Shown piece after piece: positions 1 through 47,278 of a stretch of 47,278 bases of DNA (position 1 is its first letter; each line of letters opens with the position of its first letter). Source of the DNA: a virus; the IMG/VR virus record IMGVR_UViG_3300017963_000364, positions 1-47,278 of that record, one strand, 5' to 3'. The notes under the pieces are model-generated. The model had not been told where the DNA came from. It worked only from the letters and a program-made list of their open reading frames with translations, and searched no databases. Both the position numbers and the translations under genes were made by a program.

Positions 1-48
1 CTTTAAGCCAATAAATTCATAAATTTAGCTTATTAACTATAAAACCTG

Positions 49-76
49 TTGACAATCCATAAACGCTAAGTATTAT
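49..76 (+). promoter_or_regulatory. Sigma70-type promoter for the head gene block
   Basis: A perfect TTGACA (49-54) is followed after 16 bases by TATTAT (71-76), a good match to the bacterial housekeeping promoter. The start of transcription would be near 83, leaving a leader of about 107 nt before the scaffold gene. It is the only consensus -35 box found in front of a gene and differs from the AATAAT/TATACT promoters elsewhere in the window. Confidence 0.65.
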
Positions 77-107
77 TGTATTAGATTAATTAAGTTTTTG
101 GGCGGTT

Positions 108-125
108 TACCCTGAAGGGTATTTT
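108..125 (+). terminator. Small leader hairpin with T-run
   Basis: TACCC (108-112), loop TGAA, GGGTA (117-121), then TTTT. It lies between the predicted transcription start and the scaffold gene. It could be a weak attenuator, or the terminator of a gene ending left of the window. The stem is only 5 bp, so this is tentative. Confidence 0.3.
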
Positions 126-154
126 CTCAAAGGGTTTTATAAAAATTATAGTCT

Positions 155-174
155 GATCAGGAAAGATCAGGAAG
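155..174 (+). repeat. Tandem 10-bp repeat upstream of the scaffold RBS
   Basis: GATCAGGAAA (155-164) is followed directly by GATCAGGAAG (165-174), then by the G-rich ribosome binding site. Each unit carries an AGGAA ribosome-binding-like core, so the repeat may offer more than one docking site or may simply be a small duplication. Confidence 0.5.
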
Positions 175-189
175 GGGGGCTGGAAAGCC

Positions 190-1110
190 ATGAAGTATAA
201 AACCATTACGGACGATTCAGGAAAAGTAATTGGAATAGCCATGGATGAAAAAGGCAATCCGATTGTATTACTGGAAGGTAAAGGGGATAACGGGGCTGAT
301 AAGGAAATAGGCCTGGATGCAATTCACTTGTATTCGAAAGTTCCCGCCTTACAGGATGAAGCTAAGGGCCATCGGGTAGCCAAGGAAGGGTTACAGGCCT
401 TAATCGATATAGCCAAGGAAGCCGGGGTTAATACGGAAGATCCGGCGGAATTTAAATCCTGGATTGAAGCGGCTAATACATCGATTGAAACCGTTAAGAA
501 CTTTGATGATAAGAAGCTGGTAGCGGCCAAGGATGTAGAAGCCATTAAAAAAAGCGCTACTGAAGCCTTGGAAAAGCAACTGGCGGAACAGGCTAACGGC
601 CATGATAAACAGCTTAATAAAGCTAAAGAAACTATTGAAGGCCTTCAAGGTGCCATGTTTGATTTGATGGTTTCTGATAAATTCAGTTCTTCTAAGTTTG
701 TTTCTGAAAAGCTGAATATACCGGCCAAGGTAGCCAGGGCTTATTTCGGTAATAACTTCAAAGTTGAAAAGAACGATAGCGGCGGATACCATGTAGTTCC
801 GTATATGAACGGTGAAAAGCTTTTTTCTGAAGAACGTCTTGGGGAAGTACCTGAATTTGATGAAGCCATTGGCCTTATGGTAGCTAAAGATCCTGATAGG
901 GATTCATTGCTGGTAGGTTCCGGCGGCGGCGGTTCTGGCGCTGGCGGGGGCCAAGGCGGCGGGGGCCAAGGTGGCGGGGAAGCCAATCCTTGGGTTCAAG
1001 GCCCAAATTATAATTTAACTAAACAAGGTGAAATTCATTCTTCAGATCCGACTACCGCCAGAAGGATGATGGAAGAAGCAAAAGTTATAAATGCTAATGC
1101 GGATGCTTAA
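190..1110 (+). CDS. Phage capsid scaffold protein (DUF6651-like)
   Basis: 306 aa. It probably guides assembly of the capsid shell and is absent from mature heads. The N-terminal 230 residues are charged and largely helical, with a coiled-coil stretch at about 85-155. A Gly-rich linker (about 245-270) leads to a C-terminal segment with the NPW...NLTKQGEI...DP..A pattern known at the C-terminus of many phage scaffold proteins, where it contacts the coat. The position directly before the major capsid gene agrees. The start ATG follows a GGGGGG ribosome binding site. The family call rests on the C-terminal pattern and gene order; a scaffold-protease fusion is not supported because no protease motif is visible. 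Confidence 0.7.
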   Translation: MKYKTITDDSGKVIGIAMDEKGNPIVLLEGKGDNGADKEIGLDAIHLYSKVPALQDEAKGHRVAKEGLQALIDIAKEAGVNTEDPAEFKSWIEAANTSIETVKNFDDKKLVAAKDVEAIKKSATEALEKQLAEQANGHDKQLNKAKETIEGLQGAMFDLMVSDKFSSSKFVSEKLNIPAKVARAYFGNNFKVEKNDSGGYHVVPYMNGEKLFSEERLGEVPEFDEAIGLMVAKDPDRDSLLVGSGGGGSGAGGGQGGGGQGGGEANPWVQGPNYNLTKQGEIHSSDPTTARRMMEEAKVINANADA

Positions 1111-1200
1111 TCCATCATAATCAGTTAAGCGGGTAGGATCTGAACCATAGATAAAAACCTTAAAATCAACTAAACTAAATTTATTTAACAGGAGGTTATT

Positions 1201-2211
1201 ATGCCAGGTCAAGGCCCTACTCGCGTAGCTGATATTTTAGTTCCCGCTGTTTGGATTCCTTATGTTGAGGAAAGAACCACTTATACAAGCCGTTTAGTTC
1301 GTTCCGGTATCGTAGTTCCTGATACTAAACTGGATGCGCTGGCCGCTGCTGGCGGTAAACTTATTAACATGCCTTTTTTCCAGGATCTAACCGGGGATGA
1401 TGAAGTCCTTGGAAGTGGTACTGGTGCCACTGATTCCAGCCTTACCCCGGATAATGTCGATACGGATAAGGATATAGCCGTTCTTCATATGCGCGGGAAA
1501 GCCTGGGGCGTGGAAGATATGGCTGCCGCTTTATCCGGCGCTGATCCTATGCGGGCCATCGGTAACATGGTGGCGGATTTCTGGAACCGCAAAGAACAGG
1601 CCGTTTTGATTGCTTCCCTTACCGGGGCCTTTAGCGATAATGCCGCTAATGATTCCGGCGATTTGATCAATGATGTTTCGGTAGGCGGGGCTTCTACCGC
1701 TGCTACGGCTAACTTGATTTCCGGTGATGTCGTAATCGATGCCATGACAAAATTGGGGGATATGTCGAATCAGCTAACCGCTATGGCTATGCATTCTGTT
1801 CCGTTTAGCCGCCTTCAGAAAAACAATCTGATTGATTATGTTGAAGAATCTGAAGCCCTGGTTAAGATTCCGTATTACATGGGAAAAGAGGTAATAGTGG
1901 ATGATACTTGCCCGGTGGTTACCGGCGGAACATCCAGTAAGTATACTACCTATCTGTTTGGCCGTGGTGCTGTAGGCCGTGGAAATGGGGCGGCCCCGGT
2001 TCCGGTTGAAACGGATCGGAATTCCCTGGCGGGTTATGATCTGCTGATCCATCGGCGTCATTTCTTGCTACATCCAAGAGGTATCAAGTTTGCTTCTGGT
2101 TCTGTTGCTGGTCAAAGTCCTACCAATGCAGAATGTAAGCTGGCTACCAATTGGGATCGCGTATACCAGAAGAAAAACATCCGGATGGTGAAAATAGTAA
2201 CTAACGGATAA
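1201..2211 (+). CDS. Major capsid protein (HK97-fold)
   Basis: 336 aa. It is the shell-forming coat protein. It begins MPGQGPTRVADILVPAVW and ends with the strand-rich C-terminal region common in coat proteins of this size (LLIHRRHFLLHPRGIKF, then CKLATNWDRVY). It follows the scaffold gene and is followed by a strong terminator, the usual arrangement for the most expressed phage gene. Its ribosome binding site, AGGAGG at 1190-1195, is the canonical one and an exception in this window, where AGGGGG is normal. No N-terminal delta domain or protease site is obvious, so maturation probably relies on the separate scaffold. The fold call is by family knowledge. Confidence 0.8.
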   Translation: MPGQGPTRVADILVPAVWIPYVEERTTYTSRLVRSGIVVPDTKLDALAAAGGKLINMPFFQDLTGDDEVLGSGTGATDSSLTPDNVDTDKDIAVLHMRGKAWGVEDMAAALSGADPMRAIGNMVADFWNRKEQAVLIASLTGAFSDNAANDSGDLINDVSVGGASTAATANLISGDVVIDAMTKLGDMSNQLTAMAMHSVPFSRLQKNNLIDYVEESEALVKIPYYMGKEVIVDDTCPVVTGGTSSKYTTYLFGRGAVGRGNGAAPVPVETDRNSLAGYDLLIHRRHFLLHPRGIKFASGSVAGQSPTNAECKLATNWDRVYQKKNIRMVKIVTNG

Positions 2212-2255
2212 TCTGGATAATCGGCGGTAATCGGTTATCAATTACCCCTCTATAT

Positions 2256-2294
2256 AAAGGGCCAAGCCTTCCGGGGCCTGGCCCTTTTATTTTG
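2256..2294 (+). terminator. Intrinsic terminator after the major capsid gene
   Basis: AAAGGGCCA (2256-2264) pairs with TGGCCCTTT (2279-2287). The stem extends inward past one mismatch (GCC with GGC). TTTTATTTTG follows. Strong GC stem plus T-run, oriented for the plus strand. Confidence 0.8.
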
Positions 2295-2337
2295 TTTCTT
2301 GTTAATATCTGAATATACTAATCAAAGGAAGGTAAAT

Positions 2338-2658
2338 ATGGGCGCTGCAACATTTATGATGTATAATAGGCAAAAAGCCCGCCAGGCCGCTTTAAGGGCT
2401 AAACAGGCTAAGCTAAAAGCTGATAAGGCGGTAAGCAAGGAAGATAAGGTTAAAGCTGCTGCTGATGCGAATCAGGCTGCTATAGAAGCTGAATTTTTGG
2501 CGGAAGAAGCTACCAGGTTTGGCGGCGGGAATAAACCTAAGAAGGATGAACCGCCTTCAGAAGTAACGGATAAAACCGTTCATTTCCAGAATGAAACAGC
2601 CCTGGATCTGGATGGGGATGGTAAGGCGGATGTAATTGTTAAGCCGGTGAAAAAATAA
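2338..2658 (+). CDS. Small Ala/Lys-rich protein with an EF-hand-like loop
   Basis: 106 aa, function unknown. Residues 1-70 are an Ala/Lys/Glu-rich helix with likely coiled-coil character. The C-terminal 35 residues contain LDLDGDGKADVIV, which resembles the calcium-binding loop of dockerin and FG-GAP repeats. The ATG at 2338 is preferred over an upstream TTG at 2299 because AAAGGAAGG sits at the right distance and the longer frame would start inside the terminator region. Placed between coat and head completion genes, it may be a minor head or decoration protein, but nothing proves this. Confidence 0.7.
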   Translation: MGAATFMMYNRQKARQAALRAKQAKLKADKAVSKEDKVKAAADANQAAIEAEFLAEEATRFGGGNKPKKDEPPSEVTDKTVHFQNETALDLDGDGKADVIVKPVKK

Positions 2659-2701
2659 TAATACAAAAACGCTTAAAATTTCCGAATAGGGGGTTAAGAT
2701 A

Positions 2702-3211
2702 ATGGCGTTAATAATTGAAGATGGTTCCGGGGTTGATGGGGCCAATACATTCTTTTCCGCTGCTTCTGCTGGATCTTATCTAAATGGAAGATCGGCTACA
2801 TGGACTGCCGCTTCTTCAGAAGCACAAGAAACAGCCTTATTTGTAGCTGGCCAGTATCTTAATTCCCTTAGATGGAAGGGTAAGAAGCGGGATCGGGATT
2901 TTACAATGTCTTGGCCAAGGGTAGAAGTATATGATAATGATGATTATTTATGGGATTATGCTACTATTCCCCAAGATGTTAAATATGCCCAAGCTGAAGC
3001 CGCTGTATTCGATCTGGATGGATACGATCTGTTTTCCATTATCAAGCAAGGGGATAAACTGAAGCGGAAGAAGATTGATGTTATTGAAAAAGAATGGTTT
3101 GGATCTGCTTATTCTACTAAGGGAACCATAACCGGGGCTACTTATTTTGGTATCATTAACGGATTAATAGGAAAGTTCCTGATAACAAGCGGAACTATAA
3201 GAAGGGCTTAA
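2702..3211 (+). CDS. Head-tail adaptor (DnaT-like family head completion protein)
   Basis: 169 aa. The pattern ALIIEDGSGVDGANTFFS, a helix with ALFVAGQYLNSLRWKGKK, then MSWPRVEV matches the phage family often labelled 'DnaT-like ssDNA-binding protein'. Its members sit directly after the coat gene and are thought to act as the adaptor ring between portal and neck. The name is historical, and a DNA-binding role is not implied. It begins after an AGGGGG ribosome binding site and is 3 nt from the next gene. Two paralogous-looking C-terminal helices follow the WPR motif. Confidence 0.65.
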   Translation: MALIIEDGSGVDGANTFFSAASAGSYLNGRSATWTAASSEAQETALFVAGQYLNSLRWKGKKRDRDFTMSWPRVEVYDNDDYLWDYATIPQDVKYAQAEAAVFDLDGYDLFSIIKQGDKLKRKKIDVIEKEWFGSAYSTKGTITGATYFGIINGLIGKFLITSGTIRRA

Positions 3212-3214
3212 AAC

Positions 3215-3628
3215 ATGGCTACTGATTGGGCTGCTGAACAATTAGATGCTTATAACGATATCAAGGAAGAAGGCGTAGCTATTCGAATAGTCAAGACTAC
3301 GGCCGGAACCTATCATCCTGTTACTGATGCTGTATCAGGCGGCGGAACTACTGGTTACGCTACCTATGCAATCAATATTAAATTCAGGGATGCTTATGAT
3401 GAAAATGCTCATTATATTAGATCTTGGCAGACACAAGTTAAGAAGGCGGATCGGCTGCTTCTGATCCCGGCCTATAGTTTGCCTGATATTTCTAATGCTG
3501 GAAGCCTGGATGATTATGAAATCCAATACGGGGGTTATAATAATCTGTTATTGGCTGCTGAATCGATTGAACCTGGCGGGGTTCCTGTTTTATTTAGAAC
3601 AGCATTGAAGCGGAAGGCTAAACTGTAA
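3215..3628 (+). CDS. Head closure (stopper) protein, putative
   Basis: 137 aa. No catalytic motif is seen. The sequence is strand-rich with a conserved-looking middle (KADRLLLIPAYSLPD), like the small beta-barrel stopper proteins that close the head after packaging. The call depends on position between the adaptor and the gp10-like neck protein. Its stop overlaps the next start (TAATG at 3626-3630), so the two are translationally coupled. Confidence 0.5.
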   Translation: MATDWAAEQLDAYNDIKEEGVAIRIVKTTAGTYHPVTDAVSGGGTTGYATYAINIKFRDAYDENAHYIRSWQTQVKKADRLLLIPAYSLPDISNAGSLDDYEIQYGGYNNLLLAAESIEPGGVPVLFRTALKRKAKL

Positions 3629-4071
3629 TGGCTGATCTTAAGAATGCCCCGATCATAGATAGTATTCAAACTAATGCTTCTGATTTTGCTGCCGAAATGC
3701 GGCGGCTTGGTGATTTTGTGGATCTGAATTATGAAGCCATTGTTTCTAAAACTGTTATTGATCTGTTCCGGGCTATTATTCGTAGAACCCCGGTAGATAC
3801 CGGGCGGGCAAGGGCTAATTGGTTTCTTGGCTATGATCCTGATGATGCTATTGGGGAACATGATTGGACTGATGCTATTGAATTTGGTTATGATCCTAAT
3901 AAAGGCGTTACTATCTGGATCTATAATAATCTGGAATACATCATTCCGCTGGAAGAAGGCTGGTCTGATCAGGCCCCCCAAGGAATGGTATCAAGAAGCC
4001 TTATTGAATTTAACCAGTTCCTTCAGGCCGCTATCCGGGGGTTATCATCGATAGCTGAACCTACTTATTAA
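3628..4071 (+). CDS. Neck / tail completion protein (HK97 gp10-like)
   Basis: 147 aa. RRTPVDTGRARANW near residues 52-65 is the hallmark of the HK97 gp10-like family, whose members connect head and tail. The second signature is the aromatic stretch IYNNLEYIIPLEEGWS followed by PQGMV, typical of the end of this family. It starts at a TAATG junction with the stopper gene and ends directly before a small zinc-ribbon gene. Confidence 0.75.
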   Translation: MADLKNAPIIDSIQTNASDFAAEMRRLGDFVDLNYEAIVSKTVIDLFRAIIRRTPVDTGRARANWFLGYDPDDAIGEHDWTDAIEFGYDPNKGVTIWIYNNLEYIIPLEEGWSDQAPQGMVSRSLIEFNQFLQAAIRGLSSIAEPTY

Positions 4072-4230
4072 ATGCATGTTTATCGGTGTAGATGCGGCTA
4101 TTATGAAGAAACCTGTTTGCCATATAGCAAAATTCAGATATCATGTAAGAAATGCGGTAAGGAAATGAAGCGGCTTACCGGGAAAGCTTACTGGAAATTT
4201 TATAAATTAGGAAATTATAAAAATGGCTAA
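4072..4230 (+). CDS. Small zinc-ribbon protein (52 aa)
   Basis: A 52-codon gene starting at the ATG right after the stop of the gp10-like gene and overlapping the start of the tail terminator gene by 8 nt. It begins MHVYRCRCGYYEETC and contains SCKKCGKEM, giving C-x-C and C-x2-C pairs like FmdB-type zinc ribbons. The remaining 20 residues are basic and aromatic. It fills the only gap in this part of the operon, which supports it as real. Its role is unknown; it may bind nucleic acid or help assembly. Confidence 0.7.
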   Translation: MHVYRCRCGYYEETCLPYSKIQISCKKCGKEMKRLTGKAYWKFYKLGNYKNG

Positions 4231-4630
4231 TCTAAGCCCGGTAGAAGTTAGGGATACAATCATAGGGTTGATCGAATCAAACTATTCAAGATCAGCCGTA
4301 GCTTGGCCTAATCGGAAATTTAATCCTGATACGGAATCTACGGCCGGGTTTTGGGTTAAGCCTAATATCCTAATGGGTAGATCCAGGGAAGGGGAAGTAG
4401 GGCTTGAAGGGCTATCTTTTAGAACAGGGATTTTGAAGATACAGGTTTTTGGCCCTAAGAATTCAAATAGCCGGGAAGCTTGGGTATGTGCCGGATCTAT
4501 TGAATCAATATTTAGGCGGGCTGTTAATACCTGTATAGTATTCGGGGAACCTAATACCAATGAAGTAGGGGCCGGGGATCGGCATTATCAATTAGTGGTA
4601 GATATACCATTTGAAGCGTTAACTGAATAA
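4223..4630 (+). CDS. Tail terminator protein (DUF4128-like)
   Basis: 135 aa. It probably forms the ring that ends tail tube polymerisation and joins head to tail. The features FWVKPNIL, then LSFRTGILKIQVFGPKN and a C-terminal VVDIPFEAL match the DUF4128 pattern (a surface-exposed sheet followed by helix). Position after the gp10-like protein and before the tail tube fits. Start overlaps the zinc-ribbon gene, so translation is probably coupled. Confidence 0.6.
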   Translation: MANLSPVEVRDTIIGLIESNYSRSAVAWPNRKFNPDTESTAGFWVKPNILMGRSREGEVGLEGLSFRTGILKIQVFGPKNSNSREAWVCAGSIESIFRRAVNTCIVFGEPNTNEVGAGDRHYQLVVDIPFEALTE

Positions 4631-4651
4631 ACCATAAGGGGGCCGGGAACT

Positions 4652-5977
4652 ATGGGAAAACTACAAAAGAAACAGATAGCAAAAAATCGAAATAGAAAAC
4701 TTGCTGAAAAGCGGGCAGCCAGGAAGCTTAAGAAAACTGATGTAACTAAGGCTGTTAGATCACTGAATGAACCCGATAAATTTTATGATAAAATTGAAAT
4801 TACGGGCTGTATGATTATTAAAAATGAAATCGATAACATTCAAAGGTGCTTGGATTCGATTACCTGGCTGGATGATATCGTTATAGTGGATACGGGATCT
4901 ACGGATGGTACTATTGAATTGATTCGGGAAAAATATCCCCATATACGGCTATATGAAGATCCATGGCGGGGAAGCTTTTCATATAGCCGAAACGTGGCTA
5001 TAAGCCATGTAAAAACTAACTGGTTATTGATTATTGATGCTGATGAAGAATGGGTATGGCTACCAGGCGCTAATCTTGAAGGTTTTAAAGATTCACTTAT
5101 GAAGTTCCCCTACAATAAAATAGGGGCTGTTAAATTAGAACTGGAAGATATGGTTCAGGGTAGAATAGCCGCAACGTTCAAACCTGTTCGATTTTTTACA
5201 AAAGAATCCGGGATTAAATATAAGTCTACCGTTCATAATGAACCTGTTTTTGCTGGCCAAGTAGCTTTAAGCGGCGGGGTAAAATTGCTGCATTATGGTT
5301 ATGATGTTCCTACTGAAAAGGCAAAAGTGAAGGTTGATAGAACGGCTGGACTGTTGCTTACCAGGCTTGAAAAGAATCCTGATGATCATGAAGCCATTTT
5401 TTATCTAACTAATATTTATTCGGCTTATTTGAGTTATCAAAATCAGGAAAAAACTATGGAATGGGCTGAACGCTATTTTAAGGTATTGCCTAAAATCCCG
5501 GCCGGTAAAGTAAGGCGTAATATTTTTTATTCAGCGGCGGAAACAGCCAGGCGGCTTAAGGATTATGAAGCCGCTGAAAGATGGGTTCTGGAAGGGAAGA
5601 AGCGGTATGGTAAAGATCTGGATCTGAATTATTCTATGATGGTTTTGGGGATCAACTTGGAAAAGCCTGAATACATCATTGAAGGGGCCAGTACTTACAT
5701 CCAGAAGTATCAAGCCATGGAAGCTAATCCGCTGGTTCAATCTGCTGGCTTTGTTTTTACTAAGAATCCGGATAACCTGTTAAACTGCTTTCATAAGCTT
5801 GGTATGATAAGAATCCAGGAAGGATTAAATCATATTAGGGTTATGGATAGCCTACTGGATCAGATGCCAGGCGGTAAGGGTAAGATGGCTATACTGAAAA
5901 GCCTGATGAAAGAATTGAAGATATTGAAGCTGGAAAGCTTCATACCAGAATTACAATCAGATAAAATAATCAAATAA
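4652..5977 (+). CDS. Glycosyltransferase family 2 with TPR-like C-terminus
   Basis: 441 aa. Residues 1-35 are a very basic helix. Residues 48-140 are a GT-A domain of the WaaE/SunS type: CMIIKNEIDNI, IVIVDTGSTDGT (D80) and the metal-binding DAD (129-131) followed by EEW. The C-terminal half is helical with AxxxL repeats resembling TPRs, as in many protein or LPS glucosyltransferases. It should transfer a sugar from a nucleotide donor; the acceptor is unknown. Lying between the tail terminator and tail tube genes, with its own AGGGGG site, it may glycosylate a virion protein or alter host surface sugar. It shows the same lack of GAG/CTC as its neighbours, so it is not a recent import. Confidence 0.8.
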   Translation: MGKLQKKQIAKNRNRKLAEKRAARKLKKTDVTKAVRSLNEPDKFYDKIEITGCMIIKNEIDNIQRCLDSITWLDDIVIVDTGSTDGTIELIREKYPHIRLYEDPWRGSFSYSRNVAISHVKTNWLLIIDADEEWVWLPGANLEGFKDSLMKFPYNKIGAVKLELEDMVQGRIAATFKPVRFFTKESGIKYKSTVHNEPVFAGQVALSGGVKLLHYGYDVPTEKAKVKVDRTAGLLLTRLEKNPDDHEAIFYLTNIYSAYLSYQNQEKTMEWAERYFKVLPKIPAGKVRRNIFYSAAETARRLKDYEAAERWVLEGKKRYGKDLDLNYSMMVLGINLEKPEYIIEGASTYIQKYQAMEANPLVQSAGFVFTKNPDNLLNCFHKLGMIRIQEGLNHIRVMDSLLDQMPGGKGKMAILKSLMKELKILKLESFIPELQSDKIIK

Positions 5978-5999
5978 ACAAACCTTAAGGGGGTTTATT

Positions 6000-7397
6000 A
6001 TGGGATGCGAATCAATAGGAATCAGCCGTAAACAGGTTGTTTTTGCGGTTAAAGAAACTACATGCGGTACTTTAAAGTTCCCGGCGGCCATCGATTTTAT
6101 TAGGCCCGCTGGCCTGGCAATCATCAATCAGATCCCGGAATTTGTTCCTTCTGAAGAATTGCGGAATACCCTGGATATCCTGGATGAATTTCAAAATCAG
6201 GTTCCGCCTGGGGATTGGTCTGTTAATATGTATGTAAGGCCCGCTACTACATTGGGCGGAACCCCCCAAGGGGATGCCCTATATCAATCCTGGCAAGGGC
6301 TTCTAAATCCAACTACGGCCGCCAGCCTGGCGGATGCAATAACGGCCGCTGCTACTCAAGTTCCATTTAATGGAATGACCGGCGGAATTATGCCTTACCG
6401 TGGCGTAGTTACTATCGGGGCCGAAAAGATTTACTATACCGGCATATCCAGGGCTTCCAGAACTGCTACAGCCGGAACCCTGCTGAACTGTACCAGGGGA
6501 TATATGGCTACTTCTGCTACAGCGGCTACCGATAACGCTAATCTAAACCTAAGTTCAAGGGTTTATCGCCAGGCTGTTGAAAGCCCTTCTTTCAGTCTAT
6601 GGATTAAAACCGATCATTTCCTTCAAGGCCTTGCTGGCTGTACTGTTAATAATGCGGTTCTTGGTGTTAACAATGAAGGGGCCGTTACCATTAATATGTC
6701 AGGCCAGGGAATGAAGATGGTTTTTGCGGGTAAGTCGGCTGTAGGCGTGGCTGGCGCTACTAATGGGGCTACCCAAATCCCGGTTGATGATGCAGATCTG
6801 TATTCGGTGGATGCCAGGATTTATAATTCCACTGATGGGGATGCTAATGGCGGCCAGGGCTATACTATATCCAGGGTGGATACAACCAATAATATCATAG
6901 TGGTTTCTACTGGTATTTCTAATGGATGGTATGATAATGAGGTTATTGAAGGCTATCTTCCTTCCGCTACCGTCATAGGGGAACCGATTGAATCCCGCTA
7001 TACCAATATCTATCTGGATTCAGTGGCGGCCAAGTTCAGAACTACGGATTTTACCTTTGATGTTCCTAAGCAGTATATCATCGATGAAGTAGGGGTTGAT
7101 TACCCGGAAAACTTTGTTGAGGATATGCGAAATATTACATCCGCCTTGAACCTGTATTTCCGGGCGGAAGATGCTAAGTATTTTACCCTTGGCCTGAATT
7201 CGTATGAAATACCTATAGCCCTGAAGTTTGGCCAGGCCGCTACCGCTACTGATTACAGGGGAATGGAAGTATACTTTCCAAGAACCAAGGTTAAAACCCC
7301 GGAAATAAGCGGGGATGGCCCTACCCTGGCGCTAAGTATGGGGCTTACCGCTTTAGGTACTGTAGGGGAAGATTCGGCCGAAATTATATTTAACTAA
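6000..7397 (+). CDS. Major tail tube protein
   Basis: 465 aa. It follows the tail terminator module and precedes the tail chaperone and tape measure genes, the invariant place of the tail tube gene. The N-terminus (ISRKQVVFAVKETTCGT) and the region ESPSFSLWIKTDHFLQGLAG match tube proteins that are longer than the usual 150-250 residues. An inserted segment at about 130-170 (VTIGAEKIYYTGI) and the C-terminal EISGDGPTLALSMGLTAL suggest additional Ig-like or surface domains. Two hairpins follow the gene, in line with high expression. Confidence 0.75.
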   Translation: MGCESIGISRKQVVFAVKETTCGTLKFPAAIDFIRPAGLAIINQIPEFVPSEELRNTLDILDEFQNQVPPGDWSVNMYVRPATTLGGTPQGDALYQSWQGLLNPTTAASLADAITAAATQVPFNGMTGGIMPYRGVVTIGAEKIYYTGISRASRTATAGTLLNCTRGYMATSATAATDNANLNLSSRVYRQAVESPSFSLWIKTDHFLQGLAGCTVNNAVLGVNNEGAVTINMSGQGMKMVFAGKSAVGVAGATNGATQIPVDDADLYSVDARIYNSTDGDANGGQGYTISRVDTTNNIIVVSTGISNGWYDNEVIEGYLPSATVIGEPIESRYTNIYLDSVAAKFRTTDFTFDVPKQYIIDEVGVDYPENFVEDMRNITSALNLYFRAEDAKYFTLGLNSYEIPIALKFGQAATATDYRGMEVYFPRTKVKTPEISGDGPTLALSMGLTALGTVGEDSAEIIFN

Positions 7398-7464
7398 GCC
7401 ATCATATACCCGGCCATGATGGCTTACGGGTAGGGGCTGAATCCCGGCGGCCCCTACCCCTTTT
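7396..7464 (+). terminator. Tandem hairpins with T-run after the tail tube gene
   Basis: The first hairpin has a 9-bp stem AAGCCATCA (7396-7404) with TGATGGCTT (7417-7425), overlapping the stop codon. The second has a 10-bp stem GGGTAGGGGC (7428-7437) with GCCCCTACCC (7450-7459) followed by CTTTT. The second looks like an intrinsic terminator; the first may protect the 3' end of the tube mRNA. Confidence 0.7.
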
Positions 7465-7497
7465 AACTACCGGGGTTTACTCTAAAGGGGGGTAACC

Positions 7498-7914
7498 ATG
7501 CCATTAAAGTTCAAAGAAGAAACTGTTACTTATACATTTACTTGGGATAAAGGCGGCCCGGAAGAATGTGTTTTTACTATACGCCAGCCAAGCCCAAGGG
7601 ATTACGCTAAACTTATCAACCAAAATACTAAGCATGAATGGGATGCACCTACCGGAATTCCAAAACGGAAACGGGAAGCCTTGCTGAAGCGGTATGAAAA
7701 GCTGGATGAAGAAGGCTTTATGGATGATAAGGTAGATTTCCTGATTGTAGCTTGGGGCCTGGTAGATGATGATGGAAAAGCGGTTCCCTGTACCAGGGAA
7801 AATAAAATTGCTTTTGATAAAGCCCGTTCTGATGTAACTACCTGGCTTTTTGAACAGTTAGATGAACAGGCTGAAGGCGAAAAGGAACAGGGGGATAGGG
7901 AAGAAAAAAACTAA
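7498..7914 (+). CDS. Tail assembly chaperone, short form (gpG-like)
   Basis: 138 aa. It occupies the place of lambda gpG, between tail tube and tape measure, and would coat the tape measure protein during assembly. The body is a small alpha/beta domain (VDFLIVAWGLVDDDGKAVP) with an acidic, charged C-terminal tail. The stop codon comes directly after the slippery heptamer AAAAAAC (7905-7911), so this is the unshifted product of a frameshifting pair. The start follows an AGGGGGG ribosome binding site. Confidence 0.75.
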   Translation: MPLKFKEETVTYTFTWDKGGPEECVFTIRQPSPRDYAKLINQNTKHEWDAPTGIPKRKREALLKRYEKLDEEGFMDDKVDFLIVAWGLVDDDGKAVPCTRENKIAFDKARSDVTTWLFEQLDEQAEGEKEQGDREEKN

Positions 7915-8303
7915 TAGCCTATCTGGAATACCTAAAGGGGGATAATGTTTCTTGTGAAGCCTGTTTTGCTACATGGGATGAAAATCCCCCTTGTGATGAA
8001 TGCCCTAAGCCGGATGATCTTGAAGGGTTTAATCTAAATTGTTTTACAGCTTGGCAACATTTATCTAACCGGGATCGGCCGCCAGGCCAGGGGGATTTAA
8101 GGCCAATACCTAATAAAGCTATAGCTGATATATGTGAAGTATATGGCTTAACTATCCAAGCTTTTGAACGGATTGGCCTTATAGAAGAAACCCTATTTGA
8201 TTGGCTGGCTGAAAATTACAGAAAACAATTAACGGAAGGTGAAGAAGATGGCGGGCTTAAGGATTCCGGTAGAAACAAAAGATGGCGTAAGAAACCTGGA
8301 TAA
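7498..8303 (+). CDS. Tail assembly chaperone, long form by -1 frameshift (gpGT-like)
   Basis: The -1 frame is open from the slippery site to TAA at 8301-8303 and contains no ATG, GTG or TTG, so it cannot be translated independently. Slipping at AAAAAAC (7905-7911) would give 138 + 130 = 268 aa. The added part carries a CEAC...CDEC pair (likely zinc knuckle) and a helical C-terminus (LFDWLAENYRK), and it overlaps the tape measure start. This reproduces the lambda G/GT scheme in which the T part contacts the tail tube protein. Confidence 0.8.
7905..7992 (+). promoter_or_regulatory. Programmed -1 frameshift site with downstream stem
   Basis: A canonical X-XXY-YYZ heptamer A-AAA-AAC (7905-7911) sits directly before the zero-frame stop TAA. 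Downstream, AAGGGGGAT (7935-7943) is perfectly complementary to ATCCCCCTT (7984-7992), a 9-bp stem with a 40-nt loop starting 24 nt after the slip site. The distance is long for a classical stimulator, so its role is unproven. Confidence 0.7.
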
Positions 8304-10314
8304 GCTTTCTAAAGGATTTAAAAAAGCTGGCGCTTCCGCTGTTAAATCTGAATCCAGGATGAAGGGGTTCAAATCTGCTACCCTGAAATTTTTAGGCCCC
8401 ATTGGCAAATTAGCCGGGGGCCTTGCTTCTGTTAAAACCATGTTAGTAGGATTGGCCGGGGCTGCTGGTATAGGCCTGGTATCTAAATCTTTCCTAAATG
8501 CTGCTACAACTACTGAAGGCTTCAATTTACGGCTTCAAACCTTATTGGGTTCTGCTGCTGCTGGTAATCAGATGTTCCGGGATATGGCGGAATTTGCCGG
8601 TAAAGTTCCATTTGAATTTGAAAAAATCATGGAATCTGCAACTACCTTGGCCGGTATTATGGAACCTAAAGAGATAAAAGAATGGATGCCTGTAGTAGCT
8701 GATTTAGCCGCTGCTACTGGTATTTCAATTGAAGAAACTACCGGCCAGATTCAAAGGATGCTTTCCGCTGGCGCTGCTTCTGCTGATCTATTCAGGGATC
8801 GGGGGGTTCTGGCTATGTTAGGGTTTCAAGCCGGGGTTTCTTATTCTGCTGAAGAAACTAAACAGATGCTAATGCAAGCTTGGGAAGAACCTACTTCTAA
8901 GTTTGCCGGGGCTACTGATGCAATGGCGGCTTCTTGGGATGGTATGATTTCTATGTTATCAGACGCCTGGTTTGCTTTCCGGAACATGGTTATGGAAGCC
9001 GGGGTTTTTGATTTCATGAAAGCCGGGCTTAAGATTGTATTAGATCAGGTTAATGAATTAAGGGCTTCCGGGGATCTTCAAAAATGGGCTAATGCTTTAG
9101 GGGCCAGCGTAGTTAACGCCTTTAACCAGATAATCAAAACGGTAGGCGTTTCTATTGATGTATTTAATCAGCTTAAGAAGGTTTGGATAGGCTTAAAGCA
9201 AGCCTGGGGGGTTTTTGTAGGAAGCTTGGCTAAGGGTTATGAATTGATCCTGGAAGGTAATATCCAGTTAGCTAAAATTATACCTGGTTATACTTCTGAT
9301 GAAGAATTAGCCCGGCTAACTAAAGCCAGGGATGAAGTGGCTGAATTTGTAGATTTTCAATTTGATTCTGTTGATAAGCTTCAAAAACAATGGCAAGAAG
9401 TTGATCCTTGGGGAACAGCTACCAAGCAGTTTGAAGGTTATGCTGCTGCTGTAACTAAAGGCGCTGAAAAGATCAAGAAGGCCAGGGAAGAAGCGCTGGC
9501 TAAGGGAACAGGCCCGGCTAAAGAAGTTAAGGCTACAGTTAGTAAGGCTGATATGAAAACCAGGGAACAGTTCGATACGGCTTTTGATAAAGCTACGCTT
9601 ACCCCTTATCAGCTTGAAATGCAGCAATTAGAAGATCTAAAACAGAAATATATTGAAGCCGGTATTGAAAAAGTAAGGATCGATCAATGGTATGCTGAAG
9701 AACATCAGCAAATATTAGATAATGAATCTGAAAGATCTATAGCAGAACATAAACGTATGCTGGATGAAATGGAAGAAGAACAAAAAGGCTTTACCGAAAC
9801 CATATCAGAAACAGCGGAAAATAGATTCGTATCTGGAATGGGTAATGCTGTAGGGGATTTTATTAATAAAACTAAATCCGCTAAACAGGCTTTTTCTGAT
9901 TTCTCTAAAAGCTTTGTTATGGATATAACCCAAATGATCATTAAGCAAACTATCTTAAACAGCCTTCAAAGTATGATGGGCGGGGCTGGTGGCGCTGCTG
10001 GCGGTTTAATGTCTGGCCTGGCCGGAATGTTTCGGGCTGATGGCGGGCCTGTAACTGCGGGTAGATCATATGTAGTAGGGGAACGCCAGCCCGAAACCTT
10101 TGTTAGTAACCAAGGCCGTAGATCCATAGTAGGCGCTGGCGGGCCAGAAGCGTTTAAGCCTAAAGTATCTGGCCGGATTGAACCTACAGCCCAAGCCCCG
10201 GCCCCGGTTATAAAGATAGCTAATTTAATGGATAAATCATCCTTTGAAGATTATTTGAATAGTTCTGAAGGCCAAGATGCTATAATTAATATTATGTCTA
10301 ATGTGGGGGAATAA
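8248..10314 (+). CDS. Tape measure protein
   Basis: 688 aa from the ATG at 8248 (preferred over GTG at 8239 because GGAAGG lies 8 nt upstream). It sets tail length and enters the cell during infection. Residues 50-260 match the tape measure N-terminal domain (TLLGSAAAGNQMFRDMAEFA, then ATTLAGIMEP and DLFRDRGV), with a hydrophobic Gly/Ala segment near 55-75. The middle is helical. The C-terminus has a second hydrophobic Gly-rich segment (MSGLAGMFRADGGPVTAG) and the YVVGERQPE motif seen at the end of lambda-type tape measures. Its length suggests a tail of about 100 nm by the usual 1.5 angstrom per residue rule. Confidence 0.9.
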   Translation: MAGLRIPVETKDGVRNLDKLSKGFKKAGASAVKSESRMKGFKSATLKFLGPIGKLAGGLASVKTMLVGLAGAAGIGLVSKSFLNAATTTEGFNLRLQTLLGSAAAGNQMFRDMAEFAGKVPFEFEKIMESATTLAGIMEPKEIKEWMPVVADLAAATGISIEETTGQIQRMLSAGAASADLFRDRGVLAMLGFQAGVSYSAEETKQMLMQAWEEPTSKFAGATDAMAASWDGMISMLSDAWFAFRNMVMEAGVFDFMKAGLKIVLDQVNELRASGDLQKWANALGASVVNAFNQIIKTVGVSIDVFNQLKKVWIGLKQAWGVFVGSLAKGYELILEGNIQLAKIIPGYTSDEELARLTKARDEVAEFVDFQFDSVDKLQKQWQEVDPWGTATKQFEGYAAAVTKGAEKIKKAREEALAKGTGPAKEVKATVSKADMKTREQFDTAFDKATLTPYQLEMQQLEDLKQKYIEAGIEKVRIDQWYAEEHQQILDNESERSIAEHKRMLDEMEEEQKGFTETISETAENRFVSGMGNAVGDFINKTKSAKQAFSDFSKSFVMDITQMIIKQTILNSLQSMMGGAGGAAGGLMSGLAGMFRADGGPVTAGRSYVVGERQPETFVSNQGRRSIVGAGGPEAFKPKVSGRIEPTAQAPAPVIKIANLMDKSSFEDYLNSSEGQDAIINIMSNVGE

Positions 10315-12083
10315 TGGCTGATATTTATTTAACTATAAAGCCTAAAAGTCAAAACTATAGCCATAGCTGGAAAACTGGTATGCTTAAGACTGTTAAGGGG
10401 GAAGAAACCAGATCAGCTTTACAGACTTGGCCCCGGATGGATTTCAAACAGGAATTTATCTATGCTGATGAAACAGAAACTAATTGGCTTAGGCGGAATC
10501 TTGCAAAGTATAAACATAAGATATGGGGAATTCCGATCTGGCATGATATAGCCCCGCTAAGGGCTGATGCTACTATTGGCCAATTAAATATTCCTGTAAC
10601 GGAAACGGCTAACCGCCATTTCTATAAGGGAAGGCAAGCTATCCTAATTGATAAAGCGGATTTTACTAATTATGAAGTAATCAAAATCAATTCGGTAGCT
10701 GGAACTACCATAGCGGCCAGTTCCTTACTTTCTGATACCTGGTCTAAAGATTCTACATACTTTATGCCAGTTATTGATAACCGTCTTGGATCTGCATTCA
10801 ATATTAATAGGATCAGCGCCAGGACGGATAAACTAACCCTGGATGCTACGGAAGATCTTACTACCGTAACCGCCTTCAGTTATGCTACGCCTACTATAGG
10901 TGCTTCATATTTAGGCCATCCAGTTTTTGAATATAAGGTTCAGGCCAATAAGAACCAAGGATTTGTTCATCCTAATATAACCCTGAAGGATATAGGAAAA
11001 CATGCTGTAGAATCTTGGTATGATGAAGATGATACCAATATTAACAATTCGTTTAATATGCTGATCCAGGGCCGGGCTGATATTTGGGAAATCCTTAACT
11101 TTTTTGATCATAGGCTTGGTAAATTTGGAACTTTTTGGATGCCTTCATGGAATAGGGATCTTACTGCTACAGCGGCTATTACAGCGGGCCAGCTTACCAT
11201 ATCTGTAGCGGATTATGAATATGATTCCCTTTTTGCCGCTAATGAAGTAATTAACCGCCATCTATTTATAGGCCTTCCGGATAGAAGCTATGTATGTAGG
11301 AAAATCTTATCAGCTACAGCTAATACCATAACCCTGAATGCAGGGATTGGGGAAGCGATAAGGGAAACGGAACTTCAGCATACCTTATTCAGTTTTATGG
11401 CGTTTTCAAGATTTGGCGGGGATAGGTTAGAACTGGATTTTATCCGGGGAAATCTGGTGAATATTAGCCAGAACGCTGTAGGGTTAGTAAAAGAAAATCC
11501 AATAGCGCTTGAAGATCTATTAACCTATACTTTAGTTGATGAAGATAGCGATTATACAATAACTAAATATAAATGTGTTTTCGATACGGTTCAGCGTGAA
11601 GCCAATTCTTATTTAGTCTATGATTTTGGTGCTGATTATTTTGGAAATTTTGAAGTAGATTTTGAAGTTAAAGTTACTGCTTCAGATGATCAAGCTGTTC
11701 ATACATTTTTTGGTATCTCTAATACATTAGGCACTTTTCAAGATATTATAGATGCTGGTGATGGTCTTACTTTTTATGGGTATGGAAATGGCGGAAGTTT
11801 TCGATTTACTGTAAGGGATGATTTTACCCCTATTCAAGATAATTATGTAATTGGCGGGGTTAGTACAGATTTAATCTATTGTACGGTATATAGAATTGGA
11901 ACTACGCTAACAGCTAAACTTTATTCTGATTCGGATAGGCAAACTTTATTAGATACTTTATCGGTTACTTGTGAAACCGGGAAAAAGCGTTATCTATACG
12001 CTAATATAAGCAGGGGTTTAACTCCGCCTGATACTATTGTTATGTCAGGCTATACCCAAAATTTTAGAATTAATAATGTTTAA
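10314..12083 (+). CDS. Distal tail protein with a C-terminal jelly-roll-like domain
   Basis: 589 aa. Starts at a TAATG junction with the tape measure gene. Position and N-terminal pattern (WPRMDFKQEF...LRRNLAKYKHKIWGIPIW) fit the DUF2460/GTA orfg12 type distal tail ring; a second copy of the fold seems to cover 230-380 (FFDHRLGKFGTFWMPSW). Residues about 400-589 form a separate strand-rich domain (YFGNFEVDFEVKVTASD, YRIGTTLTAKLYSD) resembling concanavalin-like carbohydrate-binding domains also seen in the tip and fibre proteins. This extension may bind host glycans. Confidence 0.65.
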   Translation: MADIYLTIKPKSQNYSHSWKTGMLKTVKGEETRSALQTWPRMDFKQEFIYADETETNWLRRNLAKYKHKIWGIPIWHDIAPLRADATIGQLNIPVTETANRHFYKGRQAILIDKADFTNYEVIKINSVAGTTIAASSLLSDTWSKDSTYFMPVIDNRLGSAFNINRISARTDKLTLDATEDLTTVTAFSYATPTIGASYLGHPVFEYKVQANKNQGFVHPNITLKDIGKHAVESWYDEDDTNINNSFNMLIQGRADIWEILNFFDHRLGKFGTFWMPSWNRDLTATAAITAGQLTISVADYEYDSLFAANEVINRHLFIGLPDRSYVCRKILSATANTITLNAGIGEAIRETELQHTLFSFMAFSRFGGDRLELDFIRGNLVNISQNAVGLVKENPIALEDLLTYTLVDEDSDYTITKYKCVFDTVQREANSYLVYDFGADYFGNFEVDFEVKVTASDDQAVHTFFGISNTLGTFQDIIDAGDGLTFYGYGNGGSFRFTVRDDFTPIQDNYVIGGVSTDLIYCTVYRIGTTLTAKLYSDSDRQTLLDTLSVTCETGKKRYLYANISRGLTPPDTIVMSGYTQNFRINNV

Positions 12084-12095
12084 GGAAATCAATAA

Positions 12096-12944
12096 ATGGC
12101 TTTATCTGATTCATATTATGAAAATGATCTGGCTAATACCAGAAAGCCCGTAGAACTTTATAAATTCTGGAATGATAGCCTTGATACTTATTGGTATTAT
12201 ACATCCGGGGATGAACAGGTAATTTTTCCGGCTTCCGGCGGGGCTACCTATGAATCCGCTTTTATGAAACGGAATAGAACCGAATACCATACAGATCTTA
12301 AAGTTTCGAAAATGAATATTGATGTTCAGCGCCTTAATCCGGCTTTTGCCGATTATTTAAACGAACCTATGCCAGAAATGATTTGGATCGAAGTATCCAA
12401 ACTATTCCGGGATCAAAGCCCATTGGAAAAACGGGTTATTTTTATTGGCCAGGTAGCAAAAACTAAGTATAATGGGCTTAATGGAAAGATTGAATGTGTA
12501 GGCTTTGAAAAGTTTCTTAAAATGAAGGTTCCAACTATGCGTTATCAACCTTCATGTAATCATAAATTGTTTAGTAACCAATGCGGTGTAGCATTAACCA
12601 GCTATTCCGGAACAATTAGCAGCCTGGATTCAATTTCTGCTTCCGGGTTATCATTAACAGATACATCCTTTGGAAGCCAAAGCGCTGGATATTATACTTT
12701 AGGCTATGTTAAATGGAATAATTTTAAAAGGACGATAATAGCCCATTCAGGCAATACAGTAGCGATTCAATTTTATATTCCTGGCCTAACTGCTGGTCAA
12801 GATATTTTTGCCGCTGCTGGATGCGTTAAATCAATGGCGGCCTGTAGGGATAAATTCAATAACCTAAATAATTCTAATCTGGATCGGTTTCTTGGCTTCC
12901 GCTATTTGCCATTAGATAACCCTGCTACTTGGGTTAACGGCTAA
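12096..12944 (+). CDS. Tail hub protein, DUF2163/BR0599 family
   Basis: 282 aa. Equivalent of lambda gpL and GTA orfg13, part of the baseplate hub. The family's four cysteines are present: PSCNHKLFSNQCGV and, near the end, AAGCVKSMAACRDKFNN. They are known to hold an iron-sulfur cluster in related hub proteins. The final motif LDRFLGFRYLP is also typical. It lies between the distal tail and NlpC/P60 genes, exactly as in GTA-type tails. The stop codon overlaps the start of a tandem RNA hairpin element. Confidence 0.85.
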   Translation: MALSDSYYENDLANTRKPVELYKFWNDSLDTYWYYTSGDEQVIFPASGGATYESAFMKRNRTEYHTDLKVSKMNIDVQRLNPAFADYLNEPMPEMIWIEVSKLFRDQSPLEKRVIFIGQVAKTKYNGLNGKIECVGFEKFLKMKVPTMRYQPSCNHKLFSNQCGVALTSYSGTISSLDSISASGLSLTDTSFGSQSAGYYTLGYVKWNNFKRTIIAHSGNTVAIQFYIPGLTAGQDIFAAAGCVKSMAACRDKFNNLNNSNLDRFLGFRYLPLDNPATWVNG

Positions 12945-13010
12945 TCCGGCCATAATGGCCGGATAAATGTCCGGATAATCTTGCCAGAATGGCGGGATAA
13001 ATGGCAAGAT
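12944..13010 (+). repeat. Two tandem 33-nt hairpin units with compensatory changes
   Basis: Units 12944-12976 and 12978-13010 agree at 26 of 33 positions. Unit 1 can pair ATCCGG with CCGGAT, and unit 2 ATCTTGCCA with TGGCAAGAT: the outer-stem bases differ but stay complementary (CG/CG against TT/AA). Both units also keep an inner GCCA-NAA-TGGC hairpin that excludes the outer stem. It fills the gap between hub and peptidase genes. There is no T-run, so it is not a simple terminator. Confidence 0.75.
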
Positions 13011-13032
13011 GTTTCATTAAAGGGGCGTATAA

Positions 13033-13569
13033 GTGGTTTATGTTGCTTTAATGGATCATTTTAATAAACCAAAAACGCTTAGCATTTACGGGGAAGCCAT
13101 GGAAGATCATGAATGGTTTTTTGAAGATCCGGATAATCTATCCAATCTTAAGCTTGAATTAGATGCCTGGCTGAATACCCCTTATCGACATTTAACCGGG
13201 GTAAAGGGCCGGGGATGCGATTGCATTCATTTAGTCGTTAAATCTTTTGAAGCTGTAGGCGCTGATCATGGCCGCCAGATCTTCATTCCTAAGTATCCCC
13301 CTGATTGGCATATGCATAGCGGTATATCCCTTTTGTATGATGGAATAAGGGAACAATACAATATAGAAGAAATTAAGCCTGTAGATCCGGCCTTATTAAA
13401 GAATGGGGATATCATTCTGTTCCAATGGGGCCGCCATCCGGCCCATGCTGGTATATACATGAATGGGGAAGTTTACCAGGCCCTAACCGGCTTAAGGGTT
13501 GAAAAGCGAACTGTTAAGGATCTGGAATTCTATAATAGGATGAAACACATATTAAGAATCAGGAGTTAA
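13033..13569 (+). CDS. Tail-associated NlpC/P60 cysteine peptidase
   Basis: 178 aa. It probably cuts peptide bonds in peptidoglycan during entry or helps tail tip assembly, like lambda gpK and GTA orfg14. The catalytic cysteine is in GRGCDCIHLVV (C64) and the histidine in HPAHAGIYM (H138), followed by a polar residue in YQAL. The GTG at 13033 is chosen as start because AAAGGGG ends 8 nt upstream; the next ATG (13051) has no such site. It follows the tandem hairpin element and precedes the tip protein by 4 nt. Confidence 0.8.
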   Translation: MVYVALMDHFNKPKTLSIYGEAMEDHEWFFEDPDNLSNLKLELDAWLNTPYRHLTGVKGRGCDCIHLVVKSFEAVGADHGRQIFIPKYPPDWHMHSGISLLYDGIREQYNIEEIKPVDPALLKNGDIILFQWGRHPAHAGIYMNGEVYQALTGLRVEKRTVKDLEFYNRMKHILRIRS

Positions 13570-13573
13570 TGAA

Positions 13574-16500
13574 ATGAGTTTTGGCCAAATAGTAGGCGGG
13601 GTAGTTGGGGCGGCTGTAGGATTCTATCTTGGCGGCCCTATGGGGGCCATGATGGGCGCTTCCTTGGGCGCTGGCCTTGGTGGTATCATTGATCCATTAG
13701 AACCTGATATTCCAAGCCCTGGCCAGCCAGATATAGCTAACTTAGATGTTACTACGGCCCAAGAAGGATCTGTAATAATGGATTTTGTAGGAACTACTAA
13801 GATGGCTGGCAATATCTTTTATTATGGTAATTCCAGATCCAAAAAGATTAAGGAAAAACAGGAATCCGGCGGTAAAGGTGGTTCCAGTTCTAAAAAAGTA
13901 GTTGTAGGAATTGAATATTATCTTACTTGGGCCGTAGGTCTGGCCAGCGGCCCGGTAGATGAATTATATACTGTTCTTTCAAATGATAAAGTTGTATGGT
14001 CAGGTAATCTTTTAAGAACTGATGCTGTAGATGGGAAATCTACTATTACCTTGGATGGTATGGGATCTATGACCTTCTTTTTTGGTGGAACCGATCAAAC
14101 AGCGGATTCAACTATTGGGGCTGCTGTAGGGGCTACCGCTAACCCATCATATAGGGGCCTTACATGGGCTTTCTTTAATGATTGTAAGCTTGGGGATTAT
14201 AACAGGGTTCCGACTATCCGTTTTATGATGCGGAAAACCCCGGTTAAGGCTTTCAATGCTTCTAATGTAGTAAATACCTATACCTATAATCCTATGCATG
14301 CTATCTGGTATATTATAGAAGATATGTGTGAACTATCTACTTCCTGGCTTTCAGCTACGGCTTTTTCTGAAGTAGCTGCTGATTTATATTCGGAAGGTCT
14401 TGGCGTATCCTTGCTATTTAAGCATGATGAAGCCAAAAAGTATATTAGTTCAATTCTTCAGCATGTTCATGCTATTTTACCTTATGGGGATGATACTGGC
14501 CAATTTGAACCAGAATTAATTAGATCTACTACGGCTATAACTGGCTTAGATTTAATTACTGATGAAGATTGCCTGGAACCGCCTGATATCAGTTCTATGT
14601 CTTATATGGATACATTCAATGATGTTAAAGTTCAATACAGTCAGATCTATGAATTCTTTTCAGGGAAGCCAGTAGCAATAGCAGCCACTATAACGCCTGA
14701 TGATGATTTCACTTTTAAAGATACGGAAAAATGGAATTTTTCTTCAAGTGCGATTACTTGTGTAGGTGGCGAATTAGATATGAGTGTAGGGCCTGGCCAA
14801 ACGTTCACTACTTGGTCAAAATGGTATTTTACCGGGGATTTTGATTGTGAAGTAACATTAAGAACTGCTAATCATAACCCCCATGTTAGTACTGCTTTAG
14901 GGGGTTTAAGTAATCGGCATTATACCGGCGGCCAATGTATATGCGAATCTAAGAACATTCATACCGGTTCCGGCGGGACTGATTACTGTAGTAATTATCC
15001 TTCTGATGGATGTGGGCCTTTACCTACTAATGGTTATGTTAATAACGTTACGGGGGATATACTGGAATCCAAAATGAAAATGACAAGGGTAGGGGCCAGA
15101 ATAGAAGTTTATATTAAGCATGATCAGCAAGTTGGCTACCCTCTTAGTTCTTGGATTCTTACTGGATGGGATGATAATTTTGGGGCGGGATTAACTGGCC
15201 GAATCCCGTGTAGGATGTATCTTAGAACTTATTCGGATACTAATAATCCAAGTTTAGATCTATATTGGGATGATTTTATAGTTAATTCCGGAACTGTTGT
15301 TTGGGATGCTGGAACGCCTACCGGAACCGCTGCTACCCTAACTTTGGATATTAGGCAAGCTACGGTTCATTCTGAAGATCCAGGTAATAAAGAAACTATA
15401 CAAAGAATCCGCCATAAGGATGAACGGATGATGCTGTTCAACTTGGATGCTAATGCAAGATGGGGGGCGGCCCAATCTATAAGAACTTCTTCAATTCCGC
15501 TGAAAGCCATTGAAATGAAAATGGATAGGCGGGGGATTTATTTACCAGTAGGTAAAAATTTCAGGTATTCATCCGCTAAATATGGCATTACTAAAGAACA
15601 GGTATATAGGGTTTTGAGTGTTAGGGAAGGTAATTTAGATAAAGAAGAATTTATCATTAATGCGCTGCAAGATCCAAACTATTTAAGCCAAATCGTAGTA
15701 GTCGATGAAGCTGATAGGGATGGATCTAAATTCAATCCATGGTTAGCTGATGCAGAAAATCCGGATATAGTGGAAGCGCCTTATGCCATGGTGGAAGAAA
15801 ATATGTTTTTGGTTCCATTGATTGGGCGTTTAACCGGGAATGAACTTGGCTATACCATGTATATGTCAACGGATGGAACTACCTATTCTGATCAGGGTAG
15901 CTTTGAAAGCTTTGTTACTGCTGGCTGCTTGGCTGCTACGCTAAATACATCTGAAGCTGTTTTGGATAGCCTTAATGATTTAGTAGTTGATTTTTACTAT
16001 GATTTGGATGCCCAAGATATTAACAGTATATCCAGATCTGATTTAATAGCTGGAAAGAATTTGGCTGTTTTGGTTAATGGGGCTACTCAAGAAATATTAG
16101 GCTTTGAAGATATTACCCCGGTATCCGGTTTTACCGGCCGGTATAAAATGGAAAATCTGTATAGGGCCAGGTATGATACAGAACAATATGTTTGGCCAGC
16201 TAAATCAAAATTTTATTTCATTGGGGTTGATCCGCCGCTGGTAAATATGCCAGCCCTGGTAAAGGGTAATACCAGGTATTTTAAATTTATATTTTATAAT
16301 TCAACTAAAAGTAGTGATTTATCAGAAGCGGATGCTGTAACTAAGGTTATTACTGGCCGGGCCTGGACTCCAAAGAAGCCAGGTGGTTTTAGGGTTAACA
16401 ATCTATCTGAAAATAGCCCTGGCGGCCCGGTTTATACTTCTGCTATGTCGTTAAAATGGAACCCGGAAATTCGGGGGGAAGGCGCTGGCCGCCAAGATCC

Positions 16501-16750
16501 GGATACGGTTGTAGATACTACTATTACTTGGGAAGGTTATTTTGAAATAGTTGGATTGATCAGCGGGGCTACAGCTTTTACCGATACCGCTATTAATGCG
16601 GCTACAGCGGCTTATACTGAAGGGGAAATCAAGGCTTGGAATGGTGGAACCCTTCCGGATTCAGTAACGTTTAAATTGACTAATTATATAAATACTTCTG
16701 GTGTAAGGTATCAAAGCCCTTATACTTCTATAACGGTTAATAAGGAATAA
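13574..16750 (+). CDS. J-like tail tip / host specificity protein
   Basis: 1058 aa. Equivalent of lambda gpJ, forming the central tip below the hub. Residues 1-40 are a Gly/Ala-rich hydrophobic stretch with GGPMGAMMGASLGAGLGG. Residues 95-350 carry the hub-like domain (VGIEYYLTWAVGLASGPVDEL). Between about 375 and 590 there is an inserted strand-rich, cysteine-containing domain ending DLYWDDFIVNSGTVVW; its end closely resembles a segment of the fibre protein (IDNMVINAGTITW). Residues 600-740 resume the hub pattern and the C-terminus looks like fibronectin type III. The insert is probably a glycan-binding jelly roll acquired by the tip. Confidence 0.8.
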   Translation: MSFGQIVGGVVGAAVGFYLGGPMGAMMGASLGAGLGGIIDPLEPDIPSPGQPDIANLDVTTAQEGSVIMDFVGTTKMAGNIFYYGNSRSKKIKEKQESGGKGGSSSKKVVVGIEYYLTWAVGLASGPVDELYTVLSNDKVVWSGNLLRTDAVDGKSTITLDGMGSMTFFFGGTDQTADSTIGAAVGATANPSYRGLTWAFFNDCKLGDYNRVPTIRFMMRKTPVKAFNASNVVNTYTYNPMHAIWYIIEDMCELSTSWLSATAFSEVAADLYSEGLGVSLLFKHDEAKKYISSILQHVHAILPYGDDTGQFEPELIRSTTAITGLDLITDEDCLEPPDISSMSYMDTFNDVKVQYSQIYEFFSGKPVAIAATITPDDDFTFKDTEKWNFSSSAITCVGGELDMSVGPGQTFTTWSKWYFTGDFDCEVTLRTANHNPHVSTALGGLSNRHYTGGQCICESKNIHTGSGGTDYCSNYPSDGCGPLPTNGYVNNVTGDILESKMKMTRVGARIEVYIKHDQQVGYPLSSWILTGWDDNFGAGLTGRIPCRMYLRTYSDTNNPSLDLYWDDFIVNSGTVVWDAGTPTGTAATLTLDIRQATVHSEDPGNKETIQRIRHKDERMMLFNLDANARWGAAQSIRTSSIPLKAIEMKMDRRGIYLPVGKNFRYSSAKYGITKEQVYRVLSVREGNLDKEEFIINALQDPNYLSQIVVVDEADRDGSKFNPWLADAENPDIVEAPYAMVEENMFLVPLIGRLTGNELGYTMYMSTDGTTYSDQGSFESFVTAGCLAATLNTSEAVLDSLNDLVVDFYYDLDAQDINSISRSDLIAGKNLAVLVNGATQEILGFEDITPVSGFTGRYKMENLYRARYDTEQYVWPAKSKFYFIGVDPPLVNMPALVKGNTRYFKFIFYNSTKSSDLSEADAVTKVITGRAWTPKKPGGFRVNNLSENSPGGPVYTSAMSLKWNPEIRGEGAGRQDPDTVVDTTITWEGYFEIVGLISGATAFTDTAINAATAAYTEGEIKAWNGGTLPDSVTFKLTNYINTSGVRYQSPYTSITVNKE

Positions 16751-16754
16751 AGCT

Positions 16755-17291
16755 ATGTCAACTTCACCAAAATATGATTGGGATTATACTGATTATGAAA
16801 CAATAGGATGGAATGGAATTCTTCAATCCTTCCAGGCCGGGGTAGATGATAAGTTGAATACTTACATCCATGGAACCCTTGGCGCTACTGTTAGCCAGGA
16901 TGAAATCCTATATTTAGATACGGCTGGAAAATATGTTAAGGCCCAAGCAGCGGCGGGGAAGCTTCCGGCTGCTGGCGTAGCAATTGAAGCCGGTAACAAT
17001 GGGGCTAACATTAGAATCCGCCGCTTAGGGCCTTATATGCCAGCCGGGGCTATGTCAGGCCTAAGCCTTGGCGGGAACATAGGCGCTAAGTTTTATATCA
17101 ATTCTACGGCCGGGGGCTGGACTTTTACTAAGCCAGCGGAACATAGCCAGGCTATTGGAAGGGTATTGGATGCTTCCTATGTTTTTATCTGGATTGAAGA
17201 TCAAAGCCCTATATTTTCCGGAACCACTAATCCAGGATCGGCGGCTACTGATGTTCCGGATGGCACTCTTTTTGTTCAATATACAGCATAA
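16755..17291 (+). CDS. Tail tip accessory protein
   Basis: 178 aa, 4 nt after the J-like gene. No motif of known catalytic function. The segment VSQDEILYLDTAGKYVKAQ and the following LSLGGNIGAKFYINSTAGG and GRVLDASYVFI resemble small beta-rich domains found in capsid decoration and tail appendage proteins (DUF2190-like). It probably caps the tip or connects it to the fibre encoded next. Function is inferred from position only. Confidence 0.5.
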   Translation: MSTSPKYDWDYTDYETIGWNGILQSFQAGVDDKLNTYIHGTLGATVSQDEILYLDTAGKYVKAQAAAGKLPAAGVAIEAGNNGANIRIRRLGPYMPAGAMSGLSLGGNIGAKFYINSTAGGWTFTKPAEHSQAIGRVLDASYVFIWIEDQSPIFSGTTNPGSAATDVPDGTLFVQYTA

Positions 17292-17315
17292 TCAAAAACG
17301 TTAAGGATTTTTATA

Positions 17316-20300
17316 ATGGCTTGGTTACCAGGATATACAAATAGGATTCCTTTTAGTACTGCTGCTATATCTTCAGCCCTAACGGATTTTCCCGTAGCTG
17401 TTTCTATAGGTGCTTCTGTAGGCTTAGGCGGATCTAATTTATCAGGTGTATTTTCAGAATTATCCTATCCGGATTTTAGCGTAGAAGATTTTTCTACTGG
17501 AACCGGATCTACTGTTGATCTTGATAGGTGGGATCAAAGTAATCCTTTTGGCTATGCTTCAATTATTAATGAAAAATGGAATGTTGATACTAATGGGGCG
17601 GCGGCCAGTGATGGCGGGGCTGATTTGATATCAAGGTTTAGATTACAGGGCCAGTATGATTATCAGGTAGATTGTAGTATTGTAACCTTAACTACTCCAT
17701 CAGCTTTAAATAGTTATCCTATACATATGAGGGCAACTACGGAAGATGGAACTTTATTAGCCCAAGTAGGTTATTATAAAGATACAGTAGGAAATGAATA
17801 TTGCTTTGCCCAAGGTGTTGATCAAAGTTTTACAACTTTTCTTCAAACTGATTCTACCCCGCAATTTCGAATAGCTAAAGTAGGAACATCTATTAAAGTT
17901 TGGTGGTATGATGCTGGTCAAAGTAGATGGGAATGGAATGGATCTACTTCTGGTCTAATAGTTACTAATTCTAATTCAGAAGATATATCCATTACTATTA
18001 CTTGTTATCCCCGTACTGGATCAGATGTTCATGTAGATATTGATAATATGGTTATTAATGCTGGAACAATAACCTGGCCGCCAGGAACCTATCCTACCCT
18101 TAAGAAGTTTGCTATTACTACATCCGGTGGAACTACCCAATTACCCGTAGAAGTAGATACATTCAATGCTGCTGATTCTAAAGGGCTACTTCATTTTAAA
18201 GCGCCTTCTTTACCGACTAATGGCGCTACTTTTTATCTGTATTATGATAAGGATGTAGAAAATAATGATACCTATGTTGGAATCCCTGGTTCTACTATAG
18301 CGGCTTCTGTTTGGGATTCTGATCATGTTCAGGTTTTGCATTTTAGTAATAATCCAAATTCTGGCGCTACTGATGCTATGATAGATAGTAGTAAATACGG
18401 AAATAATGGAACGTCTGATTCAACTATGAATATAGATGATATATCTTATAGTTCTTTGAATAATGGGCGGGCTATTAATTTTGATGGGGTAAATCAATCC
18501 ATAAATGCTGGTTCTGCAAGTACTATCGAAAATATAGCTAATTTAACTATTGAAGCCTATATTAATCCTACTGGATGGGGAACTGATAGTAGGGGGCGTA
18601 TAGTATCTAAAAATAATAGTGGTATAACTACTGGATGGGAATTTTTATTAAATGATACTGTACCTGGAAAATTTGGATTCGTTTCAAGGCGGGATGTTCA
18701 AACCGGGGCTTGGTATCCGAAAACCAGTATAGGCTTTACATTAGGAAGCTGGCAATATTTAGCATTAAGCTATAACTATACCGTAGTATCTAATGATCCG
18801 ATTTTTTATTATGAAGGCGCTACTACTGGCGTTTCTGCATACTTAGCACAAGCGGGAAACCAAACTGATGCAGGGAATGATCTGATTATAGGTAATGGTC
18901 CGGATGATAGTAGGGATTTTAACGGAAAGATAGGGGAAATTCGGATTTCAAAAGTTATTAGATCTGCGGATTGGATTAATACTACATATAAAACTTTAAG
19001 TGATAAGCTAATTACATTTGGCGCTATTGAATCGGATTGGCTAACCCCTTATCCTAAGCGTAGAAGTTTTACTATGCCTAATAATAGGATTACATCTGGC
19101 CTATCAGATTTCCCGGCGGCCTTGGTATTAGGCGCTTCTGTAGGAATTGGCGGGGATAATTTAGCGGATGTATTTACATCACTTTATTTTAATGGGAATG
19201 ATCCTTTTACTGGATCAGATGGGGATTTACCAGATCCTTCCCGCTGGTATGTAGAAGCCAATGATTTTGATAAGCTTCAAATCTTAAGTAACAAATTAAA
19301 TTTTAATGGAACTGCAATAGCCGGAACTATAGTAACTGCTGATATTAGATCTACTTATTTTTTAAAAGCCGGTAATTTTGATACGCAAATTGATTACGAT
19401 ATAACCACTATAACAGCCCCCGGAAGCGGGGCTAATTATGCCCCCCGTTTTCAACTATTGACTAAGGATATCACATTAGCTGGGGAAATAGGTAGAACTC
19501 GTAGTTCAACTGTTGATAGGTATTATGCCCAAGGCGCTGATTTTCCATTTACAACTATTTCAGATCAAGCCGGGGATACTACTGGTAAGCTACGCCTAAC
19601 CCGTTCAAGTGGAGTAATCAAAGGGTTCTACTGGTCTGGAAGTCAATGGGAATGGAATAATAATACAAGCGGTATAACTCTAACTAATAGCAATAATGAA
19701 GATCTATGGATTCGGATTTATTGGGAACAGGAAGCCGGATCTGATGTTAATGCTAATGTAGATAATTTAATAGTTAATGCCGGATCTATTGTTTATCCCC
19801 TTGGTTTACATGCTAACCGGAAAAAGATAGCTATAACATTGGCTGATAAGCTAACCCAAATCCCGGCTGAAATAGAATTTTTTAATGAAGATTCAGCTAT
19901 ACTTCATACTAAGGTTTCAGCCCTAAGCGGGGCTACTCAAAATAAACTATATCTATATTATGGTGGAACCAGCCTTCCGGATAATTCTAATATACATGAT
20001 ACCGGGGCTACAGCCGCCGCTTCTATTTGGGATTCTGATTATGTAGCGGTTTATCATATGTCAACCAGCCCGGAAGATAATGATCTGTATGGCCGGGATC
20101 AGTTTATAGATTCTACTGGAAGCTTTAACGGGGTATCAGCCGGAACTATGCTTGATACTGATCTGGTAGATGGGGATACTGGAAAAGCCGTAAGATTCGA
20201 ATACAGTAAAGATCAAGATGTTAATGCTGGAACCGGGGCTTCTATTAATGATCTAACAAATTTAACTATTGAAGCCTATATTAATCCTACTTCTTGGGGG

Positions 20301-20915
20301 GATAGTGATGCTGGCCGAATATTAGCTAAGTTGGATTCAGTGTTCCAATCTGGTTGGGAAGTTTATACAAGAAAAACTAATAATCATTTCAGGTTTACAA
20401 GTCGTAGAACTGGCGGGGATACTGGGGGATGGGAAACCCCAACTAATGGAATGACGGTAAATGCATGGCAACATATTGCAGTATCTTATAATAATGCAAT
20501 AGCTTCAGATCCAGTTATGTATATTTCTGGTGCTACTGTATCAGTAAATGAATATGATGCCCCGGTTAATGCAGCAAGCCCGGATTCAGCCAATCCGCTA
20601 ATGATAGCCGGGGTTCATCCGGCCGCCGCTACTCAGAGAAACTTTGATGGAAAGATGCAAGAAATTAGATTATCAAAATCAATTAGATCCGCTGCTTGGA
20701 TCAAAGCTGGTTATCATTCCATAACTGATGATTTAGGAACCTGGGGGGCTGCTGAAACCTATGGCGCTACATCAGCGGCCGGGGCTTTTGGAAATATAGC
20801 TATTAACGGATCTTGGAAGGCGGTTAGTTCTTTATACATAGCAATTAATGAAAACTGGAAAGCCGGAACCAAACTTTTTATATCAATCAATAACCAATGG
20901 AAACAAGCAGTATAA
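17316..20915 (+). CDS. Tail fibre with tandem DUF2341-jelly roll-LamG modules
   Basis: 1199 aa, probable host-binding fibre. Two copies of a module of about 570 residues follow each other. Each has a DUF2341-like start (DFPVAVSIGASVGLGG and DFPAALVLGASVGIGG), a jelly-roll part ending DNMVINAG / DNLIVNAG, and a LamG (concanavalin-like) lectin part with NLTIEAYINPT and GKIGEIRISK / GKMQEIRLSK. The last 40 residues hold three short repeats of the form INxxWK (INGSWK, INENWK, INNQWK), a motif seen at the end of many phage minor tail proteins. The lectin folds point to polysaccharide recognition. Confidence 0.75.
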   Translation: MAWLPGYTNRIPFSTAAISSALTDFPVAVSIGASVGLGGSNLSGVFSELSYPDFSVEDFSTGTGSTVDLDRWDQSNPFGYASIINEKWNVDTNGAAASDGGADLISRFRLQGQYDYQVDCSIVTLTTPSALNSYPIHMRATTEDGTLLAQVGYYKDTVGNEYCFAQGVDQSFTTFLQTDSTPQFRIAKVGTSIKVWWYDAGQSRWEWNGSTSGLIVTNSNSEDISITITCYPRTGSDVHVDIDNMVINAGTITWPPGTYPTLKKFAITTSGGTTQLPVEVDTFNAADSKGLLHFKAPSLPTNGATFYLYYDKDVENNDTYVGIPGSTIAASVWDSDHVQVLHFSNNPNSGATDAMIDSSKYGNNGTSDSTMNIDDISYSSLNNGRAINFDGVNQSINAGSASTIENIANLTIEAYINPTGWGTDSRGRIVSKNNSGITTGWEFLLNDTVPGKFGFVSRRDVQTGAWYPKTSIGFTLGSWQYLALSYNYTVVSNDPIFYYEGATTGVSAYLAQAGNQTDAGNDLIIGNGPDDSRDFNGKIGEIRISKVIRSADWINTTYKTLSDKLITFGAIESDWLTPYPKRRSFTMPNNRITSGLSDFPAALVLGASVGIGGDNLADVFTSLYFNGNDPFTGSDGDLPDPSRWYVEANDFDKLQILSNKLNFNGTAIAGTIVTADIRSTYFLKAGNFDTQIDYDITTITAPGSGANYAPRFQLLTKDITLAGEIGRTRSSTVDRYYAQGADFPFTTISDQAGDTTGKLRLTRSSGVIKGFYWSGSQWEWNNNTSGITLTNSNNEDLWIRIYWEQEAGSDVNANVDNLIVNAGSIVYPLGLHANRKKIAITLADKLTQIPAEIEFFNEDSAILHTKVSALSGATQNKLYLYYGGTSLPDNSNIHDTGATAAASIWDSDYVAVYHMSTSPEDNDLYGRDQFIDSTGSFNGVSAGTMLDTDLVDGDTGKAVRFEYSKDQDVNAGTGASINDLTNLTIEAYINPTSWGDSDAGRILAKLDSVFQSGWEVYTRKTNNHFRFTSRRTGGDTGGWETPTNGMTVNAWQHIAVSYNNAIASDPVMYISGATVSVNEYDAPVNAASPDSANPLMIAGVHPAAATQRNFDGKMQEIRLSKSIRSAAWIKAGYHSITDDLGTWGAAETYGATSAAGAFGNIAINGSWKAVSSLYIAINENWKAGTKLFISINNQWKQAV
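17331..19034 (+). repeat. Fibre module copy 1
   Basis: First copy of the duplicated DUF2341-jelly roll-LamG module. DNA identity with copy 2 is patchy but includes a perfect 31-nt match starting near 18541 (encoding LTIEAYINPT), which suggests duplication followed by divergence. Confidence 0.7.
19050..20760 (+). repeat. Fibre module copy 2
   Basis: Second copy of the module in the fibre gene; the matching LTIEAYINPT segment starts near 20261. Copy 2 is followed by the short WK repeats that end the protein. Confidence 0.7.
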
Positions 20916-20924
20916 GGGGGAATT

Positions 20925-21173
20925 ATGCCAGAAATTTTAGATAACGCCAATCTTACTTTTTCAATCGGATGTAAAAGATGTCAAAAACCATTAACCGTTA
21001 CTCAGCCAGTACCAAATAACAAATCCATGATAGCTATAGCCCCATGCCAGACTTGTATCAAAGATCTGGCCCTGGAAGTTATCCGGAATAAGAAGGCTGA
21101 ATTCGATAGCACTTATGATGCTGTAGAAAAGCTTATTACGGATCTGAACATTATGGAAATCCCGATTGATTAA
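20925..21173 (+). CDS. Small two-CxxC protein
   Basis: 82 aa. Two knuckles, GCKRCQ and CQTCIK, separated by about 25 residues form a likely zinc ribbon, followed by a helical, acidic C-terminus. It starts after an AAGGGGG ribosome binding site, 10 nt behind the fibre gene. The role is unknown; it could be a fibre assembly factor or a nucleic-acid binding protein. Its final codons overlap the -35 region of the next promoter. Confidence 0.65.
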   Translation: MPEILDNANLTFSIGCKRCQKPLTVTQPVPNNKSMIAIAPCQTCIKDLALEVIRNKKAEFDSTYDAVEKLITDLNIMEIPID

Positions 21174-21200
21174 ATAATTTTTTAACTAAATCTGTATACT
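21173..21200 (+). promoter_or_regulatory. AATAAT/TATACT promoter (plus-strand member)
   Basis: AATAAT (21173-21178), 16 nt, then TATACT (21195-21200) preceded by CTG. The same arrangement is found at four minus-strand sites (28741, 35080, 40712, 44414). It precedes the HTH-metallophosphoesterase gene. Confidence 0.6.
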
Positions 21201-21244
21201 ATATTAGATACTTCATTTTTAACTTTCAAGGGGGATCGGGAATA

Positions 21245-22606
21245 ATGACGGTAAAAGAAAGTATACTGGCGGCCTATCAAACTAACCGACAATTTAACAG
21301 AACAGCCCTGGCTAAGGAATTAGGCTGTTCCCGGCAATATCTTCAGAAGGTTTTGAAGGATATCAATGTTAAAGAATTGGTTCAGGCCAATACGGGGGCG
21401 GATTGGGAAGAAATACAGGAAACTACTACAATAGATCGGATCAGTAAGGGTTCTGAATATGTTATTGATGTAAACAGCCTATCAATAAATAGTGTAGATG
21501 AAGCCATAGCGGCCGCCGCTGTTGATCTGGATAAGTGGAAGGAAGCTGGCCATCAGATTAGTAGTAGTCAAGTAACAATGAAATTAAAAGTCAAAACCGG
21601 GGAAGATAAGGCGGGAAATGCCATCATTGAAGAAGAACCTAAAACCGTTACGAATTGGCATGTAAAAGTAAGGTTTGTTCCTAACCCGGAACGGAATGTT
21701 ATCCAGGCTACCCATGGGCTGATTAAAAAAATTCCTAAGTTTAAATTTTCAAAGTTTAGGCCTGTAAACTATGGATCGGAATCTGGTTATGCTGGTATCA
21801 TGGCGCTGATTGATGCCCATATGGGAAAGTTTGCTTGGGGCCTGGAAGTGGGTAGGGATTATGATTTGAAGATAGCCGGATCTGATTATTTATACTGTAC
21901 CAGGGAAAATCTATCTTATATGCAGCCGTTCCAGCCCGAAATTATTTATTTTATCCTTGGTCAAGATATTATGCATACTGAAAATTTTGAAGGCGTAACC
22001 CATAAAGGCCGGAATACCCTGGATACAGATACCAGGCTTCCTAAGTTGATTGAAAAGGCGGAAGAAACTATTATTCAATCAATTACGGAATGCCGGAAGG
22101 TAGCCCCGGTAGATGTTATCTGGTCACCTGGTAATCATGATATAGTTTCAAGCCTATGGATGGCCAGGATTGTTAACGCTTATTTCCGGGATGATCCCTA
22201 TGTTACTGTAGATCTTGGGCCAGCTAAACGGAAATGCCGCTTATGGGGAACTACCCTGGTAGGTTGGACTCATGAAATTATAGGCCGTTATGCTGCTTGG
22301 GCTAATGAACTGGCACAAGCCTTCCCCAAGGAATGGGCGGCTTCCCAATACAGGGAATGGCACCACGGCCATAAACACAAGAAGAACGAAATACAAACCA
22401 GCCCAATAGTAACCCAAGGCGGGGTTAAGATGCGACAATTAACCGCTTTAAGCCCTATAGATGCCTGGCATTTTGAAGGGCTGTTTACAGATGCAGTTCC
22501 AGGCGGGGAAGCTTTTGTAATGCATAAAACCAAGGGAATGGTAGCTAACTTTACATCCTGGACTGATCATAGATGGCCTAACCGGCTTCAAGACAAAAAC
22601 GCTTAA
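21245..22606 (+). CDS. HTH-metallophosphoesterase fusion
   Basis: 453 aa. Residues 1-40 form a helix-turn-helix (ALAKELGCSRQYLQKVLKD). Residues 175-450 are a calcineurin-like phosphoesterase: ALIDAHMGK, then YFILGQDIMHTE with NTLDTDTR, SPGNHDI, a GWTHE site and HHGHKHKK. This matches a phage family of predicted DNA repair nucleases or phosphatases that often carries the HTH. The usual GD metal motif reads GQD here. It has its own promoter of the same class as the replication genes, so it may be expressed earlier than the structural genes around it. Confidence 0.75.
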   Translation: MTVKESILAAYQTNRQFNRTALAKELGCSRQYLQKVLKDINVKELVQANTGADWEEIQETTTIDRISKGSEYVIDVNSLSINSVDEAIAAAAVDLDKWKEAGHQISSSQVTMKLKVKTGEDKAGNAIIEEEPKTVTNWHVKVRFVPNPERNVIQATHGLIKKIPKFKFSKFRPVNYGSESGYAGIMALIDAHMGKFAWGLEVGRDYDLKIAGSDYLYCTRENLSYMQPFQPEIIYFILGQDIMHTENFEGVTHKGRNTLDTDTRLPKLIEKAEETIIQSITECRKVAPVDVIWSPGNHDIVSSLWMARIVNAYFRDDPYVTVDLGPAKRKCRLWGTTLVGWTHEIIGRYAAWANELAQAFPKEWAASQYREWHHGHKHKKNEIQTSPIVTQGGVKMRQLTALSPIDAWHFEGLFTDAVPGGEAFVMHKTKGMVANFTSWTDHRWPNRLQDKNA

Positions 22607-22614
22607 AGCTTCCG

Positions 22615-22642
22615 TTTCAATTTAGCAGATTTTTGGTATAAT
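22615..22642 (+). promoter_or_regulatory. Extended -10 promoter for the lysis-type cluster
   Basis: TGGTATAAT (22634-22642) is a perfect extended -10 box. TTTCAA (22615-22620) lies 16 nt upstream as a weak -35. It would drive the five small genes from 22685 to 24029. Confidence 0.65.
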
Positions 22643-22684
22643 AGAACTTTATATATTAAAAATCTGAAGGGGGATAGATCGGAA

Positions 22685-22972
22685 ATGAGCGAGAATCAAA
22701 AAACGATTCCGGAACGCCTAACAGCCTTGGAAACCCATATGGAATATACTGTTTCTGGTATTGATGATCTTAAGGATATGCTGATTAACCATACAGATCA
22801 TCCATGCCAGAAATGTACTTTAAAAGATGAAGTAGCTGTTAACGCTAATGATATTAACTGGTTGAAAAAGATCATCTATGTATCTGGTTCAATAACCAGC
22901 GCTGGAATAGTTACTTTAATAGTTGATCGGTTTACAGGCCTGATTGATAAGATCCTTGGGGCTTTAAGTTAA
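22685..22972 (+). CDS. XhlA-like coiled-coil membrane protein
   Basis: 95 aa. An N-terminal coiled coil (RLTALETHMEYTVSGIDDLK) with a CQKC pair is followed by one membrane helix (IIYVSGSITSAGIVTLIV) and an amphipathic end. This layout is that of haemolysin XhlA-type proteins that help phage holins. It begins a small cluster with its own promoter and an AAGGGGG ribosome binding site and overlaps the next gene (TAATG). A holin-associated role is likely but unproven. Confidence 0.55.
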   Translation: MSENQKTIPERLTALETHMEYTVSGIDDLKDMLINHTDHPCQKCTLKDEVAVNANDINWLKKIIYVSGSITSAGIVTLIVDRFTGLIDKILGALS

Positions 22973-23175
22973 TGTTTATTGATACCAGGGCTAATCAATG
23001 TAGTTCGGATGGCGGGGCCTGTTCATTATGCCTGGTAAAAGGTGCTTATTTAGAATGTAAATTTGGTGATAAAAATACGTTTCTTAAGCATTGCCGTTAT
23101 TATAAAACTGATGGCGGCTATTGTGATTCTATAGCGGCCCAAGCCGCTAATAAACCTGAAAGCTACAGTTCATAA
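22972..23175 (+). CDS. Small cysteine-rich protein
   Basis: 67 aa with six cysteines (QCSSDGGACSLCLVKG, LECKF, HCRYY, YCDS). The spacing could hold a metal or an iron-sulfur cluster. No signal peptide. Coupled to the previous gene by TAATG. Function unknown. Confidence 0.6.
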   Translation: MFIDTRANQCSSDGGACSLCLVKGAYLECKFGDKNTFLKHCRYYKTDGGYCDSIAAQAANKPESYSS

Positions 23176-23209
23176 CCAAAAATCATTAGAATTTATGAAG
23201 GGGGTAATC

Positions 23210-23794
23210 ATGAAATTAAAATTCAGTTTAATAGTAATCATGCTAATCGGAATACTGGCTTTCAATATGGCCTGTTCCATGATGGAAAAAAATCCTACCG
23301 CTAACAGCCCTTGTTTAGGGATTACGGCCGATCAATCCTATATCTGTTCCATAGTTCCAAATCCCCAAGATCTTTCCTTCTTGCTTCAATTAGCTAACGT
23401 GGCGGCCATGAAGAAGGATATCTATAAAGGCGCTGAAGCCCTGAAGGTAGTTGATGGCTTAATATTTATATTCGAAACCGGGGATTTAAAATATAATGAA
23501 ATTTTCGATATCATAGAATTCAGGGTAGATCCGGTTCTATTTGTCGTAATAACCGAATATAAAACCCAATTTGCTACTATTGATCTACCTATTCTGCCAT
23601 ATGATACCGGATTGATCCTTAAGCACTTAAAGAAGCAGCGGGCCTTAATCCTAATGGCTATTGAAGCCTATTCTAAGTTATATGGCTGGCCTACTGGCTG
23701 GCTGGCTTGTGATAGAACCAGATCATGTTCTGAATGCCATGGTATAGTAATGATGGCTGAAACCATAACTGGAACAATATCCGGAAGGAATTAA
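23210..23794 (+). CDS. Predicted lipoprotein
   Basis: 194 aa. The N-terminus has KLK, a hydrophobic stretch (FSLIVIMLIGILAF) and a cysteine in FNMACSMM, a plausible though non-ideal lipobox. The mature part has several cysteines, including CSECHG near the end, and no known domain. The ATG at 23210 is chosen because GAAGGGGG, which would lie inside a longer version starting at 23195, is its ribosome binding site. In a lysis-like cluster it might be an outer spanin or a superinfection exclusion lipoprotein. Confidence 0.65.
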   Translation: MKLKFSLIVIMLIGILAFNMACSMMEKNPTANSPCLGITADQSYICSIVPNPQDLSFLLQLANVAAMKKDIYKGAEALKVVDGLIFIFETGDLKYNEIFDIIEFRVDPVLFVVITEYKTQFATIDLPILPYDTGLILKHLKKQRALILMAIEAYSKLYGWPTGWLACDRTRSCSECHGIVMMAETITGTISGRN

Positions 23795-23798
23795 ACCT

Positions 23799-24029
23799 AT
23801 GCTGATGGAATTCATTGCAGATTTAAAAACTATCATTGATTGGATCTGTTTTACCGGGCTTAACAAGCATTTAGCCAGTTTTGCCCAAAATAACGCTGTT
23901 TGGCTGGCCCCGGCCGGTTTCTTCCTTTGGAAGTATGCAGCGTTCCGGGCCAGCCTTACCCCGGATAAATGGGATGATGAAGCTATCCAAGGCCTGGCTG
24001 AACGGCTTGGCCTGGTAAAACCTGAATGA
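23799..24029 (+). CDS. Small membrane protein, holin-like
   Basis: 76 aa. One clear membrane helix (NAVWLAPAGFFLWKYAAF) preceded by a hydrophobic amphipathic region, then a charged C-terminus TPDKWDDEAIQGLAERLG that resembles the tails of small phage holins. Last gene of the plus-strand block, ahead of the terminators. No endolysin is next to it. Confidence 0.5.
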   Translation: MLMEFIADLKTIIDWICFTGLNKHLASFAQNNAVWLAPAGFFLWKYAAFRASLTPDKWDDEAIQGLAERLGLVKPE

Positions 24030-24048
24030 TCCGCTTATTTGCGATTTA

Positions 24049-24072
24049 AGGCCCCTAATTTCTTAGGGGCCT
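24049..24072 (+). terminator. Hairpin after the last plus-strand gene
   Basis: A 10-bp stem AGGCCCCTAA (24049-24058) with TTAGGGGCCT (24063-24072) and loop TTTC. The following sequence is only moderately T-rich, so termination may be partial. Convergence zone 24030-24346. Confidence 0.55.
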
Positions 24073-24225
24073 ATTAGATCATTCTTTAAAAGATCGTTCA
24101 AATTTCGCTAAACCTGCTAACCTAACCTATAAAATCGGCTAATATCCCTGGTGGATTGTTAACTTTGGTTGAAATCGGAAGTTTCGGCTGATAATAGCGG
24201 GAAGGATGGTGATTCAAAATCTAAG

Positions 24226-24262
24226 AAGGGGCCTTATTTGAGATTTTAAGGCCCCTTTTTTC
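24226..24262 (+). terminator. Strong intrinsic terminator, plus strand
   Basis: An 11-bp perfect stem AAGGGGCCTTA (24226-24236) with TAAGGCCCCTT (24247-24257), loop of 10 nt, then TTTTTTCATT. It ends plus-strand transcription before the oppositely oriented genes. Between 24073 and 24225 no gene is seen. Confidence 0.85.
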
Positions 24263-24321
24263 ATTCCTTCTTTTGGCCCGGCCGCCATTTTTAAGCCTGA
24301 AATTTGTTAATACTACCTAAG

Positions 24322-24341
24322 AAAAAAGCCCGCCTTCCAGG
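24322..24341 (-). terminator. Possible minus-strand terminator
   Basis: On the minus strand a short GC-rich stem (CCTG with CGGG, 24329-24341) is followed by TTTTTT (24327-24322). It lies just past the last minus-strand gene. The stem is weak and includes a G-T pair. Confidence 0.35.
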
Positions 24342-24346
24342 TATAT

Positions 24347-24541
24347 CTATTTTTTTATATTAAATGGTATCTCAGGCATATCCAAAGAATTTAAGATTTT
24401 TTGTTTTATCTGATCCGCCTGTTCAGAAACTTCAGCGGCTTTTATATCCAGGCCATCTTCTTCTAACAATAAAGCTTTTATTCTTAATTCGGCATAGGCT
24501 TCAATCATTTTCCGGATCTGATTCTTAAATGATGTTCTCAT
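24347..24541 (-). CDS. Small helical protein, unknown
   Basis: 64 aa, mostly helical and charged (ELRIKALLLEEDGLDIKAAE), ending with MPEIPFNIKK. Start overlaps the end of the upstream gene by 17 nt, and AAAGGA lies upstream. Last gene of the minus-strand block. No recognised family. Confidence 0.55.
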   Translation of the reverse strand: MRTSFKNQIRKMIEAYAELRIKALLLEEDGLDIKAAEVSEQADQIKQKILNSLDMPEIPFNIKK

Positions 24542-24782
24542 ATTTTTTATTTATTCCTTTATTGAATACAATGTTAACGGGATGATTTTTTTCTGGATGG
24601 CTAAAGCCATATGAAAAATGGGAAGCTGGCGGTTCCTTATCCGGATCAACTAAGGTATGATAGACTTCTTCATATTCATCCGGGCTTAAAATAATGGCTG
24701 AAATTATTCTATCATCCGTGGCTGCTTCTATTATGGCCCGCCTAATCCGTTTTATCCAATCTACTTTTGTTATTATTTCCAT
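24525..24782 (-). CDS. Unknown protein, paralogue of the gene at 27165
   Basis: 85 aa. A WxxxIRRAIIEA helix, then SAIILSPDEYEEVYHTLVDP and a strand-rich end (FSYGF, HPVNIVFN). The same order W..xI..xII.A, I.L.P.E..E.Y..L.DPD and F.Y.F is found in the 81-aa protein at 27165-27410, so the two are duplicates. Coupled to the upstream gene by ATGA. Function unknown. Confidence 0.6.
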   Translation of the reverse strand: MEIITKVDWIKRIRRAIIEAATDDRIISAIILSPDEYEEVYHTLVDPDKEPPASHFSYGFSHPEKNHPVNIVFNKGINKKYENII

Positions 24783-25240
24783 TATATGATCCCCCTTACT
24801 TTTTTATTGCATTTTTTACAGCCTATAATCATGTTCCCTTCTTTGAACCAGTACTTCAGATCTTCAAGATCCCCAATCTTTTTCTGAACAAAATATTTCT
24901 TGGTAGTAGCCCGGCCACACAAAGTTTTATGCCAAGGATTAGAATCATCCAGGCGGATAACATGCTTCTTATCAGAATTTACGCTTAAATACGCTGATAC
25001 AAAGCTGGAAGGGTTATTTTCATTGCATTCAGAACAGAAGCAGGGAATAGCGGCCCGGATGCCTTCAGCGGCTTCCTGAAGCGTATCAAAGCCTTCTACA
25101 TGCCGGGCTTCCCATGGATCTGTTCCGAATTGCCAGCCATCCTTCAAGCTAATGATAATGGAATTCCCTATGGATCTTTCATCGTCAAAATGTTGAACCC
25201 TGGCCTTCAAATATTCGGGTAAATAATTTTTGGTTAGCAT
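24782..25240 (-). CDS. Conserved-looking unknown protein with Cys pairs
   Basis: 152 aa from the ATG at 25240; a TTG two codons upstream is less likely because the AGGGGG site would be only 3 nt from it. An N-terminal alpha/beta part (IGNSIIISLKDGWQF, DTLQEAAEGIRAAI) is followed by CFCSEC and a terminal CKKC, so metal binding is likely. Overlaps the next gene by ATGA. Confidence 0.6.
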   Translation of the reverse strand: MLTKNYLPEYLKARVQHFDDERSIGNSIIISLKDGWQFGTDPWEARHVEGFDTLQEAAEGIRAAIPCFCSECNENNPSSFVSAYLSVNSDKKHVIRLDDSNPWHKTLCGRATTKKYFVQKKIGDLEDLKYWFKEGNMIIGCKKCNKKVRGII

Positions 25241-25360
25241 GGGCAATTTCCCCCTATTTAATATGAAAATTATTAGGATTTTTGGTTCTGATCTTTACCT
25301 GGTGGAAGCGGTAATTTAAATTAACTTAAGCCTGATAAAATTTTCCATCCGATATTTTAA

Positions 25361-25675
25361 TTAGTTAGTTCTAATTAAAATATTTGAATGCTGGCTGATC
25401 AGCCTTACATAGTGTTTCCCCCATGAAGGCTTAGCTTTAAATTCGCCATGGCCAGGAACCGAAATAGTTAAGTATTTCCGGCCAATCAATTTGACTTTAT
25501 ACCAGCCATGATCCAGATTAAGTTCATTAGTCCACATAGAACGGTAAGGAATCTTGAACTGGCCCTGAACATAAATACTAATTATTTTTGATCCGGTAAG
25601 CTTGGCCAGGCCTTCAGTAAGATCCTGGATCTGGCTGATTTCAGTGAATTCTTTTTCAACGGTTAGTTGACTCAT
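25361..25675 (-). CDS. Unknown small protein
   Basis: 104 aa, strand-rich in the C-terminal half (WYKVKLIGRKYLTISVPG). No cysteine, no membrane segment, no recognised motif. AAGGA precedes the ATG. The 120 nt after it (25241-25360) hold no gene that can be supported. Confidence 0.5.
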   Translation of the reverse strand: MSQLTVEKEFTEISQIQDLTEGLAKLTGSKIISIYVQGQFKIPYRSMWTNELNLDHGWYKVKLIGRKYLTISVPGHGEFKAKPSWGKHYVRLISQHSNILIRTN

Positions 25676-25687
25676 TTTTAAAAATCC

Positions 25688-26086
25688 TTAGCTTTTATAA
25701 ATTTTGTAAATCTTTATTATCCGCCTTCTATCCCGTTTTCTTGGATCTGTATCTATTATAGTTTTTCCGTTCTGATCCATTAGAAGAACATGGCCAGAAA
25801 CGTTAACCAGGTAAATCCCATAGCCTAACTTCTTTAGCTGGCCCCTAACAGATCCAATAGTAGAACCCGGCTTAATGCTGGATTTTCGGGATCTGCAATT
25901 GAAACCCTTCCGCCTAAGAATGCTAAGCATATCTGATAGGAATTGGCTGTAACGATATTGATCCTGATCAATCCCAAAATATGTTAAACATGCTGAAGTG
26001 CAAGCCGTTTTAATTCCGCCATTATGAAGGCGGGCCAGATCTTCAGTATTAGCTATCATCCTTGCTGTTTTCTTTCGATCTTTCAT
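25688..26086 (-). CDS. Putative papain-fold (C39-like) peptidase
   Basis: 132 aa. The order KTACTSACLTYFG, then GYGIYLVNVSGHVLLMDQ and TIIDTDPRKR gives cysteine, histidine and aspartate in the arrangement of bacteriocin-processing C39 and related papain-fold enzymes. The N- and C-termini are strongly basic. It starts at a TAATG junction with the HNH gene. The reading as a peptidase is inference from motif order; a different papain-fold function, or an inactive relative, is possible. Confidence 0.45.
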   Translation of the reverse strand: MKDRKKTARMIANTEDLARLHNGGIKTACTSACLTYFGIDQDQYRYSQFLSDMLSILRRKGFNCRSRKSSIKPGSTIGSVRGQLKKLGYGIYLVNVSGHVLLMDQNGKTIIDTDPRKRDRRRIIKIYKIYKS

Positions 26087-26496
26087 TAGAATGGAACCTT
26101 ATCCGTATATTTTTTAACAGCGTTATTCTTCCGGCCATTAGCCTTCAGCCAGGATTCTACAAAAGCATGGCATATATTACAAAGCGGAATGCATTTATTG
26201 ACTTCAGCCATAAACGCCTTCCAGGTAGTAGCTTTATGGGGGCTGAACTTTTTCTTAGCCGGATCTAAATGATGGAATTCTAACCTGGCTGGATGCCAGG
26301 CCCCTTGAAAGTTACAATCCGGATTCATGCATTCCAAGCCCTTCTTATATTCTAATTTCTTGGCCTTGAACTTTTCAGCTTTGGCCCGGCGGGCTTCCCG
26401 GATCTTATAATGATTCTTCTGATAGCGTTCCCGTTCCCTGGCAGCCTTGGCCGTTTTCCGTTCTTTTTCAGTAGCGTATTTTTTGAGTCTTGGCAT
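26086..26496 (-). CDS. HNH endonuclease
   Basis: 136 aa. The first 45 residues are an extremely basic helix (KERKTAKAARERERYQKN). The HNH core is CMNPDC, then LEFHHLDPAKKKF, and CIPLCNICHAFVE, so a zinc-stabilised HNH fold with intact histidines. It may be a free-standing homing nuclease or a packaging-type nuclease. Coupled both upstream and downstream by TAATG, so it is fully embedded in the operon rather than a loose insertion. Confidence 0.8.
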   Translation of the reverse strand: MPRLKKYATEKERKTAKAARERERYQKNHYKIREARRAKAEKFKAKKLEYKKGLECMNPDCNFQGAWHPARLEFHHLDPAKKKFSPHKATTWKAFMAEVNKCIPLCNICHAFVESWLKANGRKNNAVKKYTDKVPF

Positions 26497-26708
26497 TATA
26501 CAAGTTCCTTAACCATTTTTGGTTCTTTCAATTCTATGATCTTATATTCATAACGGCCAGATGTATCATTAGATACAAAGCGGTTAGCCTGTTCCAGATC
26601 TTCCATATAACCGCAAAATTGCCAGCGGCGGCCATCATATTCCTGAATTGGTCTACGGCTAACTTTGTAGTTATGCTTAACTTCTACGCCTATCAAGTAT
26701 CTATCCAT
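26496..26708 (-). CDS. Unknown small protein
   Basis: 70 aa, beginning MDRYLIGVEVKHNYKVS and ending KEPKMVKELV; one strand-helix-strand layout. No motif recognised. Overlaps the HNH start by TAATG. Confidence 0.5.
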   Translation of the reverse strand: MDRYLIGVEVKHNYKVSRRPIQEYDGRRWQFCGYMEDLEQANRFVSNDTSGRYEYKIIELKEPKMVKELV

Positions 26709-26711
26709 GAT

Positions 26712-26834
26712 TTATAATCCTAATAAGTCGTTAAGTGCTACCTTCTTCCGGCTGAACAGAACCCTAATAGCGGTTTTAAAGCCAAAAGCTTTCCAGATCT
26801 GAAAGAAATGTTTTTTATTTATGGTTCCGGTCAT
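26712..26834 (-). CDS. Possible 40-aa basic protein
   Basis: Begins MTGTINKKHFFQIWKAFGF and ends KKVALNDLLGL; basic, helical. It fills the gap before the 70-aa gene with a 3-nt space and overlaps the preceding small frame by 20 nt. TTAGG lies upstream as a weak ribosome binding site. Supported mainly by fit and composition. Confidence 0.4.
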   Translation of the reverse strand: MTGTINKKHFFQIWKAFGFKTAIRVLFSRKKVALNDLLGL

Positions 26835-26889
26835 AGTGACCTAATACAGTAGCAAAAATAATGCCAGATTTAGCTTCCAATGATTTCAT
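26815..26889 (-). CDS. Possible 24-aa peptide, or tail of a broken gene
   Basis: Begins MKSLEAKSGIIFATVLGHYD. The frame stays open upstream to the TAA that ends the 67-aa gene at 26965, giving about 50 in-frame codons after that stop. It could be a separate small gene with a non-ATG start, a readthrough extension, or the remnant of a longer gene. No good ribosome binding site. Confidence 0.3.
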   Translation of the reverse strand: MKSLEAKSGIIFATVLGHYDRNHK

Positions 26890-26944
26890 ATACTTACGGA
26901 AGTTATGCCTGGCATAGTGACAAAAAACGGCTAATTTTATGACA

Positions 26945-26959
26945 AAAATTGACAATTTT
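26945..26959. promoter_or_regulatory. 15-bp perfect palindrome in a TGACA cluster
   Basis: AAAATTG-A-CAATTTT is a perfect inverted repeat. TGACAAAA occurs twice just upstream (near 26919 and 26940) and GTGACC at about 26836. GAC is otherwise rare in this genome, so the cluster stands out. It looks like a binding site for a dimeric protein; identity unknown. Confidence 0.4.
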
Positions 26960-26964
26960 CTTAG

Positions 26965-27168
26965 TTAAGAAATACCCTTCTTCTTGGAAACTGGCTTAGT
27001 TCCATGAACTTCCCATTCAGTTTTACTTACTTTTAAATTTCCAGCATACTTAGGCCCCCAATCTATAGCGGTATAACCATGTTCATATAGATAGTCAAAA
27101 GCCTGTTTTCTTTGATCTGGATGGATAGTTATTCTGATATGCTCAATTAATTCTTTTTTGATTTTCAT
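26965..27168 (-). CDS. Unknown small protein
   Basis: 67 aa, with KQAFDYLYEHGYTAIDWGPK and a basic tail. AAAGG precedes the ATG and the start overlaps the previous stop (ATGA). No family recognised. The reading frame stays open after its stop codon (see 26815-26889). Confidence 0.55.
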   Translation of the reverse strand: MKIKKELIEHIRITIHPDQRKQAFDYLYEHGYTAIDWGPKYAGNLKVSKTEWEVHGTKPVSKKKGIS

Positions 27169-27410
27169 CTATTTACCTTTATGAATTTAATCTTTATTTC
27201 ATAAGGCTTTCCTTCAAAGCTAATACAGAAGTTATAATTGAAGGTATTCCCGCTGAAATCTTTTCTATCCGGATCTTTTAATTGATTGTAGGCTTCTTTC
27301 ATTTCGGCCGGGTTTAATTCGATATAATCAATTACTTCATCCTGATCAATAGCCTTAATGATTTCTGATTTAATTACTTCAGCCCATTTCTTTTTAGTAT
27401 AGACTTTCAT
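27165..27410 (-). CDS. Unknown protein, paralogue of the gene at 24525
   Basis: 81 aa from the ATG at 27410, which follows AAGGAA; a longer version to 27464 would overlap the 45-aa cysteine gene in another frame and is rejected. KKKWAEVIKSEIIKAI, YIELNPAEMKEAYNQLKDPD and FNYNFCISFEG align with the 85-aa protein at 24525. Two divergent copies 2.4 kb apart suggest a duplicated small accessory gene. Confidence 0.6.
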   Translation of the reverse strand: MKVYTKKKWAEVIKSEIIKAIDQDEVIDYIELNPAEMKEAYNQLKDPDRKDFSGNTFNYNFCISFEGKPYEIKIKFIKVNR

Positions 27411-27412
27411 AG

Positions 27413-27550
27413 CTATTTCCTTTTCCATTCTCCGCATGTATCTATTAATCTTCTGGCTACCCATTTAGGGAATCTTTTACACCAATTATAAAACCCTGGA
27501 ACAATATAATAATATTTACAGTATTGACATTCTTTAGGCGGCTTAGGCAT
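27413..27550 (-). CDS. 45-aa four-cysteine protein
   Basis: Begins MPKPPKECQYCKYYY, continues with YNWCKRF and ends with LIDTCGEWKRK: four cysteines in C-x2-C-x12-C-x15-C spacing, likely binding zinc. Its TAG stop is 2 nt before the next start, and the ribosome binding site of the next gene overlaps its end. Too short for most ORF finders but well supported by fit and motif. Confidence 0.65.
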   Translation of the reverse strand: MPKPPKECQYCKYYYIVPGFYNWCKRFPKWVARRLIDTCGEWKRK

Positions 27551-27565
27551 AGTAGCCCCGCTGGT

Positions 27566-27757
27566 TTATTTAATAACATGGAACCAAAACAGATCTAAAC
27601 TTTTCCAGTTATCAAAATAGAATAAAGATCTATGGTTAATAGCTATGATATTGATTGAACCAAACCAAGGCCAGCCCCCTATACCATAATCCAGATCAAG
27701 TTCCAGGTTCAATACTTCTATGGTTATGCAAAGATTCAATAATTTTTTAATGATCAT
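27566..27757 (-). CDS. Unknown small protein
   Basis: 63 aa, hydrophobic and aromatic (WPWFGSINIIAINHRSLFYF). Overlaps the radical SAM stop codon by ATGA, so it is probably translated with it. No recognised family. Confidence 0.5.
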   Translation of the reverse strand: MIIKKLLNLCITIEVLNLELDLDYGIGGWPWFGSINIIAINHRSLFYFDNWKSLDLFWFHVIK

Positions 27758-28710
27758 GATTTTAACCCGTTTAAATAATTTTTAGCCAAATCATTTTTAT
27801 GGAAAACAGGCCTTGGAGTTAAGACAATCTTTTGAAGTATGCATTCCTTATGCTTGTTACATGGCCTGGTATTTAACTTATAGCCCTGGCCATCTTTAAC
27901 GCCTGAACTGATATCAAATGGGCATATAGTTTTAGATCCATCAACATGGAAGTTAAGGAACCTACATTTATTCCAGGAAGTAAGGCCTTCAAAAACGGAA
28001 CGCCTACAGATATGCAGGGATTTAATTCCAAATCGATATAGATCTATTACATTATGATTCATTACGGCCTGAACATAATCAGCAAATTCAGAATTACTAA
28101 GGGTTTCTGGCGTATCTTCCCAAAAGCTTCCAGTAGTTACCATATCCCGGATAGATGAAATCATTAGGCCAGTAGCATTTAGTTCTGTTGACATATAACG
28201 GATGATCGGAAAAATTTCTTCTTGGTTATCCCGGCGGGCCATGAAACAAACCATGATAGGTAAATGGGTTTTGACATTAATCAGGTTCTTTTCAAAGCCG
28301 CTGAAGCCAAGAACGCCTACCCGTATAGATAGATCATCAAAGAAACCATATTTGGATGTAAAATCTTCCAGGGGCTTCATATTAGTTCCATTGGTATAGA
28401 TAGTAGTTTCTAAGCCCAAGGCCCGATTAAACAGAATCATCTTATGAAGATCCTTATGAAGGGTAGGTTCCCCGCCTATCAAGATGATTTTCTTTAAGTG
28501 CTGGTGATGATCAGTGTAATAATTAGCTATCCGCTGTTTATAATATTCAAAATCCATATCATAAGTTCCGGTAGGATCTCTATGCATATAGTTTGAATAG
28601 AAGCAAGCCTTACAGGCCCGATTACAGCGGTTAGTAATAAAAAACTGAAGGGTAGGTTTGAATGAAGCCGCTAACATATCCCATGTATTTTTATTGTATT
28701 CTAATTTCAT
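27754..28710 (-). CDS. Radical SAM enzyme with C-terminal cysteine cluster
   Basis: 318 aa. CNRACKAC (29-36) is the C-x3-C-x2-C motif that binds the catalytic iron-sulfur cluster, and GGEP (79-82) binds SAM. The last 100 residues contain further cysteines (HICRR, WNKCRF, TICPFDI, RPCNKHKECIL) like the SPASM or twitch regions that hold auxiliary clusters, which points to modification of a peptide or protein. It has its own AATAAT/TATACT promoter and a GGGG-type ribosome binding site. The substrate is unknown; viperin-like or QueE-like function is not supported by the motifs around the cluster. Confidence 0.8.
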   Translation of the reverse strand: MKLEYNKNTWDMLAASFKPTLQFFITNRCNRACKACFYSNYMHRDPTGTYDMDFEYYKQRIANYYTDHHQHLKKIILIGGEPTLHKDLHKMILFNRALGLETTIYTNGTNMKPLEDFTSKYGFFDDLSIRVGVLGFSGFEKNLINVKTHLPIMVCFMARRDNQEEIFPIIRYMSTELNATGLMISSIRDMVTTGSFWEDTPETLSNSEFADYVQAVMNHNVIDLYRFGIKSLHICRRSVFEGLTSWNKCRFLNFHVDGSKTICPFDISSGVKDGQGYKLNTRPCNKHKECILQKIVLTPRPVFHKNDLAKNYLNGLKS

Positions 28711-28740
28711 AATTTTCCCCTTTTTAAGTGGTCTTAACTA

Positions 28741-28768
28741 AGTATACAGGATTCTGGAAGAAAATGTT
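28741..28768 (-). promoter_or_regulatory. AATAAT/TATACT-type promoter for the radical SAM gene
   Basis: On the minus strand AACATT (28768-28763), 16 nt, TATACT (28746-28741) preceded by CTG. The 20 nt around it closely match the site at 35080 (TTTCTTCC...AATCC). It lies directly after the 60-aa membrane gene and 31 nt before the radical SAM start. Confidence 0.65.
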
Positions 28769-28950
28769 TAATCTAAAATTTCTATTAATACAAGAATGAT
28801 GATTAAGATCAAAGCAATTGGAACTATTAGAATGATCCCAAGCAGAAGGCAAAAGAATATAACTAATATAAAGATCAAGCCGTATAAAAAACTTAGGATC
28901 ATAGCTATTAAGCTAACCAAAGAATCTAAGAATTTTCCTATATATTTCAT
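28768..28950 (-). CDS. Small two-helix membrane protein
   Basis: 60 aa from the ATG at 28950, chosen because AAGGA precedes it and it forms an ATGA junction with the upstream stop. After MKYIGKFLD the protein is nearly all hydrophobic (LIAMILSFLYGLIFILVIFF, then a Pro-kinked second helix). It sits in the replication-side operon, not in the lysis cluster, so it may act at the membrane early in infection. Confidence 0.65.
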   Translation of the reverse strand: MKYIGKFLDSLVSLIAMILSFLYGLIFILVIFFCLLLGIILIVPIALILIIILVLIEILD

Positions 28951-29435
28951 AATGGGTTCCTTATTTTCCATCTATCGGAATGGTTAAAGAGTTTATACAT
29001 CATTTTCCGGGCCAGGCCATAATATTCATCCGGGCTTACTCTATGATCATGAAGCTTCTTAGCCTTCTTAATTTCTTTCATATAGAAGCCATCAGTAATA
29101 TGGATCAGGCCATAATCATCAATTAGTAATTCTTCGGGCCGTATAATATTTTCAGGTGAAACAAAGTAATAATAATTAGGCCGCATATGGGATAGATTCT
29201 TAAGGCCTGTATATTTATGTTTTCTTACCTTGCTACGCTTTTTAAATTCATTCCTGAAATCAGCCCTTGAACATTTGATTTCAAATTCATAGGTAAGCCC
29301 GGATTTCATGAATACGATAACATCCGCTTCATACCGATAGTTCCGGAAGTAGATGTTAGGAACTACTAAGGCCCGCTTAGCATATTGTTCAAAGATGATT
29401 TTCTGAATTCTGGCTTCTTTATATTTAATAGGCAT
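28947..29435 (-). CDS. MmcB-like PD-(D/E)XK nuclease
   Basis: 162 aa. YRYEADVIVFMKSG followed by YEFEIKCSRADF is the E-D-ExK arrangement of MmcB-type and related restriction-fold nucleases. The C-terminal half (YYFVSPENII, EELLIDDYGLI) agrees with the same family. Probably a DNA repair or resolution nuclease. It follows the DUF1937 gene by 1 nt and overlaps the small membrane gene. Confidence 0.65.
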   Translation of the reverse strand: MPIKYKEARIQKIIFEQYAKRALVVPNIYFRNYRYEADVIVFMKSGLTYEFEIKCSRADFRNEFKKRSKVRKHKYTGLKNLSHMRPNYYYFVSPENIIRPEELLIDDYGLIHITDGFYMKEIKKAKKLHDHRVSPDEYYGLARKMMYKLFNHSDRWKIRNPL

Positions 29436-29436
29436 T

Positions 29437-29874
29437 TTAAGAATAATATTGAAATAGTTTTTGTAGGATTTGGCCTTTTTTATCGATTAGGTAAATATAC
29501 TTTTTCATAGCCCGGCCCCAATCTATTTCAGTAAGAACGCCAGAACTTTTATTCCAGCCCCATAGATCAAGAACATAGATAACATCAGCCCGCTTAACGA
29601 ACCAGTAATCAAGTTCCAGCCATAGATGGCCATTAAGGTTTTCAAGTGGTATTACATGGCTATGGCTAATAGGGCTGAATACGTTCTTTCCACGCCCAAT
29701 TAGTTTAGCGGCTACCTTACTAACAGTTTTGAATCTGTACCAGGTAATAAGTTTTCCTATCCAGCCAAGCCAGAACCCTTTAAACAGTTTACCGAATATA
29801 ATAGGTGTATAAGGAACCGCCAGGTAAACCATAACTTTTTTATTATCTATATTATCCATTGCTTCTAAATTCAT
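29437..29874 (-). CDS. DUF1937 family, nucleoside deoxyribosyltransferase-like
   Basis: 145 aa. VYLAVPYTP, then VAAKLIGRGKNVFSPISHSH, LDYWFVKRADVIYVLDLWGW and KSSGVLTEIDW follow the order of the nucleoside 2-deoxyribosyltransferase fold, in which such enzymes exchange bases on deoxyribosides. An insertion of about 25 residues after VPYTP is hydrophobic. The ATG at 29874 follows AGGGGG and overlaps the previous gene by ATGA. Substrate not deducible. Confidence 0.65.
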   Translation of the reverse strand: MNLEAMDNIDNKKVMVYLAVPYTPIIFGKLFKGFWLGWIGKLITWYRFKTVSKVAAKLIGRGKNVFSPISHSHVIPLENLNGHLWLELDYWFVKRADVIYVLDLWGWNKSSGVLTEIDWGRAMKKYIYLIDKKGQILQKLFQYYS

Positions 29875-30515
29875 ATTAAACCCCCTATTTCATCCGGGCT
29901 TAGTTCCTTAACTTTGGAACGATTCCCTTCATTTTCTACCATAAAAGCCTTATCTGCTACTACAGCGTATTTATTTTCATGTGTAATAAATATTATTTGA
30001 TAGCTTTGATTTCTGGCTACCTGGCTGATTAATTCGCCAGCCCGTTCCTGAAATTTCCCCCGGCCAATCCATTTAAAGGCTTCATCAAAGAACAGAACCT
30101 TTCTGGATTGATCGGGCTGGTATCTATGGAAAACCGGGCGGGAAATAAAGCTGATTACATCCAGGATAGATCCGCCAAGATCCCCTTCTAATTCATATTC
30201 ATCCAGGCCATCTTTAATATTAAAGTTTAGATCGGTTCTATTTTTCAGTTCCTTCCATTCTAATTCAAAGCTGAAGCGGTTAAAAATAGAAGATACTGCT
30301 AAGGTCATTAAGCCTTCAATATCATCCTTAAAAGCGGTTTGGGTATTAGCTAAAACGGTTTGAACCACTGTTTTAGCTTCAAAGATCTGATCCATAATAG
30401 ATATTTCCTTAGCTTTTTTGGATTTAAGATCCTTGATCTTTTTCATGGCCGCCTTATAGGTATCTATTCTGGATTTGGCCCGGATAATGGCCAGCTTTGC
30501 TTCATCATTTGACAT
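29871..30515 (-). CDS. SbcC/Rad50-like ATPase, C-terminal half
   Basis: 214 aa. Begins with a short coiled coil, then the second lobe of an SMC-type ATPase: signature GGSILDVISF (114-123), Walker B VLFFDEAF (140-147), and the H-loop FITHE (H179). There is no Walker A. It completes the Walker A half encoded at 31857-32966, so the two proteins would form one ATPase site together. Start follows AAGGGGG. T4 gp46 and bacterial SbcC carry both lobes in one chain; here they are separate genes with SbcD between. Confidence 0.8.
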   Translation of the reverse strand: MSNDEAKLAIIRAKSRIDTYKAAMKKIKDLKSKKAKEISIMDQIFEAKTVVQTVLANTQTAFKDDIEGLMTLAVSSIFNRFSFELEWKELKNRTDLNFNIKDGLDEYELEGDLGGSILDVISFISRPVFHRYQPDQSRKVLFFDEAFKWIGRGKFQERAGELISQVARNQSYQIIFITHENKYAVVADKAFMVENEGNRSKVKELSPDEIGGLI

Positions 30516-30524
30516 TAGGCCCCC

Positions 30525-30863
30525 TTATTCTTCAAAACTTTCAAATTCATCGATTTCAAAGCCATCTTCAGGATCATTACTGTTGCCTGTTTGGGCAACA
30601 TCCCGGCTTTCGGCAACATTCCGGCCGCTTAAGCTTAAAGCATTATCGATTTTATCAATTAATTGATCCCGTTCTTTTTCCCAAGTCGATACCTTTGTTA
30701 TTAGTTCATCTATCAAGCTTTGTGCATCTTCAGCGGTTTCTATTCCATGTTCAGCCTTAAGCGCTTCTACCGTATTTAATAAAGCGCCTTTTTTAGTATC
30801 GGCTTCCCGCTTCCTTGCTTCATATCGCTGGCCTAATTGTTTTAATTTTTCTTCATGATCCAT
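30525..30863 (-). CDS. Coiled-coil protein of the split SbcCD operon
   Basis: 112 aa. The first 80 residues are a long charged coiled coil (RYEARKREADTKKGALLN, LIDELITKVSTWEKERDQL); the last 30 are acidic (EDGFEIDEFESFEE). It lies between SbcD and the C-terminal ATPase half. It may supply the returning arm of the Rad50 coiled coil or act as an assembly factor. No cysteine hook is present. Confidence 0.6.
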   Translation of the reverse strand: MDHEEKLKQLGQRYEARKREADTKKGALLNTVEALKAEHGIETAEDAQSLIDELITKVSTWEKERDQLIDKIDNALSLSGRNVAESRDVAQTGNSNDPEDGFEIDEFESFEE

Positions 30864-30881
30864 GCTTACCCCCTATTTCAG

Positions 30882-31856
30882 TTATAAGTCGTTAGCATCC
30901 AATTCCGCCAGGCCGCCATAAATATATCCCGCTATTTCTTTTGATACTTCATGTTCTTGAACAAATTCATCCAGGTTGTTCCGGAAGCTTCCTTTATCTG
31001 TAGATATTTCTACGCCATTTTCTGACAATCTATTTTTAAGCTTCAGGGTTAATTCCGCCATTTGTCTATCTTGGGCTTCTTGGGCTTCAATATGGGAACG
31101 GCTTAATACTTCATCAGCTTCTTTATGGGGAATAGGAATCCAGGTAAGTTTATTATAGGGTTCCCAAACATAGAAGCCAGGGTGATGTTCAAAATTATAG
31201 TTAGTAGCGCTGGAACGCAACATAGGCCCCGTATTTACTAAATGCCTTATCCTATCCTTACCGCTGGATTTAAGGCTTACTTTAAACTTCCTATGAATAT
31301 CAGCGCAAAGTATAACGCCAAAATTCTGATGGCGTTTCAGGAAGCCTTTAGGGCTATAATATTTATGGCCTTCAAATAATGCCTGGTCTGATATTTCCCT
31401 ATGTGTAAGAAGTAGGTTCCCTGGATGGAATTTGGCCGGGGTAGGAATAGTTTCCCCAAAGCTGGCCCCGTAAACCCTAACCGTTTTTTTACCCATTTCG
31501 ATTCTAAGCGGCTTTTCCCCGATAATGGTTAGGAATTCGGCTGCTGCTAAAGATCCTATTACCGTAGCTGGCCCGGCCGCTTCAGAATAATAATAACAAT
31601 CATGCTGGCCCCTAACCATTACAGTATCTACCCGGCCCTTCCATTTCATAAAGAAATGGGCAAGCAGCGGAAGCAGATACCAGGATCTTGGTTTATTCAC
31701 ATAATCCCCGGCCTGGCAAACAATAGCATCATTTTTTTCAGCCCAATCATAGATATAATTCAACTTTTTGAATTGGGTTTCTGCCAGATTATCCAGCCTG
31801 GATTCAGGATTTTCAAATGTTAAATGTATATCTGAAACCAAAACAACTTTTTTCAT
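30882..31856 (-). CDS. SbcD/Mre11-like nuclease
   Basis: 324 aa. Calcineurin-like metal motifs: SDIHL (D9-H11), AGDYV (G50-D51), RGQHD (83-86 region, with Gln in place of the usual Asn), LLTHREI and ADIHRKF. The C-terminal third is helical, matching the region by which Mre11 docks on Rad50 coiled coils. Starts adjacent to the stop of the Walker A half without a separate strong ribosome binding site, so translation is coupled. It should work with the split ATPase on DNA ends or hairpins. Confidence 0.8.
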   Translation of the reverse strand: MKKVVLVSDIHLTFENPESRLDNLAETQFKKLNYIYDWAEKNDAIVCQAGDYVNKPRSWYLLPLLAHFFMKWKGRVDTVMVRGQHDCYYYSEAAGPATVIGSLAAAEFLTIIGEKPLRIEMGKKTVRVYGASFGETIPTPAKFHPGNLLLTHREISDQALFEGHKYYSPKGFLKRHQNFGVILCADIHRKFKVSLKSSGKDRIRHLVNTGPMLRSSATNYNFEHHPGFYVWEPYNKLTWIPIPHKEADEVLSRSHIEAQEAQDRQMAELTLKLKNRLSENGVEISTDKGSFRNNLDEFVQEHEVSKEIAGYIYGGLAELDANDL

Positions 31857-32966
31857 TTAGATCCCCCTTATGATTTCTTTGATTTTTTCCTTATCAATAG
31901 ATTGAAAACAGGTAGGGCATTTTTTCAATTCCAATAGGAAGCTTATGTATTCATCCCCCGCTGAATCCCTTGCTTCCTTGGCCGTTATAAAATCAGCCTT
32001 AAGGCTAATAGCTGTTTTCAATGCTCTAATCTTTTTCCGGGCTTTATTGATATTTGAATTTAGAATACTGGCCCGGCCAAAAGGTAATCCAAGATCTGGA
32101 ACTTCTTTGATCTGTTGTAGGCTTTCAATTTTGGATTTCCAGGTTCTTAACTTATTGATCTTTTCAGCGCCATCATAAATCCATGGAATCAGTTCCTTAT
32201 TCAATCTGAAGAATTCATTTCTAAGATCCGGAACATTAGCTACCTGGCTAAGATCATTCAGCTTGAAGATATAGTTCTTAAGGCTGGATATCCTATCATC
32301 ATTTTTATCAATCAAGGTCAAAACAGTTTCAAGGCGCTTCATCCAAGCTTCAAGATCCTTGGCATTAGGGAAATTCTTAATGTTTTCGTTTTGTTCAGCC
32401 AGATCGGCTTTAATATTTTTTACAATGGCTTTTTGTTCATTATACTTTTTTCCAAGGCTGCTAAATAGCTGATCACCTATATCCAGGCCAGTAATCTTAT
32501 TAACTGTTTTGGATATCTTAGATCCGGAATCAGTAGCCAGGAATGGCGGATCTGCTTGGGCTTGAATATTAATATCGGTAAGCTGAAGGGCTTTGGTAAT
32601 TTCATCCGGAACTTCTTTCCCTACCCCGGTAGCATCCCATTTATCCCCGGTAGCGGTATCTTCAATATAGTAATAAGTAGATTCCCTTTTTGGCTTACCT
32701 GATTTAGGCCGCTTGCAATGAACCTTGATACCGATCTTAACGCCTTCATCATCCAGGATATAAACTTCTGTTTCAATTTCCTTCTTAGCCCATTTAGGCA
32801 TGAACTTAGCGCCTATAGGTCTATTACTCTTTAGAAGATCTATGGCCCGCATGATATTTGATTTTCCGGCTTGGGGATTGCCATAGATAGCATTGAAACC
32901 TTCATGAAGATTAATAACGGTATCTTCATGGGATTTGAAATTTTTTATTCCGATCTGTTCTATCAT
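31857..32966 (-). CDS. SbcC/Rad50-like ATPase, N-terminal half with zinc hook
   Basis: 369 aa. IKNFKSHEDTVINL and Walker A GNPQAGKS (29-36) are followed by an N-lobe, a Q-loop region and coiled coil from about 185. The chain ends in a CPTC zinc hook (350-353) with 16 residues after it. Full-length Rad50 returns through a second coil to Walker B; here the gene stops at the hook and the second lobe is the separate gene at 29871. Overlaps the upstream gene by ATGA. Confidence 0.8.
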   Translation of the reverse strand: MIEQIGIKNFKSHEDTVINLHEGFNAIYGNPQAGKSNIMRAIDLLKSNRPIGAKFMPKWAKKEIETEVYILDDEGVKIGIKVHCKRPKSGKPKRESTYYYIEDTATGDKWDATGVGKEVPDEITKALQLTDINIQAQADPPFLATDSGSKISKTVNKITGLDIGDQLFSSLGKKYNEQKAIVKNIKADLAEQNENIKNFPNAKDLEAWMKRLETVLTLIDKNDDRISSLKNYIFKLNDLSQVANVPDLRNEFFRLNKELIPWIYDGAEKINKLRTWKSKIESLQQIKEVPDLGLPFGRASILNSNINKARKKIRALKTAISLKADFITAKEARDSAGDEYISFLLELKKCPTCFQSIDKEKIKEIIRGI

Positions 32967-33157
32967 TTAGTTATCCTATGATATTTGACTTCATAAATAC
33001 GTGAAGGCGGAAAATATATAGCTTCATCCCCGCTAATCTTTTTTGTTATGCCATGCTTCATAACATGATTAGTCCATGCTTGGGCCTGTTTCATACCCCT
33101 AAATTCTTTTTGAAAATTAACCAATGTTTTACTAAATACTATGATTACATTAAGCAT
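32963..33157 (-). CDS. Unknown small protein
   Basis: 64 aa, starting MLNVIIVFSKTLVNFQKEF; no motif recognised. Start overlaps the end of the 96-aa gene by 13 nt, and its stop overlaps the SbcC half by ATGA. Confidence 0.5.
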   Translation of the reverse strand: MLNVIIVFSKTLVNFQKEFRGMKQAQAWTNHVMKHGITKKISGDEAIYFPPSRIYEVKYHRITK

Positions 33158-33435
33158 TTTTCTATCCTTTTAAGTTTGGCTTCCAGTATTGGAATTTTCT
33201 TCCGGATTAGTTCAGCTTTTTCAGCCCTGGCCTTTAGAACGTTCCAGCCCCGCTTTTCATCCTTTAGCCATTGGCGGGCTTCTTTAGCCGTTTTGAAATC
33301 AATCCCGGCCAAATCGGATAGGGTAGTTTTAAATAACGTTTCTTGATCATTAGCATAGATTCCGCCGCAAAATAAGCCGGTATCTTGATTCCCTATCCAT
33401 ACCCATCCTACAAAATTACAGCATTCTTTATTCAT
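33145..33435 (-). CDS. Unknown protein with C-terminal coiled coil
   Basis: 96 aa. An N-terminal part with three cysteines (KECCNFVG, LFCGG) and a middle TAKEARQWLKDEKRGW resemble small phage domains that bind metal or other proteins. The end is a basic coiled coil (LIRKKIPILEAKLKRIEK). Coupled to the 24-aa membrane peptide gene by ATGA. Confidence 0.55.
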   Translation of the reverse strand: MNKECCNFVGWVWIGNQDTGLFCGGIYANDQETLFKTTLSDLAGIDFKTAKEARQWLKDEKRGWNVLKARAEKAELIRKKIPILEAKLKRIEKCLM

Positions 33436-33506
33436 CTGGTTACCTGTAAAATTATTGCTATCCAGGCGGCCAGGGCCGCTATAGTTAGTATGATCAAATC
33501 CTTCAT
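33432..33506 (-). CDS. 24-aa single-helix membrane microprotein
   Basis: MKDLIILTIAALAAWIAIIL followed by QVTR. It starts inside the recA stop codon (TAATG, 33508-33504) and ends inside the next start (ATGA, 33435-33432), so it closes the gap between two genes exactly. AAAGG lies 10 nt upstream. One short membrane helix with a positive end. Unlikely to be chance because both junctions are of the coupling type used throughout this operon. Confidence 0.6.
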   Translation of the reverse strand: MKDLIILTIAALAAWIAIILQVTR

Positions 33507-34594
33507 TAGTATCTAACCTTTGCTTTCCTGGTTACTGGCTGATTTCGCTTTTTATATTCAATGAAGGCTTTTTTAAACAGCTTTTGTTCCAGGCCATTTT
33601 TTTCTACAAATTCAGCAAAAGCCCCAATTCCTTTAAGCTTGAATGGATCTTTACCCTTACGGGGCCATTCATAGATAGAAGCTGAATCCCCCAAGCAGTT
33701 AGTATACTTCTTCAGATATCTTGAACAATCCCTGATATTATCTACGCCATAACCAAGAACGATTGAAAAAGTACATTCCCGGAATGGATCATCTTCTGAA
33801 TTCTTTTTGAATACAGCCTTCAGCTTGATTCCCCTGGTAAGTTTTTCTTCAATATCGGTTCCCTTCCGGCCAGCTACTTTATCGGTAAGTTTTCCGATTT
33901 GGCTAAACCTAACCCTAACTGATGGCCAATGAATCATAGCATTCCCTAACGGGGTAATCTTTTTTTCTTCAAACATTCCCCCCATAACGTTATCAATTAA
34001 TTGATTAGAAAATACTACTATGAATTGGCAATCCGGCCTATTTATTTTATCTTTCAATAATCTCATATAATGCTGAACTGCTTTAGCCCTGGATTGGCCA
34101 GCCTTATCAGATTTTCCATCAATTTCAGCCTTACTATTCAGGGCTGCTACAGGATCAATGATATACAGGATCTTGGCCCCTTTTTTAGCTTTTAAAAAAG
34201 TATCGATTAAACGCTGAAAGCATTCTTCAATGTAGTTGGATGGATCAATGTAATGGAAACCCTTAGTATCCCGTTCAAAGCCAAAGGTTGATAATCTGGC
34301 CAGATCCCATCTGGTTTCAATATCATCAACATAGACTTCATAACCTTTTCTAAGCCCATCCCCGGCCATTTCCCCGCATATATAAGACTTGCCAGCCCCG
34401 CCAGTTCCAGAAAATTCAATGATCCGGCGGTTAGGGAATCCGCCTTTTTCAGATTTGTTACATGAAGCCGCTGCATCTAAAAGGACTGATCCAGAACTAA
34501 TCCATTCATTAACCAGTAGATCTTCTACCAGGAATGAAGGCTGTTCCTTCTTTTTATTTTTAGTAGGCTTCTTCTTATCGGTTTTCTTGGGCAT
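33506..34594 (-). CDS. RecA/UvsX-like recombinase
   Basis: 362 aa. Walker A GTGGAGKS (63-70), Walker B-type ILYIIDPVAAL, and FIVVFSNQL as the L2-preceding strand. The N-terminus is Lys-rich (PKKTDKKKPTKNKKK) and has no room for a full RecA N-terminal domain, as in phage RecA-like proteins. It should form filaments on single-stranded DNA with the UvsY-like mediator and gp32-like protein encoded upstream. AAGGGGG precedes the start. Confidence 0.8.
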   Translation of the reverse strand: MPKKTDKKKPTKNKKKEQPSFLVEDLLVNEWISSGSVLLDAAASCNKSEKGGFPNRRIIEFSGTGGAGKSYICGEMAGDGLRKGYEVYVDDIETRWDLARLSTFGFERDTKGFHYIDPSNYIEECFQRLIDTFLKAKKGAKILYIIDPVAALNSKAEIDGKSDKAGQSRAKAVQHYMRLLKDKINRPDCQFIVVFSNQLIDNVMGGMFEEKKITPLGNAMIHWPSVRVRFSQIGKLTDKVAGRKGTDIEEKLTRGIKLKAVFKKNSEDDPFRECTFSIVLGYGVDNIRDCSRYLKKYTNCLGDSASIYEWPRKGKDPFKLKGIGAFAEFVEKNGLEQKLFKKAFIEYKKRNQPVTRKAKVRY

Positions 34595-34623
34595 GTATTC
34601 CCCCTTAATATAGTTTAGGACTT

Positions 34624-34629
34624 ATTATA
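34624..34629 (-). promoter_or_regulatory. Possible -10 box before recA
   Basis: Minus-strand TATAAT (34629-34624), 30 nt before the recA start and just after the stop of the upstream gene. No convincing -35 box, so it is only a candidate. Confidence 0.3.
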
Positions 34630-34639
34630 AATTACCGTC

Positions 34640-35038
34640 TTATTTTGTTTTAATTTGCTTTTGCTGGCCCGCCCGTTTTTTAGGTTCATGATTAAATCTT
34701 GGTAAGATCCGCTTTATATTGAACGGGCATTCTTTAGCCCTTACATAAATGGAAGGAACTGTTTTATAAACAGTACAGCGGTTAGCTTCTGTATCAGCCT
34801 TTTTACAGCCATGGCATACCGCATCATCCAAAAGCCCGCCTAAGCGCTTCTGAACATCTTCTGGCTTGGCTTCAGCCCGGTTTAATAGGTTAAGGCCTTC
34901 CGCCTTAAGAACCCTGCATAAATAAGATCTGGTACAGCCTATTGTTGCTATTACATCATCTTTGTAGATAAGCGGATCTTTTTCGATCATAGCCAGAATT
35001 TTTTCCCTTGAAGATTTTTCGATAATTTGTTCTTCCAT
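34640..35038 (-). CDS. HTH protein with Cys4 cluster
   Basis: 132 aa. SREKILAMIEKDPL, DDVIATIGCTRSYLCRVLKA is a helix-turn-helix, similar to the N-terminus of the HTH-metallophosphoesterase (KESILAAYQ, LAKELGCSRQYLQKVLKD). Residues 73-107 carry CHGCKKAD, RCTVYK and ECPF, a cluster fit for zinc or iron-sulfur. The end is very basic. A DNA-binding regulator is likely. It is the first gene after an AATAAT/TATACT promoter. Confidence 0.65.
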   Translation of the reverse strand: MEEQIIEKSSREKILAMIEKDPLIYKDDVIATIGCTRSYLCRVLKAEGLNLLNRAEAKPEDVQKRLGGLLDDAVCHGCKKADTEANRCTVYKTVPSIYVRAKECPFNIKRILPRFNHEPKKRAGQQKQIKTK

Positions 35039-35079
35039 TCTATTTCCCCCTTTTGATTTGGTTTATTCGGTCTTAAGTA

Positions 35080-35107
35080 AGTATACCGGATTACGGAAGA
35101 AATTATT
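35080..35107 (-). promoter_or_regulatory. AATAAT/TATACT promoter for HTH-Cys4 and recA genes
   Basis: Minus-strand AATAAT (35107-35102), 16 nt, TATACT (35085-35080). The 16-nt spacer and downstream TTAAGACC nearly repeat those at 28741. It lies after the UvsY-like gene. Confidence 0.65.
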
Positions 35108-35109
35108 CC

Positions 35110-35574
35110 TTACATATGTTTATTCCAATATTTAGAACTATAAAGATTTTCAAGATCCCGGATCATAGATTTTCTATGTCGTAATGATTCAATAAATCCC
35201 TTTAATATCATATTTCTACGCTTAACTTTCCGGATCTTTTTCTTTACTTGTCTAACTTCAGCATCTAATTCTATCAGGGCTTTAATAGCGCCTTCCTTCA
35301 GATCTTCTAAGCCATGTTTTTTATATAGTACATTAGCTGGCATAGATCTAATCTTAAGTTCAGCCCTGGCTTTAGTTCTGCTAAGCCGATCTTCCCAATC
35401 CCTTACCATGGCCGCTGCTTCTTCAGCCAGTGTATACCACTTTTCAAACATGGGGGCTTGTCTTAGCGCTGATTTTTCAAGCTGGTTACGGCTAACCGGA
35501 ACTTCCCTATGGAAAGCTTCCCTAAGTTCATTAACCCCCATTGGCCTTAATTCATCTATATGTAATGGATGCAT
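35110..35574 (-). CDS. UvsY-like recombination mediator
   Basis: 154 aa from the ATG at 35574, which follows CGGGGG; longer starts would overlap the reductase gene. MGVNELREAFHREVPVSRNQL, a KWY site, and the ending LRHRKSMIRDLENLYSSKYW follow the layout of UvsY-type mediators (helical, with a C-terminal R-x-x-I-K/R pattern and YW end). It would load the RecA-like protein onto single-stranded DNA coated by the gp32-like protein, whose genes flank it. Similarity is by pattern only. Confidence 0.5.
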   Translation of the reverse strand: MHPLHIDELRPMGVNELREAFHREVPVSRNQLEKSALRQAPMFEKWYTLAEEAAAMVRDWEDRLSRTKARAELKIRSMPANVLYKKHGLEDLKEGAIKALIELDAEVRQVKKKIRKVKRRNMILKGFIESLRHRKSMIRDLENLYSSKYWNKHM

Positions 35575-35575
35575 A

Positions 35576-38527
35576 TTAACCCCCGCACTTATTGAAGCCA
35601 CAAACAAAACACTTTAAGCAGCCTTCTATATATCCCATCTGGCTATTACATTCCGGGCATGAATTATCTGAATGATGAATTCCTTTATGCTTATCAATTT
35701 CTTTAGTATGAAGCTTTGAACTGAAGCCCTGGTAAATGGCGGGTTCATCAAAGTCAATAACCGGCTTAGAATGTTCAAGTATATGGTATTCCATATCAAT
35801 AATCTTGGCTATTGCATCTGGAACGGATTTGATTAATTGTTTATAATCCCATTTCGAATCATAGCCTGTAATGCCTTCCAGGTGATAATGGATCTTATCG
35901 ATAGGAACGCCAGATCTAAGCGCCAGTGATATAAGGCGGCCAATGGCTTCAGTATAAGCAAAATCTTCCTTCCCGCTTTTACCGATCTTAGCAAAAATTT
36001 CAACTGGTAGCCCTTGATCATCTTCATTAATAGTAACATATAATTTACCCCGGCCGGTTTGAATCTTCCAGGTAAAGCCTTCTAATCTACTTTTCCGGCG
36101 GAATGGCGTAACATGATATTGAAGATTGGTTGATTTTTGGCCGCTGGTTTCGGTTTCGGTTTCGGCTTTGAGTGAATTTCCTGATGTTCCGCTATTATCT
36201 TTATTAACTTCATAGATTCTGTCTGGTCTGATTTCTGTTTGTGCTTCTTCATTCCTTGAACCTTCCCTGTAGATAGTTAAAGATTTTAATTGAAGTTTAT
36301 CAGCTAACATGATCAATTCATAGATCCCTTCTATAGAAAGATCATTGGAAACGTTAACGGTTTTTGATATGCCAGAATCCGTATATTTCTGAATAGCCGC
36401 TTGCATCCGTAAATGTTCTACTGGGGATACTTCAGCGGCAGTTATAAAATGATCCGGAAGGGGTTCAAGATTCTTGTAATAATGTTCAGCCATAGGATGA
36501 TATATTTCTATTTTTGTATCATCATCCAAAACTTTCTTTTCAAATTTGAATTTAAATATTGGTTCAATGCCGGGGCTACAATTAGCTATTATACTACATG
36601 ATCCAGTAGGCGCTACCGTAGTAACTAATCCATTCCGGCGGTTTGGTAAGTTTTCTGGATCTTCATTATAGGCCTGGTATGTTCCCCTGATTACCCCTAA
36701 AGAATAACTTGCTAAATGGGCTTGTTTTTGAAAATAGTTCATTACCTTTTCAATGAAGGTTATTGATTTTTCTGATCCATATGTATGGCGGGCCATCAAT
36801 AGAAGATCCGCCAGGCCCATAGGCCCCAATCCTATCCGCCTGGTATATTTGGCTTCCAGGGCTATATCTTCAGTAGGATAGTTATTGATTTCTATCATAT
36901 TATCCAAAAATTGAACAGAAGTATAGATATCATTTTTCAATGCTTCCCAATTGAAATATTCATCATGAACATTCCAATATCTGGCTAAATTCAAATGGCC
37001 AAGGCTACAAGAACCATTAGAAGGAAGCGGCTGTTCTCCGCAATTATGAATAACAATTCCATTAGCTATAAAATTGTTATGACCTGGAACTGATAAATCA
37101 TAAACATCAGCTTTTTCCTTTACCCCGGTAACGGAAACTACTCTTAAGTTAGTTCCGATTTGGCGGCCAGTATTTAAGGCCCTATCCGCTTTTGATTTCT
37201 TAATATCTTTTTTGGTATAGCGGCCTTTTTCATCAGTATGACCTTCCATCCAATTTTCATGGCCCTGGTTAGTAGCTTTGGAATGATCTGAATGGCTTAT
37301 TGATTCAAGGTTAGATCTTACGTTATTCAGCGGATCATTATCCTTATGATGAACATTAAGGCCTTCAATATTTTCATAATGGCCATGGATGAATCTATGT
37401 TCTAATATATAATCTGATTTATCATATCCGGTAAGGCCTACCCCTACATAACGTTCATTTTTCATAGCCCGGTTAAGTCCTACTATTCTATCAGATGGAA
37501 TTAGCTGTTTAGCTTCAATCCATCCATGGTTTTTTGTGAAAAATAAATGATCCGGCGTACATTTGATTGATCCCCTGGTAGTTTCTACCAGAACCAGATC
37601 AGCTTCCCGCTTAGTAAGGCTTATATGTTTGGCCCTGGCTATGGATAATTTCCCTTCTATGGATCTACAATATACATCAACATCTTCCCGGCCTACCAGA
37701 TCCTTAATAGGAATATTTCCTTCAGTAGTTTGAACTTTAGTTTCCCCTACAATACAGGGATTAGTGGAAGCTATGGATTCAATGGCTTTTAATTGGTTCA
37801 TTTGATTGATTCGATCTATGAAGATAATGCCGGGTTCCCCATTGATCCAGATGGATTCGCAGATTTCATCCATTACCGGCCGGGCCAGGATTTGTTTTTG
37901 GTTTTCCCCGTTATGATGTAGAACATAGTATCCATCTTCAATTACAGCTTGAAGGAAATCTTCAGTTATGGCTACTGATATATTAAAGTTTTCCAGAATG
38001 CCTTCAGTTCTTTTACATTTGATGAAATCCAGGATATCAGGATGATCTACCCTTAAGATACCCATATTAGCCCCCCGCCTAACCCCGCCTTGTTTCATTT
38101 CTGCTGTAGCGGCATTATAGATCCGCATGAAAGAAACCGGGCCGGAAGCTACCCCGCCAGATCCATTTACAAAGCTATCAGCGGGCCTTAGCTGACTGAA
38201 GTCAAAGCCAGTACCGCCGCCAGATTTATGGATAGTAGCGGCTTTCTTGAGTGTTTCAAATATAGAATCTATACTATCCTGTATTTCAAGAACGAAACAG
38301 GCCGATAGCTGGCCGGTTCTACCAGCATTAACCAGGGTAGGCGTATTAGGAACAAACCGTAAATCTTCCATAATTTCTATATATTTATTCAGCCAATAGA
38401 CATGATCCTTTTCATCTTCTACCGTGGCTATCTGTTCCGCTACCCGTTTAATCATTTGTTCCGGGCTTTCCCCATTTTGTAAATATCTGAACTGTAGAAC
38501 TTCTAAAGCGTTTTTTGATAAATTCAT
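35576..38527 (-). CDS. nrdJ: Class II ribonucleotide reductase (NrdJ-like) with intein
   Basis: 983 aa including a 238-aa intein, so 745 aa after splicing. Converts ribonucleotides to deoxyribonucleotides with adenosylcobalamin. The motifs NTPTLVNAGRTGQLSACF, KSGGGTGFDFSQLRP, EGILENFNISVAI and RRIGLGPMGLADLL identify the class. The C-terminus has the zinc-binding CPEC...CLKCFVCGFNKC typical of NrdJ, and no NrdB gene is visible. The intein interrupts NP/CGEQPL at the catalytic cysteine. Starts after AAGGGGGG and overlaps no other gene. Supplies dNTPs for phage DNA synthesis independent of oxygen. Confidence 0.9.
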   Translation of the reverse strand: MNLSKNALEVLQFRYLQNGESPEQMIKRVAEQIATVEDEKDHVYWLNKYIEIMEDLRFVPNTPTLVNAGRTGQLSACFVLEIQDSIDSIFETLKKAATIHKSGGGTGFDFSQLRPADSFVNGSGGVASGPVSFMRIYNAATAEMKQGGVRRGANMGILRVDHPDILDFIKCKRTEGILENFNISVAITEDFLQAVIEDGYYVLHHNGENQKQILARPVMDEICESIWINGEPGIIFIDRINQMNQLKAIESIASTNPCIVGETKVQTTEGNIPIKDLVGREDVDVYCRSIEGKLSIARAKHISLTKREADLVLVETTRGSIKCTPDHLFFTKNHGWIEAKQLIPSDRIVGLNRAMKNERYVGVGLTGYDKSDYILEHRFIHGHYENIEGLNVHHKDNDPLNNVRSNLESISHSDHSKATNQGHENWMEGHTDEKGRYTKKDIKKSKADRALNTGRQIGTNLRVVSVTGVKEKADVYDLSVPGHNNFIANGIVIHNCGEQPLPSNGSCSLGHLNLARYWNVHDEYFNWEALKNDIYTSVQFLDNMIEINNYPTEDIALEAKYTRRIGLGPMGLADLLLMARHTYGSEKSITFIEKVMNYFQKQAHLASYSLGVIRGTYQAYNEDPENLPNRRNGLVTTVAPTGSCSIIANCSPGIEPIFKFKFEKKVLDDDTKIEIYHPMAEHYYKNLEPLPDHFITAAEVSPVEHLRMQAAIQKYTDSGISKTVNVSNDLSIEGIYELIMLADKLQLKSLTIYREGSRNEEAQTEIRPDRIYEVNKDNSGTSGNSLKAETETETSGQKSTNLQYHVTPFRRKSRLEGFTWKIQTGRGKLYVTINEDDQGLPVEIFAKIGKSGKEDFAYTEAIGRLISLALRSGVPIDKIHYHLEGITGYDSKWDYKQLIKSVPDAIAKIIDMEYHILEHSKPVIDFDEPAIYQGFSSKLHTKEIDKHKGIHHSDNSCPECNSQMGYIEGCLKCFVCGFNKCGG
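37043..37756 (-). mobile_element. Intein with HNH homing endonuclease domain
   Basis: Residues 258-495 of the reductase. It begins with Cys (CIVGETKVQTTEG, block A), has the block B histidine in IKCTPDHLFF, an embedded HNH domain (LEHRFIHGHY, LNVHHKDNDPLNNVRSNLES), and ends DVYDLSVPGHNNF then GIVIHN followed by the extein Cys. All residues needed for splicing (Cys1, block B T-x-x-H, terminal His-Asn, Cys+1) are present, so it is probably active. HNH is less common than LAGLIDADG in inteins. Confidence 0.9.
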
Positions 38528-38536
38528 TAACCCCCC

Positions 38537-38737
38537 TTATTCCCAATCGTTAACATGCGTATTATATTTTTCCCTATGCTGGTATTCTTCATCAGCCATG
38601 GTAGCTATCTTATCATTTCTATGATTTTCAGCCATCCATTTTAACATCTTAGATGGAAATTTCCAGATAGGTTTTCTTTGGCCCTTCTTTTCCCCAAATG
38701 GAACGAATACATAACTGGCTCTAACGTTTATACTCAT
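38537..38737 (-). CDS. Unknown small protein
   Basis: 66 aa, beginning MSINVRASYVFVPFGEKKGQ, with a charged second half (EEYQHREKYNTHVNDWE). ATGA overlap with the upstream gene; 9 nt before the reductase. No family recognised. Confidence 0.5.
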   Translation of the reverse strand: MSINVRASYVFVPFGEKKGQRKPIWKFPSKMLKWMAENHRNDKIATMADEEYQHREKYNTHVNDWE

Positions 38738-39273
38738 AATAACAAATCCCCTTGTAGCCAGGTATTTTCATCAACTGGAAACAGGGAATAGAATATAAGA
38801 TCCTTAATCCCCTTTTTCCGCTTAATGCAATAATCCTGAAAGTTTTTGGTTTTATAGTGATGGATTTCCCAAATCGCTGTTAAGTTACAATGATCTATCA
38901 TAGCCTTAGTTCTTTTCATATAACCATGGAAGTAATAGCTGGAACTGGTTACCTTGACTAAATCAGCGTAAGCTATTTGTTCATTCAGGTTTTCTACCTG
39001 AATAGGTTTCATACCGGATCTGGCTATATGGGTAATCCTATTGAACGGTAAAAAGATTTCTAATGGAATTCCCATGTAGCGGGCCGCATCCCCGGCCCAT
39101 AGTTCCAGGGCTGTTCCAGCGCCATGAACCAGGATAATATTAGTTTGTTTATCAAATGATTTTTGAAGCGAATCAACCAAGTTAAATATACCGGCCATCA
39201 GATCCAGTTTTTGATCCCCGTAGTAATTCTGAACCGGATAGCCGGTTATGCATATTCGATATTTAGCCGCCAT
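38734..39273 (-). CDS. SLOG-like Rossmann-fold protein
   Basis: 179 aa. YRICITGYPV, NIILVHGAGTALELWAGD and MGIPLEIFLPFNR resemble SLOG/LOG-type Rossmann proteins that bind nucleotides or nucleotide-derived ligands. The second half (YADLVKVTSSSYYFHGYMKR, IWEIHHYKTKNF) is helical. Coupled upstream by TAATG to the zinc-ribbon gene. Could sense or cleave a nucleotide; no catalytic residue can be named with certainty. Confidence 0.5.
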   Translation of the reverse strand: MAAKYRICITGYPVQNYYGDQKLDLMAGIFNLVDSLQKSFDKQTNIILVHGAGTALELWAGDAARYMGIPLEIFLPFNRITHIARSGMKPIQVENLNEQIAYADLVKVTSSSYYFHGYMKRTKAMIDHCNLTAIWEIHHYKTKNFQDYCIKRKKGIKDLIFYSLFPVDENTWLQGDLLL

Positions 39274-39491
39274 TATTTAGGATCTTTGAACTTTTTTAAT
39301 CCGTATCGATTCCGGGCTGCAAATCCGCCAGCTATCCTAAAGCTGGTAGATTCAATTCCTGCATCCTGGCTAACATTGGCTTCAGTTCCGCATTTATGGC
39401 AAACCATTTCAGATTCTTTATCGGATGATTTATAAATCCTGGCTTCCCATTTATGGCCGCAATTAGAACAGGTAATATCATATATAGGCAT
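39273..39491 (-). CDS. FmdB-like zinc-ribbon protein
   Basis: 72 aa. MPIYDITCSNCGHKWEARI and VCHKCGTEA form a classical FmdB-type zinc ribbon; the rest is basic and disordered (AARNRYGLKKFKDPK). AAGGGGG precedes the start. Similar ribbons are used by transcription regulators, but the role here is unknown. Confidence 0.7.
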   Translation of the reverse strand: MPIYDITCSNCGHKWEARIYKSSDKESEMVCHKCGTEANVSQDAGIESTSFRIAGGFAARNRYGLKKFKDPK

Positions 39492-39492
39492 T

Positions 39493-39732
39493 TCATCCCC
39501 CTTCTGATTTCTTTTTATCTGCTATGGCGGTTACTACATCGGCAGTCAATTCAGATAAATGGAATGCTATTTTATTTATCATTTCTGGTGAATTGGCTAA
39601 TTCCATAGCGGCTTCCTTTGACAATCCGCCAAGCCTGGCCAGATCTTTAACTACTACGGCTGATATTATGCTATAGTTGACTAAAGATCTTTTCAAGCTT
39701 GGGGCTACTTCATTAAACATTTTATTTACCAT
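39493..39732 (-). CDS. Unknown helical protein
   Basis: 79 aa, all helical (VAPSLKRSLVNYSIISAVVV, LSKEAAMELANSPEM). The start overlaps the stop of the gp32-like gene; M5 (39720) is an alternative start. No motif recognised. Confidence 0.5.
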   Translation of the reverse strand: MVNKMFNEVAPSLKRSLVNYSIISAVVVKDLARLGGLSKEAAMELANSPEMINKIAFHLSELTADVVTAIADKKKSEGG

Positions 39733-40670
39733 GGAATATCATCCGCTTCAGATACTTTTTTAGCCATGAATTCCCGCAGTTTTTCAACGGGGGCCGCTTT
39801 TGCTTTATCAGAAAGTTTTACCCCCATCTTATCAGCCAGATCCATTAGCCCGGCCTTATCCATAGTAGTAATATCAATTTTCTTTTCGGTTTCATCAAAT
39901 TCTTCAAAATCATCATCGGCCCCGGCGGTTTCTTCAAAATCATCTTGGCTGCTGGTATCCTTATCACTGAATGATTCATCCCCCGTATCAGAAAATTCAT
40001 CTGAAGATTCAAATCCATCATTATCTGAATCTTCAAAGCCATCTTCCCCGGCCCCCATTAGAAGATCAACATTCCAATGAAAGAATCCTTCAAACCAGAA
40101 TTCCCCATCCGCTTCTTCTGACCATGGCGGAAGCACAAGGAACTTATTTTTCCCTTCTTCTGGTAAGAAGAATTTATCATCTTCATCAATGAAATCCAGA
40201 AGCTTATTAAGCTTATGCATTTTTTCAAGGAATTTTGGCGGAAGTTTTATGGCGTTTTCAGCCAGCTTCAAACTGTAGGTTGTATTTCGGCCTTTACCCT
40301 TCCGTTCCAGGATGATCGGCCGCATTTTATCGGGATCAGTGAAATCTACGCCATCCCCATCCGAATCCGGAAGTAGTGCAATCATATCCCGCCAGTTATT
40401 GATACCGGAAGGATAAACCTTAACTACTTTTTCACTGATTTTCGAACCGCCTTTAATCAGTGGAATAACATTCATGTAGTAGGTTCCCTTGGATCTGGTT
40501 TTGGAAGCTATGTTTTTATCATCTTCATCCCCGTTATTCAGTTTGGCTACTTGGGCGCAATATTTACAAGGCTTCCCAAACCATCGTTTTTCACAAACTT
40601 CTTTAGCCACTTTTCCGCTTTTTGCTTTGGCCTTATAGGCTTTTTCTGCATTGGTTTTATAATATGGCAT
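39726..40670 (-). CDS. gp32-like single-stranded DNA-binding protein
   Basis: 314 aa. Basic N-terminus, then a zinc site of the gp32 type (EVCEKRWFGKPCKYCAQVAK), and a DNA-binding core with YYMNVIPLIKGG, VYPSGINNWRDMIALL and a PIILERKGKGRNTTYSLKLA strand pair. The C-terminal third is highly acidic (DDFEETAGADDDFEEFDETE), ends ADDIPW and thus mimics the DDDIPF tip of bacterial SSB that recruits partner proteins. It has its own promoter and an AAGGGGG site. Expected to coat single strands for polymerase, recombinase and helicase. Confidence 0.75.
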   Translation of the reverse strand: MPYYKTNAEKAYKAKAKSGKVAKEVCEKRWFGKPCKYCAQVAKLNNGDEDDKNIASKTRSKGTYYMNVIPLIKGGSKISEKVVKVYPSGINNWRDMIALLPDSDGDGVDFTDPDKMRPIILERKGKGRNTTYSLKLAENAIKLPPKFLEKMHKLNKLLDFIDEDDKFFLPEEGKNKFLVLPPWSEEADGEFWFEGFFHWNVDLLMGAGEDGFEDSDNDGFESSDEFSDTGDESFSDKDTSSQDDFEETAGADDDFEEFDETEKKIDITTMDKAGLMDLADKMGVKLSDKAKAAPVEKLREFMAKKVSEADDIPW

Positions 40671-40711
40671 AATTCCCCCTTCTAAAAGTTAAGTTAATGT
40701 TCTGTTATTAA

Positions 40712-40739
40712 AGTATACAGGAAATTGATAGAAATTATT
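40712..40739 (-). promoter_or_regulatory. AATAAT/TATACT promoter for the gp32-like gene
   Basis: Minus-strand AATAAT (40739-40734), 16 nt, TATACT (40717-40712) preceded by CTG. Placed between the polymerase stop and the gp32-like start. Confidence 0.65.
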
Positions 40740-40743
40740 CGAA

Positions 40744-43410
40744 TTATTGAACCCAATGTTCAGTTAATTCAGCATCAATAGGGAAGGCTAATCGGATAGG
40801 CTTACCCGCCTTATTCTTATAGCGTTTAATGAACGGTAATTCTTCAGCCATAATCTTCATCCCTTCCTTGGCTTGGGCCTTATGAACATCCATACATAGC
40901 ATATCATGAACGGTTAGAACCAAACATGCATCTATATTTTCCCGCTTCATCCGCTTATAAACCCGATAGGAAGCCATTGTTAGGACTTCAGCGGCATAGG
41001 CTTGAATAGGAAAGTTAACGGCCTGGCGATCAGCGCCAGATCTTAATTGAATAAGCCTATATTCTTTTTCAACTTCTTCTTCCCCGATAGAATCCCTAAG
41101 CCAGTTAACGGCCGCTACTTCTGGCTGATCAATCCAGTAATATAGGCTGAAATGCCTTCTACGCCTAAAAGCATTTTCAACATAAAAATCTGTTCGATCT
41201 TTACATTTTGGTAGTTTGTTTTTAGCTTCTAATTCCTTATTATTTTTCCAGCGGTTTATAGCCGGGTTCTTTTCATAATAGGTTTCTACTTTGCGCTGAA
41301 CCGATTCTACTGTCATTCCATATTCATCGGCTATTGATTTATATGAACGTCCGTAGTTAACGCCAAAGGTAATTCCCTTATCTTGCTTACGTTCTTCCTT
41401 TGTAACATCCTTAAACGGTTTATCCCGGTATAGGCTTGAATTATAGGTATGAACATCAAATCCTTCTTCAGCAAACCGTAAACAAAAAGAATCTTCCCTG
41501 GCTACTAAGGGTAGAATCCGGGCTTCTATTTGGCTATAGTCGGCTGGTATTAGTAACCGGCCAGGGCCAGAAATAAATAAGGATCTGAAGATAGGATCAT
41601 TAGGAATATTCTGAAGGTTTGGCCCCCTGGAAGCCAGGCGGGAAGTAACGGTTCCAGCGGTCATATAAGAAGTATGTATACGGCCGTTTTCATCAGCCAA
41701 TAAACGCATCCCGGTAAGGTAGGTAGATTTCATTTTCCGCATAGTTCGAATATCAGTTATCCGCTTGAATACGGTTTTAACTACTACCTTCTTTCCATTA
41801 CCTACCTGGATAGATTTATTTCCATATTTCTTTTCCATCCATTCAAATGATTTAGCATCTGTAGAAGCCAGGCCGCTTTTAGTTTTGAACGGGGTAAACA
41901 GCTTCAGTTTTTTAAATAGAAGTTTTTGCATTTGTGGATTGGAAGCTACATTAAAATTTTCTTCATTAATGTATTTACAGAACTTTATGTTTTCCTTATC
42001 GATCTTCTTCTGATATTCGGCTTCAAGTTTATCTATTTCATTTAGATTAATTTTAACGCCATGGCGTTCTATATGCCTGGATACAATTGATAGCGGAACC
42101 GATACATTCCTATATAAATCTAATTGCCACTGTTCGACTTGGGAACGCTGAATAGATCCGATTCGCCAAACAGCATCAACATCAGCGCATCCATAAACGC
42201 TAAGGATTTTTGTAGGAACAAATTCATAGGCTTTTTCTCTATTCTTATCCTTTTCCTTACCCTTCCATTGAATGTATGGTTTGATTTCGGTATCATAATG
42301 GGGGAAGTTAAGCCTATAATAGGTAGTTAGATAGGTTAGGTTATTCGGTGTATTTTCATCAATCAAATGATGAAATTGCATTGTATCCCAATCAAAGCCT
42401 GATCCACGTATTCCCATATGAAACAGCCAATGAATATCAAACTTCATGTTCTGGCCATCTTTGCGTATATGCGGGGTATTTTCAAAGAAATCTTTAATCA
42501 AGGCATGGACTTCTTTATATTCAGCATCAGTAAAAACAGGATGGCGGATTGGCTGCTTAGTATCTGGATCAAGTTCTGATTGCCATAAGAATGGAATATA
42601 TCTGGCGCTTCCCTTCTTCCAGCATATGGCCAGGCCAAGGGGCTGTTCCGCTTCATCCCAATACCTTAAACTTGTTGTTTCAAAGTCAAAAGCTATCCGT
42701 TTTCTTTTTTTCAGGAACCTAAAGAATTTTCTGATCTTGCTGATATCGGTTAATAAACCGTAGTTATCACCAAGCCGATACTTAGGAACGCCATGCTTAA
42801 CGCCATTAGCAAAAGCTTCTATATCCTTCATCAGCCCGCTTGTAACTTCCCAAGCTGATGTAATAGCAAAATGAGTAGTAGTAGGAAATACCCAAGCATT
42901 GAATTCTTCATTCCATTCCCAAAAACCCCGATCATCATTAGCTGACCCTGTATGCTGGTTTCTAACCATCTTCAAGGCTTCATTACCAATGGTTAGGATA
43001 TACTTGGGTTTTACTGATTTGATTTCATCGGCTAAATGATATTTCCTACATTTGTTCCTTACTTCAGCATCAATATTCATAGCCTTTAAGGGTTTACCGG
43101 AAGCGGAAGATGGAAAGCATTTCAAGCCAGTAGTATAATAGATTTTTTTATATCTGTTATCATTGGGCTTGAATCGATTTAATGTTTTATGCTTTGTAAC
43201 TGATCTATCAATTAGGCCGTTATGATATAGCATCCAATCAATAGCAGCGGCGGCTTCATCTTTGAAGGGCTGATGTAAGTAGCTGGCCAGCTTATCCGGA
43301 TAATCAGATATAACCATTATATCCGCTTGCTTGTTTCCCCTACCAGGACAGAATTTTGATTCCCCATTCTGAAGTTCCCCGCCAAATTTACATTTCCGAC
43401 AATCAGGCAT
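40744..43410 (-). CDS. DNA polymerase A-family with N-terminal UDG-like domain
   Basis: 888 aa from the ATG at 43410, which follows AGGGGAT; a longer frame to 43443 runs into a hairpin element. Residues 1-200 resemble family 4 uracil-DNA glycosylase, with CRKC (4-7), C98 and C121 as iron-sulfur ligand candidates; the usual GExPG motif reads SDYPD, so the domain may be structural. A 3'-5' exonuclease follows (FDFETT 241-246, NMKFDIHWL, CADVDAVWR). The polymerase has SRLASRGPNLQNIP, motif A ADYSQIEAR (D625), the O-helix KGITFGVNYG and motif C LTVHDM. Phage SPO1 polymerase has a similar fusion. Main replicative polymerase. Confidence 0.9.
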   Translation of the reverse strand: MPDCRKCKFGGELQNGESKFCPGRGNKQADIMVISDYPDKLASYLHQPFKDEAAAAIDWMLYHNGLIDRSVTKHKTLNRFKPNDNRYKKIYYTTGLKCFPSSASGKPLKAMNIDAEVRNKCRKYHLADEIKSVKPKYILTIGNEALKMVRNQHTGSANDDRGFWEWNEEFNAWVFPTTTHFAITSAWEVTSGLMKDIEAFANGVKHGVPKYRLGDNYGLLTDISKIRKFFRFLKKRKRIAFDFETTSLRYWDEAEQPLGLAICWKKGSARYIPFLWQSELDPDTKQPIRHPVFTDAEYKEVHALIKDFFENTPHIRKDGQNMKFDIHWLFHMGIRGSGFDWDTMQFHHLIDENTPNNLTYLTTYYRLNFPHYDTEIKPYIQWKGKEKDKNREKAYEFVPTKILSVYGCADVDAVWRIGSIQRSQVEQWQLDLYRNVSVPLSIVSRHIERHGVKINLNEIDKLEAEYQKKIDKENIKFCKYINEENFNVASNPQMQKLLFKKLKLFTPFKTKSGLASTDAKSFEWMEKKYGNKSIQVGNGKKVVVKTVFKRITDIRTMRKMKSTYLTGMRLLADENGRIHTSYMTAGTVTSRLASRGPNLQNIPNDPIFRSLFISGPGRLLIPADYSQIEARILPLVAREDSFCLRFAEEGFDVHTYNSSLYRDKPFKDVTKEERKQDKGITFGVNYGRSYKSIADEYGMTVESVQRKVETYYEKNPAINRWKNNKELEAKNKLPKCKDRTDFYVENAFRRRRHFSLYYWIDQPEVAAVNWLRDSIGEEEVEKEYRLIQLRSGADRQAVNFPIQAYAAEVLTMASYRVYKRMKRENIDACLVLTVHDMLCMDVHKAQAKEGMKIMAEELPFIKRYKNKAGKPIRLAFPIDAELTEHWVQ

Positions 43411-43432
43411 ATTATCCCCTATGAAAATGAAA

Positions 43433-43488
43433 AAGGCGGCCAAGGTATCTTATGGCTGAATACAGCCAAGTTATCTTATGGCCGCCTT
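43433..43488 (-). promoter_or_regulatory. Nested hairpin in the polymerase leader
   Basis: An outer 10-bp stem AAGGCGGCCA (43433-43442) with TGGCCGCCTT (43479-43488) encloses an inner stem TGGCTG (43453-43458) with CAGCCA (43463-43468). Between them are two near-identical unpaired strands (CCATAAGATAACTTGGC and CCATAAGATACCTTGGC on the minus strand), making a symmetrical internal loop of repeats. On the minus strand the outer stem is followed by TTTTTCATTTTC, so it can act as a terminator or attenuator. It ends 22 nt before the polymerase start. Confidence 0.7.
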
Positions 43489-43498
43489 CTGGTGATGT

Positions 43499-43504
43499 AT
43501 TATA
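43499..43504 (-). promoter_or_regulatory. Possible -10 box before the polymerase leader
   Basis: Minus-strand TATAAT (43504-43499); transcription from it would begin almost at the nested hairpin. No good -35 is visible, so confidence is low. Confidence 0.3.
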
Positions 43505-43515
43505 ATAAAACTGGC

Positions 43516-44385
43516 CTACTTAAAAGTTTCGGCCTGGTAATCCAGAATTTGCGGAATTAGATCAATTACTTTTTTCTGAAATGAATTGATTTCAATACCC
43601 TTACAAAGCTTTTTAATATCCGGGGCTTTCATCTTTTTCAGGGCTTCTTCAGAATAAGGCATTCCGGCCTTCAGCTTTTCAATCGGATCAGCCAATTCAG
43701 ATCCGGCTTCAGCGGCGGGCTTAGCTTTACCTTTGCCCTTGGCTTTTGTTTCGGAAAGAATACCATAGATATCATCCAGGCGCTTTTCAATGTTTCCAAT
43801 CCTGGCAAGTAAGGAATCATATTCTTCCTGATCCATACCTTCCGGAATGGTATCTTGGGTATCCCCGGCTTTTTCATCGGCTTTTTCTCCGGCGGTTCCG
43901 CTATCAGCATCCGGATTATCATCTAATTCATCATCGGGTATTTCAATTTCATCAGATCCGGCTTCTTCCCCGGCCCCGGCGGCTTCTTCAAAGCCATCCA
44001 GATCATCCCCGCCAGCTTCCCCAACTTCATCATCTGATAATGTGAAATCATCATCATCGGTAACTTCAAAGCCATCATCATCCGGCGGAAATGCGGTAGC
44101 CATGATCAGTTCTTTGGCTTCTTCAATTGTCATATCAGCATTGAACTTACAGCCATATTCAAACTTTTTGTTGATCATGGCTACTTCCTTCTTTTTATCC
44201 GCTGCATCTAACAATTTTTGAAGCTGTTTTTGTGTAGGTGTTTCCATAGGCGTTCCCCCTTCTAATTTTGCGGTTAATAATTTTCTATGTGTTTCAGTTT
44301 TACATGGATCTTTTACCCGGCATTCTTCACAAGTAGTATCTATCTGGCTATAAGCTATTTTGTATCCTTCACATTGAACCGGCAT
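43516..44385 (-). CDS. Acidic replication-region protein, unknown
   Basis: 289 aa. The N-terminus has a cysteine cluster (TTCEECRVKDPC) that could bind metal. The middle (about 100-185) is extremely acidic and low in complexity. A coiled-coil stretch (LLARIGNIEKRLDDIYGIL) is followed by a basic linker and a small helical end domain (MKAPDIKKLCKGIEINSFQK). It lies between the sigma-like factor and the polymerase with its own promoter. An accessory replication or DNA-mimic role is conceivable but not shown. Confidence 0.6.
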   Translation of the reverse strand: MPVQCEGYKIAYSQIDTTCEECRVKDPCKTETHRKLLTAKLEGGTPMETPTQKQLQKLLDAADKKKEVAMINKKFEYGCKFNADMTIEEAKELIMATAFPPDDDGFEVTDDDDFTLSDDEVGEAGGDDLDGFEEAAGAGEEAGSDEIEIPDDELDDNPDADSGTAGEKADEKAGDTQDTIPEGMDQEEYDSLLARIGNIEKRLDDIYGILSETKAKGKGKAKPAAEAGSELADPIEKLKAGMPYSEEALKKMKAPDIKKLCKGIEINSFQKKVIDLIPQILDYQAETFK

Positions 44386-44413
44386 AAAATCCCCCTAAAA
44401 GTGATGTTAACTA

Positions 44414-44441
44414 AGTATACAGAATTCTAATAGTTTTTATT
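44414..44441 (-). promoter_or_regulatory. AATAAT/TATACT-type promoter for the acidic protein gene
   Basis: Minus-strand AATAAA (44441-44436), 16 nt, TATACT (44419-44414) preceded by CTG and followed by TAGTTAA as at 28741. The -35 overlaps the stop codon of the sigma-like gene. Confidence 0.65.
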
Positions 44442-45045
44442 TGTTTTGACTGCAAAATTCAAAAGAATTTTCAAGATCTTTAAAAATGTTTAAGGTTTTT
44501 GCGTATGGTATTTTGAAATATTTCGAAACGATAGACTTAGTTAGCTTAACAGATCTATTCTTTGGAGTATTGGCCAGGATGAATTCTCTAAAGGTTTCAG
44601 ATGGATTAATGATTTCATCAAAATATTGTCGGAATTCGGGCGCTATTCTTTTTTTAACTTGGGCTATATGTTTATTCAGATCAATCCATAGATATGGTTC
44701 AGTATGATCAGTTTCATCAATTATACTTTCCGGTGATTTGGAATGTTCATAATCAATAAAGATATCAGCCCGCTTAGTTCTATGTTCAAGAAGGTTAGTT
44801 ACAACATTTCTGATCATCATTTCCATGGAAGGAAGCCAGATATAGTTTTTAACTGAATACTTTTTGCTGGCTTTTGTGCAGAACCGCCAAACCGCTATAT
44901 AAATTTCTTGCTGGATATCATCCTGGCCCCATACCGGATCTTTAATTTGATGTTTTGATACATTCTTACAGCGGTTTTCTATATACCCGGCATACCTTTT
45001 CATTACTTCCTGAATAAACGTTTCATCAAAGCTTTTCCTGGTCAT
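44437..45045 (-). CDS. Sigma-70-like transcription factor
   Basis: 202 aa. Residues 40-95 look like sigma region 2: DDIQQEIYIAVWRFC, then a basic aromatic stretch (KYSVKNYIWLPSMEMMIRNV) as used for -10 recognition and melting, and LLEHRTKRAD. The C-terminus (LTKSIVSKYFKIPYAKTLNI) could be the region 4 helix-turn-helix for -35 recognition. The size matches ECF-type or phage sigma factors. It may read the AATAAT/TATACT promoters; this link is inference. AGGGGG lies 10 nt upstream of the ATG. Confidence 0.6.
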   Translation of the reverse strand: MTRKSFDETFIQEVMKRYAGYIENRCKNVSKHQIKDPVWGQDDIQQEIYIAVWRFCTKASKKYSVKNYIWLPSMEMMIRNVVTNLLEHRTKRADIFIDYEHSKSPESIIDETDHTEPYLWIDLNKHIAQVKKRIAPEFRQYFDEIINPSETFREFILANTPKNRSVKLTKSIVSKYFKIPYAKTLNIFKDLENSFEFCSQNK

Positions 45046-45059
45046 TTGTATTTATCCCC

Positions 45060-45689
45060 CTATTCTTGGTTAATATATTCAAGCCAATTCGCTACCCAAT
45101 TTTTCCCTTGGCTAAGATCGGCCCCTGGATAATCGGAATGGATCTGTTTATTTCGTCCTACTGTTAAGCGGCGGCCTTCAAAACAATCATCCATTAATTG
45201 TTCCATGACATTCATTTTATCTTCCATACCAGGAACCTTCAGAACATCATAATGGATACAAAGATCATTTATTTGATTCAGTCTATCGCTGGTACTTAAT
45301 CGTTCAATTATGGGCCATTCAGCGCCTTCACAATTGATTTTTACATCTAAGCAATCAGCGTTATAGAATTCCTTGAATATGGTTTCAGCATCCCGGAAGC
45401 TGCATTTAACCGTATTATTTTGATGGCTAAATTGTTTCTTGGATTGATATATGCTGGCCCCATCAGATCCAGCGGCATATATTTCTGTTATCCTTGGTAT
45501 ATCAAGCAATCCATACGGATGTATTATAATGATTGGGCCATAGATCATTTCAGAAACTTTTTGGATCAAGGCTTCATAATGTATAGGAACTGGTTCAAAA
45601 CAATGAATAATATCATAATCATACTTCAGGGCTAAATCTAAAGTATCGCCTGTATAGGCCCCAATGTCAATAAAGATCTTTAACGGCAT
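45060..45689 (-). CDS. FkbM-like methyltransferase
   Basis: 209 aa from the ATG at 45689, which follows AAGGGGG; a longer frame to 45728 lies in the upstream gene. FIDIGAYTGDTLDLAL is the SAM-binding motif I, FEPVPIHYEAL motif II, and DVKINCEGAEWPII the later FkbM signature. Such enzymes methylate sugars or small molecules; in phages they often work with glycosyltransferases. The substrate is not known, but a glycosyltransferase is encoded at 4652. Confidence 0.75.
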   Translation of the reverse strand: MPLKIFIDIGAYTGDTLDLALKYDYDIIHCFEPVPIHYEALIQKVSEMIYGPIIIIHPYGLLDIPRITEIYAAGSDGASIYQSKKQFSHQNNTVKCSFRDAETIFKEFYNADCLDVKINCEGAEWPIIERLSTSDRLNQINDLCIHYDVLKVPGMEDKMNVMEQLMDDCFEGRRLTVGRNKQIHSDYPGADLSQGKNWVANWLEYINQE

Positions 45690-45691
45690 GG

Positions 45692-45895
45692 TTACCCCCT
45701 TATTTTTGAAATACAATCTTCTATCCATCGGATAGCGTCAATTTTATGCGTAAAGCCTGGAAAGCCAAGTATCTGATGGCCCATGAAATAGATATCTTCT
45801 TGATCTAATTCATCCAAGTAAATAGCGGCATCAATATTTCCATCTTCTTCTTGGTAAACTATCCAGGTAGGCATAGATAAATTTAATTTGGCCAT
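45692..45895 (-). CDS. Unknown small acidic protein
   Basis: 67 aa. WIVYQEEDGNIDAAIYLDEL and HKIDAIRWIEDCISK give an alpha/beta layout. Begins at a TAATG junction with the helicase gene behind a GGGGGG site. Function unknown. Confidence 0.55.
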   Translation of the reverse strand: MAKLNLSMPTWIVYQEEDGNIDAAIYLDELDQEDIYFMGHQILGFPGFTHKIDAIRWIEDCISKIRG

Positions 45896-47278
45896 TAACC
45901 CCCCAATTGTTTGAATGATTTTTTTTCTTCTTTTTTATCGTTCCAAAATCGGGATATAGCCCCGTTATAATATAGCTTGGTAACCCCGCCTGGATTGTAC
46001 CTGGTAGCATCTACAATAACTTCCGCTATATCGCTAAACAGCGGTTCCCCATCTTCAGCATCATCCTGGGTAGGTAACCTATCCCTATGAATAATAACTA
46101 CTGTATCCGCATCCTGGCCAATACTGGAACTATCCCTAAGATCATCCCTGGTAGGCCTGGTATTCTTTCCTTGGATCTTTTTGGGCTGGCATATTAGAAT
46201 AATAGGAATTCGTAATTCTTCAGCAAGCATTTTGAATGATCTAACCGCTACCCCTACTTTAGAAGAAACGTTTTCAGCATCCCGAATCAGGAAATGTAAA
46301 TGATCAAATAAGGCTACTTCTATACCATACCTATGGTAGGCTTCCCGGATAGTTTCTAAAACTGTATCAAGATCGAATTTGAAGGAATGGGCATAATAGA
46401 ACGGGGATCGGCCATACTTAGCATCAAAAACAACTAAATCTTCATAGCTGATATGTTCCCGTTCTACCAGGCGGCTATAACTTACCTGTTTTTGTGCCAT
46501 CCTATCCGGCATCATTTCCAAGCAATACATCAGGGAAGGAATTTTTAGTTCCAGGCCCCAATAGGAAAGCCAGTTCAAGCCCAAAGTTGTTTTCCCTGTT
46601 TTGGCTATGGCTGATAGAACGATTAGATCCCCCGGTTGAAAATCCCCCATAAGGTTATTCAGGCGTTCATATTGGGTTCTAAGGCCCTTGGTTTCCAGGG
46701 TAGGTTCCCTTAGAAGCTGGTATTGCATTGATCTAAGAACCTTACCCAAGGGCTGAACATCTTCTATATCGAATTGTTCAGCCGATTCCATAAGTTTTAA
46801 GAATTTTTGTTTATTTAAGATCCCCTTCTTAACAAACCAAGTAAGATCCATTTTCTTCAGATCATTATCAGTAGCTTCTTCAGAAACAGGAAGCTTAATA
46901 TTATAGCAGCGGTTTAATCCTATCCGCCTGGCCATTTTCATAGCGCCTTCCTGGCCTACCGGATCAGGATCATATACCAGATAAACCCGTTCAAATTGTT
47001 CCAGGAAATCTTTCCATTCTGCTTTGAAGCCCCTGGCCCCTACTGTATTACCAAATACGTTAGGAAGATCCAGGCGGCGGCCAGATATAGTATCGGTTTC
47101 CCCTTCTACTATAAAGCAGTAATCGAAATCAGTATTGAAATCCCCGGATAGATACAGGCTGGATTCCATATCCTTTTCCCGCCTGAATGTTTTTTCCGCT
47201 GGCGGAAGGGTTCTGTATTTAACATTGGTTAGGGTTTCACCATTGAAATACGGTATAACCAGCCAGGCCGTTCCGTTC
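45895..47278 (-). CDS. Toprim-DnaB primase-helicase (5' end outside the window)
   Basis: The frame is open to the right edge, so the gene continues beyond the window; 460 residues are visible. LVIPYFNGE and a KYR site fit the T7 gp4 type primase end. The Toprim domain shows FIVEGETDTIS and VYLVYDPDPVG. The helicase part has Walker A SAIAKTGKTTLGLNW, Walker B ALFDHLHF, and RDSSSIGQDADTVVIIHRD near the end. A T7 gp4-like fusion that unwinds the fork and synthesises primers. The zinc-binding N-terminus would lie outside. Confidence 0.85.
   Translation of the reverse strand, partial: NGTAWLVIPYFNGETLTNVKYRTLPPAEKTFRREKDMESSLYLSGDFNTDFDYCFIVEGETDTISGRRLDLPNVFGNTVGARGFKAEWKDFLEQFERVYLVYDPDPVGQEGAMKMARRIGLNRCYNIKLPVSEEATDNDLKKMDLTWFVKKGILNKQKFLKLMESAEQFDIEDVQPLGKVLRSMQYQLLREPTLETKGLRTQYERLNNLMGDFQPGDLIVLSAIAKTGKTTLGLNWLSYWGLELKIPSLMYCLEMMPDRMAQKQVSYSRLVEREHISYEDLVVFDAKYGRSPFYYAHSFKFDLDTVLETIREAYHRYGIEVALFDHLHFLIRDAENVSSKVGVAVRSFKMLAEELRIPIILICQPKKIQGKNTRPTRDDLRDSSSIGQDADTVVIIHRDRLPTQDDAEDGEPLFSDIAEVIVDATRYNPGGVTKLYYNGAISRFWNDKKEEKKSFKQLGG

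Follow-up and report, generated by a model that had tools for sequence, protein, structure and literature searches.

The closest described relatives of the locus reported here are the SbcCD/Mre11–Rad50 complexes (gp46/gp47 in T4; phrog_77/phrog_100). Models of Mre11–Rad50 and of SMC-like proteins assume a single head–hook–head chain that signals between the nuclease head and the apex. We compared this architecture with a four-gene module in the window, the whole 47,278-nucleotide stretch of bacteriophage DNA that was analysed (IMG/VR record IMGVR_UViG_3300017963_000364). The module shares both ABC lobes, Walker A, Walker B and the H-switch with the known complexes, as well as the CxxC hook, the Mre11-type nuclease and the recombination neighbours. 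It differs in that Rad50 is divided between two genes, the first ending at the hook, in that a third small helical subunit (CC) is conserved, and in that the order SbcD–SbcC is replaced by N-half, nuclease, CC and C-half. This form of SbcCD/Mre11–Rad50 is real and apparently undescribed; the literature searched, which left most subscription journals and preprints out of scope, makes no mention of a split SbcC or Rad50.

Organization of the module

Translation confirmed the presence of all four predicted genes, all on the minus strand. The N-half (31857–32966, 369 residues) carries lobe I, a helical arm and the terminal CPTC hook; the SbcD/Mre11-type metallophosphoesterase (30882–31856, 324 residues) starts with an ATG that abuts the N-half stop; CC (30525–30863, 112 residues) is a small helical protein; and the C-half (29871–30515, 214 residues) consists of a short coil followed by lobe II. 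A GGGGG ribosome-binding-like run lies 4–6 nt before the start codons of SbcD, CC and the C-half. The four-gene core stands, but the cluster reaches further upstream than first described, to a UvsX-type recombinase (33506–34594, minus strand; Pfam RecA 1.9e-20, phrog_97 UvsX 7.1e-34) and a UvsY-like recombination mediator (35110–35607, minus strand; phrog_231 1.4e-7, Pfam UvsY 0.0011, below the Pfam cut-off). Genes for SSB, RNR and DNA polymerase are further neighbours.

Conservation of the split

Relatives were collected by searching outward from one distant member of the family, and the counts below refer to 58 distinct phage modules unless stated otherwise. The successful route led from a two-row UvsX alignment to one contig (L060) and from there to a scan with the C-half family. 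Single-protein scans of IMG/VR with the N-half, SbcD, C-half or UvsX of the window and genome_contigs scans with the N-half or the capsid protein gave no confirmed relatives, the rows of a four-row N-half alignment diverged too far for it to be used in scanning, and a capsid scan of IMG/VR returned 12 contigs, none with the module.

The four separate genes recur in dozens of further phage contigs at 20–30% identity, which goes beyond coincidence. The search for the same gene order in other phages, proposed originally as a check, found N-half, SbcD, CC and C-half in this succession in 53/58 modules; the placement of a nuclease and a small helical protein between the halves is not peculiar to the window. 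The adjacency of SbcC and SbcD genes is likewise kept, with a gap between N-half and SbcD that exceeds 200 nt in 24/53 modules. Nearly every locus whose sequence extends far enough on the upstream side of the C-half holds both halves and SbcD in fixed order, and a UvsX/RecA-like ORF lies near the C-half in 56/80 loci. No ORF carrying both halves was found in the 58 modules, so none encodes one polypeptide with a mid-coil hook, and fused CC–C-half or N-half–CC proteins were sought without success.

Among complete genomes, Microcystis phage Mvi-JY20 has the halves as separate genes in the order of the window, and Bacillus phage vB_BboS-125 also encodes them separately. In Microbacterium phage Magritte the parts are spread over tens of kilobases with their order retained, and in Tunturiibacter phage Tunturi_5 about 108 kb separates the halves, which lie on opposite strands. 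These are the four distinct sequenced isolates located, against 170 relatives in one scan of uncultured phages; the split set is rare among the former and common among the latter, and this distribution may explain why it was overlooked. In a C-half tree the split proteins group apart from the SbcC of phage IME392, whose branch length of 7.95 makes its placement unreliable; a single origin of the split is neither shown nor excluded by this tree.

The two halves of Rad50 and the nuclease

The N-half of the window contains Walker A (GNPQAGKS), a Q-loop region (DINIQAQ), an arm spanning residues from about 161 to 347 and the CPTC hook at residues 350–353 (codons at 31908–31919, minus strand, from the translation). 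The stop codon falls 16 residues beyond the second cysteine, so the Walker A half ends at the zinc hook as predicted. The protein matches AAA_23 (4.1e-10) and the zinc hook (0.0064) in Pfam and phrog_16465 (1e-22), NCBIfam Rad50 models align to it starting at model position 3, and its family profile retrieves a solved Rad50 from the PDB at 1.5e-17. The AlphaFold2 (AF2) model (pLDDT 87.8) finds Rad50 structures with Foldseek at about 5e-7. Lobe I, with its Walker A and Q-loop, is thus homologous to that of Rad50. In a 54-row alignment (A11), Cys350 and Cys353 are invariant and Pro351 is more than 90% conserved; a CxxC hook stands at the C-terminus of the N-half in 54/58 modules, the window included, and the hook cysteines are missing in Magritte. 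The arm falls into three length classes separated by steps of about 47 residues.

The C-half, predicted as a Walker B half with its own gene, proved by profile search to be a free-standing Rad50 lobe II. It carries a signature-like DLGGSILDV, Walker B (VLFFDEA) and an H-switch (FITHE), and it matches phrog_15167 (2.9e-12) and, by its family profile, a solved Rad50 in the PDB (5.8e-16). The C-half of a relative matches an NCBIfam Rad50 model at positions 676–877 of 878, and the PDB profile matches of the two halves cover complementary ends of Rad50. Asp119, Arg126, Asp144, Glu145, Lys148 and Gln173 are invariant in the family, and the residues of Walker B, the signature helix and the H-switch are conserved. 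Lobe II is therefore also Rad50-homologous, with a signature of the LGG/GGG type: the signature serine is unconserved, reading DLGG in the window and often GGG in relatives. Describing the protein as two halves holds for the genes but not for the coil, since nearly all of the arm lies in the N-half and the C-half coil is only about 45–50 residues long.

SbcD matches Pfam Metallophos (1.1e-9) and the SbcD family phrog_100 (2.3e-8), and its family profile finds Mre11 in the PDB at 7.8e-15. Its catalytic residues are conserved, with Asp9, His11, Asp51, His85, His152 and His188 invariant. It is a calcineurin-type phosphoesterase with the metal-site motifs of Mre11, two positions of which are altered in most members: compared with canonical Mre11, GNHD becomes GQHD in 25/44 sequences and GHxH becomes GDxH in most.

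Proposed complex and alternative explanations

Gene structure, family identity, motif conservation, conserved order and hook position are observed, and on this basis we consider it likely that the module encodes a functional Mre11–Rad50 (SbcCD) complex whose Rad50 consists permanently of two polypeptides; its assembly and stoichiometry, the function of CC and the role in the phage are inferred. The N-half and C-half would associate non-covalently into one ABC ATPase head; by analogy with crystals of the engineered two-chain Rad50 catalytic domain, the coil of the C-half presumably packs on the first arm helix. Two such heads may sandwich ATP on top of a dimer of SbcD, and SbcD would cut DNA ends. 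With its CxxC at a free C-terminus, the N-half could provide the two cysteines that each arm needs to form a zinc-bridged dimer, and no returning helix would be required. The complex might then resect double-strand ends for recombination-dependent replication driven by UvsX and UvsY, as T4 gp46/gp47 do.

An artefact or decay, in which sequencing error, frameshift, readthrough or a reassigned stop hides one SbcC gene, retains practically no probability. It could draw on the window itself, where the four genes share one reading frame with only stops between them and SbcD begins immediately after the N-half stop. Such a frame is found in only 2/58 modules, and 56/58 lack it; an SbcD gene sits between the halves; all three stop codons are used among the modules, and TAA ends 19/23 long ORFs of the window. 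Unusually large open-frame values in the SbcC family search of longer contigs arise because stops were read through; one contig checked directly (L174) has more than 25 stops between the module genes. Rfam detected no introns at loci whose ORFs are interrupted. The break is common to dozens of independent contigs and to the four complete genomes, which removes sequencing error as an objection to the original prediction, and the conserved order together with separate genes in complete genomes rules out frameshift, readthrough and recoding as well. Split, order and intact motifs are kept in the 58 modules, which supports a functional two-protein Rad50/SbcC, not a frameshifted pseudogene. It is improbable, if less decisively so, that the halves are not partners, the C-half acting as a regulatory or dominant-negative lobe in a full-length host SbcC or the N-half alone as an SMC-like tether. 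SbcC is widespread in hosts (control genomes), and the halves are far apart in Magritte and Tunturi_5, in the latter even on opposite strands; against this, both halves and SbcD keep their fixed order at nearly every locus with enough sequence, residues for a shared ATP site are kept in both halves, and both are retained in four complete genomes of phages with different hosts. Within the phages, no full-length partner for the second half came to light: a family search of 25 longer split-set contigs for a second or full-length SbcC matched only module genes, apart from a stretch of coil alone in a single contig. We give very little credence to a phage-borne anti-phage defence or an RloC/Gabija-like effector in place of a replication or repair complex, since the similarity of the N-half to AriA, GajA and Old models is that of generic ATPase domains, mostly limited to the common Walker A region. 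SbcD, CC and the C-half have no defence matches, neither a whole-protein match to the defence ATPases GajA, AriA or PtuA nor an effector partner was found, and the neighbours serve as UvsX, UvsY, SSB, RNR and DNA polymerase.

The role of CC is far less settled. AF2 predicts helices at 3–39 and 44–89 (pLDDT about 90–98) around a GIET turn, followed by a low-confidence acidic tail. No convincing homologue was found in Pfam, NCBIfam, PHROG or the PDB, and Foldseek gave no match. We regard CC as a dedicated extra subunit and a new candidate whose function is only inferred. The most likely inferred arrangement, in which our confidence is about evenly divided, is that it packs against the arm of the N-half, and perhaps the C-half coil as well, replacing part of the missing return coil. 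That CC is instead a separate small factor (an SbcD regulator, assembly chaperone or anti-host protein) merely sharing the operon falls only somewhat behind. It shows no significant sequence similarity to the arm of the N-half or the coil of the C-half, nor any significant link to a known Rad50 coil; its predicted fold is two helices around a short turn, not one straight helix; and it was not detectable in at least two modules (L178 and L188). Yet the family was detected in 53/58 modules, every profile detection places it between SbcD and the C-half, and it is retained in Magritte despite the dispersed parts. One CC also matched the SbcC profile phrog_77 at 708–788, between hook and lobe II, although this match lies in coil sequence and reaches no better than 5e-4. 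The steps in arm length are matched neither by CC (r = 0.09) nor by the C-half (r = 0.01), both of which stay constant; CC is therefore excluded as a simple return strand of full length. The earlier idea that the arms pair as separate, exchangeable or regulated proteins needs amending, since the N-half arm changes in length alone. A bolder proposal, which we hold tentatively and with somewhat less than even confidence, is a fragmented Rad50 whose arm would be built from separate chains (N-half arm, CC and C-half coil) with a free zinc-hook tail, whose head and arm could open or exchange without a chain break, and whose arm units of about 47 residues would be gained or lost whole.

Comparison with known systems

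That a natural version interrupted at the hook has been conserved suggests that some phages can do without the covalent link. A split Rad50 also provides a means of testing what purpose is served by the return coil, by the hairpin of the hook and by ring topology. A close structural counterpart is the engineered Rad50 catalytic domain of Pyrococcus furiosus (PDB entries 1f2t and 1ii8), in which chains A and B are the two lobes of one head; both entries are among the best matches. Those constructs are man-made and lack the arm and hook, whereas the split described here is natural and keeps both on the N-half. Escherichia phage IME392 likewise encodes an SbcCD but in the opposite layout, an SbcD–SbcC fusion of 921 residues that joins the nuclease to a complete SbcC in one chain. 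The Bacillota phage SbcC/RecN-like ATPases of about 505 residues (Jacopo, Mimir87 and Spoks) have an N-terminal Rad50-like lobe I and, midway along the protein, a CxxC-type motif, but each is one continuous chain beside RecT without an adjacent SbcD. IME392 and these 505-residue proteins, together with fJoAci04 and Vibrio K478b, were rejected as split members, being single-chain, and serve only as contrast; MT837016, also considered as a relative, is a cellular RecF beside DnaA. Finally, phrog_16465 ('exonuclease') and phrog_15167 ('ATPase') are the same families as the two halves (compare gp32 and gp35 of Bacillus phage vB_BboS-125): all aligned N-halves match the former and all aligned C-halves the latter. 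They are annotated as unrelated single proteins, without a link to one Rad50, to CC or to SbcD; families labelled only 'exonuclease', 'ATPase' or 'hypothetical' can now be assigned to one complex.

Genomic setting and identity of the parts

The left half of this 47,278-base IMG/VR virus record is a siphophage-type structural region; its major capsid protein is of the SPP1 type (56% to that of Terrisporobacter phage TVCOM_ph1). The DNA-metabolism genes lie on the minus strand of the right half: helicase, family A polymerase, gp32-like SSB, ribonucleotide reductase, UvsY-like protein, UvsX and then the four-gene module. This module comprises an N-terminal half of Rad50/SbcC ending at the zinc hook (N-half; 31857-32966), an SbcD-like nuclease (30882-31856), a small helical protein (CC; 30525-30863) and a C-terminal half (C-half; 29871-30515), and the original prediction was exactly right about the positions of all four. 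Elsewhere in the record, the large chain of ribonucleotide reductase (35576-38527, minus strand) carries an in-frame intein that includes an HNH domain (Intein_splicing, 2.2e-18; HNH_3, 1.1e-4). Downstream of the module on the minus strand are, close by, a 162-residue phrog_2776 protein with weak MmcB-like similarity (28947-29435; 5e-24) and a radical SAM protein (27754-28710; 7.1e-11). A 453-residue protein on the strand of the structural genes (21245-22606, plus strand) matches phrog_704, 'DNA repair exonuclease' (2.9e-54); Pfam detects no nuclease domain in it.

In Pfam and PHROG searches, the N-half matched AAA_23 (4.1e-10) and phrog_16465 (1e-22), and SbcD matched Metallophos (1.1e-9) and the PHROG for SbcD (2.3e-8). 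The C-half matches phrog_15167, 'ATPase' (2.9e-12), and no Pfam family at the cut-off. Family profiles made from 44 to 54 homologues were compared with solved structures, and the N-half was matched to Rad50 (1.5e-17), the C-half to Rad50 (5.8e-16, with all of the best 11 matches being Rad50) and SbcD to Mre11 (7.8e-15). By these matches, the two halves correspond to complementary ends of a single protein. Among the closest structures are 1ii8 and 1f2t, in which lobe I and lobe II are themselves separate chains (A and B); thus, there is an experimental precedent for a two-chain head.

Conservation of the catalytic residues and the zinc hook

SbcD residues Asp9, His11, Asp51, His85, His152 and His188 are kept in all aligned members. 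In the SbcD family alignment, Mre11 metal motif III, GNHD, is replaced by GQHD in 25 of 44 members, and GHxH by GDxH in most. The C-half conserves the Walker B DE, the aspartate and arginine (Arg126) of the signature helix, Lys148 and Gln173; in the profile alignment, Arg126 falls opposite Arg805 of P. furiosus Rad50. The H-switch is kept in >90% of C-halves, and the ABC signature serine is not conserved.

Cys350 and Cys353 are invariant in the N-half alignment. The CxxC motif starts 6 to 24 residues from the N-half end in 54 of 58 modules, frequently as CPLCGRGE-stop, and in the other four the cysteines of a CPI...C variant are more widely spaced. With the motif so close to the C-terminus, the protein stops at the hook and has room for no more than a short return helix. 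Two N-half tails could, we infer, still provide four cysteines for one zinc.

Arm length and the CC protein

The AlphaFold2 model of the N-half (54 sequences, pLDDT 87.8, pTM 0.50) consists of lobe I, arm helices 161-197, 202-243, 246-284 and 298-347, and then the hook. In the 54-row N-half alignment and the 58 modules, the distance from Walker A to the hook is trimodal, with means of 265.8, 313.0 and 359.3 residues and nothing between, and a single outlier at 428 (Bacillus phage vB_BboS-125). Therefore, arm length changes in whole steps of about 47 residues; the simple null for these classes is only indicative, since related sequences are not independent. Arm length is uncorrelated with the length of CC (r = 0.09) and with the C-half coil (r = 0.01), so CC cannot serve every member as a return strand of matching length. 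The prediction for CC is a pair of helices flanking a short turn, and neither sequence-profile nor Foldseek searches gave a recognizable homologue. Its role is inferred solely from its constant presence and position.

Recurrence in other phages

The window is so divergent that scans seeded with its own proteins retrieved no relatives. An alignment of two UvsX sequences, used as the query, led to relative contigs L060 and L064; L060 has the gene order of the window (UvsY, UvsX, N-half, SbcD, CC, C-half), and its four module proteins share about 23-29% identity with those of the window. From the 170 relatives given by a C-half family scan, 80 loci were retained and annotated by profile together with the window and known phages. 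UvsX/RecA-like genes accompany 56 of these 80 loci. Intact N-half, SbcD and C-half genes occur in 58 distinct modules, none with an ORF containing both halves, and 53 show the order N-half, SbcD, CC, C-half. CC is undetected by profile in four modules, including Microcystis phage Mvi-JY20, with adjacent genes in the usual order and a 94-residue equivalent, and L135, with a plausible 88-residue ORF. The remaining one, vB_BboS-125, has the order N-half (gp32, 471 residues, hook CPLC close to the end), CC-like gp34, C-half (gp35) and SbcD; this last is a complete downstream ORF (L108:6854-7969; 372 residues stop to stop; 1.5e-40), unannotated in the RefSeq record, which assigns no gene to most of this region.

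Four of the phages are represented by complete genomes: Mvi-JY20, vB_BboS-125, Microbacterium phage Magritte and Tunturiibacter phage Tunturi_5. Magritte keeps the usual order dispersed along its genome (record positions: N-half gp155, 93.8 kb; SbcD, 119.7 kb; CC gp245, 127.2 kb; C-half gp2, 0.3 kb), and gp155 (L205:1339-2391) lacks any hook cysteines, making it a natural hookless member. In Tunturi_5, the C-half lies at 19 kb (plus strand) and the N-half, which ends in CGKC and a short tail, at 128 kb (minus strand).

All four window genes share one reading frame, and readthrough and recoding were therefore examined. This arrangement occurs in only two of the 58 modules, all three types of stop codon end module genes, and TAA is the stop of 19 of the 23 long window ORFs. 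A GGGGG run lies 4-6 nt upstream of the start codons of the window SbcD, CC and C-half genes, and the gap between N-half and SbcD exceeds 200 nt in 24 of 53 modules, with a maximum of 2.3 kb. A search of 25 longer contigs with the SbcC profile revealed no full-length SbcC; its matches were the module genes and a single stretch of coil only. Separately, N-half, SbcD and C-half ORFs are interrupted at L134:4229-5654, L170 and L172:4407-5797, and L145:6926-7567, by insertions of about 480 nt in L134 and L170/L172 and by a stop or frameshift in L145; Rfam identified no intron at these loci.

Proposed mechanism and comparison with Mre11-Rad50

The two halves, the nuclease, CC, their order, the hook position, the intact motifs and the UvsX/RecA-like company are all observed in the sequences. 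On this basis, an N-half and a C-half would form a single head, and two heads with two SbcD molecules would form the nuclease. Zinc may bridge two arms through their terminal hooks, with CC supporting the arm. The complex would process DNA ends to support recombination-dependent replication, which is the role of gp46/gp47 in T4.

Full-length SbcC is described in phage SPN3US (PMC5105663) and in jumbo phages (PMC7824862), and other split phage enzymes are known, e.g. jumbo-phage polymerase III. We found no split Rad50 in the open-licence literature, which does not prove that it is unpublished. The PHROG names of the halves, 'exonuclease' (phrog_16465) and 'ATPase' (phrog_15167), show that the parts have so far been filed as unrelated proteins. 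The split complex has the sequence features expected of Rad50 and Mre11, but not the one-chain architecture that defines Rad50; as far as sequence can tell, it is a variant of Mre11-Rad50 rather than an ordinary member.
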